39,303 bases of DNA, from positions 1-39,303 of IMG/VR virus record IMGVR_UViG_3300018876_000039; one strand, given 5' to 3'. The notes under the pieces are model-generated. The model did no database searches, was not told where the DNA came from, and worked only from the letters and a program-made list of their open reading frames with translations. This document shows positions 1 through 39,303 of this stretch, piece by piece. The position numbers were made by a program, and so were the translations under genes. The stretch is from a virus. Each line of letters begins with the position of its first letter. Position 1 is the stretch's first letter.

Positions 1-18
1 ATCTACTAGGAGATAGAA

Positions 19-495
19 ATGTCTATTGAAAACATCGTAAAGAAAGCAATGGAAAATGATCCATTAGCCCTTAAGGCGGCTTTCGAAGAAGAAATGAATA
101 GCCGACTTCAGTCTGCGATTGAAGCAAAATATGAGCAGATGACCGAAGGTAAGAAAAAGGTAGTCGAAGACGAAGAAGAAGATTGTCCTCATTGCGAAGG
201 CATGGGCTATCACGAAGACGAAAATGGTGATAAGATCGAGTGCCCCGAGTGTGACGGTACTGGCAAAATCAAAAAAGAAGTCAAAGAATCAGTCATTGTT
301 GAAGGTGAGCACGAAGACGACGAAGACGATGACGACGACGATGATCATGAAGAAGATGAAGAGAAAATGGCTGCAGAGATGGTCAAACTTCACGCCGGTG
401 GTTGTGGCAAGCATGAAATGTATGCCAAGATGAAAGAAAAATATGGTTGCAGTGAAGGTAAATTCAAAGGCCTGTACGCTCAACACTGTAAATAA
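19..495 (+). CDS. acidic protein with two DnaJ-like CxxCxGxG zinc motifs
   Basis: 158 aa, with AGGAGAT placed well before the ATG. Residues 1-43 are helical and charged and recall the short prohead-core-like proteins of T4-type phages; that match is from memory and weak. Residues about 56-83 carry CPHCEGMG and CPECDGTG, the repeat unit of the DnaJ central zinc finger, here only two copies, enough for one zinc site. A run of Asp/Glu covers about 95-115. The tail has three more cysteines and a His (GGCGKHE, YGCSEG, QHCK). No J domain is present, so it is not a DnaJ. Possible roles are scaffold or chaperone adaptor; the function is unknown. Confidence 0.8.
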   Translation: MSIENIVKKAMENDPLALKAAFEEEMNSRLQSAIEAKYEQMTEGKKKVVEDEEEDCPHCEGMGYHEDENGDKIECPECDGTGKIKKEVKESVIVEGEHEDDEDDDDDDDHEEDEEKMAAEMVKLHAGGCGKHEMYAKMKEKYGCSEGKFKGLYAQHCK

Positions 496-511
496 AATAT
501 AGAATTATATT

Positions 512-1009
512 ATGGCTTATTTGAAGCTAATTTTATTATTCTCCCTTCTGGCTGTGCTTGGTGGTGGGTATGCCTACCACCAGGTTACAGTATCCAATCT
601 TGAAGCGAAGAATGCCCAATTAGAGGCAAACAATCGTACACTCAAAGAAAATCAAGTCCAATTAGAGCTTGCTGTCAATACTGCGCAAGCATCTCTCAAA
701 GCAGCAGAAGAAAATGCCAAGAAACAAGGTGAGGCAATGAACAAGCTTACCTTGGCGAATAACGAGTTGGCAAAAGAGAAATCGAATTATATGAAGGTCT
801 TTAAGGACCACAACTTGACACGTCTTGCTCGTGCTAAACCGGGTATGATTGAGACGCGAATTAACAATGGAACTGAAAAAGTATTTAGGATGCTAGAAGA
901 TGATACAAAAGAACTTATGGATGCTGATGATAGCGACACTCCTGCTGACGGCATGCGACCCGAACAAGATATTCGGGACGAGAGTAACCCCAATGATGGG
1001 GCCAGATGA
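512..1009 (+). CDS. inner-membrane coiled-coil protein, candidate i-spanin (Rz-like)
   Basis: 165 aa. Residues 4-22 form one membrane segment, followed by a long Ala/Glu/Asn-rich coiled coil (about 28-95). After it comes a segment, LTRLARAKPGMIETRINNGT, that I recall from marine myovirus proteins. The tail is acidic and disordered. An N-terminal anchor plus a periplasmic coiled coil, with a lipoprotein gene starting inside the 3' end in another frame, is the Rz/Rz1 arrangement of two-component spanins, which join inner and outer membranes at lysis. The spanin role is inferred from architecture, not from family identity. Confidence 0.75.
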   Translation: MAYLKLILLFSLLAVLGGGYAYHQVTVSNLEAKNAQLEANNRTLKENQVQLELAVNTAQASLKAAEENAKKQGEAMNKLTLANNELAKEKSNYMKVFKDHNLTRLARAKPGMIETRINNGTEKVFRMLEDDTKELMDADDSDTPADGMRPEQDIRDESNPNDGAR

Positions 1010-1334
1010 TCCTGCCGATCGAAAGACCGTAGAATATAATCTATTCAAACCTAATGTGGCCATTGCTGGCCAAGAAGCCGCGCCGGTAGAAGAGGTGGCA
1101 ACCGCGCCTTCTTCTTGGAATGGTTGTATTGCCTGTCATGGTATGAAAGGTGAAGGTGGGGTCGGTCCTGCTCTTGCTGGTCAGACTGCTGATTATCTAA
1201 GACAGCGACTGAATGCATATAAGGCAGGTGAACGTGTGGGCAGACAGAGTGCCATGATGTGGAGTCAAGCCGGTATGCTTACACCTATTGACATTGATGA
1301 ATTATCGGAGTATATTAGTGAAACTTTTAAGTAG
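900..1334 (+). CDS. outer-membrane-type lipoprotein with a monohaem cytochrome c domain, nested in the upstream gene
   Basis: 144 aa; the ATG lies out of frame within the preceding gene, which it overlaps by 110 bases. Residues 1-19 are a lipoprotein signal ending LLTAC, with Cys19 as the lipidated residue and Asp at +2. A linker runs to about 70. Residues 73-144 read as a class I cytochrome c: haem motif CIACH (Cys76, Cys79, His80), then GP and LAGQTADYLRQRLNAYKAG, the pattern of the c4/c553 type, and a distal-Met region (Met119/120 or Met126) before LTPIDIDELSEYI. The nested position is that of an Rz1-like o-spanin, but a haem domain is not expected there. Haem attachment would need host Ccm machinery. 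The domain call is strong; the role is unknown. Confidence 0.85.
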   Translation: MIQKNLWMLMIATLLLTACDPNKIFGTRVTPMMGPDDPADRKTVEYNLFKPNVAIAGQEAAPVEEVATAPSSWNGCIACHGMKGEGGVGPALAGQTADYLRQRLNAYKAGERVGRQSAMMWSQAGMLTPIDIDELSEYISETFK

Positions 1335-1752
1335 TGTTATTATTGTTGCTCTCCTGCAAGGATGCTCTTGGGTGCCTCGCCTTGAGTGGGGCCCAGAACA
1401 AGAATTTATTCCACCAGAACCTCAAATCGTAACTGTAACTGAAAAGGTACCTCTACGCATTTATCAACCACCTCTTCCTCAAGAGATTGATTTACTCAAT
1501 GTAAACTTCTTTGTTATCACCGAAGATAACCTAGAAGAACAGATCAAGAAGATCGAGAAAATGCTTGACGGCCAGTTTGTCGTCTTTGCTCTTACCCCTG
1601 ATGGTTATGAAAAGATGGCTGAGAACTTCCAAGAGGTCAGACGGTATGTTCGACAACAAAAAGAACTTATTCTCTACTACAGGGAAGCTACGACAGAGTC
1701 CGAAGGAACTACTGCCGAAGAGTGGTTAGAGCATAACGAAGAGCAAAATTAA
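1318..1752 (+). CDS. lipoprotein of the spanin block, possible o-spanin
   Basis: 144 aa from the GTG chosen here. CGGAG ends 7 bases before it, and this start gives a compact signal MKLLSSVIIVALLQGC with lipobox Cys16. In-frame ATG 1297 and TTG 1288 lie upstream but have no ribosome site. The gene overlaps the cytochrome lipoprotein by 17 bases. After a Pro-rich stretch (PPEPQ, PPLPQE) comes a mixed alpha/beta part ending in EVRRYVRQQKELILYYREA, similar to short proteins I recall in cyanophages and pelagiphages. It could be the partner of the 512-1009 protein in a spanin complex. Confidence 0.75.
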   Translation: MKLLSSVIIVALLQGCSWVPRLEWGPEQEFIPPEPQIVTVTEKVPLRIYQPPLPQEIDLLNVNFFVITEDNLEEQIKKIEKMLDGQFVVFALTPDGYEKMAENFQEVRRYVRQQKELILYYREATTESEGTTAEEWLEHNEEQN

Positions 1753-1757
1753 TTTTC

Positions 1758-1783
1758 TCTAAATAATCCTCTGTTAATAAATA
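1758..1783 (+). promoter_or_regulatory. two T4-late-like boxes
   Basis: TCTAAATA at 1758-1765 and AATAAATA at 1776-1783 each match TATAAATA at 7 of 8 positions, in the 79-base gap before the 1832 gene. A lone TTGACA at 1790 has no convincing -10. Boxes of 7/8 also occur by chance inside genes, so this is tentative. Confidence 0.4.
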
Positions 1784-1831
1784 GGTATGTTGACATGTGT
1801 TCGGTGATCACGTTAACAAGAGGAACCCCCA

Positions 1832-2344
1832 ATGGATCAAGAATTGAATGATCTGAAGGTGGATATCGCCATTATCAAAAAAGATATCAAGCAAATTGAG
1901 AGGTTCTTTGATAAGGTAGATCATGTTGTTGATGAAATGTCTGAAATAGCTAAATTACTGGCGGTACAACAACAGCTCCTGGCCAATTTTGATTCTAAAT
2001 TATCCTATACCGATCAACGACTGGCCGAGGCAAAGAAAGAAAGCCTCGAAGGACGACTAGCCCTCAAAGAACAGCTCGATGATTTCAAAGAAGAATTTGC
2101 TGAAGATATGCAAGATAGAGTGAATACTGCTCATAAAGATCATGCAGCCCTTGCAAATGAGGTGAAACTCTGGAACGAAAAGCGGCATACACAAATGCTG
2201 GCCCAGGTAACCAAAATATCTGATGAGATGGAAGAGCGCGTCCGAAAACTAGAGCAATCAAAATGGTATGCTCTAGGAATGATCGCTGTCATCATATTCT
2301 TTGCAGGACCAGGGACGACCAATCTTTTAGAACTTTTTGGTTGA
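1832..2344 (+). CDS. tail-anchored coiled-coil membrane protein
   Basis: 170 aa, preceded by GAGGA. Residues 1-140 are almost all charged helix with heptad patterns, then WYALGMIAVIIFFAGPG (about 146-162) is a single membrane segment close to the C-terminus. This gives a protein anchored in the inner membrane with a cytoplasmic coiled coil, or the reverse orientation. It follows the spanin-like genes and probable late boxes, so a role at the envelope late in infection fits. I do not recognise the family. Confidence 0.75.
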   Translation: MDQELNDLKVDIAIIKKDIKQIERFFDKVDHVVDEMSEIAKLLAVQQQLLANFDSKLSYTDQRLAEAKKESLEGRLALKEQLDDFKEEFAEDMQDRVNTAHKDHAALANEVKLWNEKRHTQMLAQVTKISDEMEERVRKLEQSKWYALGMIAVIIFFAGPGTTNLLELFG

Positions 2345-2369
2345 CATCTAGCCGTCATTGTGATATGAT
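2341..2369 (+). promoter_or_regulatory. sigma70-like promoter for primase
   Basis: TTGACA at 2341-2346, 17-base spacer ending TGA, TATGAT at 2364-2369. It overlaps the stop codon of the upstream gene. The predicted start near 2376 leaves a leader of about 24 bases without a clear ribosome site. Confidence 0.7.
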
Positions 2370-2399
2370 AGCCCTCTCTTAAAAACATACCTATACATT

Positions 2400-3404
2400 A
2401 TGGTTGATTTCGTTGATTTGCATCACGCTCAGGCCTTGGGTGCACGGCTAGATCGGTTTCGTATACGATCTACCAATCCCTATAAGATAAACTTCCGATG
2501 TCCCATTTGTGGAGATTCACAGAAATCTCGTTCCAAGGCCCGGGGCTGGCTTCTCGAAAGAGATAATAAATTCTTTTACTATTGCCACAACTGTGGCGCC
2601 AGCCATTCATTTGGTCATTTTCTCAAGACTATCGATGTGTTAGCTTACAATTCTTGGGTCGCCGAGAAGTATGTCAAGAAAGCATCTGATACTAAACCAT
2701 TATCGGAGCATTCATTTTCACCTCCCGTCTTCGATAAAAAAGATCCATTAAAAAAGATCAAAAAGATCAGTCAACTCCGGCATGATCACCCGGTGAACTC
2801 CTATATAAAAAAGAGGCAAATTCCTACGAATCAACATTATCGGATCTATTACGCTCCGAAATTTAAGTCGTGGATCAACGAGACGATACCCGACAAGTTT
2901 ACCAACGTAGAAAAAGACGAGCCCCGTTTGGTGTTGCCTTTCCTAGACGAAGATAAAAAGGTCTTTGGAGTCTCAGCCAGAAGCTTTGATCCTAATACCA
3001 ATCTTCGTTACATCACTATCATGTTTGAAGAGAGACCAAAAATCTTTGGACTTGATAAGGTGAACTTCAATCAGACATATTATGTCGTTGAAGGTGCAAT
3101 TGATAGTTTCTTTCTCAGTAATGCAGTGGCCATGGCTGGTGCTGATGGGAATACAAAGGGACTTGAAAAAATCGAAAATGCTGTATTTGTATTCGATGCT
3201 GAACCTCGTAATCGAGAGATTCATATGAGGATGGAAAAAGTGATTAACTCTGGCCATAAGATCTGTATTTGGCCAGGCAATGTATTAGGAAAGGATATTA
3301 ACGAGATGTTTCTTAATGGGGCAAATGTGGAATCAATAATAAAGGCAAATACCTATTCTGGCCTCGAAGCCAAGCTCAAATTTACATCATGGAGAAAGCG
3401 ATGA
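2400..3404 (+). CDS. 61: DNA primase, T4 gp61-like
   Basis: 334 aa. It makes RNA primers for lagging-strand synthesis together with the replicative helicase, which is not in this window. The N-terminal zinc ribbon has CPIC (Cys34, Cys37) and CHNC (Cys62, Cys65) flanking basic residues. A TOPRIM-like domain follows, with VVEGAIDSFF (Glu231) and VFDAEPRNREI (Asp266), and the later KDINEMF motif. Length is close to T4 gp61 (342 aa). It has its own early-type promoter, and its last bases overlap thyX by four (ATGA), suggesting coupled translation. Confidence 0.93.
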   Translation: MVDFVDLHHAQALGARLDRFRIRSTNPYKINFRCPICGDSQKSRSKARGWLLERDNKFFYYCHNCGASHSFGHFLKTIDVLAYNSWVAEKYVKKASDTKPLSEHSFSPPVFDKKDPLKKIKKISQLRHDHPVNSYIKKRQIPTNQHYRIYYAPKFKSWINETIPDKFTNVEKDEPRLVLPFLDEDKKVFGVSARSFDPNTNLRYITIMFEERPKIFGLDKVNFNQTYYVVEGAIDSFFLSNAVAMAGADGNTKGLEKIENAVFVFDAEPRNREIHMRMEKVINSGHKICIWPGNVLGKDINEMFLNGANVESIIKANTYSGLEAKLKFTSWRKR

Positions 3405-4066
3405 AAGCAAAACTACTCAGCTATTCTCAAGCAGCAGAAGGTGAATTCGGAGAGCTATCCGACATTCAAGATCTAGTAGCCTACTGCGCTAGAGTATCCA
3501 ATCCATCTAATCAGATGAATACCGAAACATCTGAGAAGCTTCTGAACTATCTGGCAAAGCACAAACATTGGTCGCCCTTTGAAATGGTGTCCGTCTGTCT
3601 TGAGGTCGAAACGACCAGAGATATTGCTCGTCAGTTGATACGACATAGAAGCTTCTCATTTCAAGAATTCTCTCAGCGTTACGCCAATCCAACCGAAGAT
3701 TTAGAATTTGTTGTAAGAGAAGCACGATTTCAAGATCCAAAGAATCGGCAAAATAGTATTGAGACTCAAGATCAAGTATTACAAGTTGCATGGGATGCCA
3801 AGCAACAAGAGGTAATCGAGTCTGCTAAAGACGCCTATAATTGGGCAATTGAAATGGGTATTGCCAAAGAGCAAGCCCGTGCTGTCCTACCAGAAGGCCT
3901 TATGGTCTCACGGCTCTATGTCAACGGAACTCTTCGATCTTGGATGCACTATATAGATCTACGAAGTGCAAATGGAACGCAGAAAGAACACATCGAATTG
4001 GCCCAAGAAGTCGCTCGGGCCATCCACTTGATATACCCTACAATAGACAAATACGTCAATAGTTGA
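3401..4066 (+). CDS. thyX: flavin-dependent thymidylate synthase ThyX
   Basis: 221 aa from ATG 3401, chosen because GGAG lies 6 bases before it and it overlaps the primase stop as ATGA; an in-frame ATG at 3389 has no such site. ThyX makes dTMP from dUMP with methylene-tetrahydrofolate, FAD and NADPH, and releases tetrahydrofolate. The signature RHRx7S is complete: Arg81-His82-Arg83 to Ser91 (RHRSFSFQEFS). The C-terminal part has ARAVLPEGLMVSRLYVNGTL and the conserved RSANGTQKEH region. Length is normal for the family. It shares a pathway with SHMT (8790) and NrdAB (4421-7456). Confidence 0.95.
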   Translation: MKAKLLSYSQAAEGEFGELSDIQDLVAYCARVSNPSNQMNTETSEKLLNYLAKHKHWSPFEMVSVCLEVETTRDIARQLIRHRSFSFQEFSQRYANPTEDLEFVVREARFQDPKNRQNSIETQDQVLQVAWDAKQQEVIESAKDAYNWAIEMGIAKEQARAVLPEGLMVSRLYVNGTLRSWMHYIDLRSANGTQKEHIELAQEVARAIHLIYPTIDKYVNS

Positions 4067-4076
4067 GGATTAGATT

Positions 4077-4265
4077 ATGGCAAGAAAAGATAAGGATATA
4101 GTCTACTTGATTCCCGAAGGTCAAACTAGGGAGTCTCACGACTATCATTATACAGTTTACAAAAACAAAAAGTACCCTGAAAAATTTAGACAGAAAAAGT
4201 TCAACCCTGTGTCGAGGAAACACGAGTGGTTTGTGGAGGTAAAGAAACCACCTCATTCAAAATAA
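4077..4265 (+). CDS. ribosomal protein bL33-like
   Basis: 62 aa. The segment from about residue 23 (YHYTVYKNKKYPEKFRQKKF) and the following NPVSRKHEWFVEVKK line up with bacterial L33, which as I recall reads ...[34 protein letters not shown]. Shared positions are YT..KNK, PEK, KKF.PV.R.H and the late E.K. There is an insertion of about four residues before the YT and no zinc cysteines, as in the Cys-free L33 form. Phage ribosomal proteins are known (S21 most often); L33 would be unusual. It sits 10 bases after thyX and upstream of nrdA, in the nucleotide block. The ribosomal role is inferred. Confidence 0.72.
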   Translation: MARKDKDIVYLIPEGQTRESHDYHYTVYKNKKYPEKFRQKKFNPVSRKHEWFVEVKKPPHSK

Positions 4266-4275
4266 GGAGATTGTT

Positions 4276-4410
4276 ATGCAAGATCGCGGTGAAAGGATGC
4301 AGAAAAGCGAAAGGGCAAGGAATAGAAGAAAGGCCCACCGAATAATTGTTGAAACAAAAATGACGAATCTTTTTGAAAAAATCAGGCGAATGAAGAAGAA
4401 AAAGAAATAA
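4276..4410 (+). CDS. 44-aa highly basic protein
   Basis: AAGGAGA lies five bases before the ATG and the next gene's ribosome site follows the stop closely, so this small frame looks real. About 40% of residues are Lys or Arg, with clusters RARNRRKAHR and a tail of KKKKK. It has no cysteine and no membrane segment. It lies directly after the L33-like gene, so a nucleic-acid- or ribosome-binding function is reasonable, but I could not match it to L34, L36, S21 or another small ribosomal protein. Confidence 0.7.
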   Translation: MQDRGERMQKSERARNRRKAHRIIVETKMTNLFEKIRRMKKKKK

Positions 4411-4420
4411 GGAGAGACAC

Positions 4421-6211
4421 ATGCAACACCTTGGGTTGCGTATTGACAAAAAAAGAGATAATTTGCTATCAGAGCAATCTCTCAAATTATTAAAGGATTA
4501 TTATTGCAGAGAAGATGAGAAGACCCCTCAGCAGGCTTTTGCTCGCGCTGCACTGGCTTATTCTGATGGTGATACAGATCTTGCTCAACGCATATATGAT
4601 TACGTATCCAAGGGTTGGTTCATGTACTCTTCACCAGTTTTATCGAACGCCCCCCTACCAAATGAGCCTGTTAAGGCCCTACCTATATCATGCTTTCTGA
4701 CGTACGTACCAGATAGCCTGGAAGGCCTTATCGACCACTCCGCAGAGCTCAGATGGTTGTCCGTCAAAGGTGGCGGCGTGGGAGGGCATTGGTCCGATGT
4801 TCGAGCGGTATCTAAAAAAGCGCCTGGACCAATGCCCTTCCTTCATACAGTAGATGCAGACATGGTAGCTTATCGCCAGGGTCGCACACGGAAGGGTTCT
4901 TATGCGGCGTATATGGATATTTCACATCCAGATATTATTGAGTTTATCAATATGCGTATCCCTACGGGTGATGTGAACCGAAAGAATCTGAATCTACATC
5001 ACGCTGTTAATCTCACAGATGATTTTATGACGGCGGTTGCAATCAATGCCGATTGGAATCTGGTCGACCCAGATGATCACTCTATTAGAGAGACAATGAA
5101 AGCAAGAAAACTCTGGGAGTTACTACTAGAGACTCGATATCGTACTGGTGAACCCTATCTCAACTTCATCGATACGGCGAATCGTTCTCTACCGGAAGCT
5201 CAGAAAAAGCTAGGATTGAAGATTCGTGGTTCGAATCTATGCAATGAAATCCATTTGGTGACCAATGAAGATCGTACTGCAGTGTGCTGTTTGTCTTCTG
5301 TCAACCTAGAAGAATATGACGCGTGGAAAGATACAACGATGATCGAGGATCTGATCGTATTCCTTGACAATGTCCTTCAGTTCTTCATTGATAATGCAGG
5401 AGATGAGATTTCAAGGGCTCGATATTCTGCTCAGATGGAACGATCACTAGGTTTAGGAGCAATGGGGTTTCATTCTTATCTTCAGAGTATAGGTGTAGGA
5501 TTTGATACTCCTGAAGCTGAAGAAGTTAATAAAGAAATCTTCAGAAATATTAAAGAAAAAGCAGATAAGGCTACTCTTGAAATAGGTAAGGCCAAGGGTG
5601 AGGCTCCAGATATGAAGGGTACTGGAAGACGCAATGCCCATATGTTGGCAATCGCACCTAACGCGAATTCATCTATGATTGTAGATACATCACCTTCAAT
5701 CGAACCGTGGAAGGCGAACGCGTTTACATCGAGAACCCGAGTTGGATCTCACCTGAACAAAAATAAATATCTCGAAGCTGAATTAGAAAAAATTGGTATG
5801 AATGATGATGATATCTGGTCATCTATTATTACCAATGGCGGATCAGTTCAGCATCTTGAGTTCTTATCAGATTCAGTCAAGCGAATATTCAGAACCGCGA
5901 TTGAGATTGACCAGTCTGCCCTCATAAAAATGGCAGGAGACAGGCAGAAGTACTTGTGTCAAGGACAATCTTTGAATTTATTCTTCCCTGCTGGTGCAGA
6001 GAAGAGAGATTTACATAAAGTACACTTTCAAGCCTGGGAAGATGGCTGTAAGGGACTATATTATTTGAGAACTGAAACATCAAATAGAGCAGAAAATGTT
6101 TCATCGAAGGTAGAAAGAGAGGCCCTCGATACGGTAATTAATCCGACGACAATCAATTTTAATAATGGTACGGAAGAGCAACAAGACGAATGCGAAGCCT
6201 GCCAAGGTTAA
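4421..6211 (+). CDS. nrdA: class I ribonucleotide reductase, large subunit
   Basis: 596 aa, with AAGGAGAG upstream. It reduces ribonucleotides to deoxyribonucleotides together with NrdB. Visible catalytic residues: Cys91 (PISCFL) and Cys289/290 (AVCCLSSVNL) for the redox pair, SNLCNEIHL with Asn272, Cys274 and Glu276 for the thiyl radical site, the paired tyrosines in GLYYLRTE for radical transfer, and the C-terminal CEACQG (Cys591, Cys594) that is re-reduced by glutaredoxin. It is shorter than the roughly 760 aa of bacterial NrdA and starts straight at the catalytic domain, so the N-terminal ATP cone is absent and overall allosteric shut-off by dATP is probably lost. Confidence 0.96.
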   Translation: MQHLGLRIDKKRDNLLSEQSLKLLKDYYCREDEKTPQQAFARAALAYSDGDTDLAQRIYDYVSKGWFMYSSPVLSNAPLPNEPVKALPISCFLTYVPDSLEGLIDHSAELRWLSVKGGGVGGHWSDVRAVSKKAPGPMPFLHTVDADMVAYRQGRTRKGSYAAYMDISHPDIIEFINMRIPTGDVNRKNLNLHHAVNLTDDFMTAVAINADWNLVDPDDHSIRETMKARKLWELLLETRYRTGEPYLNFIDTANRSLPEAQKKLGLKIRGSNLCNEIHLVTNEDRTAVCCLSSVNLEEYDAWKDTTMIEDLIVFLDNVLQFFIDNAGDEISRARYSAQMERSLGLGAMGFHSYLQSIGVGFDTPEAEEVNKEIFRNIKEKADKATLEIGKAKGEAPDMKGTGRRNAHMLAIAPNANSSMIVDTSPSIEPWKANAFTSRTRVGSHLNKNKYLEAELEKIGMNDDDIWSSIITNGGSVQHLEFLSDSVKRIFRTAIEIDQSALIKMAGDRQKYLCQGQSLNLFFPAGAEKRDLHKVHFQAWEDGCKGLYYLRTETSNRAENVSSKVEREALDTVINPTTINFNNGTEEQQDECEACQG

Positions 6212-6220
6212 GGAGAAGAA

Positions 6221-7456
6221 ATGAAGGTAGTCATCTATTCAAAATCGAATTGCCCATTTTGTGAGAAGGCAAAGGCTTGGTTCATCCAGCAAGATCACAC
6301 ATTCACAGAAATCAAATTAGATGATGAAGAACAGCGATTGGCGTTCTACCAGAAATACCCGAATGTTAGATCGGTGCCACAGATTTTTATTAACGATAAG
6401 CATATTGGGACATATAATGATTTCATGAGTATTGCAAACGCTCTGGTGAAGAAGCAGGGCGGACTCATGGAATTCTCTGAGACCTATAAGCCATTTCATT
6501 ATCCTTGGGCAATTGAAATCACAACACGCCATGAGAAGGCCCACTGGATCGAGGATGAGCTTGATCTGAACGAAGATGTATCAGATTGGAAGGGAGGTAA
6601 GATCACTCCCACCGAGAAGGAATACATCACCAACATTCTTCGATTGTTTACCCAGTCCGACGTGGCTGTTGGTCAGAATTATTTCGATCAGTTCATTCCC
6701 AAATTTAAGAACAACGAGATTCGTAATATGTTGGGATCTTTTGCAGCCCGAGAAGGAATTCATCAACGCGCCTATGCTCTATTGAATGAGACTCTAGGTC
6801 TAGGTGCTGAGGAATATCACGCGTTCTTGGAATACAAAGAAATGGCTGACAAGATCGAATACATGATGGAATCAGATACCAACACGATGAAGGGTCTGGG
6901 TCTGTCATTGGCAAAATCTGTCTTCAATGAGGGTGTCGCACTATTTGCATCATTCGTCATGTTACTCAACTTCCAAAGATTCGGTAAGATGAAGGGGATG
7001 GGTAAGGTTGTTGAGTGGTCTATTCGTGATGAATCGATGCACGTTGAAGGCAATTCAAAATTATTCAAGACATTTATCAAAGAACACCCTCGTGTGATCG
7101 ATGATGATTTCAAAAAAGAGATCTATGAGATGTCACGTCAGGTGGTTAAACTGGAAGACAAATTCATCGAACTTGCATATAAACTCGGACCCATTGAAGG
7201 CCTTGAGATGCAAGAGGTCAAGCAGTATATTCGATATATCACTGACCGAAGACTATTGCAATTAGGCATGAAACCTAATTTCAAAGTAAAAGACAATCCG
7301 CTTCCATGGTTGGAGTGGGTATTAAATGGTGCAGACCATACTAATTTCTTCGAGAATCGAGTGACAGAATATGAAGTTGCCGGCATGAAAGGAAACTGGG
7401 ATGATGCATATGATTTTGAACAAGAATGCGAGGACGGAGTTTGCGCGATCGCTTAA
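6221..7456 (+). CDS. nrdB: glutaredoxin-NrdB fusion (RNR small subunit)
   Basis: 411 aa. Residues 1-75 are a glutaredoxin: CPFC at 11-14, VRSVPQIFIND and a GTYND loop. From about 85 on it is the radical-generating R2 subunit: HWIEDELDL for the first metal ligand, then REGIHQRAY giving Glu178, His181 and the radical Tyr185, then FNEGVALF (Glu237) and RDESMHVEG (Glu271, His274). The tyrosine is kept, so it looks like the Tyr-radical type. The C-terminal tail is acidic and ends in DGVCAIA. Fusion places the reductant next to the enzyme it serves. The gene is 9 bases after nrdA, with AAGGAGAAGAA before the ATG. Confidence 0.95.
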   Translation: MKVVIYSKSNCPFCEKAKAWFIQQDHTFTEIKLDDEEQRLAFYQKYPNVRSVPQIFINDKHIGTYNDFMSIANALVKKQGGLMEFSETYKPFHYPWAIEITTRHEKAHWIEDELDLNEDVSDWKGGKITPTEKEYITNILRLFTQSDVAVGQNYFDQFIPKFKNNEIRNMLGSFAAREGIHQRAYALLNETLGLGAEEYHAFLEYKEMADKIEYMMESDTNTMKGLGLSLAKSVFNEGVALFASFVMLLNFQRFGKMKGMGKVVEWSIRDESMHVEGNSKLFKTFIKEHPRVIDDDFKKEIYEMSRQVVKLEDKFIELAYKLGPIEGLEMQEVKQYIRYITDRRLLQLGMKPNFKVKDNPLPWLEWVLNGADHTNFFENRVTEYEVAGMKGNWDDAYDFEQECEDGVCAIA

Positions 7457-7465
7457 GGAGTTATT

Positions 7466-7876
7466 ATGAAACGATACGCATGGATGGCGGGTGGTTATGC
7501 CTGTCTTGTGATGGCATATATTGGAGTGGTGACTCCTGGTATCCCATTTAGTCATTTCCTTTTAGGTGCGGCATATTGTTTCGCCAAATCTAGCCCGAGG
7601 ATGCATGCATGGTTAATGAATCATCCGAAGTTCGGGCCATTCATTCGAAATTGGAATGAGAAAAAGGTATTTCCTACAATCGGAAAAGTGTTTATGGTCG
7701 TGATGATGGCCTCTTCCCTCGGTATCATGTGGTACACTGAGGTCTCTACAAAGGGACTCACCTATACCGCTATCTTCATGGCTCTTGTTGTGATCTGGGG
7801 CTGGAGATATCCTGGGTCACCCGAGGAATACGATAGGAGGGTAGCAGAAGGCAGAAGAATTGCGTGGCTGAAGTAG
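7466..7876 (+). CDS. DUF454 (YbaN-like) inner-membrane protein
   Basis: 136 aa, preceded by AAGGAG. The N-terminal part, GVVTPGIPFSHFLLGAAYCF followed by AKSSPRMHAWLMNHPKFGPFIRNW, is the DUF454/PF04304 signature. Hydrophobic segments lie at about 8-25, 28-42, 73-91 and 96-113. The biochemical role of the family is unknown. Finding it between nrdB and SHMT in a phage is unusual; it overlaps the next membrane-protein gene by 13 bases and the two are probably made together. Confidence 0.85.
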   Translation: MKRYAWMAGGYACLVMAYIGVVTPGIPFSHFLLGAAYCFAKSSPRMHAWLMNHPKFGPFIRNWNEKKVFPTIGKVFMVVMMASSLGIMWYTEVSTKGLTYTAIFMALVVIWGWRYPGSPEEYDRRVAEGRRIAWLK

Positions 7877-8079
7877 TAGATAAAAAGAGGCACCTGGCCA
7901 AAGCAGTAACATGGAGAATCATCGCATCGATCACCACAGCATTGATTGCATGGTTCTTCGGTCTTCCACCTAAAGCAGTAGGAATGGTATTCATTGCAGA
8001 TCTTATAATCAAATTCATTTTATATTATGGTCACGAACGAATTTGGTATAGATATATTAGGTACGGAATTAGAGGTTAA
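7864..8079 (+). CDS. DUF2061-like membrane protein
   Basis: 71 aa from GTG 7864. KRHLAKAVTWRIIASITTAL and the following IAWFFG match the DUF2061 (PF09834) pattern as I know it: a basic start, Trp-Arg, then two membrane helices (about 16-35 and 40-56) and a basic end HERIWYRYIRYG. The first codons lie in the end of the DUF454 gene, pointing to translational coupling. Function is unknown in any organism. Confidence 0.8.
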   Translation: MAEVVDKKRHLAKAVTWRIIASITTALIAWFFGLPPKAVGMVFIADLIIKFILYYGHERIWYRYIRYGIRG

Positions 8080-8083
8080 TCTA

Positions 8084-8329
8084 GTGTCCAACAACGAACA
8101 CGAAAATGAAGAAACAAGTTGGTCTCGTGATCTTGTGGAAGGCTATCGTCAGGCAATTTTAGATTTTCAGAGTCAGTCATATTTACGAGAGATTGAAGGT
8201 ATTGACGAATTCGTAGAATTTCTCGGTAATGAATTACCCCATGCTGACACAATATGGAAACGAATGTTATATAATGTAAAGAGGCAAGAAAAATATGAGC
8301 AATCAAAGCGAAACAAAGGCGACACCTAA
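8084..8329 (+). CDS. hypothetical protein, 81 aa
   Basis: The GTG at 8084 has AGAGG eight bases before it and lies just after the upstream stop. An in-frame ATG at 8027 would add 19 residues and overlap the DUF2061 gene by 53 bases, so I prefer the GTG. The protein is acidic and helical (RDLVEGYRQAILDFQSQSY, IDEFVEFLGNELP) with a basic C-terminus. No membrane segment and no family recognised. It overlaps the next small gene by 35 bases. Confidence 0.65.
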   Translation: MSNNEHENEETSWSRDLVEGYRQAILDFQSQSYLREIEGIDEFVEFLGNELPHADTIWKRMLYNVKRQEKYEQSKRNKGDT

Positions 8330-8441
8330 AATTTACGAAAGCCCAGATAAGGGCAAGACTGTTTATGAGCGTGATTTTGGCGCTGCGCCTGACACAAGAA
8401 AACTGATTATGAAAGATGGCGTAAAAATCAATGAGCGATAG
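8295..8441 (+). CDS. 48-aa conserved small protein
   Basis: The frame reads MSNQSETKATPKIYESPDKG and continues KTVYERDFGAAPDTRKLIM. The PDKGKTVYERDFG core is one I recall from short proteins of T4-like marine phages. GAGG lies 10 bases before the ATG. It overlaps both neighbours (35 bases before, 11 after), which is usual in this part of the window. Function unknown. Confidence 0.7.
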   Translation: MSNQSETKATPKIYESPDKGKTVYERDFGAAPDTRKLIMKDGVKINER

Positions 8442-8793
8442 ACCTAAAGATTACGCGATGGTCTCCACGATCAGCACCGTCAAAACTGTTTATATGGTTC
8501 CCATTGACGAAATCAGAGCAGATGCTCCAGATATTACACTCGATGATGAGTACCTCATAAATTGGATAAAAGATTCAGTTACCTGTGAAGAGGTTAAAGA
8601 TTCTGGTCAGCAATTCCTAGGCGAAAATATTATGGATGCCCATATTATCAGTGAGACCCGTGCAATGCAAATATTTGATTCGCATAATGGTGGTGCCGGT
8701 GATTGGGATCTCGAACAGAAAAAAGCCTTCCTCAAAAATTGGAAAGATCCTTATACCTGGTCTCAGAAGAATAAGAAAGATATTGAACTATGA
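8431..8793 (+). CDS. hypothetical protein, 120 aa
   Basis: Soluble and mixed in character: a beta-rich start (AMVSTISTVKTVYMVPIDEI), an acidic middle and a C-terminal part rich in Trp, Lys and Asp (GDWDLEQKKAFLKNWKDPYTW). It overlaps SHMT by four bases (ATGA), so it is probably co-translated with it. No known domain recognised. Confidence 0.75.
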   Translation: MSDRPKDYAMVSTISTVKTVYMVPIDEIRADAPDITLDDEYLINWIKDSVTCEEVKDSGQQFLGENIMDAHIISETRAMQIFDSHNGGAGDWDLEQKKAFLKNWKDPYTWSQKNKKDIEL

Positions 8794-9956
8794 CCGGGAT
8801 ACCCAAGGGAATAGACGAGAGGATTTTAGATCTGCTCGATGATGAGCGGACACGTCAGAAGTATACACTTGAATTGATCGCGTCTGAAAATTTTGCTTCC
8901 AAAGCAGTAATGCGACTCTGTGGCTCAGAGTTCACCAACAAATATGCCGAAGGATATCCTGGCAAGAGATATTATAACGGCTGCAAATATTATGATGAAA
9001 TAGAGAATCTGGCTATCGATCAACTGAAAGAGCTCTATGGTGCCGGATACGCTAACGTTCAACCCCATTCCGGCGCTAATGCCAATCTCGCAGTATTCCA
9101 AGCACTATTAAAACCAGGTGATAGAATTCTAGGTATGGATCTGGCATCTGGGGGTCATCTTACTCACGGTGCTCCTGTGACACTATCTGGTAAAGTCTAT
9201 GAGTCTTTTTCTTATGGAGTAGATAACGATGGGTGGATCGACTACGATGAGGTGCTAGAAAAGGCAGAGAATCATAGACCTCAATTAATCATCGCTGGTG
9301 CGTCTGCATACTCTCGTCAAATTGACTGGGCCAAATTCAGAGGAATCGCTGATCGAGTCGGGGCCAAATTAATGGTCGATATGGCTCATTATTCTGGCCT
9401 GATAGCTGGTAAGTGTTATGACAATCCAGTACCATATGCAGATGTCGTCACATCTACCACTCACAAAACACTTCGTGGGCCTCGGGGTGGTTTTATCTTA
9501 TGGAATGACAAAGGATTGACTAAAAAAATTAATTCAGGTGTCTTCCCCGGTACCCAAGGTGGTCCTCTAATGAATATTGTCGCTGCAAAGGCCCAGGCTT
9601 TTATTGAGGCAAATACTGATGAATTTCAAATTTATGCACGAAGAGTCATAAATAATGCTATGGAAATGTGTTCAGTTTTCAGTGATAAAGGTCTTAGAGT
9701 TTTGACTGGCGGGACCGATTCTCATATTATTTTACTTGATTTGTCTAACACCCCATATACTGGCCGAGAAGCAGCCGATATATTAGAAGATTGTGACATC
9801 ACAGTGAATAAGAATGGAATCCCCAATGATCCAAAAAGTTTCATGGAAACCTCTGGTATCCGAATAGGTACCGCAGCCGAAACCACACGAGGACACAATA
9901 CAAAATGGTTCAATGAACTGGCACTCCAAATAAGTCGAATATTATTAAAGGAGTAA
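8790..9956 (+). CDS. glyA: serine hydroxymethyltransferase
   Basis: 388 aa, slightly shorter than the usual 415-430. A PLP enzyme that converts serine and tetrahydrofolate to glycine and methylene-tetrahydrofolate, the carbon donor ThyX needs. Visible: ELIASENFASKAVM at the start, NKYAEGYPGKRYYNGC, SGANANLAV, the lysine site STTHKTLRGPRGG with Lys226, GTQGGPLMN, and the C-terminal SGIRIGTAAETTRG for carboxylate binding. All active-site regions are present, so it should be active. As ThyX returns tetrahydrofolate directly, the pair can cycle without dihydrofolate reductase. Confidence 0.95.
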   Translation: MTGIPKGIDERILDLLDDERTRQKYTLELIASENFASKAVMRLCGSEFTNKYAEGYPGKRYYNGCKYYDEIENLAIDQLKELYGAGYANVQPHSGANANLAVFQALLKPGDRILGMDLASGGHLTHGAPVTLSGKVYESFSYGVDNDGWIDYDEVLEKAENHRPQLIIAGASAYSRQIDWAKFRGIADRVGAKLMVDMAHYSGLIAGKCYDNPVPYADVVTSTTHKTLRGPRGGFILWNDKGLTKKINSGVFPGTQGGPLMNIVAAKAQAFIEANTDEFQIYARRVINNAMEMCSVFSDKGLRVLTGGTDSHIILLDLSNTPYTGREAADILEDCDITVNKNGIPNDPKSFMETSGIRIGTAAETTRGHNTKWFNELALQISRILLKE

Positions 9957-9960
9957 AATC

Positions 9961-10110
9961 ATGGCTAAGGCTCGGGGTGGATTGGGTACTGTAGTAAGAC
10001 CAGATAAAAAGCCAAAGGGAACATCAATCGGCGATGGCCATTTTAAGAGGGCATCTCTCAACAAAAGAAAGAAAGCATCATATAAGAAATACAGAGGCCA
10101 AGGAAGGTGA
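9961..10110 (+). CDS. 49-aa basic protein, conserved in marine myoviruses
   Basis: MAKARGGLGTVVRPDKKPKG, then TSIGDGHFKRASLNKRKKAS and a KKYRGQGR end. The GTSIGxGHF and KKYRGQGR parts are ones I recall from small T4-like phage proteins. Very basic, no cysteines, no membrane segment. AAGGAG lies before the ATG. It may bind RNA or DNA; function is unknown. Confidence 0.75.
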   Translation: MAKARGGLGTVVRPDKKPKGTSIGDGHFKRASLNKRKKASYKKYRGQGR

Positions 10111-10250
10111 ACCTAACGGTTTTCTTCAATGGAATTATATTTGTAGGTCTTTGCATGATGGCGTATACAGCTTGTATGTATTTGGGAGCTGTATATCACA
10201 TTAAGAAAGAAACAAAACGGAAGGATTTAGAAGATGAGCAGAAGAGCTGA
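10107..10250 (+). CDS. 47-aa single-pass membrane protein
   Basis: GTG start inside the end of the previous gene, with AAGGAA just before it. Residues 3-31 are hydrophobic with one likely membrane helix (FFNGIIFVGLCMMAYTACMY), followed by a charged cytoplasmic tail. It overlaps the next gene by 17 bases. Function unknown. Confidence 0.65.
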   Translation: MNLTVFFNGIIFVGLCMMAYTACMYLGAVYHIKKETKRKDLEDEQKS

Positions 10251-10422
10251 AATCAGACAGGCATATAAAACAGTGCCCGATGACGAAAACTATTATGTGG
10301 TTGATTTATTCGAAAATGATAGACTCGTCCAAATACGAGAATTGCCTGGTAAGAGCAGGCATTATGCTGAAGATGTAGTTGAAAATTGGGAGAGTGGAAT
10401 CATTCAATTACTAACAGAGTAA
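10234..10422 (+). CDS. hypothetical protein, 62 aa
   Basis: The core DENYYVVDLFENDRLVQIRE and PGKSRHYAEDVVENWESGII is one I recall as a small conserved protein of T4-like marine phages. It looks like a short beta hairpin followed by a helix. No catalytic motif. It overlaps the preceding membrane-protein gene. Confidence 0.75.
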   Translation: MSRRAEIRQAYKTVPDDENYYVVDLFENDRLVQIRELPGKSRHYAEDVVENWESGIIQLLTE

Positions 10423-10434
10423 AGGAGATGACCT

Positions 10435-10815
10435 ATGACCGGTTGGTGCAAGCAGCTGGTGATTATGGGTTTATTATTGTTACCAACCACAGCGTATGCA
10501 GGTTGGAATGACTGGGATAAAAAAGACAAGATATTTTTCGGATCATATGCGGCTTTGACTGCTGTTGATATGTTACAATCAAGATCGGCAATGAGAGATC
10601 CTTGTGATTGTTATATCGAGGCCAATCCAATTTTTGGACACTCTCATGTAACCGATAAAGAAGTAATTGTGGCAGGTGCTATTAGCATGGCCGCCATGTA
10701 CTCACTGATTGAAAAAGATGCGCCCGATTGGGCTAAATGGACTATGATTGGTATGAGAACAGCCGTAGTAGTTAATAATCATTCAATCGGAGTAAGGATA
10801 GATGTACGAATATAA
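10435..10815 (+). CDS. secreted or membrane protein with signal peptide
   Basis: 126 aa, AAGGAG upstream. Residues 1-22 form a signal peptide ending TTAYA before GWNDW. Later segments (YAALTAVDMLQSRSAM, EVIVAGAISMAAMYSLI) are moderately hydrophobic and may lie in a membrane. DPCDCYIEANPIFG carries two cysteines that could bond in the periplasm. Overlaps the nuclease gene by 14 bases. Similar proteins occur in marine phages as I recall; function unknown. Confidence 0.75.
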   Translation: MTGWCKQLVIMGLLLLPTTAYAGWNDWDKKDKIFFGSYAALTAVDMLQSRSAMRDPCDCYIEANPIFGHSHVTDKEVIVAGAISMAAMYSLIEKDAPDWAKWTMIGMRTAVVVNNHSIGVRIDVRI

Positions 10816-11278
10816 AGCTAAATTATTGAAGGTCGTAGATGGTGATACGGTCGATATTGACATTGATTTAGGTTTTGGTATTTGGTTAAAGAATGAGAGA
10901 GTTCGCATCATGGGTATTGATACACCCGAAAGTCGAACCAGAGATAAGGTCGAAAAGTTATTTGGCCTTGCAGCAAAGAAGCGGTTAAAAGAACTTCTTG
11001 GCAAAGAATGTGTTTTGAAAACAATGAAGGATAGAAACGGAGAAGATGCCAAAGGTAAATTCGGGCGTATCCTTGGTGACTTTACAGTCTATGATCACAA
11101 ACATGATCGCTGGTGCTGTGTCACAGAAATAATGATTGAAGAAGGTCACTGTGTAGAGTACTGGGGCCAGTCGAAAGACGACGTACAAGATGAGCATATG
11201 AAAAATCGTGAGAAACTCTTGAAGGAAGGCGTTGTCGACCAGAAGGAGTATGATAAGTGGGTGGCAAAACAAAAATAA
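10802..11278 (+). CDS. SNase-like (thermonuclease) nuclease
   Basis: 158 aa. VVDGDTVDIDIDLGFGIW and NERVRIMGIDTPES match the staphylococcal nuclease fold (PF00565): the DGDT calcium-site loop, the Arg in ERVRIMGIDTPE and the following Asp/Glu. KGKFGRILG gives the second catalytic Arg. Length fits one SNase domain. No signal peptide, so it acts in the cytoplasm, perhaps in host DNA breakdown or as a repair nuclease. The end overlaps the next small gene by 22 bases. Confidence 0.9.
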   Translation: MYEYKAKLLKVVDGDTVDIDIDLGFGIWLKNERVRIMGIDTPESRTRDKVEKLFGLAAKKRLKELLGKECVLKTMKDRNGEDAKGKFGRILGDFTVYDHKHDRWCCVTEIMIEEGHCVEYWGQSKDDVQDEHMKNREKLLKEGVVDQKEYDKWVAKQK

Positions 11279-11469
11279 TAAATTGGATTGAGTCTGCTTA
11301 TGCGCAGACTCTTTTCATGCATGCAAACGTTACCGCAGCGATACTGTGTGGGATGATAGCATGGTTTTATAATCTTAATTTTTTATATTCATGTATCCCA
11401 CTGAATTTGGTGTGTGCTTGGATCGCAAGTGAAAACGCAAAGTTTTATAGAATAAGGGAGCGAAAGTGA
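11257..11469 (+). CDS. 70-aa small membrane protein
   Basis: GTG start; AAGGAG lies about 10 bases upstream. Hydrophobic segments at about 24-42 (NVTAAILCGMIAWFYNLNFL) and 44-58 give one or two helices, with a basic tail KFYRIRERK. It overlaps the nuclease end. Not recognised. Confidence 0.6.
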   Translation: MGGKTKIINWIESAYAQTLFMHANVTAAILCGMIAWFYNLNFLYSCIPLNLVCAWIASENAKFYRIRERK

Positions 11470-11474
11470 ACTAA

Positions 11475-11663
11475 ATGAATAATAATGATCAAGCGAAAAT
11501 TACGAAAACACAGATTGACAAAATGCAAAAATTGTGTTATAATTTAGCCCATCAAATCTCAACACTTAATAAAGCAGATGTTCAATTTATGGAGTATTGG
11601 CTCAGGGATTATGTTGAGGCTCAACAAGGATACATTCCAGACGTTCATATGCCGAAAGATTAA
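11475..11663 (+). CDS. hypothetical protein, 62 aa
   Basis: Helical, soluble protein (TKTQIDKMQKLCYNLAHQIS, then LNKADVQFMEYWLRDYVEAQQ). The ribosome site is weak. A sigma70-like promoter lies inside its first part (11515-11543), so either the gene is real and contains a promoter for the genes downstream, or a shorter product is made. It overlaps the oxygenase start by one base. Confidence 0.6.
   Translation: MNNNDQAKITKTQIDKMQKLCYNLAHQISTLNKADVQFMEYWLRDYVEAQQGYIPDVHMPKD
11515..11543 (+). promoter_or_regulatory. sigma70-like promoter inside a coding region
   Basis: TTGACA at 11515-11520, 17-base spacer ending TGT, TATAAT at 11538-11543. It could drive the oxygenase, methyltransferase and sulfotransferase-like genes from 11663 on. 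Confidence 0.6.
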
Positions 11664-12268
11664 TGAATGATATTTTTGTCATTGATGATGTGATATCTAA
11701 AGAAAACCAAGACCTAATTGAAAAGTTGATGTTCAATCAGCAACTTGATTGGAAATTTTATAAAGATATTGCTTTGAATGAGAGTGAGATGGCTGGTTTA
11801 GGTGTGACCACATTTACCCCAGCAATTGCCTGTTATTTCAAACAGGAATCGCCTCCATTTGAATTGCCTGGTTTCTATAACGCACTTAGGTTTCTACCGA
11901 CGGAGGCACTAACCAAGGCAGGCAAGACCCTCGACCAGATATTAGATGCTCGATCTTTCTTATCGTTTCCTCTTCATCCAAACGTCAGGCAAGAATACGA
12001 TAACATTCACGTCGATAGGCCAGACGATCATTGGGTATGTCTCTATTATGTAAACGATATCGACGGAGACACGACTCTATTCAAACAACGAGTGAATAAA
12101 GAGATTAAGACCATCAATGAATGGAAATCTGCGAAATGGGAACCCCTACAATCAGTATCACCTAAGAAGGGAAGAGCCGTGGTGTTTAAGGGAGATAGAT
12201 ATCATAGCAGTACAGGTCCGACAAACGGAGTTCGATGTATTCTTAACTTTGATGTAAAGGTAATTTAA
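11663..12268 (+). CDS. 2-oxoglutarate/Fe(II)-dependent oxygenase
   Basis: 201 aa. The metal triad is visible: HVD (His116, Asp118) and His181 in GDRYHSSTGPT, with Arg191 in the GVRCILNF strand to bind the 2-oxoglutarate carboxylate. The order HxD...H...R and the spacing fit a prolyl-hydroxylase-like double-stranded beta-helix, with LYYVNDIDGDTTLF the usual strand between. Substrate unknown; related phage proteins have been proposed to modify proteins, nucleobases or sugars. It starts in the stop of the preceding gene and is two bases from the methyltransferase. Confidence 0.85.
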   Translation: MNDIFVIDDVISKENQDLIEKLMFNQQLDWKFYKDIALNESEMAGLGVTTFTPAIACYFKQESPPFELPGFYNALRFLPTEALTKAGKTLDQILDARSFLSFPLHPNVRQEYDNIHVDRPDDHWVCLYYVNDIDGDTTLFKQRVNKEIKTINEWKSAKWEPLQSVSPKKGRAVVFKGDRYHSSTGPTNGVRCILNFDVKVI

Positions 12269-12270
12269 TT

Positions 12271-12864
12271 ATGAAATATGATTTTATTGAAATAGGCACT
12301 TCTGATTTCGACACATTCATCCAACGCGCAAATGATAATACCATAGGGATCTCGGTAGAACCCATCAAGTATTATCTGGACCGCTTGCCCAATCCAAGAG
12401 GGGTAAAGAAGTTGAACTGTGCCGTGTCATTAGATGGCAACCACGGCCGGGAGAAGGTATACTACATACCGGATAATGTAATTCAGGAAAATAATTTACC
12501 GCCATGGATTCGAGGTTGCAATTCTATGGGCGACTATCATTATCAGCACAAACATCGAAAGCTCCAACATCTTGTCACCACCGAAGAGGTTGACACGATA
12601 CCAATTGGTGATCTCTTAGACGATAATGAGGTCGGAGAAATAAATGTTCTTAAAGTAGATACCGAGGGAGGCGACTGCTATATTCTTCAGTCCTTTCTTC
12701 CTGTATTGAAAGATAGGCCCAAGGGACATTGGCCTAAATTTATAGAATTCGAATCTAACATCCTAACAGCAGAGGCCGTGATTGATGAAACGATCACACT
12801 CTACAAAGATATAGGTTATAAGATGGTGAGACGAGGAGAAGAGAATACTCTTTTAGCATTATGA
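12271..12864 (+). CDS. FkbM-like SAM-dependent methyltransferase
   Basis: 197 aa. YDFIEIGTSDFDTF is the SAM-binding loop (E-I-G-x-S), GISVEPIKYYLDRLP the following acidic position, CAVSLDGNHGREKVYYIP the next strand, and VDTIPIGDLL with INVLKVDTEGGDCYILQSF the usual FkbM C-terminal block. These enzymes methylate hydroxyls of sugars and small molecules. Its place between an oxygenase and a sulfotransferase-like gene suggests they act on the same glycan or metabolite; this is inference. Confidence 0.83.
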   Translation: MKYDFIEIGTSDFDTFIQRANDNTIGISVEPIKYYLDRLPNPRGVKKLNCAVSLDGNHGREKVYYIPDNVIQENNLPPWIRGCNSMGDYHYQHKHRKLQHLVTTEEVDTIPIGDLLDDNEVGEINVLKVDTEGGDCYILQSFLPVLKDRPKGHWPKFIEFESNILTAEAVIDETITLYKDIGYKMVRRGEENTLLAL

Positions 12865-12890
12865 ATGGAAAGGGAGATAGGCGAAGACCT

Positions 12891-13025
12891 ATGAATATCT
12901 GTTACACGACATACGATTCAAACTGGGATAAGATATTTGGTAAAAAAGATGATGAGCAACCCAAGACCGACAAGTCACCGAAGCCCGATTCGGAAAGTAA
13001 AGATTCTAGGCCTAGGCCATCCTAG
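12891..13025 (+). CDS. 44-aa small protein
   Basis: The frame reads MNICYTTYDSNWDKIFGKKD and ends in a Lys/Pro/Ser-rich tail. The motif YDSNWDKIFGKK recalls short proteins in other marine T4-like phages. An in-frame ATG at 12861 overlaps the methyltransferase stop (ATGA) and would add 10 residues; neither start has a clear ribosome site. It overlaps the sulfotransferase-like gene by 77 bases in another frame. Confidence 0.5.
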   Translation: MNICYTTYDSNWDKIFGKKDDEQPKTDKSPKPDSESKDSRPRPS

Positions 13026-13644
13026 AACAGGCACGGGATACGTCACAAAGCTTCTCAATCTTTGGGGCATGGATGTTGGTCATGAGATCAGCAGACCAGA
13101 TGGAACAGTTGCCTGGCCATTAATTCGTGATAGGTTTGACCCACTGTACTCACATAGTGCACTGGGATATCATTTTGCTAAATTATTTCAAGATTATGGC
13201 TATAAGAGGCCTGACTCAGATGTCTTGATTTACAATACCCGTGACCCTAGACATACAATTCCTTCGATGGTCTATACGGTATGGGAACAAGGCTCTGAGG
13301 CCAATCGTATCATGCGAGATCTAGGCTGGACTCCTTCAGCCAACCCAATCGATCAATCCATTGATAGCATATGTCTATTCGATGACGTAATAAGAAAGCT
13401 CAAACCCGACATCTATTACCGGATTGAAGACCCCGATAAAGAGCTATGGGAACAACTGAATTCTAAGTTGTTCGATCTAGGTGGATATGTGGAACATTCT
13501 CAACCTGAGAACACAAGGCCCCATCGATCCTTTGAATCAATGATCCAACAATTCGGACCCCCTTCCTATTGCCATCAGAGGCAATTAGATCTCTACTGCA
13601 GACGACACAGTTACAGAAAAATAAAATGGTTGACAAATGGGTAA
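12949..13644 (+). CDS. sulfotransferase-like P-loop protein
   Basis: 231 aa from ATG 12949; a second ATG follows directly. LGLGHPRTGTGYVTKLLNLW resembles the 5'-phosphosulfate loop of PAPS-dependent sulfotransferases, and YNTRDPRHTI (Arg98) the 3'-phosphate segment. The pattern of strand, loop, helix and RDP fits that superfamily, but substrate-binding residues cannot be read. With the oxygenase and methyltransferase upstream it may decorate a surface glycan or metabolite. Alternative: another P-loop transferase. The last bases overlap an early-type promoter. Confidence 0.7.
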   Translation: MMSNPRPTSHRSPIRKVKILGLGHPRTGTGYVTKLLNLWGMDVGHEISRPDGTVAWPLIRDRFDPLYSHSALGYHFAKLFQDYGYKRPDSDVLIYNTRDPRHTIPSMVYTVWEQGSEANRIMRDLGWTPSANPIDQSIDSICLFDDVIRKLKPDIYYRIEDPDKELWEQLNSKLFDLGGYVEHSQPENTRPHRSFESMIQQFGPPSYCHQRQLDLYCRRHSYRKIKWLTNG

Positions 13645-13658
13645 GATTGTTATATAAT
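13630..13658 (+). promoter_or_regulatory. sigma70-like promoter
   Basis: TTGACA at 13630-13635, 17-base spacer, TATAAT at 13653-13658, then GGCCCCC. It overlaps the end of the sulfotransferase-like gene. The predicted start near 13665 leaves a leader with AAGGAG before the 13682 gene. Confidence 0.8.
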
Positions 13659-13681
13659 GGCCCCCTAATAAGGAGATTGAT

Positions 13682-13921
13682 ATGGCATTTGAACCAGTAA
13701 AGCTACACAAGTGGGAAGATAACATCGAGTCTCGACTGACAGAAGATGCTATCTACATCGTTGAGAATCATTACGATTGTGGTATTGAAGAGCTAGGCCA
13801 GAAGGAATACGATGAGATCGAGGCCTGGTTAGATGAAAATGAATATACTCTTCTCTACGCAGGATTTCGTAATGTCTTGAATGAAATCGAAAATAATTTG
13901 ATGGAATGGGAGGACGACTAA
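13682..13921 (+). CDS. acidic hypothetical protein, 79 aa
   Basis: First gene after a strong sigma70-like promoter with a clean AAGGAG site, so likely made early and in quantity. Very acidic and helical (IEELGQKEYDEIEAWLDENE, RNVLNEIENNLMEWEDD). It could be a protein inhibitor or DNA mimic, as small acidic early phage proteins sometimes are; nothing in the sequence proves this. The next gene's GTG begins right after its stop. Confidence 0.75.
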   Translation: MAFEPVKLHKWEDNIESRLTEDAIYIVENHYDCGIEELGQKEYDEIEAWLDENEYTLLYAGFRNVLNEIENNLMEWEDD

Positions 13922-14263
13922 GTGTACCTACCCAATTCCCATAAATATGATTTTTCCGGTCGTCGCCGGAAACCAAAAAAGCCTAAAGGAGAAGTCTATG
14001 CGAAATACACGCCACCGCCGTTTCGTCCAATCGAGGCAACTAAATCAACAACGTGTATTTCATATGCTGAACAGAGGCGACTCGAATCCCAGCAGTATCC
14101 AAGCCTCCACGACTACAAACCAACCTCAACAGCAGGCCGCAGATCTGAATCAAAACAATATACAGGTGACTACGTCATCGGAATCGCAACGCTCCACAAG
14201 AGTAATGCAGTTCCAGTAACCAACCAAAAATATGCAGAAGAAATTTCTGCGATGATCAAGTGA
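13922..14263 (+). CDS. hypothetical protein, 113 aa
   Basis: GTG start directly after the preceding stop. The N-terminal half is basic, Pro-rich and probably disordered (GRRRKPKKPKGE, YTPPPFRP). The C-terminal part YVIGIATLHKSNAVPVTNQK followed by YAEEISAMIK is conserved in marine T4-like phages as I recall. Function unknown. Confidence 0.7.
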   Translation: MYLPNSHKYDFSGRRRKPKKPKGEVYAKYTPPPFRPIEATKSTTCISYAEQRRLESQQYPSLHDYKPTSTAGRRSESKQYTGDYVIGIATLHKSNAVPVTNQKYAEEISAMIK

Positions 14264-14286
14264 AGGTGTCTGGATGTACGCTAAGT

Positions 14287-14294
14287 CCTAAATA
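14287..14294 (+). promoter_or_regulatory. weak late-like box, leaderless geometry
   Basis: CCTAAATA matches TATAAATA at 6 of 8. It stands five bases before the ATG of the 14300 gene, the same spacing as the perfect box before iscU, so the predicted start is the ATG itself. Confidence 0.35.
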
Positions 14295-14299
14295 ACCAC

Positions 14300-15097
14300 A
14301 TGAAATACCTCACGCTATTCACCTCAATAGCATTGGCCTCATGTGCCGCCTGGTTCTCAATCGTAGGACTAGCTACAATATTCTCAGGGGCCTTTTATTC
14401 GGTAGTCATTATGGCAGGGATACTAGAATTTGCTAAACTAGTCTCTGCCGCTTGGCTACATTATGAGTGGGACAAAATAAATTTTTTGGTAAAGACCTAT
14501 TTCACGACAGCAATATTATTATTAATGTTCATCACTTCTATGGGGATATTTGGGTATCTGTCTAAGGCCCACATAGAACAATCGATTTCGGTGGGTGGCA
14601 ACAATGATATACAAATACAGTTACTTGAAAGCAGAATCGAATCTGAAAAGCGAAATATTAGATCAGCAGAATCTGTGCTTGAGAGTCTCGACCAACAAGT
14701 ACAAACACTTATCGATTATGATAGAATCAGAGGGCCAGAAGGCTCGATTGCTGTACGTGAATCCCAAAAAGAAGAAAGGTCGGAACTTGAAGACACGATC
14801 CAAGCCGGCCAACGAACAATCCAAACTTACCAAGAGGAATTGATACCTCTAAGACAAACACAACTAGACCTCGAAGCCGAAATCGGGCCTCTCAAATATA
14901 TCGCGGAGTTAATATATGGAGATGAAGCAAGTAATTATTTCGATGTTACAGTTAGGTGGGTTATCATTATTATCGTTCTTGTTTTTGACCCTCTTGCTAT
15001 TATGCTGCTCATTGTTAGTACTGGTGCATTTAAGCGAGATCTTCAAAGACCAAGTAACGCTCTTGTTGACGAAAATCAGATCATGGTGATGCGATGA
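14300..15097 (+). CDS. membrane protein with periplasmic or cytoplasmic coiled coil
   Basis: 265 aa. Three hydrophobic segments lie at the start (about 5-30, 32-52, 70-88), a long Glu/Gln-rich coiled coil at about 105-200, and a last helix RWVIIIIVLVFDPLAIMLLI at about 218-238. No ribosome site precedes the ATG. The gene overlaps the SleB-type hydrolase by four bases (ATGA), so the two are translated together and may act together at the envelope. Similar proteins occur in cyanophages as I recall; role unknown. Confidence 0.75.
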   Translation: MKYLTLFTSIALASCAAWFSIVGLATIFSGAFYSVVIMAGILEFAKLVSAAWLHYEWDKINFLVKTYFTTAILLLMFITSMGIFGYLSKAHIEQSISVGGNNDIQIQLLESRIESEKRNIRSAESVLESLDQQVQTLIDYDRIRGPEGSIAVRESQKEERSELEDTIQAGQRTIQTYQEELIPLRQTQLDLEAEIGPLKYIAELIYGDEASNYFDVTVRWVIIIIVLVFDPLAIMLLIVSTGAFKRDLQRPSNALVDENQIMVMR

Positions 15098-15675
15098 AAA
15101 AATATGAATCAAGTTATAAACCAGCTATCTTTGGCCTTATGATACTCGCAGGTATGTTCCTGTGGATGTTCAGTGAAAATGCCAAGGGAGATACCAAAGA
15201 CTCACCCTTTATCATTATCCACGATCAATTCTGGCAATTGATGGATACTAGCGAGGCTCATTGTCTTGCACTGAATATCTACCATGAAAGCAGAAGCGAT
15301 AATCTAGCGGGACAGTACGCTGTCGCAGACGTCGTCCTAAATCGTGTTGAGAATAAGAGGTATCCTAACACGGTCTGTGATGTCGTCTATCAGGGGAAGA
15401 TGAAGCCCTCGTGGAAAGACCCAGAGAAGATGATTCCAATTCGAAACATGTGTCAGTTTTCTTGGTACTGTGACGGTAAAGATGACACTCCACATGAACT
15501 CGAGGCCTGGGCACAGGCTCAATATGTGGCTTATTCCATTTTGAAAGAAGAACATTATCGGGGGATTACTGAAGGAGCTACTCATTACCACACGACGTAT
15601 GTAGCCCCCTCGTGGAACAAACACTTTTACTCTGTCGGCAGGATAGGAGCTCACGTATTCTTTAGGGCTGAATAA
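15094..15675 (+). CDS. SleB-type cell wall hydrolase with N-terminal anchor
   Basis: 193 aa. HCLALNIYHESRSDNLAGQY and VADVVLNRVENKRYPNTVCD are the Hydrolase_2 (PF07486) core, with Glu65 the likely catalytic acid; CQFSWYCDGK follows. Residues 9-26 (KPAIFGLMILAGMFLWMF) form one membrane helix that could be a signal-anchor, as in SAR endolysins, which stay tethered until released. It probably cleaves peptidoglycan and is the best lysin candidate in the window. Four cysteines could form disulfides in the periplasm. Confidence 0.87.
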   Translation: MKKYESSYKPAIFGLMILAGMFLWMFSENAKGDTKDSPFIIIHDQFWQLMDTSEAHCLALNIYHESRSDNLAGQYAVADVVLNRVENKRYPNTVCDVVYQGKMKPSWKDPEKMIPIRNMCQFSWYCDGKDDTPHELEAWAQAQYVAYSILKEEHYRGITEGATHYHTTYVAPSWNKHFYSVGRIGAHVFFRAE

Positions 15676-15678
15676 ATA
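15671..15678 (+). promoter_or_regulatory. T4-late-like box
   Basis: AATAAATA (7 of 8) just after the hydrolase stop. The predicted start near 15684 gives a 20-base leader with GAGG before ATG 15704. Confidence 0.45.
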
Positions 15679-15703
15679 TCTCAAATGAATTGAGGTGTTT
15701 ATT

Positions 15704-16276
15704 ATGGTGATAGTAGGTGTTGATTACAGTCTGTCGAGTCCGGCTTTCTGTGTCCATAGTGGTGATGAATGGTCTGTTGAAAATTGCAAATTCTTTTATC
15801 TCCTGCATACGAAAACTGGTGGCGATCGTGTCCTTGAACATCGAGGCGATGGCTTCTTTCCGGCACGGCATCCTACATGGACCAATGATTATGACAGATA
15901 TTGGAAACTTTCTCGATCGGTTCTTCGTGAGGTCATTCACCACAAGGCAGATGTTGTCTACGTCGAAGGATATGCCTTCGGGGCAGTCGGTCGTGTATTC
16001 CAGATAGCAGAGAATGCTGGTGTTCTTAAATATCGATTAGACCAATTAGGGTATCGAATAGAGACACCAGCTCCGACAGAGATCAAGAAATTGGCTACCG
16101 GTAAGGGTAACGCCAAGAAAGAACAGATGATTGAAGCGTTTATTGACGAAACAGGGGTTGACATTTACGCTAAGTTTGATATAATACCCAAATCTAAAAG
16201 TCCAATCGACGATGTCGTGGACTCCTACTATATAGCAAAATATGGATTCTTGAAAGAACATGATAATAATCTTTAA
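15704..16276 (+). CDS. RuvC-like Holliday junction resolvase
   Basis: 190 aa from ATG 15704, which has GAGG eight bases before it; an upstream GTG at 15695 sits in that site and is less likely. RNase H fold: VGVDYSLSSPAF with the first catalytic Asp, VVYVEGYAFGAVG with the Glu, PAPTEIKKLATGKGNAKKEQ as in RuvC, and SPIDDVVDSYYIAKYGF with the final Asp pair. It would cut branched DNA before packaging, the job T4 gp49 does with a different fold. Overlaps the dNMP kinase by 17 bases. Confidence 0.85.
   Translation: MVIVGVDYSLSSPAFCVHSGDEWSVENCKFFYLLHTKTGGDRVLEHRGDGFFPARHPTWTNDYDRYWKLSRSVLREVIHHKADVVYVEGYAFGAVGRVFQIAENAGVLKYRLDQLGYRIETPAPTEIKKLATGKGNAKKEQMIEAFIDETGVDIYAKFDIIPKSKSPIDDVVDSYYIAKYGFLKEHDNNL
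16158..16185 (+). promoter_or_regulatory. sigma70-like promoter inside the resolvase gene
   Basis: TTGACA at 16158-16163, 16-base spacer ending TGA, TATAAT at 16180-16185, then ACCC. It could drive the dNMP kinase and following genes early, apart from the late-box transcript of the resolvase. Confidence 0.6.
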
Positions 16277-16883
16277 TGGCCCGCCCGCAGCAGGAAAAGA
16301 CGAGGCCACGGCTCAGTTTGTGAACCGTGGTTTTCGTCACCTGTCTTTCAAAGATGTTTTGATCGACGAAACATGCAAGTACTTTAATGTCAAACGTGAA
16401 TGGTTCATGGATGGCTATGATGATCGAGCAATAAAAGAAGAACCGAAATCTGCACTCCACGGTTATTCTCGCCGATCGGCTTTGATCCATGTATCAGAAG
16501 ATGTTATTAAACCAAAATATGGTAAGGATTTCTTTGGCCAGAAGGTCGCGGAGAAGATTGAGGATGGAGAAAACTATGCCATCAGTGATGGTGGTTTCAG
16601 TGAAGAGATTGCTCCCATCTTAGAGAAGGTCAATCCATATGATATAGTACTGGTTCAGATTACCAGAGACGGGTGTTCCTATAGAGGTGACTCTCGTAAA
16701 TACTTCAATGGAAGATTACAGAATGAAATGATTATAGGTCATCGTACAGAGATAGAAGAGGAAGATATGTTGCCCGAACAGCTGCAGCTTCTTACCTATC
16801 GTGTACACAATAATGGTACCCTAGAGTCATTCCACCAGATCTTGAGTGATATCTATACACAGCTATCAAGATCAATGAATTAG
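16260..16883 (+). CDS. 1: deoxynucleoside monophosphate kinase, T4 gp1-like
   Basis: 207 aa. GPPAAGKD (7-14) is a Walker A loop at the very start, as in nucleotide kinases. Later parts such as KDFFGQKVAEKI, YAISDGGFSEEI (the strand after the nucleotide lid) and VQITRDG fit T4 gp1-type kinases, which phosphorylate dTMP, dGMP and hydroxymethyl-dCMP. The assignment rests on fold-level pattern and context with NrdAB and ThyX; another P-loop kinase is possible. Confidence 0.75.
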   Translation: MIIIFNGPPAAGKDEATAQFVNRGFRHLSFKDVLIDETCKYFNVKREWFMDGYDDRAIKEEPKSALHGYSRRSALIHVSEDVIKPKYGKDFFGQKVAEKIEDGENYAISDGGFSEEIAPILEKVNPYDIVLVQITRDGCSYRGDSRKYFNGRLQNEMIIGHRTEIEEEDMLPEQLQLLTYRVHNNGTLESFHQILSDIYTQLSRSMN

Positions 16884-16905
16884 GCATATATAAAAGGATA
16901 TTGCA

Positions 16906-17157
16906 ATGGATAGTAATGAAATAGTTTCGATGTTAGAAGAGAGTGTATGTTTGGTAGAGTTCACCAAGGTGAACGGTGAAAGCCGACTCATGAAATGCAC
17001 CTTGATGTCTGATAAGATTCCTGTCAAACCAATTCATCCAGCCGAGACCCGGTATCCCCAAATGCGAGAGAAAGTCATCTCTGTGTGGGATGTCGAGAAA
17101 GATGGCTGGAGATCATTCAGAGTTGATTTATTTAAGAGTATTGAGAAGGTAGAATAA
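16906..17157 (+). CDS. WYL_2-like Sm/SH3 beta-barrel protein
   Basis: 83 aa, AAGGAT upstream. VEFTKVNGESRLMKCTL, a Pro-rich middle and VISVWDVEKDGWRSFRVDLF match the small phage family often named WYL_2 or SH3 beta-barrel fold protein (PF10902, formerly DUF2693). It probably binds nucleic acid or protein. It lies just before the glycosyltransferase gene. Confidence 0.8.
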   Translation: MDSNEIVSMLEESVCLVEFTKVNGESRLMKCTLMSDKIPVKPIHPAETRYPQMREKVISVWDVEKDGWRSFRVDLFKSIEKVE

Positions 17158-17158
17158 T

Positions 17159-18142
17159 ATGAGTTGTGTCTATAAAGGCGAAGTCGTAGAATCAGAATTA
17201 TCTGGTAATGCCAATGGTGGGTCAGAGCAGATGCGTAAGCGTCTACTCAATAATGTTAGATCAGATCTATTAGAGAATTTTGCGATTCACTTCTCGCGTC
17301 CTAGAAAGATATACGATGATGTTCCTAATATCTTATATTGCCACGATTTGGCAGAAGATCCAGAGAATAAAATTCTATTCAACCGAGGCTGGGAAGAGTT
17401 TGATCATTTCGTTTTTGTTTCGGCCTGGCAACGAGATCAGTACATCAACATGTATGGTATTCCATATTCTGATTGTTCTGTCATCTATAACGCAGTAGAA
17501 AAGCAATACAATCCTGTCGATAAGCCAACAGATACGATTCGCTTCATTTATCACACGACACCCCATCGAGGCCTTGAATTGTTGGTTCCTATCTTCGACC
17601 AATTGTGCAAGACACACGATAACATTCATCTTGATGTATTCTCTTCGTTCGAGATCTATGGATGGCCTGAGCGTGATGAGATGTATAAAGAAGTCTTCGA
17701 GCAAATTAAAGAGCATCCAAAGATGACGTATCACGGCTCAAGACCAAACGAAGAGGTTCTGTACTATCTCGATAAGGCTCACATCTTTCTTTATCCGAAT
17801 ATTTGGAAAGAAACATCTTGTATTGCACTGATTGAGGCAATTAAGAGCCAGGTCATTTGTGTCCATCCTAACTATGGAGCCTTGGCAGAGACGGCAAGTA
17901 ATGCGACAATCATGTATGATTATAATGAAGATTTAGGCAAGCATGCAAATTTCTGTTACTCTGTCGCATTGCAATTAATCAACACAATCAAGCAAGATGA
18001 AAATTATTTCAATCGGTTTTCAAAATCCGATCGCTTCGCTTTGGCCCGAAATAATATAGAGTCATTCACGACCATGTGGAACTCATTATTGGCCAATCTG
18101 ATTTACAAATTCGATAATCAAGATGAAGAAGATGAAGGATAA
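17159..18142 (+). CDS. glycosyltransferase, GT-B type (GT4-like)
   Basis: 327 aa. NGGSEQM near the start is the usual acceptor-side loop; FVFVSAWQRDQY with YGIPYSDCSVIYNAV closes the first domain. The second domain has IYHTTPHRGLELL (the basic phosphate-binding part), MTYHGSRPNEEVLYYLDKAH, and the donor-site block IFLYPNIWKETSCIALIEAI with the EX7E-type acid pair. The C-terminus is acidic. It moves a sugar from a nucleotide sugar to an unknown acceptor: phage DNA, host surface or virion protein. Confidence 0.88.
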   Translation: MSCVYKGEVVESELSGNANGGSEQMRKRLLNNVRSDLLENFAIHFSRPRKIYDDVPNILYCHDLAEDPENKILFNRGWEEFDHFVFVSAWQRDQYINMYGIPYSDCSVIYNAVEKQYNPVDKPTDTIRFIYHTTPHRGLELLVPIFDQLCKTHDNIHLDVFSSFEIYGWPERDEMYKEVFEQIKEHPKMTYHGSRPNEEVLYYLDKAHIFLYPNIWKETSCIALIEAIKSQVICVHPNYGALAETASNATIMYDYNEDLGKHANFCYSVALQLINTIKQDENYFNRFSKSDRFALARNNIESFTTMWNSLLANLIYKFDNQDEEDEG

Positions 18143-18476
18143 CATCATTCAGTTCCCTCAGATGCACTTTCCTGGGTCACCCCCACAGAGTGCGGAAGAG
18201 ATAGCAGAGCAGATCAAACAGTACAAGAAAAGTTATTCAGATGAGATTGCTGAGATTCTATGGCAAAATCTTTTGGGTGAACTTGGTCGTGCTGGGTGTG
18301 ATTTGAATTCAGATGTTGATAAGCATTTCCCATCAATGATTCTGATACTCGAATCAATACGATCTCTGCACCTAATGACCCAGGGGCTTGACCATCCGCT
18401 ACAGCAATTCGCGAAAGATAATATCTCTTATGAAGAGTGGGATGGCAAGCAGGGTCTTGACTTTGACGATCAATAG
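18123..18476 (+). CDS. hypothetical protein, 117 aa
   Basis: Overlaps the glycosyltransferase end by 20 bases. A second ATG at 18132 is equally possible. The helical body (SAEEIAEQIKQYKKSYSDEI; FPSMILILESIRSLHLMTQG) with LDHPLQQFA recalls small proteins of marine T4-like phages. Its last codons contain the promoter for the RNase H gene. Function unknown. Confidence 0.72.
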   Translation: MKKMKDNIIQFPQMHFPGSPPQSAEEIAEQIKQYKKSYSDEIAEILWQNLLGELGRAGCDLNSDVDKHFPSMILILESIRSLHLMTQGLDHPLQQFAKDNISYEEWDGKQGLDFDDQ

Positions 18477-18485
18477 TGATATAAT
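18457..18485 (+). promoter_or_regulatory. sigma70-like promoter for RNase H
   Basis: TTGACT at 18457-18462, 17-base spacer ending TGA, TATAAT at 18480-18485. Predicted start near 18492, a 23-base leader before ATG 18515. Confidence 0.65.
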
Positions 18486-18514
18486 ACTCGATCAAATTAA
18501 ACAATGGTAATAAC

Positions 18515-19372
18515 ATGATTTTGGTAGACTATAACCAGGTTATCCTTGCGAACCTGTTCGCCTCGATTGGAAACCACCACAACATCGAATTAGATGATCA
18601 TCTCGTTCGACATATGTTCCTCAATTCACTCCGATACAATCGCAAGAAATTCTCCGAAGAGTATGGTGAATTGGTCATCTGCACAGACAATCGAAATGTC
18701 TGGCGACGAGACCTCTATCCTTACTATAAGGCCAACCGAAAGAAGAATCGTAGTGAATCTGAAATCGACTGGAATGCACTTTTTGAAATTATGGATACCT
18801 TGAAGTGTGAGGTCAATGAACACTTTCCTTACAAGGTTCTTGGGTTCGATAGGTGTGAGGCGGATGACATCATCGGCACCATCGTACACGAATATGGCAC
18901 CGAGCTCAACATGGGCTCTGAACCCATTCTGATTCTATCGGGCGATAAGGATTACATCCAGCTCCATACGTATGCGAATGTTTCTCAGTTTGATCCAGTA
19001 AGAAAAAGATGGATCAGAAACGCGAATCCCCATAAATATTTGCAAGAACACATTTTAAAAGGAGATGTTGGCGACGGTGTACCAAACGTCCTCAGTGCTG
19101 ATAATTGTTTGGCGGTTGGTGAAAGGCAAAAGCCTATGACCAAAAAAAGAATGGAAGCATTGCTTAAAGAGAATGCTGAAATGGATGTGGAGACAACATT
19201 AAGATACAATCGTAATAAGGCAATGATTGACTTGTCTCAGGTACCCCAAGAATATAAAGATAAAATCTTAGCTAAATTTGCCGAAGAGAAACCCATCGGC
19301 AGAGAGAAACTCTTTAATTTCTTTGTCCAGAAAAAACTAAAAAACCTCATGACAGATATTCAGGATTTTTGA
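18515..19372 (+). CDS. rnh: T4-type RNase H (5'-3' exonuclease, FEN family)
   Basis: 285 aa, near T4 Rnh (305). Removes RNA primers from lagging-strand fragments. The acidic metal-site residues of the FEN/5' nuclease family are visible: MILVDYNQ (Asp5), VICTDNRNVWRR, CEADDIIGTIV, LSGDKDYIQL and KGDVGDGVPN in the helix-hairpin-helix part. The basic YYKANRKK arch follows the second motif. It stands behind its own early-type promoter and is followed after one base by the DUF6433-like gene. Confidence 0.93.
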   Translation: MILVDYNQVILANLFASIGNHHNIELDDHLVRHMFLNSLRYNRKKFSEEYGELVICTDNRNVWRRDLYPYYKANRKKNRSESEIDWNALFEIMDTLKCEVNEHFPYKVLGFDRCEADDIIGTIVHEYGTELNMGSEPILILSGDKDYIQLHTYANVSQFDPVRKRWIRNANPHKYLQEHILKGDVGDGVPNVLSADNCLAVGERQKPMTKKRMEALLKENAEMDVETTLRYNRNKAMIDLSQVPQEYKDKILAKFAEEKPIGREKLFNFFVQKKLKNLMTDIQDF

Positions 19373-19373
19373 T

Positions 19374-19805
19374 ATGCCCATGCGACTATCCCTAGCGGAA
19401 ATTGTAGACGAATTACCTAAACTTTCGAAAAAGGCCGACAAGATACAATGGCTTCGAAAGTACGATTCTATACCTTTAAGACAAGTACTCCGATTGACCT
19501 ACGACAAATCTATTGAATTCTTAATACCTAATACACCACCGCCGTGGAAGAAAAACGATTACATTGGTGTTGAGGGTATGATGTATAATGAGGCCCGCCG
19601 ACTTAGAATTTTTGTCAAGGGTGGTGGATACGATAATTTACCCGTTTTAAAAAGAGAAAATTTATTCATCAGTCTTTTAGAAGACGTTGATAATAATGAC
19701 GCCGAACTTCTTTGCAAGATGATTGCTCAGAAACCACTGAAGGGGCTTACAGCCAAGACCCTCGAAGAGGCATTTCCTACTATTTACGAGACGAGGATAG
19801 TGTAA
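19374..19805 (+). CDS. DUF6433-like protein
   Basis: 143 aa. IVDELPKLSKKADKIQWLRK, IPLRQVLRLTYDKSIEFLIP followed by NTPPPWKK, and MMYNEARRLRIFVKGGGYDN form the pattern I know as DUF6433, common in T4-like marine phages beside replication genes. Helical, soluble. The role is unknown; its constant place next to rnh in such phages suggests a replication or recombination accessory. Confidence 0.85.
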   Translation: MPMRLSLAEIVDELPKLSKKADKIQWLRKYDSIPLRQVLRLTYDKSIEFLIPNTPPPWKKNDYIGVEGMMYNEARRLRIFVKGGGYDNLPVLKRENLFISLLEDVDNNDAELLCKMIAQKPLKGLTAKTLEEAFPTIYETRIV

Positions 19806-19984
19806 TGGCAAAGCGATATAAGAATTTCCGTAAAGGAAAATCTTCAGATCCCTATGCTGACGAATGGGGTGACATCAACGAAGACCGACGAAGGGAAAAG
19901 CAGAAGAAAGGTGGTGCTAAATACCAACGCCGGAATCGACGTGAAGAGAAATTCCAGACGTATCGAGATTGGCGAGATAATTAA
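19805..19984 (+). CDS. 59-aa charged small protein
   Basis: ATG 19805 overlaps the preceding stop by one base (TAATG). MAKRYKNFRKGKSSDPYADE opens a chain rich in Lys, Arg, Asp and Tyr with almost no hydrophobic core (NEDRRREKQKKGG, KYQRRNRREEKFQTYRDWRD). Probably disordered, perhaps nucleic-acid binding. Similar small proteins occur next to DUF6433 in related phages as I recall. Confidence 0.75.
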   Translation: MAKRYKNFRKGKSSDPYADEWGDINEDRRREKQKKGGAKYQRRNRREEKFQTYRDWRDN

Positions 19985-20003
19985 AAATAATTTCAAAAAA
20001 GTG

Positions 20004-20032
20004 TTGACATTTCTCCAAATGTGTGATAGTAT
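20004..20032 (+). promoter_or_regulatory. sigma70-like promoter with A-tract
   Basis: TTTCAAAAAAGTG then TTGACA at 20004-20009, 17-base spacer ending TGA, TAGTAT at 20027-20032. The same AAAAAAGTG upstream part is seen at the 24420 and 38492 promoters. The predicted start, 20039, is the A of an in-frame ATG. Confidence 0.72.
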
Positions 20033-20059
20033 GACAATATGAAATGGAGAAGTAAAGCT

Positions 20060-20635
20060 ATGAAGGACAAAGTAATCCTCACTGATTGTGATGGCGTCCT
20101 ATTGGATTGGGAATACGGTTTCGCGACCTACATGAAAGATAGGTTCGGCCTCACTCCAATACGAAATGATGTATATTCTGTAGGTGACACCTATGGGATC
20201 ACCAAAGCAAAGGGACGTGAATACGTTCGAATCTATAATGAGAGCGCTGCGATTGGTTCTCTCACCCCCTTCAGGGATGCGAAGAAATATGTGACCAAGA
20301 TCTACGAAGAACTTGGTTATGTGTTTCATTGTATCACCTCACTCAGTACAGACCGACACGCTGGAGAACTTCGAAGGAAGAACCTCGAGACCGTATTCGG
20401 TAAGGGAGTCTTTGAAAAGATTGTCTGCCTAGAATGTGGTGCTGACAAGGATGAGGCCCTCGAAGAATATCGAGACACTGGTTGTCTCTGGGTCGAAGAT
20501 AAATACCTCAACTGTGAGGCAGGAGAAAAGGTAGGACTTGATCCAATCCTCATTCATCATTCTCATAATAAGGATATGAAAACTCCTTATAAGACTGTGA
20601 TGAATTGGCGTGAAATCTACGAATCGCTTATATAA
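20060..20635 (+). CDS. HAD-family 5'(3')-deoxyribonucleotidase-like phosphatase
   Basis: 191 aa from ATG 20060, which has GGAGAAG upstream. An in-frame ATG at 20039 falls on the predicted transcription start and would give a leaderless form 7 residues longer. ILTDCDGVLLDWEYGF holds the DxD nucleophile pair (Asp9, Asp11); HCITSLSTDRHAGELRRKNL is motif II with the Thr/Ser; CLWVEDKYLNCEAGEKVGL is the C-terminal acidic motif. Fits the NT5C type that dephosphorylates dNMPs, so it may tune nucleotide pools with the dNMP kinase. Confidence 0.82.
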   Translation: MKDKVILTDCDGVLLDWEYGFATYMKDRFGLTPIRNDVYSVGDTYGITKAKGREYVRIYNESAAIGSLTPFRDAKKYVTKIYEELGYVFHCITSLSTDRHAGELRRKNLETVFGKGVFEKIVCLECGADKDEALEEYRDTGCLWVEDKYLNCEAGEKVGLDPILIHHSHNKDMKTPYKTVMNWREIYESLI

Positions 20636-20638
20636 ATA
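20631..20638 (+). promoter_or_regulatory. T4-type late promoter, perfect box
   Basis: TATAAATA, 8 of 8, right at the end of the HAD gene. The predicted start near 20644 leaves a 15-base leader with GGTGGAG before ATG 20659. Confidence 0.7.
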
Positions 20639-20658
20639 AATGCATTAGGTGGAGTTTT

Positions 20659-20910
20659 ATGCCAACATACGATTTTAGAGATACTAATACCCAAGAAGAG
20701 TTTTCTAAACTCATGTCTATCGCTGCGAAAGAAGAATATCTAGCAGCCAATCCTCATATACAGCAATTAATGACCGGTTTTCTGGGAATCGGTGACCCAG
20801 TACGTCTCGGGCTCAAAAAGCCCGATGCGAATTTTCGTGATGTGTTAAAAAAAGCAAAGGAGAACCATCCCGGTTCAAGAACAATAAAAAACACGATCAA
20901 TGACTTCTGA
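20659..20910 (+). CDS. FmdB-like small protein, zinc cysteines absent
   Basis: 83 aa. MPTYDFRDTNTQEEF is the FmdB-type beginning, followed by MSIAAKEEYLAANPHIQQL and a C-terminal FRDVLKKAKENHPGSRTIKN. The cysteine pairs of cellular FmdB proteins are missing, as in the T4-like phage versions I recall. First gene after a perfect late box, co-transcribed with phoH and the spike gene. Confidence 0.78.
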   Translation: MPTYDFRDTNTQEEFSKLMSIAAKEEYLAANPHIQQLMTGFLGIGDPVRLGLKKPDANFRDVLKKAKENHPGSRTIKNTINDF

Positions 20911-20937
20911 CTTAAGGGGTCATGCAAGGAGGTCCCA

Positions 20938-21696
20938 ATGTCTAAACAGCAACGAAGACTCTCACGAAAAGAAAAAAGGAGAAATGAAAGCACTACAAAC
21001 TACATAGTCAATAATCGATTCAACATGAGACGTATCGATCCTTTGACACCCTCGCAAGAGGAGTTCTTTGATGATTATACAAGGGGGTATAACATCGCTG
21101 CCGTAGGTACTGCAGGCACGGGTAAAACAATGTGCGCAATGTACCTTGGACTAAGAGATATCTTATCCAAACCTGATTATGAAAAAATCATCGTCGTACG
21201 GTCAGCCGTACAGACACGGGAGCAGGGTTTCATGCCCGGTAATAAACAACAAAAGGAGGCAGTTTTTACAACCCCTTACGCAGACATATGCGTAGATCTT
21301 TTCCAACGTGGAGACGCTTGGGATATTCTCAAACAAAAAAATATGGTGGAGTTCACCACCTCATCCTTCGTCAGAGGGCTTACCTTTGACAATTCAATCA
21401 TCATCGTCGATGAATGCCAATCAATGACACTACACGAACTAGACAGTATCATCACCCGTGTCGGGGAATGCTCTAAAATCATCTTTTGTGGAGACACAAA
21501 GCAAGACGATCTAGCAACGAACAGACACAAAATGGATGTATCTGGCCTGCCTGAGTTCCTTCAGGTCCTAGAAAAAATCCCTTCATTTAGGGTTATCAAT
21601 TTTGGTATCAACGACATCGTTCGTTCCGGTTTGGTCAAAGAATATATACTTGCCAAAGAGGGTTATAACCCCGAGAGGTTCTTAGAGGCAGTATAG
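20938..21696 (+). CDS. phoH: PhoH-like ATPase
   Basis: 252 aa, AAGGAGG upstream. Walker A GTAGTGKT (57-64), IIVVRSAVQTREQGFMPG with the conserved Arg-rich segment, Walker B SIIIVDECQSMT, and IIFCGDTKQDD as sensor. Matches phage PhoH, common in marine phages, not always linked to phosphate. The N-terminus is very basic and recalls RNA-binding tails; bacterial relatives act in RNA processing. It ends in the GTG of the next gene. Confidence 0.93.
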   Translation: MSKQQRRLSRKEKRRNESTTNYIVNNRFNMRRIDPLTPSQEEFFDDYTRGYNIAAVGTAGTGKTMCAMYLGLRDILSKPDYEKIIVVRSAVQTREQGFMPGNKQQKEAVFTTPYADICVDLFQRGDAWDILKQKNMVEFTTSSFVRGLTFDNSIIIVDECQSMTLHELDSIITRVGECSKIIFCGDTKQDDLATNRHKMDVSGLPEFLQVLEKIPSFRVINFGINDIVRSGLVKEYILAKEGYNPERFLEAV

Positions 21697-22478
21697 TGGC
21701 CATTGGCGATCTAAAATACATAGTTAACAGTACCGGATTCGGTATTACGGAGGCGGGGTTCGATTCGGACCCCAATTCCAATACTCTACCCACGATCTTA
21801 TCAAACGCGCATCCTTCTGATAGGGTGTTTCAATTTGAGGTGGAGTTATATGTTAATAATTCAATTATAGACACGGAGAGTGGAGCTAACACAGTCTACT
21901 CGAATACTGCTGTCTACGATATAGATAATGTATCAATTAGTCCAACCATGATACCAGGCGCAAGCAGATTAGCAAATAATGTTATCGAAGTAAGAGAATT
22001 GGCAATTATAGGCAATTTTCTCGATGAAATTTTTACCTTTCAAACATTCAATACAATTCCAAGCTCTAATGGTACCACGATAGAATCGACAACCTACGAT
22101 ACGATTCAAGGTGCCAATACAGTCTTTTCCAGCAAGACAATTACGAACACACTTGGCCAATCGTTGACTGTCAATACTTCTTTTATGGACACTCAGATTA
22201 TAAATAGTGTTACCTCAACAGAATTTGTGCCCGACGGTTATTTCACTGAGATATCAAATAATTCCGTGGGTATGTTGGCTGCTTATAATTACACACCAGA
22301 CCCAGATGAGGTCTTTATAGAGCACAAACAACCGACAACTACGTCATACACATATAATATATCTGTTGATGTGACTCCTCAGTTTGGTGATACGCCAATA
22401 AGCTATGATTACGATTTTACTGTTGAGTGGGATGCCTCAAAGGCATTCGCTTTGATTCAATCATTTACAGGAAACTAA
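21696..22478 (+). CDS. beta-rich unknown protein between phoH and the PAAR spike
   Basis: 260 aa from a GTG sharing its first base with the phoH stop. Rich in Thr, Ser, Asn, Ile and Val with few charges, typical of a virion beta-sandwich protein. There are internal echoes (SGANTVYSNT at about 62 and QGANTVFSSKT at about 138) that hint at a duplicated domain. No signal peptide. One base separates it from the PAAR gene, and both follow a late promoter, so a baseplate or tail-tip part is likely. The family is not recognised. Confidence 0.72.
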   Translation: MAIGDLKYIVNSTGFGITEAGFDSDPNSNTLPTILSNAHPSDRVFQFEVELYVNNSIIDTESGANTVYSNTAVYDIDNVSISPTMIPGASRLANNVIEVRELAIIGNFLDEIFTFQTFNTIPSSNGTTIESTTYDTIQGANTVFSSKTITNTLGQSLTVNTSFMDTQIINSVTSTEFVPDGYFTEISNNSVGMLAAYNYTPDPDEVFIEHKQPTTTSYTYNISVDVTPQFGDTPISYDYDFTVEWDASKAFALIQSFTGN

Positions 22479-22479
22479 A

Positions 22480-22785
22480 ATGCCCGCAGCAGCAAGAGTA
22501 GGAGATTCGGTAGTCACGAACCATCCGTGTACCCCGGTCACTACAATAGCGTCAACCTTACAATCCAAGGTATTCATTGGAGGGCCACTTGCAGCTGTCG
22601 TTGGTGCTCCTCTTACCCCACACACAATTTTATCTGGTGGTAGTTGTGTGCCCCATCCCGGCCAAATAGTAAACGTCGGTTCATCCAAGGTCTTTATAGG
22701 AGGCATTGCTGCAGGCCGAATAGGAGACTCCGCTGATCTCGGAGCTGTTTCGACCGGGTTCCCGAAAGTGATGATAGGGGGTTGA
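22480..22785 (+). CDS. PAAR-domain spike-tip protein (T4 gp5.4-like)
   Basis: 101 aa. Starts MPAAARVGDSV and repeats short beta units ending in VFIGG: SKVFIGGPLAAVVGAPL, SKVFIGGIAAGRIGD and KVMIGG. Histidines and a cysteine (TNHPCTPV, VPHPGQ) are placed to bind the metal at the tip. Length fits one PAAR domain, which forms a cone on the central spike of contractile tails and helps pierce the outer membrane. Its presence supports a myovirus. Confidence 0.93.
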   Translation: MPAAARVGDSVVTNHPCTPVTTIASTLQSKVFIGGPLAAVVGAPLTPHTILSGGSCVPHPGQIVNVGSSKVFIGGIAAGRIGDSADLGAVSTGFPKVMIGG

Positions 22786-22810
22786 CAAACATTCTTTTAT
22801 CTGATATAAT
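22782..22810 (+). promoter_or_regulatory. sigma70-like promoter, leaderless geometry
   Basis: TTGACA at 22782-22787, 17-base spacer ending TGA, TATAAT at 22805-22810, then GGCCCC. The predicted start at 22817 is the A of the exonuclease ATG. It overlaps the stop codon of the PAAR gene. Confidence 0.8.
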
Positions 22811-22816
22811 GGCCCC

Positions 22817-23494
22817 ATGAATATGTTTACTCACAAAGCACATGGGGTCGAGCTCCCCAAATTAACCAGAAAGACCACCGATGAGGGTAGGAAATACTTC
22901 ACCGATAAAGGTGATGCGTATCCTTCTGTCACAACCGTTCTATCTATCCTAAGCAAAGATTCGATCAAACGTTGGCGAGATCGTGTAGGCCATGATGTTG
23001 CCGATAAGATCTCTCGTCAAGCTGCAGGTCGTGGTACGGCAGTCCACAAACTCTGCGAAGATTATATCGACAATGTCGAGACGTGGAAAGGAAGTGCGAC
23101 ACCAGTCAATCTATTTACCTTCAATACGATCAGACCACTGATTGATGAGCATATCAACAATATTTGGTTTCAAGAGGAATACCTATACAGCGACACCTTG
23201 AAGACAGCCGGACAGGTTGACTGTATTGCTGAATGGGATGGAAAGCTTTCGGTCATCGATTTCAAGACATCAAAACGTCCAAAGGATGAAGGACAGATCA
23301 CAAATTATTTTATGCAGATTTCTTTCTATGCAGCTGCATTCTATGAAATGACGGGTATCCCAATTACCCAGGGTGTGGTTTTGATTGCCGTGGATGATTC
23401 AGAACCACAGGTATTTAAAATAGGCACACACGGATGGCTCAAACACTTTGCAGCTGTTCGTAAGAAATATGGAGAGTTACATGAAGGACCTTAG
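22817..23494 (+). CDS. PD-(D/E)XK exonuclease (RecB/Cas4-like)
   Basis: 225 aa. YPSVTTVLSIL and GRGTAVHKLCEDY (His77) belong to the N-terminal part of this exonuclease group; TAGQVDCIAEWDGKLSVIDF (Asp135, Asp148) followed by KTSKRP (Lys150) is the PD-(D/E)XK core; YFMQISFYAAAFYEM holds the later Gln and Tyr. No iron-sulfur cysteine set as in Cas4. Cytoplasmic; likely in recombination or host DNA breakdown. A second in-frame ATG at 22823 exists. No ribosome site precedes either. Confidence 0.86.
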   Translation: MNMFTHKAHGVELPKLTRKTTDEGRKYFTDKGDAYPSVTTVLSILSKDSIKRWRDRVGHDVADKISRQAAGRGTAVHKLCEDYIDNVETWKGSATPVNLFTFNTIRPLIDEHINNIWFQEEYLYSDTLKTAGQVDCIAEWDGKLSVIDFKTSKRPKDEGQITNYFMQISFYAAAFYEMTGIPITQGVVLIAVDDSEPQVFKIGTHGWLKHFAAVRKKYGELHEGP

Positions 23495-23882
23495 ATGGAT
23501 CATTGTAGATGAAACCAAAGGTGCATTTATTGGAACCTATAATGCGTCTGACCTGGGTGAAGAATTCGATGAGTTACTCGAAGCCTTTCGAAAAGGTGGT
23601 ACGGTAACCAAACAGATCGGGCTCATGTTTGCCGCAGACGATGTATATGATTTTGATAGAGCTGCAGCCTTCAAAGATGAAGAAGCGGCAAAAGGGTTTG
23701 CACATTGGATGTTGACATTCTTTTCGGCAAATCCAGACACAGCCAAATTGACATTACGGCTCTTACCACTTGAAACTGAAAATGAACGATTCGCCACTGT
23801 AACAGAAATATTACAGGCCGGATACGACAAATACGTCCATCGTATGGCCGATGGTCTCTATAAGGCAGGAACCCTACATTAA
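23481..23882 (+). CDS. hypothetical protein, 133 aa
   Basis: ATG 23481 has GGAG six bases before it and overlaps the exonuclease by 14 bases. The fold looks alpha/beta: WIIVDETKGAFIGTYNASD, FDELLEAFRKGG, then helices rich in Ala (EEAAKGFAHWMLTFFSANP). No catalytic motif seen. Shares one base with the next gene (TAATG). Confidence 0.75.
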   Translation: MKDLRWIIVDETKGAFIGTYNASDLGEEFDELLEAFRKGGTVTKQIGLMFAADDVYDFDRAAAFKDEEAAKGFAHWMLTFFSANPDTAKLTLRLLPLETENERFATVTEILQAGYDKYVHRMADGLYKAGTLH

Positions 23883-24406
23883 TGAAAAACTATAGTATTA
23901 AGCCGATCTACAAAAAATCAATCATAGAACTCAACACTTGGATCAAGGAAATTGATGGAGTAAAGTATTTCCTTCGAAAAGAGAGTACCTACCGATGGGG
24001 TGAGTTTTCTATTGACGTCCCCGAAACAGATGAAGAATTCTTAGAGCTTGCCGAAAGCCGAGGATATGATTCGTGGGAAGACATTCAGCAAGAGCACCGA
24101 GAATTATTTGAAGAAGACCTCTCGCCTGAGGCTTTTTGTCTGCCTCCTGCTGAAGACGATTTTATCGAGCTCAGTGAAGATTATGATGCCCAGGTAGAAG
24201 ACCTAGAAGACGAATGCGCATGTTTCTTTTCTGTTGATTGCTACGGAATGGATAAAGAAGTCGATGAAGACGCTCTCGAGGCAATGCAAGAAGAGGCTGA
24301 AGAGGCCTATGAAGAGGACTGGGATTCGGGCATCGAGAACCTCGGCTGGACATATTTCGGCTGTGACTTCCAAATTTGCTCCCCTATCACAATTGTTTTA
24401 AATTAA
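23882..24406 (+). CDS. very acidic hypothetical protein, 174 aa
   Basis: About a third of the residues are Asp or Glu, with long runs (EDDFIELSEDYDAQVEDLED; EALEAMQEEAEEAYEEDW is close to it). Six cysteines (ECACFF, DCYG, GCDF, ICSP among them) lie in the C-terminal half. An early-type promoter unit with an acidic product again suggests a host-directed inhibitor or DNA mimic, but this is only suggestive. Ends in a beta-like FQICSPITIVLN. Confidence 0.75.
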   Translation: MKNYSIKPIYKKSIIELNTWIKEIDGVKYFLRKESTYRWGEFSIDVPETDEEFLELAESRGYDSWEDIQQEHRELFEEDLSPEAFCLPPAEDDFIELSEDYDAQVEDLEDECACFFSVDCYGMDKEVDEDALEAMQEEAEEAYEEDWDSGIENLGWTYFGCDFQICSPITIVLN

Positions 24407-24419
24407 TTTCAAAAAAGTG

Positions 24420-24448
24420 TTGACAATTCGCTTTTAATATGGTATAAT
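24420..24448 (+). promoter_or_regulatory. sigma70-like promoter with A-tract
   Basis: TTTCAAAAAAGTG then TTGACA at 24420-24425, 17-base spacer ending TGG, TATAAT at 24443-24448 and GGCTCCC. A near copy of the 20004 promoter upstream half. Predicted start near 24455, leader about 36 bases. Confidence 0.8.
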
Positions 24449-24490
24449 GGCTCCCATATTAAATTGAAATCAAATTATAGGATTTATATT

Positions 24491-25450
24491 ATGGCACACG
24501 AACTTGAAATCATCAACGGTCAGGCGCAAATGGCATACCGAGAGTCTGAAGGTCGACCATGGCATCGACTAGGTACTGCTGTTGGTGATGATCTCACCCC
24601 CGCTGAAATGATGAAGGCTGCTGGCCTTGATTGGGAAGTGGAATCTGTACCCACCTTTGTCGACATCAACGGCAATCAAATCGCAACCGGAACCAACGCT
24701 CTGATTCGTACATCAGATCAATCTGTTCTTGCCCCTATGATCGGCGAGGACTGGAAACCTGTCCAGAACGCTGAGGCCTTCGAATTCTTCTCAGAGTTCG
24801 TGTCCTCTGGTGATATGATGATGGACACAGCCGGATCATTAAAGGATGGCCAGATCGTCTGGGCCCTCGCTGATGTGAAAGACGGTTTCAAATTATTTGG
24901 TGGAGACGAGGTACGTGGTTACCTGTTGTTCTCTAACCCCCACATCTATGGCAAATCGATTGATATCAAATTTGTCTTAGAGCGTGTTGTATGCAACAAC
25001 ACGTTGACCATGGCCCTTGCGGAAAAGGGCCAGCCTTCAGTCAAGGTAAATCATCGACGTGAATTCAATGCTGAGGAAGTGAAACAAGTCCTCGGTCTTG
25101 GACATCAACGTCTGGAACAATTCGAAGAGGCTGCAACCCTTCTTGGTTCCAAGCGTTATACTGATTATGATTTCGAACGATTCCTTGGCAAAGTGTTTGG
25201 TGAGTCAAACAAGGAAGGTAAGAAACTCTCCCGAACCGGAGAACGCGCTCTCGAAATTGTCGAGACACAGCCTGGTGCAGAATTCCGACCTGGTACCTGG
25301 TGGAACGCATACAACGCAGTGACCTATCTGACTGACCATGAACTTGGTCGATCTGATGACACTCGTATGACCTCTGCCTGGTTTGGTTCGAATGCAAAGA
25401 AAAAGGTAGATGCCTTGAACATTGCACTCGACTTTGCTGAGGCTGCATAA
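24491..25450 (+). CDS. DUF932 / TIGR03299 phage-plasmid-like protein
   Basis: 319 aa from ATG 24491 with AGGA upstream; an in-frame TTG upstream is less likely. MAHELEI start, MAYRESEGRPWHRLGTAVGD, then LIRTSDQSVLAPMIGEDWKP, the central LLFSNPHIYGKSIDIKFVLE, CNNTLTMAL and the C-terminal GTWWNAYNAVTYLTDHELGR match DUF932 proteins of phages and plasmids. Their biochemical role is not settled. Strong promoter and clean codon use point to plentiful early expression. Confidence 0.92.
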   Translation: MAHELEIINGQAQMAYRESEGRPWHRLGTAVGDDLTPAEMMKAAGLDWEVESVPTFVDINGNQIATGTNALIRTSDQSVLAPMIGEDWKPVQNAEAFEFFSEFVSSGDMMMDTAGSLKDGQIVWALADVKDGFKLFGGDEVRGYLLFSNPHIYGKSIDIKFVLERVVCNNTLTMALAEKGQPSVKVNHRREFNAEEVKQVLGLGHQRLEQFEEAATLLGSKRYTDYDFERFLGKVFGESNKEGKKLSRTGERALEIVETQPGAEFRPGTWWNAYNAVTYLTDHELGRSDDTRMTSAWFGSNAKKKVDALNIALDFAEAA

Positions 25451-25596
25451 TGGACGAAGACTCCTTCGTCTGCCAAAGACCCCGCCCCACCGAAGAACCA
25501 TCCCGGTTCTTCAGGGGTCTACTTTGGGGCTTGGCCTACACTATTCCTTTTTGGATGATCATATTAATTTGCTTTCAGATATACCTTAAGACATGA
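25450..25596 (+). CDS. 48-aa single-pass membrane protein
   Basis: ATG shares one base with the DUF932 stop (TAATG). MDEDSFVCQRPRPTEEPSRF is a charged, Pro-rich start, followed by RGLLWGLAYTIPFW and MIILICFQIYLK, one or two membrane helices. The first half of the frame coincides with a strongly folding RNA segment (25453-25527). Similar small proteins occur in marine phages as I recall. Function unknown. Confidence 0.7.
   Translation: MDEDSFVCQRPRPTEEPSRFFRGLLWGLAYTIPFWMIILICFQIYLKT
25453..25527 (+). other. potential structured RNA: two stem-loops
   Basis: First hairpin: GACGAAG at 25453-25459 pairs fully with CTTCGTC at 25464-25470 around a 4-base loop. Second: GAAGAACC at 25492-25499 pairs with GGTTCTTC at 25505-25512 (loop ATCCC), enclosed by AGACCCC at 25477-25483 with GGGGTCT at 25514-25520, and by CCAA at 25473-25476 with TTGG at 25524-25527 across a 3-base bulge. 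No U-run follows, so not a simple terminator. Confidence 0.6.
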
Positions 25597-26000
25597 AGAT
25601 TGGAATGACAGCTAGTACGTTTGATCTGCTCCACGCAGGTCACGTATCAATGTTACGAGACGCAAAATCCCAATGTGATTACTTGATTTGTTGTCTTCAA
25701 GTAGATCCCAGTTTCGACCGACCCGAGAAAAACACTCCAGTCCAAACCCTGGTCGAGAGGTATACACAGCTCAAAGCAGTCAGCTATGTCGACGAGATCA
25801 TCCCATATCGATCAGAAGAAGATCTGCTGGATATCCTGCAGATGTATCCCATTAACATTCGTATTCTAGGTGAGGAATACCGAGACAAAGAGTTCACAGG
25901 CAAGGACGTCTGCAGAAAGCGAGACATCGAATTATATTTCAATAAGAGAGACCACCGATTTAGCTCTAGCGATTTGAGACGCAGGGTTTGTAATCGATAG
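25593..26000 (+). CDS. cytidylyltransferase-like nucleotidyltransferase
   Basis: 135 aa, overlapping the small membrane-protein gene by four bases (ATGA). MTASTFDLLHAGHVSML has the HxGH active site (His14-Ala-Gly-His17) of the glycerol-3-phosphate cytidylyltransferase type; the later RFSSSDLRRRV matches the second nucleotide-binding motif (RxSSTxLR-like). Length fits TagD-like enzymes. It would activate a phosphorylated compound as CDP-X, or act on NMN- or pantetheine-like substrates; the substrate cannot be read. It could supply the glycosyltransferase or envelope functions. Confidence 0.85.
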   Translation: MKIGMTASTFDLLHAGHVSMLRDAKSQCDYLICCLQVDPSFDRPEKNTPVQTLVERYTQLKAVSYVDEIIPYRSEEDLLDILQMYPINIRILGEEYRDKEFTGKDVCRKRDIELYFNKRDHRFSSSDLRRRVCNR

Positions 26001-26007
26001 ACTCATA

Positions 26008-26015
26008 TATAAATC
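26008..26015 (+). promoter_or_regulatory. T4-late-like box
   Basis: TATAAATC, 7 of 8, in the 40-base gap after the nucleotidyltransferase. Predicted start near 26021, with AAGGTG before ATG 26041. Confidence 0.5.
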
Positions 26016-26040
26016 GACCCCATACCCTAAAGGTGCACTT

Positions 26041-26229
26041 ATGCCAAGTAATTACAAGCAGAAGCAACAAGAAATGACAGAATTGAACTCAGATGGTAAT
26101 CAATCAAGAGGGCGATATGGTGAAGATTACGATAATCAAAGACCCTGGGTAGACGAGGACAGATTTCTCTCAAAAGAAGAGAAAAGAAAAAAGCAACAAG
26201 CCCAAGATCCTCGTCATAATCAGTTATAA
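26041..26229 (+). CDS. 62-aa charged, probably disordered protein
   Basis: Rich in Gln, Asn, Lys, Arg and Asp with almost no hydrophobic residues (YKQKQQEMTELNSDGNQ, LSKEEKRKKQQAQDPRHNQ). Good AAGGTG site and a late-like box. Might be a small scaffold or core component; no family recognised. The following 117-base gap is AT-rich and holds a short inverted repeat and the next early-type promoter. Confidence 0.65.
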   Translation: MPSNYKQKQQEMTELNSDGNQSRGRYGEDYDNQRPWVDEDRFLSKEEKRKKQQAQDPRHNQL

Positions 26230-26281
26230 CAAACTGTTATATCCTTATAACAAATTAATCTAAAAAAAGATGAAAAAAAGG

Positions 26282-26310
26282 TAGACTTCTGCCTCAATGC
26301 GTGATAGTAT
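26282..26310 (+). promoter_or_regulatory. sigma70-like promoter
   Basis: TAGACT at 26282-26287 after an A-rich stretch, 17-base spacer ending TGA, TAGTAT at 26305-26310. Predicted start near 26317, leader of 30 bases with AAAAGGA before ATG 26347. Confidence 0.62.
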
Positions 26311-26346
26311 GTACACATACAAAAGATGATTTGAAAAGGAAAAAAC

Positions 26347-26721
26347 ATGATCAAGATTTACCAGATTCAACTGACCCAAGAAGAGATCGATTTGATTAAC
26401 GAGAAGGCTGACCATAATGCGGTACCAGCCAATGTGGCTCGGTTGGATGCTTCTGTTTTCGGTAAATTTAACCCAGAACATTCTCACTTTTACACTGAGG
26501 CCTATAACGTTTATGTTGATGACCTCGAAGAGGCTTTTCGAATCACCAACCTGTGGTTGGAAGAAGATATGCCCAAGGTGGATGTTGTCGGTGACCGAGG
26601 TGTTTCTTCATCGATGGGTGACATCTTTGAAATGGACGGTGAGTTCTTCTTTTGCGCGGCCTACGGCTTCGAAAAAATTGAAAATATGCGAAACAATCTA
26701 GGCTGGTTGGAGGCTGCATAA
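26347..26721 (+). CDS. hypothetical protein, 124 aa
   Basis: First of a run of small early genes (26347-28340). IYQIQLTQEEIDLINEK, then AYNVYVDDLEEAFRITNLW and a C-terminal GEFFFCAAYGFEKIENMRN suggest an alpha/beta protein. Acidic, no membrane segment, two Cys-free halves except one Cys near the end. Not recognised. Shares one base with the next gene (TAATG). Confidence 0.75.
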   Translation: MIKIYQIQLTQEEIDLINEKADHNAVPANVARLDASVFGKFNPEHSHFYTEAYNVYVDDLEEAFRITNLWLEEDMPKVDVVGDRGVSSSMGDIFEMDGEFFFCAAYGFEKIENMRNNLGWLEAA

Positions 26722-26861
26722 TGAATGTTGAAGATCTTAAAAACGAGCTGGATTGTCTTTTGGAGATTCGTGGTGAGTTGTCTGAAGCTGACAACGCGCG
26801 GGTTGAGAGACGTATCACTGAGGTTTTGGAACTTGTACTCGTAGAAGAGGGTATTGTATAA
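26721..26861 (+). CDS. 46-aa helical acidic protein
   Basis: MNVEDLKNELDCLLEIRGEL followed by SEADNARVERRITEVLELVL: a pair of amphipathic helices, likely a small dimer or partner protein. Start and stop each overlap the neighbours by one base (TAATG), the tightest coupling possible, which supports that it is real. Confidence 0.68.
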   Translation: MNVEDLKNELDCLLEIRGELSEADNARVERRITEVLELVLVEEGIV

Positions 26862-27100
26862 TGATTACTTTAAAGGACAACGCTGATCATATTCGTTTGT
26901 ATGAAAGGCACGGGAGTCCGTATGACCGAGGTTCTGCTGACTCTTGGTATGGTCGACCCTTCGAGCCTCATTATTATGAAGGTGCAACTTATTCAAGCCC
27001 ACGTGTCGATCTGGACGATATGACTCAGGCTGAGGTTAAGGCCTATACTCTCGGGTATGGGGAACAAGAAGAAACTGGAATGAAAAAGGATTGGGGTTAA
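26861..27100 (+). CDS. hypothetical protein, 79 aa
   Basis: HGSPYDRGSADSWYGRPFEP with PHYY is a motif I recall from T4-like marine phage proteins; the C-terminal helix is TQAEVKAYTLGYGEQEE. Rich in Tyr, Gly and Asp. No known function. TAATG overlaps on both sides. Confidence 0.73.
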   Translation: MITLKDNADHIRLYERHGSPYDRGSADSWYGRPFEPHYYEGATYSSPRVDLDDMTQAEVKAYTLGYGEQEETGMKKDWG

Positions 27101-27342
27101 TGATTAAACAAGCGTCAAAGGGTGGTGTACAAGTTATCGACTTAGATGGCCCAGAGGGTAATGCTTTTACTCTCATAGGTTACGCTCGAAAACTTGGTCG
27201 GCAACTGGGCATGGACCCAGAGAGGATAGTGATCGAAATGCGACAAGATGATTACACTCATCTGGTTCAAACGTTCGATTACTATTTTGGTGATTATGTG
27301 GTGCTTGAAACCTCTAATTCTAAACTCCTTGAAGCGTCATAA
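27100..27342 (+). CDS. hypothetical protein, 80 aa
   Basis: ATG 27100 (TAATG overlap) rather than the TTG at 27091. MIKQASKGGVQVIDLDGPEG, then AFTLIGYARKLGRQLGMDPE, an Asp/Tyr-rich stretch and a beta end YFGDYVVLET. Looks like a small alpha/beta protein; related short proteins occur in marine phages as I recall. Function unknown. Confidence 0.73.
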   Translation: MIKQASKGGVQVIDLDGPEGNAFTLIGYARKLGRQLGMDPERIVIEMRQDDYTHLVQTFDYYFGDYVVLETSNSKLLEAS

Positions 27343-27345
27343 ATA
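27338..27345 (+). promoter_or_regulatory. T4-late-like box
   Basis: CATAAATA, 7 of 8, overlapping the stop of the upstream gene. Predicted start near 27351, with GGAGG before ATG 27365. Confidence 0.5.
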
Positions 27346-27364
27346 GACGAAACGGAGGAATATT

Positions 27365-27562
27365 ATGGCAACCGATAAACTTTTATTTGTCCAAGAGAAA
27401 TTTGTTACACGTGTTGGTAAAGGCAATAACATAGAGCTACCATTTCAGGTAGTCAAGCAACTTGGTTTGCAAAAAGAAGATTTACTTGAGTTCGAATTTG
27501 TAACCCTCGCTGAAGAGGATGGCGAATTCGAAGGTTTTACAATGAGAAAAAGGAGTTCATAA
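27365..27562 (+). CDS. AbrB/SpoVT-like DNA-binding protein
   Basis: 65 aa. FVTRVGKGNNIELPFQVVKQ and LGLQKEDLLEFEFV follow the swapped-hairpin AbrB pattern (V-x-x-x-G-x-I-x-L-P, then LGL..GD.LEFE). Such proteins are dimeric DNA-binding regulators, often antitoxins. No toxin gene is recognisable next to it, so a phage transcription regulator is more likely. The match is short, so the call is moderate. GGAGG gives a strong ribosome site. Confidence 0.6.
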   Translation: MATDKLLFVQEKFVTRVGKGNNIELPFQVVKQLGLQKEDLLEFEFVTLAEEDGEFEGFTMRKRSS

Positions 27563-27720
27563 TGAACAAAATGGCGAAACTAACTGCGATTCAAGAGATC
27601 ATCGCTGATCTCTCAGCCCAAGTTAAACCCCAGGCAACTGGTCATATTCGTACAGCAATCAGTGTTCTTCGAGAAGAAGAACAAAAATTAATGGAGGAAA
27701 TCGAGTCTCTCGTAGCATAA
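27562..27720 (+). CDS. 52-aa helical protein
   Basis: MNKMAKLTAIQEIIADLSAQ, then VKPQATGHIRTAISVLREEE and KLMEEIESLVA: all-helical, amphipathic. AAGGAG lies before the ATG, which shares one base with the AbrB-like stop. It could be a partner of that regulator. Not recognised. Confidence 0.68.
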   Translation: MNKMAKLTAIQEIIADLSAQVKPQATGHIRTAISVLREEEQKLMEEIESLVA

Positions 27721-27721
27721 A

Positions 27722-27913
27722 ATGAACGATGAAGAATTCTCTACACGGGAATCCTGTCAAACAGCAATCGAAAAAAAGACTGATCAGCTTCGCGCGGTAG
27801 TAACCCGAATGACACAAGATCGTGTTGGTCGAGATTATCATAATCATATGAAAACTGCCGCTGGTCTACAAGGAGAGATTACAGCACTTCAGCTGAAACT
27901 ACTCTCTCTTTAA
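27722..27913 (+). CDS. hypothetical protein, 63 aa
   Basis: Starts one base after the preceding stop. Helical and polar (AIEKKTDQLRAVVTRMTQDR, HNHMKTAAGLQGEITALQLK). Probably a small coiled-coil dimer. No family recognised. Confidence 0.66.
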   Translation: MNDEEFSTRESCQTAIEKKTDQLRAVVTRMTQDRVGRDYHNHMKTAAGLQGEITALQLKLLSL

Positions 27914-27928
27914 ATTGGATTTTATATT

Positions 27929-28132
27929 ATGGAAATTTTGAAAGAAGTGACTGTTTGGGACGATGAAGCCCTAAATCGAAACAACGGCATTTATTGGCTC
28001 AATGATGCTGGCCACCTCATAGCCTATCAAGCCCCTGGCCAGATGAAAAAGGTATTCAAAAAACCACTAAAGCAATTCTCTAAGGCTCGAAGGAAGTTCA
28101 TCAAACTCAATGACCTACCAGAAAACTCTTAG
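27929..28132 (+). CDS. hypothetical protein, 67 aa
   Basis: MEILKEVTVWDDEALNRNNG, then IYWLNDAGHLIAYQAPGQMK and a very basic C-terminus (KKVFKKPLKQFSKARRKF). The beta-hairpin start followed by a Lys/Arg tail may bind nucleic acid. It overlaps the next gene by 23 bases. Confidence 0.68.
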   Translation: MEILKEVTVWDDEALNRNNGIYWLNDAGHLIAYQAPGQMKKVFKKPLKQFSKARRKFIKLNDLPENS

Positions 28133-28340
28133 GGCATTCAAAGAGGCTGTCGCAGATACGTCTGTGGGAATGCTGACCAATATCCCCATCAATTTCATAT
28201 TGATTGCAATAGCATTCGAACAAGAGTGGTCTGCGTTCACTACCTCCATATTCCTCACCGTGACATTCACCATTCTGGCACTCTTTCGCAAAACCTTCCT
28301 TCGACTCTACTTTGAGTCCCTAAATGAAAAAAATTCATAA
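28110..28340 (+). CDS. two-helix membrane protein, DUF7220-like
   Basis: 76 aa. VADTSVGMLTNIPINFILIA is the conserved part as I recall it in phage and bacterial small membrane proteins (DUF7220-like), with a second helix SIFLTVTFTILALF and the end RKTFLRLYFE. Two membrane spans, N- and C-termini probably cytoplasmic. Role unknown; the last gene of the early small-protein run. Confidence 0.7.
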   Translation: MTYQKTLRAFKEAVADTSVGMLTNIPINFILIAIAFEQEWSAFTTSIFLTVTFTILALFRKTFLRLYFESLNEKNS

Positions 28341-28364
28341 TCCCTCAATTTTGTCTCATTTTTG

Positions 28365-28372
28365 TCTAAATA
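28365..28372 (+). promoter_or_regulatory. T4-late-like box for the outer-membrane protein
   Basis: TCTAAATA, 7 of 8. The predicted start near 28378 would place the hairpin at 28379-28396 at the very 5' end of the message. Confidence 0.5.
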
Positions 28373-28378
28373 TCTTTT

Positions 28379-28396
28379 CCGAGGTTAAAAACTCGG
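28379..28396 (+). other. stem-loop: 5' message hairpin or weak terminator
   Basis: CCGAG at 28379-28383 pairs with CTCGG at 28392-28396 around GTTAAAAA, followed by CTTTCATTTC. As a terminator it is poor because the U-run is interrupted. If the late box at 28365 is used, it becomes a 5'-terminal hairpin that could protect the message. Confidence 0.45.
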
Positions 28397-28422
28397 CTTT
28401 CATTTCAACAAAAGGAAAAAAC

Positions 28423-29055
28423 ATGAAAAATTTAAAGTTAATGCTAGTATTGGCTATGTGTTCAATCGGGATGTCTGCTCAAGCTATGGAGTTAGGCGGA
28501 TCGGTTTCTTTGGGAAGCAACTACATTTTTCGTGGGGTATCTCAGAATGCAGGTAACGCTGCAGTATCTGGTGAATTGCATGCCGTACATGAAGGTTTCT
28601 TTGCTCAGGTTTGGGCTAGTCAAGTAGATTATGGCTCAGATGTTGAGCTGGAATACGATCTCACGATTGCCAAAAACTTCAATCTTGGCGAAGATCTGAA
28701 GGTCGGTGTTGCATACATCGATTATAACTACTCATCTTTGACTGGTTTTACTGATTTCGAAGAATCAGCTTTGGATGTCGAAGAAGTAGGGTTTCAAGTA
28801 GAGTATAAGGCTATTGCAGCTCGTTACTACAAGGGCCTCGATGAAGCTCCAGATTACATGGAACTTGGTGTAGACCTGTTTGGTGTTGCTGACCTAACCG
28901 TTGGTGATTTCGATACAGTTGGTCGACACTATATGATCAGCAAGACTGTCGATGTTGAAGGTGTAGATGCTACCTTCGGCTATCGTCAATTCGAAGGTGA
29001 AGATGGTATTGCAGATGAGAAGTCTGCAGTTGTGATGCTAACTAAGAGGTTCTAA
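28423..29055 (+). CDS. TorF-family (Gcw_chp) outer-membrane beta-barrel protein
   Basis: 210 aa from ATG 28423 with AAAGGAAA upstream; an in-frame ATG at 28324 has no signal-peptide sense. Residues 1-21 are a signal peptide ending SAQA. The mature start ELGGSVSLGSNYIFRGVSQN and the alternating strands match the Gcw_chp/TorF family (PF09694, TIGR02001), and it ends in TKRF with the C-terminal Phe used by the BAM complex. Such a protein would be placed in the host outer membrane. Possible jobs are uptake of a small molecule or blocking of receptors to exclude other phages. A late box precedes it. Confidence 0.85.
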   Translation: MKNLKLMLVLAMCSIGMSAQAMELGGSVSLGSNYIFRGVSQNAGNAAVSGELHAVHEGFFAQVWASQVDYGSDVELEYDLTIAKNFNLGEDLKVGVAYIDYNYSSLTGFTDFEESALDVEEVGFQVEYKAIAARYYKGLDEAPDYMELGVDLFGVADLTVGDFDTVGRHYMISKTVDVEGVDATFGYRQFEGEDGIADEKSAVVMLTKRF

Positions 29056-29063
29056 TATAAATA
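29056..29063 (+). promoter_or_regulatory. T4-type late promoter, perfect box, leaderless geometry
   Basis: TATAAATA, 8 of 8, starting at the stop codon of the barrel gene. If the box spans -13 to -6 as in T4, transcription begins at 29069, the A of the iscU ATG. Confidence 0.65.
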
Positions 29064-29068
29064 ACTGA

Positions 29069-29449
29069 ATGGCATATTCAGAAAAAGTATTAGATCATTA
29101 CGAAAACCCACGCAATGTGGGTCGCTTCGATGAAGACGATCAAGACGTGGGCACTGGCATGGTTGGTGCCCCGGCTTGTGGTGATGTAATGAGATTACAA
29201 ATTAAGGTAAATGATGATGGAATTATCGAAGATGCTAGGTTTAAAACCTACGGATGCGGAAGTGCTATCGCATCTTCCTCACTTCTTACCGAATGGGTTA
29301 AAGGTCGCAGTCTTGATGAAGCTGCAGATATTAGAAACACCGACATCGCAGAAGAACTCTGCCTCCCCCCAGTCAAAATCCACTGTAGTGTCCTTGCAGA
29401 AGATGCGATCAAAGCTGCGATAAAGGACTATCAAGACAAGCATTTATAA
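29069..29449 (+). CDS. iscU: iron-sulfur cluster scaffold protein IscU
   Basis: 126 aa, full length. IscU holds a nascent Fe-S cluster received from cysteine desulfurase IscS and passes it to target proteins. The ligands Cys37, Asp39, Cys63, His105 and Cys106 are all present (GAPACGDVM, KTYGCGSAIASS, KIHCSVLAED), as is LPPVK (99-103), which the HscA chaperone recognises in bacteria. So it should work with the host Isc system. It looks very close to gammaproteobacterial IscU from memory, suggesting recent gain from such a host. No ribosome site precedes the ATG. No iscS or hscA is in the window. Confidence 0.96.
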   Translation: MAYSEKVLDHYENPRNVGRFDEDDQDVGTGMVGAPACGDVMRLQIKVNDDGIIEDARFKTYGCGSAIASSSLLTEWVKGRSLDEAADIRNTDIAEELCLPPVKIHCSVLAEDAIKAAIKDYQDKHL

Positions 29450-29452
29450 ATA
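29445..29452 (+). promoter_or_regulatory. T4-type late promoter, perfect box
   Basis: TATAAATA, 8 of 8, at the iscU stop codon. Predicted start near 29458, a 31-base leader with CAGGAA before ATG 29489. Confidence 0.7.
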
Positions 29453-29488
29453 ACTACATCCTACCAAATTTAACTTCAGGAATGTACA

Positions 29489-30886
29489 ATGGCACAATGG
29501 AATAGAGATACCCAGAATTTTTACAACAAAGATACAACATGGCCAGGTCGTGGAGACTTTCAAAGCGTTGTAATCGCTGACAGGTTTGGAGCAATCACAG
29601 ATTGGAGACCAGACTTTACTTCAAAGAATCGTTTAAAAACATCTGGTGTTCAAACAATATTCTGGAATTCTTTCAGCGCGTTTGCTGATAACGATACATT
29701 CCAAACTACAAGAACTGCCGGTGGTCAAGCTTATATCAATAATAATGCAGCAGTGCCAGAATCGTTTGATCCAACAAACCCAGGCAGTGATATTATCGTA
29801 GAAAAATCTGTGATCATGCGAGTCACTTCAATTGGTGATAAGGTTGTCCGACAATCTCGACGTGTCATTCCTTACATTCCAGGTAAAGAACAGTTTGCCT
29901 CAATGGCAATTAGATTCGAACCAAGAACAGTTGGTATCCGCAGACGCATTGGTACATTCGACGACCAAAACGGAATGTACTTTGAAGACAGTGGTGATAA
30001 CTATTTTTGCTGTATTCGTAAGAATGGAGTTGAAACTACTCGGATCAGTCGTGAAAACTGGAACGGTGATAAACTAGATGGTACCGGCCGTAGCGGTATA
30101 ACATTCGATTTTGCTAAACAGCAATTGCTTTGTATTGAATACGAATGGTATGGCACGGGTATGACTCGTTTTGGTTTTGCTATTGATAATGAATTACATA
30201 TAATTCATACGGTCTATAACGCGAATAATACTCAAGGCACTTGGACCAAGACTCCTAATTTGCCAGTTCGGTTTGAATTAGAAGCTCTACCTGAATACAC
30301 TGATAATATTGATCATTTCTTATTTCAATCCTCAACATCAGTTGTTGCTGAAGGTGGTGTTGAAGAGCTCGGTGTATTAAATAACTCATTATCAGCAATT
30401 AATACGTCGACAAATCCACCCACAATGACCGTGGGTTCTGGTAATCTTGCAGTGGCAAACACCTTCTATCCTCTACTGAGTATTCGATTGAAGGATGCAG
30501 CTCTTGATTCTTATGTTGCTCCTCAGGCGTTTCAAGTTTTCACCGAAGATGACTCAGGTGTGTATTTTGTCGTTGTTCGTAATGGGACATTGACTGGTGC
30601 TACATTTAGTATTTTAGATGCGGATTGGGTCGGTGCCGAATTAGATGACGCGGCAACATCAATCGATTTTGGCCGAGATGATATCATCTATTCGGGCTAT
30701 TTTGCTGGTGGCGCGGCTCCAATTAATATGCCAATCAGCGCTCAATTGCAATTGGGTCGTGTATTCACTAACCCAGGTTCACCAGATTTTGCAGATTTGA
30801 CTTCAGATGTATATACAATTTGCGCGGCAAGTAAGGTAGGCGGCAAAACTGGTTTTGCATCTATTACCTGGTTAGAACAACCGTAA
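29489..30886 (+). CDS. phage structural protein, fibre or decoration type
   Basis: 465 aa. The central part, from IRRRIGTFDDQNGMYFEDSG and WNGDKLDGTGRSGITFDFAK to QLLCIEYEWYGTGMTRFGFA and TPNLPVRFELEA, is a block I recall in structural proteins of cyanophages and other marine phages. Few Lys, many Thr, Asn, Gly and aromatic residues, beta-rich, no signal peptide. A perfect late promoter fits a virion protein. Residues about 315-465 look like a second beta domain. Exact location in the particle is unknown. Confidence 0.8.
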   Translation: MAQWNRDTQNFYNKDTTWPGRGDFQSVVIADRFGAITDWRPDFTSKNRLKTSGVQTIFWNSFSAFADNDTFQTTRTAGGQAYINNNAAVPESFDPTNPGSDIIVEKSVIMRVTSIGDKVVRQSRRVIPYIPGKEQFASMAIRFEPRTVGIRRRIGTFDDQNGMYFEDSGDNYFCCIRKNGVETTRISRENWNGDKLDGTGRSGITFDFAKQQLLCIEYEWYGTGMTRFGFAIDNELHIIHTVYNANNTQGTWTKTPNLPVRFELEALPEYTDNIDHFLFQSSTSVVAEGGVEELGVLNNSLSAINTSTNPPTMTVGSGNLAVANTFYPLLSIRLKDAALDSYVAPQAFQVFTEDDSGVYFVVVRNGTLTGATFSILDADWVGAELDDAATSIDFGRDDIIYSGYFAGGAAPINMPISAQLQLGRVFTNPGSPDFADLTSDVYTICAASKVGGKTGFASITWLEQP

Positions 30887-31222
30887 ATGTATTCCTACCA
30901 ATTGTCTGCCATTGGCCCATTGCCCTCATCGTGGTGGACAGACCGAGGCCTAGATCCTACCGTTGCACTATTCGGTGGTAGGTTATATGCCTATCTTGGT
31001 GACAATAAAGAACCCATACAAGAATTTCCCATTGCTGTGATGGATGGTTATTCTTGGGGTCGATTGAATGCTTGGTGCAATAACCTAAAGACCGAATCCC
31101 TTCCTAATCTAGCTGATATTGAAACTCTCTTTGAAGAACAAACTGGTGGTTCTTTGAATTGGATTCTCGATGATGGTGGAGCCCGCCAAGAAATTGATTT
31201 CACCGAACCGGGTGAAATCTAG
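30887..31222 (+). CDS. hypothetical protein, partner of the structural protein
   Basis: 111 aa; the ATG follows the structural gene's stop with no gap. LSAIGPLPSSWWTDRGLDPT, GGRLYAYLGDNKEP and FPIAVMDGYSWGRLNAWCNN suggest a compact mixed fold rich in Trp and Gly. No signal peptide. Transcribed from the same late promoter, so a virion or assembly protein is likely. Not recognised. Confidence 0.72.
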   Translation: MYSYQLSAIGPLPSSWWTDRGLDPTVALFGGRLYAYLGDNKEPIQEFPIAVMDGYSWGRLNAWCNNLKTESLPNLADIETLFEEQTGGSLNWILDDGGARQEIDFTEPGEI

Positions 31223-31225
31223 TAG

Positions 31226-31233
31226 TATAAATA
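31226..31233 (+). promoter_or_regulatory. T4-type late promoter, perfect box
   Basis: TATAAATA, 8 of 8, three bases after the upstream stop. Predicted start near 31239; it opens the secretory cassette. Confidence 0.7.
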
Positions 31234-31268
31234 AACATGTTTACTTGATAAATGAATGGCTGAATTGA

Positions 31269-31844
31269 ATGCGAATCTTATTATTAGTTTTTGGATTTTG
31301 TTTTATTGTTTTTGCAAATGCGGAAGAAACTACAACTACCGATACAACAGTACCTGATGATACCATCAGAACTGAATCGATAACTGATAGTACAGTGACG
31401 ACAAACTCTACAACATCGACGACACTCAAGTCGCCTCCCGCATCGGCAATTACGCCAACAATAAACACATCCAACTCTGATCTTTGTACATTTGGTGTTG
31501 CTGGGGCAATCCAAACACAGATACTTGGTATCTCGACTGGAACCCAGGTCACAGATGAAAACTGCGAGCGTCTAAAGCTCTCAAAAACATTATATGATAT
31601 GGGTATGAAGGTTGCAGCTGTATCTACGTTATGTCAAGACCGAAGAGTCTTCGATGCTATGATGATGGCGGGTACTCCCTGTCCTTATGATGGTAAGATA
31701 GGACTCGAGGCAAAGGAGGCATGGTCATTAGATGAAGATCTAAAGCCCGTGTTAAACAAAGACGATAAGGAGATGAGCGATGGTACTAAGACACTTTTGG
31801 GTGGCGCTGGCGTTGCTAGTTTGCTCATCCTACTCTTACTCTAA
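31269..31844 (+). CDS. secreted Thr-rich, Cys-containing protein with C-terminal anchor
   Basis: 191 aa. Signal peptide 1-18 (ending FANA), then a Thr/Ser-rich linker (about 20-60) likely disordered. The conserved core DLCTFGVAGAIQTQILGIST, TDENCERLKLSKTLYDMGMK and VAAVSTLCQDRRVFDAMMMA, with cysteines in DLC, ENC, TLC and TPC, is one I recall in cyanophages. GAGVASLLILLLL forms a C-terminal membrane segment. Periplasmic, perhaps disulfide-bonded, anchored at the end. Overlaps the next gene by 65 bases. Confidence 0.78.
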   Translation: MRILLLVFGFCFIVFANAEETTTTDTTVPDDTIRTESITDSTVTTNSTTSTTLKSPPASAITPTINTSNSDLCTFGVAGAIQTQILGISTGTQVTDENCERLKLSKTLYDMGMKVAAVSTLCQDRRVFDAMMMAGTPCPYDGKIGLEAKEAWSLDEDLKPVLNKDDKEMSDGTKTLLGGAGVASLLILLLL

Positions 31845-32661
31845 TCCAGACATAGCTCCTCAATACGGCACTACATCAAATGCAGCTCAGTTTGGGTTAA
31901 ACTGGGTTATGACAAATGTGCTACCGCAACAAGCAGGCCTGAGAGTCAATCAGGTCACATATCAATATACCGTAGTCAAAAACCAAGAAGATTATTTGCT
32001 CGTGCACGTGCAGAACGAAAACGCACGAGGAGCGGGTTATATCTTTAGAGAAACAGATGACTGGACTGGATTGCCTGGTAATACGATTACTAAGGTCGTT
32101 CCGATTGTTGACGGTATCGACATATCCTATTGGGGAAGGGGATCAATCGAACCCGAAGGTTTTGGAACAGTTCAAAGTCCAGAAGTATATTACACATATT
32201 CTTATGATCCTTGCTTTGACCCACAAACGAATCCAGAATGCCCTGGTTATATTGACCCATTTGTGGTTGATCTAACCGAGGTAGAAGTAATTGATCCACT
32301 CGATGAGGACTATGTTCAAGACGAGTTGGATCGTAAAGCCAATCTAAGGCAACAGAAAGAAGACGAGAAAGAGAAAGCTCGAAAGAAAGCTTTAGAACAA
32401 GTAGAAGAAATCGATGAGCTCTTGGAAAACATTCTCGGTATCTCTGAACAGAGTGAGTTCTCTATGGAACAAATTCTGATGCATCAGCAGATGATCGCGA
32501 GTTTACCAATGAGTTATCAAAGAGCTCTCGTTGGTGGGGAGTATCCTGAAGGAGTGGTCTTGAAGGATGCAAAACTTCCCAACAACACTAGAGGGTTGAG
32601 AGTGGGCATGGCGCAAGAGTTATTGCACCAACAGATGATTATGCTACAATATGCCAAATAA
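31780..32661 (+). CDS. secreted protein with beta domain and coiled coil
   Basis: 293 aa; AAGGAG lies seven bases before the ATG although the start is inside the preceding gene. A signal peptide covers about 1-21. The beta-rich part has GYIFRETDDWTGLPGNTITK, YWGRGSIEPEG and a CFDPQTNPECPGYIDPF segment with two cysteines. Then an acidic/basic coiled coil (about 178-215) and a Met/Gln-rich tail follow. Part of the conserved secretory cassette; function unknown. Confidence 0.78.
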   Translation: MVLRHFWVALALLVCSSYSYSNPDIAPQYGTTSNAAQFGLNWVMTNVLPQQAGLRVNQVTYQYTVVKNQEDYLLVHVQNENARGAGYIFRETDDWTGLPGNTITKVVPIVDGIDISYWGRGSIEPEGFGTVQSPEVYYTYSYDPCFDPQTNPECPGYIDPFVVDLTEVEVIDPLDEDYVQDELDRKANLRQQKEDEKEKARKKALEQVEEIDELLENILGISEQSEFSMEQILMHQQMIASLPMSYQRALVGGEYPEGVVLKDAKLPNNTRGLRVGMAQELLHQQMIMLQYAK

Positions 32662-32682
32662 AACTCATAAAGGGAGAACAAC

Positions 32683-33186
32683 ATGTTCAATAAAACACTT
32701 ATATCATGTGTTGCACTCGCGTCCTTTTGTTTTTCGGCTATGGCAGAAGAGATCCCCGTTACTGGTAACGTGGCCTCTAAATGCGTTGTGACACAGGACA
32801 CGCTGGGTGTGTATGGTAACCCATCCGCATCAAAGTTGAGCACTAAGCCAGATGACGGTGGTATTCACCCAGTCGTAAGGTACGATGTAGTACAAGCAAG
32901 CTATTATAAGGCTCGCATTACTGCACCGGATGCTTTTACATCAAGTCCTGAGCTGAACGACACTGTAGCTTGGAGTAACTGGGTAACAGTTGACCAAGTT
33001 TCAGACGCGACAATGTCATCGTATGATACCGATAAGATATACTACGATAATATCACAGAAGTAGCTTTGACTGTAGCAGGTTCAACCTGGTTTAAGATTC
33101 AGTCTGAAGCTGATTATGGATATGACAAAGCGTTTCCTGGCGGTCAGTACCAGGCTTCTGTAACTGCAGAATGCATCGCAATTTAA
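32683..33186 (+). CDS. secreted beta-sandwich-like protein
   Basis: 167 aa, GGGAG upstream. Signal peptide 1-21 ending SAMA. The mature chain has TGNVASKCVVTQDTLGVYGN, GIHPVVRYDVVQASYYKARI, and the end YQASVTAECIAI; two cysteines near the ends could form one disulfide, as in pilin-like or immunoglobulin-like folds. The opening GNV.SKC resembles fimbrial-type beginnings but no strand-exchange motif is clear. Likely periplasmic or exposed; unknown function. Confidence 0.78.
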   Translation: MFNKTLISCVALASFCFSAMAEEIPVTGNVASKCVVTQDTLGVYGNPSASKLSTKPDDGGIHPVVRYDVVQASYYKARITAPDAFTSSPELNDTVAWSNWVTVDQVSDATMSSYDTDKIYYDNITEVALTVAGSTWFKIQSEADYGYDKAFPGGQYQASVTAECIAI

Positions 33187-33208
33187 AGGTAAAAGGGATC
33201 GAAATCTA

Positions 33209-33589
33209 ATGCGTTATATTATGCTATTAATTATGCTAGGGATTGGTGGGCAGACTGCTTCTGCCCACGAATTCCTTCCAACCTATCCAAGGTTGCAATT
33301 ATCGTATGTGCCAGGTGTTTTACATACGGAGATGGAACTGTTTAATAAGCGAGAAGATATTCAATATTATGAATTTAGTGTGTGGACGGAAGACTGGAAA
33401 AAGGTTCCGTTTGCCACTACTGAAAAAATTCAGCAGATTGATTATCTTGAGAAAAAAAGAATCGACATATACATACGTGAGAAAGATAAACATAAGGCAG
33501 TCTATATTTGCTCTAAGAGTAAATTATTGAAAGCTGACGTGAGTCGAGCCACGATTGCATCGAGGATTTGTTCAAAGATAAAAGATTAA
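33209..33589 (+). CDS. secreted protein, 126 aa
   Basis: Signal peptide 1-19 (ending TASA, then HEFLP). PTYPRLQLSYVPGVLHTEME, LFNKREDIQYYEFSVW and KAVYICSKSKLL recall a small family in cyanophages. The start HEFxPTYP and beta-rich build are like periplasmic chaperone N-domains (the KREDIQYYEFSVW strand), so a pilus-chaperone-like role is imaginable, not shown. Two cysteines may pair. Confidence 0.76.
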   Translation: MRYIMLLIMLGIGGQTASAHEFLPTYPRLQLSYVPGVLHTEMELFNKREDIQYYEFSVWTEDWKKVPFATTEKIQQIDYLEKKRIDIYIREKDKHKAVYICSKSKLLKADVSRATIASRICSKIKD

Positions 33590-33592
33590 ATT

Positions 33593-34045
33593 ATGCGAAT
33601 TTTTGTTATTCTAATATTGATGATAGTGACACAAGGGGTAAGGGCCCAGTCGAGTTCAGTGAACTTAGCATTGCCCAATTCACCTGGTAGTTACGCATCT
33701 GATCGTGTAAGATCTGGACAGTTTGAATGCCAGAATGCTATTGGTGGTGCAACCACTATGGAATTCGGAGTTGTAGGTATTCTTAATCAGAACGGTCCGT
33801 ACGATAATGGGTTTGGTAGTAGTACTACCTACATTAACCCAGATGGTTGGAATCAAAACGATTTTGTAAGGGATGTTGGTGTTTATGCAAAACTTACAAT
33901 ACCGTTAGATAAACCAAAAGAGCGTATTAATTGCAATACACTCTATAAACTTGAACTTGAAAGGAGAAGATTGGAGATCCAGAAACTTCAACAAGAAGTC
34001 GCAAATCTGAAAGCTCTACAGTTTGAAGACGATAGCGACGACTAG
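33593..34045 (+). CDS. secreted protein with C-terminal coiled coil
   Basis: 150 aa, three bases after the previous stop. Signal peptide 1-18 ending VRA. Mature beta part: SVNLALPNSPGSY, RVRSGQFECQNAIGGATTME and FGVVGIL, then DVGVYAKLTIPLDKPKERIN with a second Cys, then a helix LYKLELERRRLEIQKLQQEV and an acidic end. I recall homologues in the same gene order in cyanophages. Likely an oligomeric envelope component. Confidence 0.76.
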   Translation: MRIFVILILMIVTQGVRAQSSSVNLALPNSPGSYASDRVRSGQFECQNAIGGATTMEFGVVGILNQNGPYDNGFGSSTTYINPDGWNQNDFVRDVGVYAKLTIPLDKPKERINCNTLYKLELERRRLEIQKLQQEVANLKALQFEDDSDD

Positions 34046-34064
34046 TAAAAAAGGATAGAGGAAA

Positions 34065-34523
34065 ATGGCAGAAGTTGAATTTGGGGGCATGACCTTCAAA
34101 GGCGGGAAGATGATGATTCTTCTCACTGCGTTAAGTACTCTGGGTGGAGCCAGTTGGGGAGTCTTTGAGTTCTATAAAGATTATATGGATATGAAGGAGA
34201 TCATCCAGAATATTGATGTAGGAGAAATTGAGGCACGTAATAACGTTATCGAGACTAAGCTCGATGAAGCGATCGATTATTCGAGAAGCATTAAGAACGA
34301 TCTGAGAGATGACTTCAATCGGATGGAAAAGAATGTAGATCGAATTGAAGACCAGAATCGAGAGATGGAAGATAAGGTTAAAGATATGATTGACCGTGCT
34401 TCAGAGAGATTTGATACAAAGAGGGAAAGTCTACAGACCGACACTCGTTTACAAATTGAAGCGTTAGATGACCGCTTGAACAAGAAAATTCAACAGGTGC
34501 TTGACAATCCTCTAGCCGATTAA
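34065..34523 (+). CDS. membrane-anchored coiled-coil protein
   Basis: 152 aa, GAGG upstream. GGKMMILLTALSTLGGASWG (about 13-32) is a membrane segment. Residues 45-150 are charged helix with many heptads (DEAIDYSRSIKNDLRDDFNR, KVKDMIDRASERF), a long rod. A bitopic protein that could span part of the periplasm; resembles the 1832-2344 protein in plan but with the anchor at the other end. Between the secreted proteins and the small paralogues. Confidence 0.74.
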   Translation: MAEVEFGGMTFKGGKMMILLTALSTLGGASWGVFEFYKDYMDMKEIIQNIDVGEIEARNNVIETKLDEAIDYSRSIKNDLRDDFNRMEKNVDRIEDQNREMEDKVKDMIDRASERFDTKRESLQTDTRLQIEALDDRLNKKIQQVLDNPLAD

Positions 34524-34533
34524 GGAGGCTGGA

Positions 34534-34722
34534 ATGAGAGTCAAAATCACGTTTCATAATGGGTATTCGTTAGTTGGTAATTTAGAAGTAGGTGGTGATG
34601 ATACTTTACTAGGCGATGTATTAAATGATGATCGTATGTTCATCGAAGTTGCAAGACCTAATGGTACGTTACTACAGCTTAATAAGGAAGCGGTAGCCTA
34701 TATTGTAAAAGAAGGTGAATGA
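34534..34722 (+). CDS. small beta-barrel-like protein, paralogue 1
   Basis: 62 aa, AAGGAGG upstream. MRVKITFHNGYSLVGNLEVG, then LGDVLNDDRMFIEVARPNG and LLQLNKEAVAYIVKEG: an opening pair of strands, a DVLND turn, and an asparagine-lysine step before the last strand. The same plan recurs at 34952 and 35158, so three related genes lie in tandem. The pattern resembles the DUF6812-type short proteins; I am not sure of that name. Function unknown. Confidence 0.74.
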   Translation: MRVKITFHNGYSLVGNLEVGGDDTLLGDVLNDDRMFIEVARPNGTLLQLNKEAVAYIVKEGE

Positions 34723-34723
34723 C

Positions 34724-34948
34724 ATGGAGAATGTAGTTTACCTAAAAGACATTTATAGGCCGAGCCCAAACGAGGCAAGTGTATACGAAGAAATTCAAAA
34801 TACACAATACGAAATTGTTGCAGTGAAAACTGAGTATTCTGAAGGTGTTGCAGAAATGGAATCCTTAGAAGAATTCAAAAGACAATTTTTGGTCGTATGT
34901 CTCGTTGGTCTCAATATTGGTTTCTTAATAGGCTTTCTAATGGTTTAG
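34724..34948 (+). CDS. 74-aa C-terminal membrane protein
   Basis: ATG 34724 preferred over GTG 34715, because AAGG lies at proper distance. Soluble acidic start (YLKDIYRPSPNEASVYEEIQ) and a C-terminal membrane helix FLVVCLVGLNIGFLIGFLMV. It interrupts the three paralogues and overlaps none. Unknown function; could be the anchor for the small beta proteins around it. Confidence 0.68.
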   Translation: MENVVYLKDIYRPSPNEASVYEEIQNTQYEIVAVKTEYSEGVAEMESLEEFKRQFLVVCLVGLNIGFLIGFLMV

Positions 34949-34951
34949 GAT

Positions 34952-35149
34952 ATGATAGAGAGTAAAATAATTACAGTATGCATTACAATGAATGACGGCT
35001 CCCGTTGGTTAGATTGCGAAGTCTTTCTTCCAACGGGTGACCGCTTATCTGATGTAATGAATGATGAAAGAAATTTCTTGCCGGTAAGACGCGCTGGAAA
35101 AGAACAGATTATTGCAAAGGGGCAGATAGCTTACATCAACGAAACGTAG
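34952..35149 (+). CDS. small beta-barrel-like protein, paralogue 2
   Basis: 65 aa. ITVCITMNDGSRWLDCEVFL, GDRLSDVMNDERNFLPVRRA and the end IIAKGQIAYINET match paralogue 1 in the order strand-NDG/HNG-strand, DVMND/DVLND turn, then a basic step and a final strand. Two cysteines are extra. The best conserved of the three relative to marine-phage homologues I recall. Confidence 0.74.
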   Translation: MIESKIITVCITMNDGSRWLDCEVFLPTGDRLSDVMNDERNFLPVRRAGKEQIIAKGQIAYINET

Positions 35150-35157
35150 GAACACTA

Positions 35158-35367
35158 ATGAGAGTCAAGGTACTATTTAATGATGGTGCTGTGATGTTTG
35201 GCAAATTAATTGGTGATGAAGTAAATTGTTTAAAACCAGGTCAAGCAATTGACTGGATTATGAATAACGGAAACAGTTGGGTTAGATTAGAAAGTCATCT
35301 CGGCCAAGAGATTCAACTCAATAAAAATATAATCAAATCGATTATGCAAGACGACCTTTCGATTTAA
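35158..35367 (+). CDS. small beta-barrel-like protein, paralogue 3
   Basis: 69 aa, AGGA upstream. MRVKVLFNDGAVMFGKLIGD shares its first residues with paralogue 1 (MRVK...F..G); GQAIDWIMNNGNSWVRLESH and EIQLNKNIIKSIM follow the same plan. The middle is more diverged (WIMNNG in place of DVxND). After it comes a 100-base AT-rich gap. Confidence 0.73.
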   Translation: MRVKVLFNDGAVMFGKLIGDEVNCLKPGQAIDWIMNNGNSWVRLESHLGQEIQLNKNIIKSIMQDDLSI

Positions 35368-35390
35368 CAACTCCTTAATAAAAAATTAAT

Positions 35391-35398
35391 TATAAATT
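35391..35398 (+). promoter_or_regulatory. T4-late-like box in AT-rich gap
   Basis: TATAAATT, 7 of 8, in the 100-base gap 35368-35467; a second weaker match GTTAAATA lies at 35432-35439. The gap holds no gene. Either box could serve the 35468 gene. Confidence 0.4.
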
Positions 35399-35467
35399 AA
35401 TTGTAAAATAACAAAAACTAGAAGACCGAAGGTTAAATATTATTGTCCAATACGATAAGGAGGACAT

Positions 35468-35776
35468 GTGCGATATTTACTTTTAATTCTTCTCATACCG
35501 ATGTCTGCGTTCGCAGGTCCATACATCGAATACAAACACGAATACGAAATGCGTGACTGGCGTTACACAAAAGATGTGAACCATTTGCGTATTGGCTACA
35601 AGGCAGACAATAATTTGTATTTTGAAATCGGTCCTATGACTGATGGATACAGCCACGAAGCTGGATACAAATTCAAAGTTAACAAATTCACTTTCAAAGG
35701 GAAACTCGAAACGAAAGACACGGATCTTTCTCTTCCCAAATCAAAACTTGAAACTGAAATAAGGTACTCTTTCTGA
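35468..35776 (+). CDS. small outer-membrane beta-barrel-like protein
   Basis: 102 aa from GTG 35468, with AAGGAGG upstream (ATG 35466 is out of frame and stops). Signal peptide 1-16 ending SAFA. The mature 86 residues alternate polar and nonpolar (YIEYKHEYEMRDW, LRIGYKADNNLYFEIGPM, GYKFKVNKFTFKGKLETK) and end in EIRYSF, a C-terminal Phe as used for barrel insertion. Too short for a standard 8-strand barrel, unless it oligomerises. Ends in the ATG of the permease gene (one-base overlap). Confidence 0.74.
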   Translation: MRYLLLILLIPMSAFAGPYIEYKHEYEMRDWRYTKDVNHLRIGYKADNNLYFEIGPMTDGYSHEAGYKFKVNKFTFKGKLETKDTDLSLPKSKLETEIRYSF

Positions 35777-36708
35777 TGGATATAATGACTCTTGTGTGGA
35801 CCACGCTTGGGTTTGGTCTTGCTTCTTACTCCGTTCTTGCGAACGATTCCATTCAAACTCTTGGTACTTGGATGGCGAGTAATCGTCAGGTCAAGTGGCA
35901 ATATCTATGGGCAGGTGCTTCCACGGTATTAGTATTTGCCCTCTGGTACGGCTGGGGAATGTACGGTGATATATCATACGGTCGACTCGATAAGATTCCC
36001 TATGTGGAACCTCAGTGGTATCATGCCGCTGCTCCTGCAATTCTTTTATTATTGACACGAATTGGTGTTCCTGTTTCTACATCGTTCCTGGTCCTCTCTG
36101 CATTTGCAAGTACTTTTGTTTTAGAAAAAATGCTGATCAAATCATTTGCGGGATATGGTGTGGCCGCAGTGAGTGCATACGCATTGTGGGCAATCATTTC
36201 AAAGTATATGAATAAGATTGAACTGTCAGGTAGTGACACGTTCTGGAGAACAGCTCAGTGGCTCGTCACTGGATGGTTATGGTGGACTTGGTTGTCACAT
36301 GACATGGCAAACATTGCAGTGTTCCTACCACGTGAACTCGAATGGTTCCATATTGCTGCGATTTCTTTAATCTTCGTAATTGGACTTGGATTTATGTTTG
36401 GCGAACAAGGTGGAAAGATTCAGACAATCGTAAGACAAAAATCAAGTACACAATATGTTAAGAGTGCAACGCTCATTGATCTTGTCTATTTGATCATTCT
36501 CTTTTACTTCAAGCAATATAACAACATTCCAATGTCAACTACTTGGGTATTCATTGGTCTACTATCAGGCAGAGAACTAGCGATCCAGACATTTGCTCAT
36601 GCAGTGCCCGAAAAGGCATATCCTATCATTGCTAAGGATTTTGGCAAATTGATGATTGGTGTGGCCGCAAGCCTTGGTATTATTGTCGGCATTCATACCT
36701 TCGCATAA
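35776..36708 (+). CDS. PiT-like phosphate permease
   Basis: 310 aa, eight or more membrane helices. LANDSIQTLGTWMASN at about 21-36 resembles the GxND signature of PiT transporters, and a second copy WLSHDMANIAVFLPRE follows, giving the inverted-repeat plan. TRIGVPVSTSFLVLSAF and MSTTWVFIGLLSGRELA match the paired PVSTS loops. Shorter than bacterial PiT. I recall close relatives in cyanophages. It would move phosphate, or another anion, across the inner membrane, a likely help for a phage that needs much phosphorus. Substrate not proven. Confidence 0.75.
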   Translation: MDIMTLVWTTLGFGLASYSVLANDSIQTLGTWMASNRQVKWQYLWAGASTVLVFALWYGWGMYGDISYGRLDKIPYVEPQWYHAAAPAILLLLTRIGVPVSTSFLVLSAFASTFVLEKMLIKSFAGYGVAAVSAYALWAIISKYMNKIELSGSDTFWRTAQWLVTGWLWWTWLSHDMANIAVFLPRELEWFHIAAISLIFVIGLGFMFGEQGGKIQTIVRQKSSTQYVKSATLIDLVYLIILFYFKQYNNIPMSTTWVFIGLLSGRELAIQTFAHAVPEKAYPIIAKDFGKLMIGVAASLGIIVGIHTFA

Positions 36709-36778
36709 CCTTAATATTTCTACATTCCTTAATCTTATTTTAACAAAACTGAAGTAATTTTTCTTGTGTGGGGCCGAT

Positions 36779-36786
36779 CATAAATA
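36779..36786 (+). promoter_or_regulatory. T4-late-like box
   Basis: CATAAATA, 7 of 8, in the 106-base gap 36709-36814 that holds no gene. Predicted start near 36792, before GTG 36815. Confidence 0.45.
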
Positions 36787-36814
36787 GTTATGTGTTTAAA
36801 ATATAGAGATTATT

Positions 36815-37504
36815 GTGAAAGATTTTAGTAAAGAATGGGCCGAGAAACACCACGGCAGTAAACTGCAAGGCAGACACGCTCCTACCGAAGAGCAGATGAT
36901 CGAATTTTTTGAAGAAGACCCCGGTGATATTTGGATTAATTCATTCGGGGGCTGTCGGTCAAATTGGATCGAAGGTGCCTTAAGAAAAAAATATAACACC
37001 CAAACAAAATTCTATGATCTAAAAGGATGCCACTACGTTAGACCATTACCTGTCGAAGTAGATATGGGTGTATTTTGTTACGTAGAAGATGTGGGCATTG
37101 CTCTAAGCTGTATTGATCGTAAACTAGCCACAGGATGGCATGTTTATGAGAAGTTGGTTCCGCCGAGCGAATATAAAAAGATGCGTTATGATGTAGGTCA
37201 TTGGTTAAATTTGATATCAATGCAAATAGATGCCTGGGCGTCTAACCCTCATTTCCCCACACTTATCTTAAATACTGATAAACTCAACGACGAAGATGCT
37301 CATGCTGCATTTGAAATTTTATTTGATGTACCTGGTGAGCTCAAACCATTCAAGAAGAGAGCAACACAAGAACTTGCCGATTGGGTCAAACCTCATGCAG
37401 CTAAGATCAAAAGAATCAATAATAAGCTTGCGAACCTACCGGACTTTGAGATTAGGGTCCCAAAGCACACCTTGATCCAACGCGCGGATATGTTACATCC
37501 ATAA
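36815..37504 (+). CDS. possible sulfotransferase-like protein
   Basis: 229 aa from GTG 36815. IWINSFGGCRSNWIEGALRK sits where the PAPS-binding loop is found in sulfotransferases, and MGVFCYVEDVGIALSCIDRK where the RDPRDVxLS segment is, but the usual basic residues are replaced (VEDVG for RDPRD). So it may be a diverged or inactive relative, or another fold. The rest is helical with many Trp and His. It has a late-like box, unlike the 12949 protein. Function uncertain. Confidence 0.6.
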   Translation: MKDFSKEWAEKHHGSKLQGRHAPTEEQMIEFFEEDPGDIWINSFGGCRSNWIEGALRKKYNTQTKFYDLKGCHYVRPLPVEVDMGVFCYVEDVGIALSCIDRKLATGWHVYEKLVPPSEYKKMRYDVGHWLNLISMQIDAWASNPHFPTLILNTDKLNDEDAHAAFEILFDVPGELKPFKKRATQELADWVKPHAAKIKRINNKLANLPDFEIRVPKHTLIQRADMLHP

Positions 37505-37531
37505 ATTTCCATAATTTTTTCATATTTTTTA

Positions 37532-37560
37532 TTGACAAGCGGCCTTATATAAGATATAAT
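37532..37560 (+). promoter_or_regulatory. sigma70-like promoter
   Basis: T-rich stretch then TTGACA at 37532-37537, 17-base spacer, TATAAT at 37555-37560, then GCCC. Predicted start near 37567, 21-base leader before ATG 37588. Confidence 0.78.
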
Positions 37561-37587
37561 GCCCATTCAAATTAAGAGACTAAAAAT

Positions 37588-37797
37588 ATGATCAATCGCG
37601 TAGATTGTGGCTACTCTGAGGATGGTAAACTTACCCTTCGGCTATTCACCGAATCGGGTGGCCTAGTAGGAGTGGCAAAGACAGTTCAGGCTGCAAAATA
37701 TATCTTTGATACCTACGGTGGCCCCGCTTCCACCATTTTGGGAGATATACCTGATACACATGCTCATTTCTGGTCGGAGGTATGTGACGCACTATGA
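37588..37797 (+). CDS. hypothetical protein, 69 aa
   Basis: First gene after a strong sigma70-like promoter. INRVDCGYSEDGKLTLRLFT, GVAKTVQAAKYIFDTYGG and a C-terminal helix HAHFWSEVCDAL. Probably a small alpha/beta protein. Overlaps the next gene by four bases (ATGA). Confidence 0.72.
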   Translation: MINRVDCGYSEDGKLTLRLFTESGGLVGVAKTVQAAKYIFDTYGGPASTILGDIPDTHAHFWSEVCDAL

Positions 37798-37955
37798 AGC
37801 CTTTCAGAACATTTTTGTACCACATGTGGGCCCTTCACAAAGAAGAGATAGAAATCGAGTGTGGTACCATGCCCCAATATGATTTCAAAACCTATTGGGT
37901 TCGTAATGAGAAATTTTTGAAGGATGTCTATCGTGAACGTATTCGTACTAGATGA
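37794..37955 (+). CDS. 53-aa hypothetical protein
   Basis: MKPFRTFLYHMWALHKEEIE, then IECGTMPQYDFKTYWVRNEK and a basic end. Soluble, aromatic-rich. Starts in the ATGA overlap with the upstream gene and overlaps the next by 32 bases, so its place in the unit is consistent. Not recognised. Confidence 0.63.
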   Translation: MKPFRTFLYHMWALHKEEIEIECGTMPQYDFKTYWVRNEKFLKDVYRERIRTR

Positions 37956-38514
37956 AGACCCAGTAGAAGCAGCAGAACAACAATGTGACAAACACATCCC
38001 AAAAATGGTGGTAGAGTCAGGTCAAATGCTCTCTACGGCCCATCGTATGCTGGATGGTGAGCGTCGACAGGAGCGTAATAAAAATGGTAGGATGGTTACC
38101 ATATATGAGCTCCCCGATCATCGTGAGTGGATACTCTATAAGGCTGTACACTACAACCATCCGTGTACGGTATGGACACGGGCGTCGGACTTAAACTATC
38201 GTTGGCATTACCGCCACTTCAAAGCTTTGTGTGATGAATATACCTATCGGTATGGTAAAGAACATCTCACAGACAGAAGGCTACGAGAAGCTCTCGCACA
38301 ACCACCCATCAATATTCCTCGTTTTGGTAAACGAACTCCATTCCCACTAGCCATGGGATCTAACCCCGAATGTATGTACCCAGAAGACCCTGTCAAATCG
38401 TATCGTCTATTCTATCAGACCAAGCAAGATCGGTTCAAAATGGAATGGAAAACACGACCCGTGCCGGAATGGTTTAATTATAAAAAAAGTGTTGACAATC
38501 CTGTAGCTGCGTGA
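37924..38514 (+). CDS. conserved phage protein, 196 aa
   Basis: NVFVLDEDPVEAAEQQCDKH, IPKMVVESGQMLSTAHRM, YNHPCTVWTRASDLNYRWHY and CDEYTYRYGKEHLTD, then TPFPLAMG and a YRLFYQTK end. This is a family I know in many phages (start N.FVLD..P..AA...CDKH..KM..E..QML), with a repeated pattern of His, Cys, Trp and Arg that suggests an enzyme or nucleic-acid binder; some members carry vague DNA-glycosylase-like names. Function unproven. Its end holds the next promoter. Confidence 0.82.
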   Translation: MSIVNVFVLDEDPVEAAEQQCDKHIPKMVVESGQMLSTAHRMLDGERRQERNKNGRMVTIYELPDHREWILYKAVHYNHPCTVWTRASDLNYRWHYRHFKALCDEYTYRYGKEHLTDRRLREALAQPPINIPRFGKRTPFPLAMGSNPECMYPEDPVKSYRLFYQTKQDRFKMEWKTRPVPEWFNYKKSVDNPVAA

Positions 38515-38520
38515 TATAAT
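38492..38520 (+). promoter_or_regulatory. sigma70-like promoter with A-tract
   Basis: AAAAAAAGTG then TTGACA at 38492-38497, 17-base spacer ending TGA, TATAAT at 38515-38520. Third copy of the AAAAAAGTG form. Predicted start near 38527, three bases before ATG 38530. Confidence 0.8.
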
Positions 38521-38529
38521 GTTTACATA

Positions 38530-38730
38530 ATGAATAAGGCTGACAGTACTATGAACGAAAGAAGAAGACAGACAAGACCAATGATCCCCAGCTATGATCG
38601 ACGAAAGAAACCACTTCCGGTATATCATACAACTGATATCGAAGATACTACTTATTTTGGTCTCAAAGCTTTGATGTTCACAGTTTGGGGCTTTATTTCT
38701 ATCGTCGCGTTATTAGAGATTCTTTACTAA
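38530..38730 (+). CDS. 66-aa single-pass membrane protein
   Basis: ATG 38530 is almost on the predicted transcription start; ATG 38551 is in frame but its AAGG is too far. Basic, disordered start (MNERRRQTRPMIPSYDRRKK) and a C-terminal membrane helix LKALMFTVWGFISIVALLEI. First of a group of tiny membrane proteins. Confidence 0.68.
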   Translation: MNKADSTMNERRRQTRPMIPSYDRRKKPLPVYHTTDIEDTTYFGLKALMFTVWGFISIVALLEILY

Positions 38731-38731
38731 T

Positions 38732-38932
38732 ATGTCTTTTGAAGTTCAATTCTTTATCATGGCAATCGTTTTTACCGGCGTGGGTTGGTATTTCGGTTGC
38801 GAATGGATGGCAAAAAGAATGGCCCAGCTCACCGTCGATGCCCTTATTGATGATGGTTATTTAAAATATCGACTCGACAACAATGGTGAGGTCGAGATCA
38901 TGAAATGGAATGAGGAATATCCAGGTGAGTAA
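38732..38932 (+). CDS. 66-aa membrane protein
   Basis: Starts one base after the previous stop. Membrane helix EVQFFIMAIVFTGVGWYFGC (about 4-23), then MAKRMAQLTVDALIDDGYLK and a beta-like acidic tail. Homologues in marine phages as I recall (the VDxLIxDGYLK part). Overlaps the next gene by eight bases. Confidence 0.72.
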   Translation: MSFEVQFFIMAIVFTGVGWYFGCEWMAKRMAQLTVDALIDDGYLKYRLDNNGEVEIMKWNEEYPGE

Positions 38933-39050
38933 AATAGGTGATTGGGTACTGACCATGCAAGAAGACGCACTCGAAATGACTCGAGCTGAGTTCATCAAAA
39001 AGCATGGTGAGTACAACGTACACATTTGGGAGTATATGCATGACCTATAA
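38925..39050 (+). CDS. 41-aa soluble small protein
   Basis: GTG start with GAGGAA about nine bases before. SKIGDWVLTMQEDALEMTRA, then EFIKKHGEYNVHIWEYM: the IGDWVLxMQEDA and FIKKHG parts are ones I recall from cyanophage small proteins. Overlaps both neighbours. Function unknown. Confidence 0.68.
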   Translation: MSKIGDWVLTMQEDALEMTRAEFIKKHGEYNVHIWEYMHDL

Positions 39051-39141
39051 GGAAGAACTTCGACTAAATTTCTGGAAGGGAGTCATCGTAGGTGAACTTT
39101 CGATGCTCGCCTTTCTCTTTCTTTTCTGGATGTTGTTATGA
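39040..39141 (+). CDS. 33-aa single-helix membrane protein
   Basis: MTYKEELRLNFWKGVIVGEL, then SMLAFLFLFWMLL: a short charged start and one membrane helix. Its start lies in the end of the previous gene and its stop overlaps the next ATG by four bases (ATGA). A frame this short is only moderately certain, but the tight packing supports it. Confidence 0.55.
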   Translation: MTYKEELRLNFWKGVIVGELSMLAFLFLFWMLL

Positions 39142-39299
39142 ACAAGATCTGGACAATCTGGAAGTACGCCCTTGGCGGTTTCTCGGACGATAAGACCGAA
39201 CCGTATGACAATTACGTAGCCCTACTACGGACAATTATTGTCGGGGTGAACTTCTTGACGTGTTTCTTCATTATGGCCAACGTGGTTCATAATTGGTAA
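39138..39299 (+). CDS. 53-aa membrane protein, conserved in marine phages
   Basis: MNKIWTIWKYALGGFSDDKT, then EPYDNYVALLRTIIVGVNF and a second hydrophobic stretch TCFFIMANVVHNW. The order KYALGxFSDDKTxPYDNYVAL is one I recall from cyanophage small proteins. One membrane helix at about 30-50. Its stop ends four bases before the window edge. Confidence 0.72.
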   Translation: MNKIWTIWKYALGGFSDDKTEPYDNYVALLRTIIVGVNFLTCFFIMANVVHNW

Positions 39300-39303
39300 A
39301 AAA

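Follow-up and report, generated by a model that had tools for sequence, protein, structure and literature searches.

A predicted c-type cytochrome lipoprotein gene between the two spanin genes of a marine T4-like phage

Cyanophages carry electron-transport auxiliary genes, namely, those for the terminal oxidase PTOX and for photosystem proteins (PMC5082946). These phage genes are thought to sustain host electron transport, as is proposed here for a phage gene of another kind; the cyanophage genes act in photosynthesis, whereas the present gene encodes a predicted respiratory-type haem c carrier. Cytochrome carriers were not observed in the denitrification phages of PMC8115048, and reads of cbb3 oxidase were reported in viral fractions (PMC3474794). 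In the full text of open-licence papers, where absence is not proof, no description of a phage cytochrome c carrier was found.

Among solved structures, small c-type cytochromes such as Thioalkalivibrio c546/556 (8yts), P. nautica c552 (1cno), and Vibrio c554 (2zzs), together with the c4 family, share the fold, the CxxCH motif, and the distal Met of the protein described here, and structural alignments give the three small ones 38-42% identity to its haem domain. It differs from them in being phage-encoded and predicted to be lipid-anchored through a conserved tether. The lysis genes on both sides resemble the two-component spanins PseT.3/PseT.2 of T4, a pair of the "separated" type (PMC6139136). 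The pair described here has a cytochrome gene between its members, while that of sister phages is "overlapped".

The window, i.e., the whole stretch of DNA analysed, comprises 39,303 nucleotides (IMG/VR record IMGVR_UViG_3300018876_000039). The features of the cassette are as follows:

512-1009, + strand: i-spanin gene, T4 PseT.3-like, with N-terminal TM anchor and periplasmic coiled coil (phrog_739, Rz-like spanin, 4.8e-13)
900-1334, + strand: c-type cytochrome lipoprotein gene, 144 aa, ATG start
900-956, + strand: cytochrome signal peptide MIQKNLWMLMIATLLLTA, followed by Cys19; homologous to the o-spanin signal peptide of sister phages that lack the cytochrome
957-1124, + strand: tether of low predicted order, with a conserved DPNK[IV]FGTRVTP motif and a VEYxLFxPxVAIAG segment
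1125-1139, + strand: haem attachment motif CIACH, residues 76-80
1257-1259, + strand: Met120 (in MMWSQA), probable distal haem ligand
1306-1310, + strand: Shine-Dalgarno-like CGGAG, internal to the cytochrome gene and 7 nt upstream of the GTG of the o-spanin
1318-1752, + strand: o-spanin gene, T4 PseT.2-like (phrog_812, Rz-like spanin, 6.1e-14), with a different signal peptide, VKLLSSVIIVALLQG, followed by Cys
952-1450, + strand: foreign segment; identical to sister contig L009 up to 951, right edge approximate

By its sequence, the product of 900-1334 is a lipoprotein whose cytochrome c domain is complete; the protein is predicted to bind haem and is assigned to the small, single-haem c4/c5/c553-like class. 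A preliminary description of this DNA had read it as a lipoprotein nested out of frame in a coiled-coil gene, and this reading holds: the gene starts within the i-spanin gene and overlaps it by 110 nt in a different frame, so that the final ~15 i-spanin codons lie in cytochrome DNA. The lipobox LTA-C is found at Cys19, and ~55 residues separate this cysteine from the haem domain. The phage-made haem-type domain was likewise correctly recognized, with CIACH exactly where it had been placed. Pfam PF00034 (Cytochrom_C) matches at 1.3e-9 with 39.7 bits, above the gathering score of 21.3, which together with CxxCH and the distal Met marks a class I c-type cytochrome. A sequence search of the PDB returned cytochromes c, the best being 8yts (4e-13), while the NCBIfam search gave sub-threshold cytochrome matches only and no named subfamily. 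Residues C76, C79, H80, P90, M120, and Q123 are invariant in 25 homologues. The distal Met had been expected near residues 119-126; Met120 is the likely axial ligand since it is invariant, whereas Met119 varies, and phmmer pairs it with the Met of 8yts.

The AF2 model has a haem domain with pLDDT of about 90 or more and a low-scoring tether (mean 75). Its best solved match in Foldseek is again 8yts (7.6e-6, TM 0.82 by target), followed by D. vulgaris c553, Vibrio c554, P. nautica c552, and then c4 proteins, as befits a small all-helical cytochrome c fold. Homologues in other phage lineages keep both lipobox and CxxCH. Because the profile matches and these homologues retain the two motifs, neither of the outcomes named in the preliminary description as speaking against the idea, i.e., no cytochrome profile hit or loss of CxxCH in homologues, was obtained. 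The haem ligands, lipobox, and Met are kept under purifying selection across independent phages and bacteria (dN/dS about 0.04-0.26, many dS values being near saturation). This conservation, together with the same arrangement on two further contigs from different metagenome datasets (L002 and L003), shows that the reading frame is not a chance one.

The Rz/Rz1-like arrangement perceived earlier stands in part: the lipoprotein is nested, but its role as spanin partner falls to the next gene, the true o-spanin, which had escaped notice. The o-spanin start sits out of frame in the 3' end of the cytochrome gene (17-nt overlap); it is most likely the GTG at 1318, placed 7 bases after CGGAG, with a longer ATG start at 1297 possible. 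On sequence grounds 1318-1752, and not the cytochrome, is the o-spanin partner of 512-1009, and the cytochrome gene is an additional one lodged between the two. Like PseT.3/PseT.2, the flanking genes match PHROG families of Rz-like spanins and have a TM coiled-coil/lipoprotein layout; these matches, the protein layout, and the T4-like genome suggest a T4-type pair. The i-spanin is 84-93% identical across many marine phage contigs, and the o-spanin is 74-88% identical to those of phages lacking the cytochrome. The cytochrome product has no PHROGs match at E<=0.1, hence no sequence relation to an o-spanin family there, and no spanin features except a borrowed signal peptide. Its o-spanin-type traits, namely, the lipoprotein signal peptide and the i-spanin overlap, are present but inherited from the displaced o-spanin. 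The likeness of the nested start to Rz1 stems from a takeover by the cytochrome, whose start and signal peptide were ancestrally those of the o-spanin. On L002, an endolysin gene lies upstream. The T4 late-promoter motif TATAAATA occurs five times in the window, which is not above chance, and none of these is near the cassette; no tRNA genes were found in the window.

The takeover can be traced by comparison with sister phages. Among 80 IMG/VR o-spanin loci, a cytochrome lies between the spanins only in the window's phage (L080/L081 being contigs of L002/L003); the other 78 loci were fetched and contain none, L082 matching through its signal peptide only. Similarly, sister phage records that share these spanins, with lengths reaching 155 kb, show no cytochrome and at most a match to the signal peptide. 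In most of the distinct o-spanin loci listed, the o-spanin starts within the i-spanin (LE[DN]DTKELMD) with M[IT][QR]KNLW. The o-spanin signal peptide of L009, MIQKNLWMLMIATLLLTGC, is the counterpart of the cytochrome signal peptide in the window; the two sequences share a 92-nt identical run ending at the lipobox, after which L009 runs straight into the o-spanin. In the window, the ancestral ATG and signal peptide lead into the cytochrome instead, and a new signal peptide precedes the o-spanin, by which its export would be maintained. The foreign segment thus contains the cytochrome, the new signal peptide of the o-spanin, and roughly the initial 60-90 nt of an L156/L158-like mature o-spanin. 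Over its first 60 nt, the mature o-spanin sequence resembles the L156/L158 type most (88-90%), and over the remainder L009 (87%). An insertion that simply split an L009-like o-spanin was considered and revised to a longer incoming segment, since the early mature o-spanin differs from L009 and resembles L156/L158. The simplest reading of these sequences is that recombination introduced a single segment with the cytochrome, the new signal peptide, and the beginning of the mature o-spanin. Donation of the signal peptide by bacteria to phages was ruled out: the same start and signal peptide are found in most distinct cytochrome-less phage loci listed, where the i-spanin frame is conserved.

The i-/o-spanin junction also appears to accept other cargo, since three loci of another phage (L083-L085) hold a 192-aa methyltransferase-like gene there (PF08242, below cut-off), with yet another o-spanin signal peptide:

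L084:1912-2490: methyltransferase-like gene at the spanin junction, also in L083 and L085

The lipoprotein cytochrome is also present in two other phage lineages, i.e., L004-L006 (about 67-70% identity) and L007-L008 (59%), and a rescan with the six-member alignment revealed no further lineage. Their signal peptides differ from that of the window, while the CDPNK[IV]FGTRVTP tether, lipobox, and haem site are kept. L004, L005, and L006 adjoin serine hydroxymethyltransferase and redoxin genes, L007 and L008 are located elsewhere, and none lies beside spanins; the L004 contig also holds a spanin pair (L159), about 30 kb from its cytochrome. The window itself encodes a serine hydroxymethyltransferase (8790-9956; PF00464, 8e-149), and a similar gene is directly upstream of the L004 cytochrome.

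More distant phage c-cytochromes (L010-L044) have a TM-like segment at the N terminus and conserve a C-x3-C motif. In 24 IMG/VR loci (L016-L028, L030, L032-L034, and L037-L043), TM-anchored c-cytochromes with CHGMKGEGGIGP lie between nrdA and nrdB, in the ribonucleotide reductase operon of nucleotide metabolism; this figure is not a count of independent events, since several contigs are near-identical. The L010 cytochrome lies between nrdB and glutaredoxin, and the contig of L013, a further member of the nrd-linked set, has a T4-like primase. These nrdA/nrdB-linked cytochromes apparently form a separate, undescribed class of phage genes. PHROGs has no family for the lipoprotein or nrd-linked cytochromes (L013 gave a partial match of 0.0089 only). 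Tblastn searches of 50,697 phage records with the cytochrome, two nrd-linked cytochromes, a Halieaceae cytochrome, and a SAR86 c4 found no credible match, and a fold search of viral predicted structures in BFVD found none at E<=0.001. Three loci filed as bacterial genomes (L062, L063, and L066) were left out of the host copies because they lie in phage-like nrdB-cytochrome-glutaredoxin blocks; their contigs, filed under Planctomycetaceae, Sphingobacteriales, and Synechococcus MAGs, resemble phage contigs binned into bacteria.

Elsewhere, the window encodes an IscU/NifU N-terminal scaffold protein (29069-29449; PF01592, 1.1e-54), cargo that is unusual in a T4-like phage, and an IscU-like gene is also present near the L010 cytochrome. 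A Gcw_chp family protein (28324-29055; PF09694, 5.5e-11), from a bacterial family of unknown function, has a signal-peptide-like stretch. A run of about six small proteins, secreted or membrane-associated, that match families poorly or not at all is encoded at 31269-34523, near a virion structural protein (29489-30886, phrog_1645).

Full-length copies of the lipoprotein cytochrome were also identified in three gammaproteobacterial MAGs, 57-60% identical to the window and 85-87% among themselves:

L045:3001-3420, L046:3001-3420, and L047:3001-3420: bacterial cytochrome copies, with a decayed i-spanin frame upstream

These copies bear the spanin-type signal peptide (MIRKNLWVL in L046). The 60 nt before the L046 ATG match phage i-spanin DNA in register (42/60 with L093, compared with a mean of 17 in shuffles; p is about 5e-5, the lowest value that the test can give), with weaker matches in L047 (34/60) and L045 (31/60); beyond this remnant the i-spanin is absent. 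A copy is found in 3 of 207 genomes of the family. Those of L046 and L047 follow a tRNA-Cys gene; this site is unoccupied in four further members of the genus and also in the L045 genome, which carries its copy at another position. The flanks resemble ordinary chromosomal genes, and dN/dS is 0.04-0.08, indicating strong purifying selection. In the tree, the bacterial copies group with phage L007 (89/89) and fall within the phage clade (94/93); among cellular sequences, Halieaceae cytochromes stand closest to this clade (88/88). The upstream remnant, limited occurrence, and nesting in the phage clade argue that bacteria acquired the gene from the spanin cassette of a phage; tree support is moderate and the bacterial genomes are MAGs. 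The small cytochromes of Halieaceae and SAR86 (L067, L072, L048, and others) have haem domains 40-58% identical to that of the window, and their VCVAGQDC before this domain aligns with the phage VAIAGQEA; however, they are without the lipobox and have two extra Cys that the phage lipoprotein lacks.

The location of the protein was considered from the residue after Cys19, which is Asp (CDPN) in all six lipoprotein members. Asp at +2 is the classical inner-membrane retention residue, a rule that is weak outside enterobacteria, e.g., in Pseudomonas (PMC6469965). By this E. coli rule, the inner membrane would be more likely than the outer, and the outer-membrane cytochrome of the preliminary description appears doubtful.

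The gene is of a host type in a genuine viral genome, as expected of an auxiliary gene: spanins, a gp61-like primase, and other phage genes flank it, and it recurs on several virus contigs. Its product is, with slight preference, taken to be a membrane-tethered electron carrier, making the gene an auxiliary metabolic (cargo) gene in a lysis cassette rather than a spanin. The precursor would be exported via Sec, lipidated at Cys19, and loaded with haem by the host Ccm system; the flexible arm would tether the haem domain at the periplasmic face, where it could accept electrons from host cytochrome bc1/c4 and deliver them to cbb3 or other terminal oxidases. Such shuttling may let respiration and ATP supply go on while host proteins are no longer replaced. 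The intact haem ligands, the non-spanin occurrences, the nrd-linked cousins, and the SAR86 homologue beside c4/dsbA favour a respiratory carrier. A gene placed in the lysis cassette may be expressed late, and such timing would suit an energy-supply role less than the setting of the nrd-linked copies does.

Small c-cytochromes are electron donors to several enzymes, and the L004 copies lie two genes from a redoxin, so that a periplasmic redox defence or signalling role (handling peroxide or NO, or donating to a peroxidase) might be envisaged instead of oxidase feeding. This is unlikely, though to be kept in view: no peroxidase or NO-reductase partner was identified, and the SAR86 copy lies after the genes for cytochrome c4 and dsbA, a setting typical of respiratory carriers. 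That the gene is a neutral passenger, gained by recombination and without benefit to the phage, is decidedly unlikely. The spanin-cassette form does occur in one phage lineage only, but pN is far below pS among the window, L004, and L007 lineages (0.23-0.31 against 0.70-0.84, with dS near saturation), which points to likely purifying selection, and the haem ligands and tether motif are invariant.

A haem spanin, in which the cytochrome joins the spanin complex, helps to disrupt the outer membrane, or takes part in redox stress during lysis, was raised in the preliminary description and is very improbable. The gene does sit between the i- and o-spanin, overlapping both, with the ancestral o-spanin start and signal peptide; against this, a full PseT.3/PseT.2-like pair exists besides it, the 78 other o-spanin loci do without it, its homologues in other phages are away from spanins, and bacteria retain it under strong purifying selection without working spanins. 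None of the observations calls for a part in lysis. An assembly chimera of phage and bacterial DNA is hardly credible: all contigs are metagenomic and the mosaic edges are sharp, but L002 and L003 repeat the arrangement, the overlapping frames are open on either side, and the bacterial copies carry the i-spanin remnant in the matching position, so the phage/cytochrome junction exists independently.

The locus shows how overlapping lysis genes can take up cargo, with the export signal exchanged at the lipobox and both spanins retained, and the decayed i-spanin frame upstream of the bacterial copies is an unusually clear trace of a phage gene turned cellular. It is reasonably probable that marine T4-like phages carry an unrecognised class of respiratory c-cytochrome auxiliary genes, comprising lipid-anchored (window, L004, and L007) and TM-anchored nrd-linked forms, one of which would have entered a spanin cassette through the o-spanin start and signal peptide and then passed from such a cassette to Gammaproteobacteria, which retain it as a gene of their own. 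A respiratory cytochrome c carrier, if true, would extend phage electron-transport genes from photosynthesis to heterotrophic marine bacteria, and the question of whether lytic phages prop up host respiration would become testable through one small protein.
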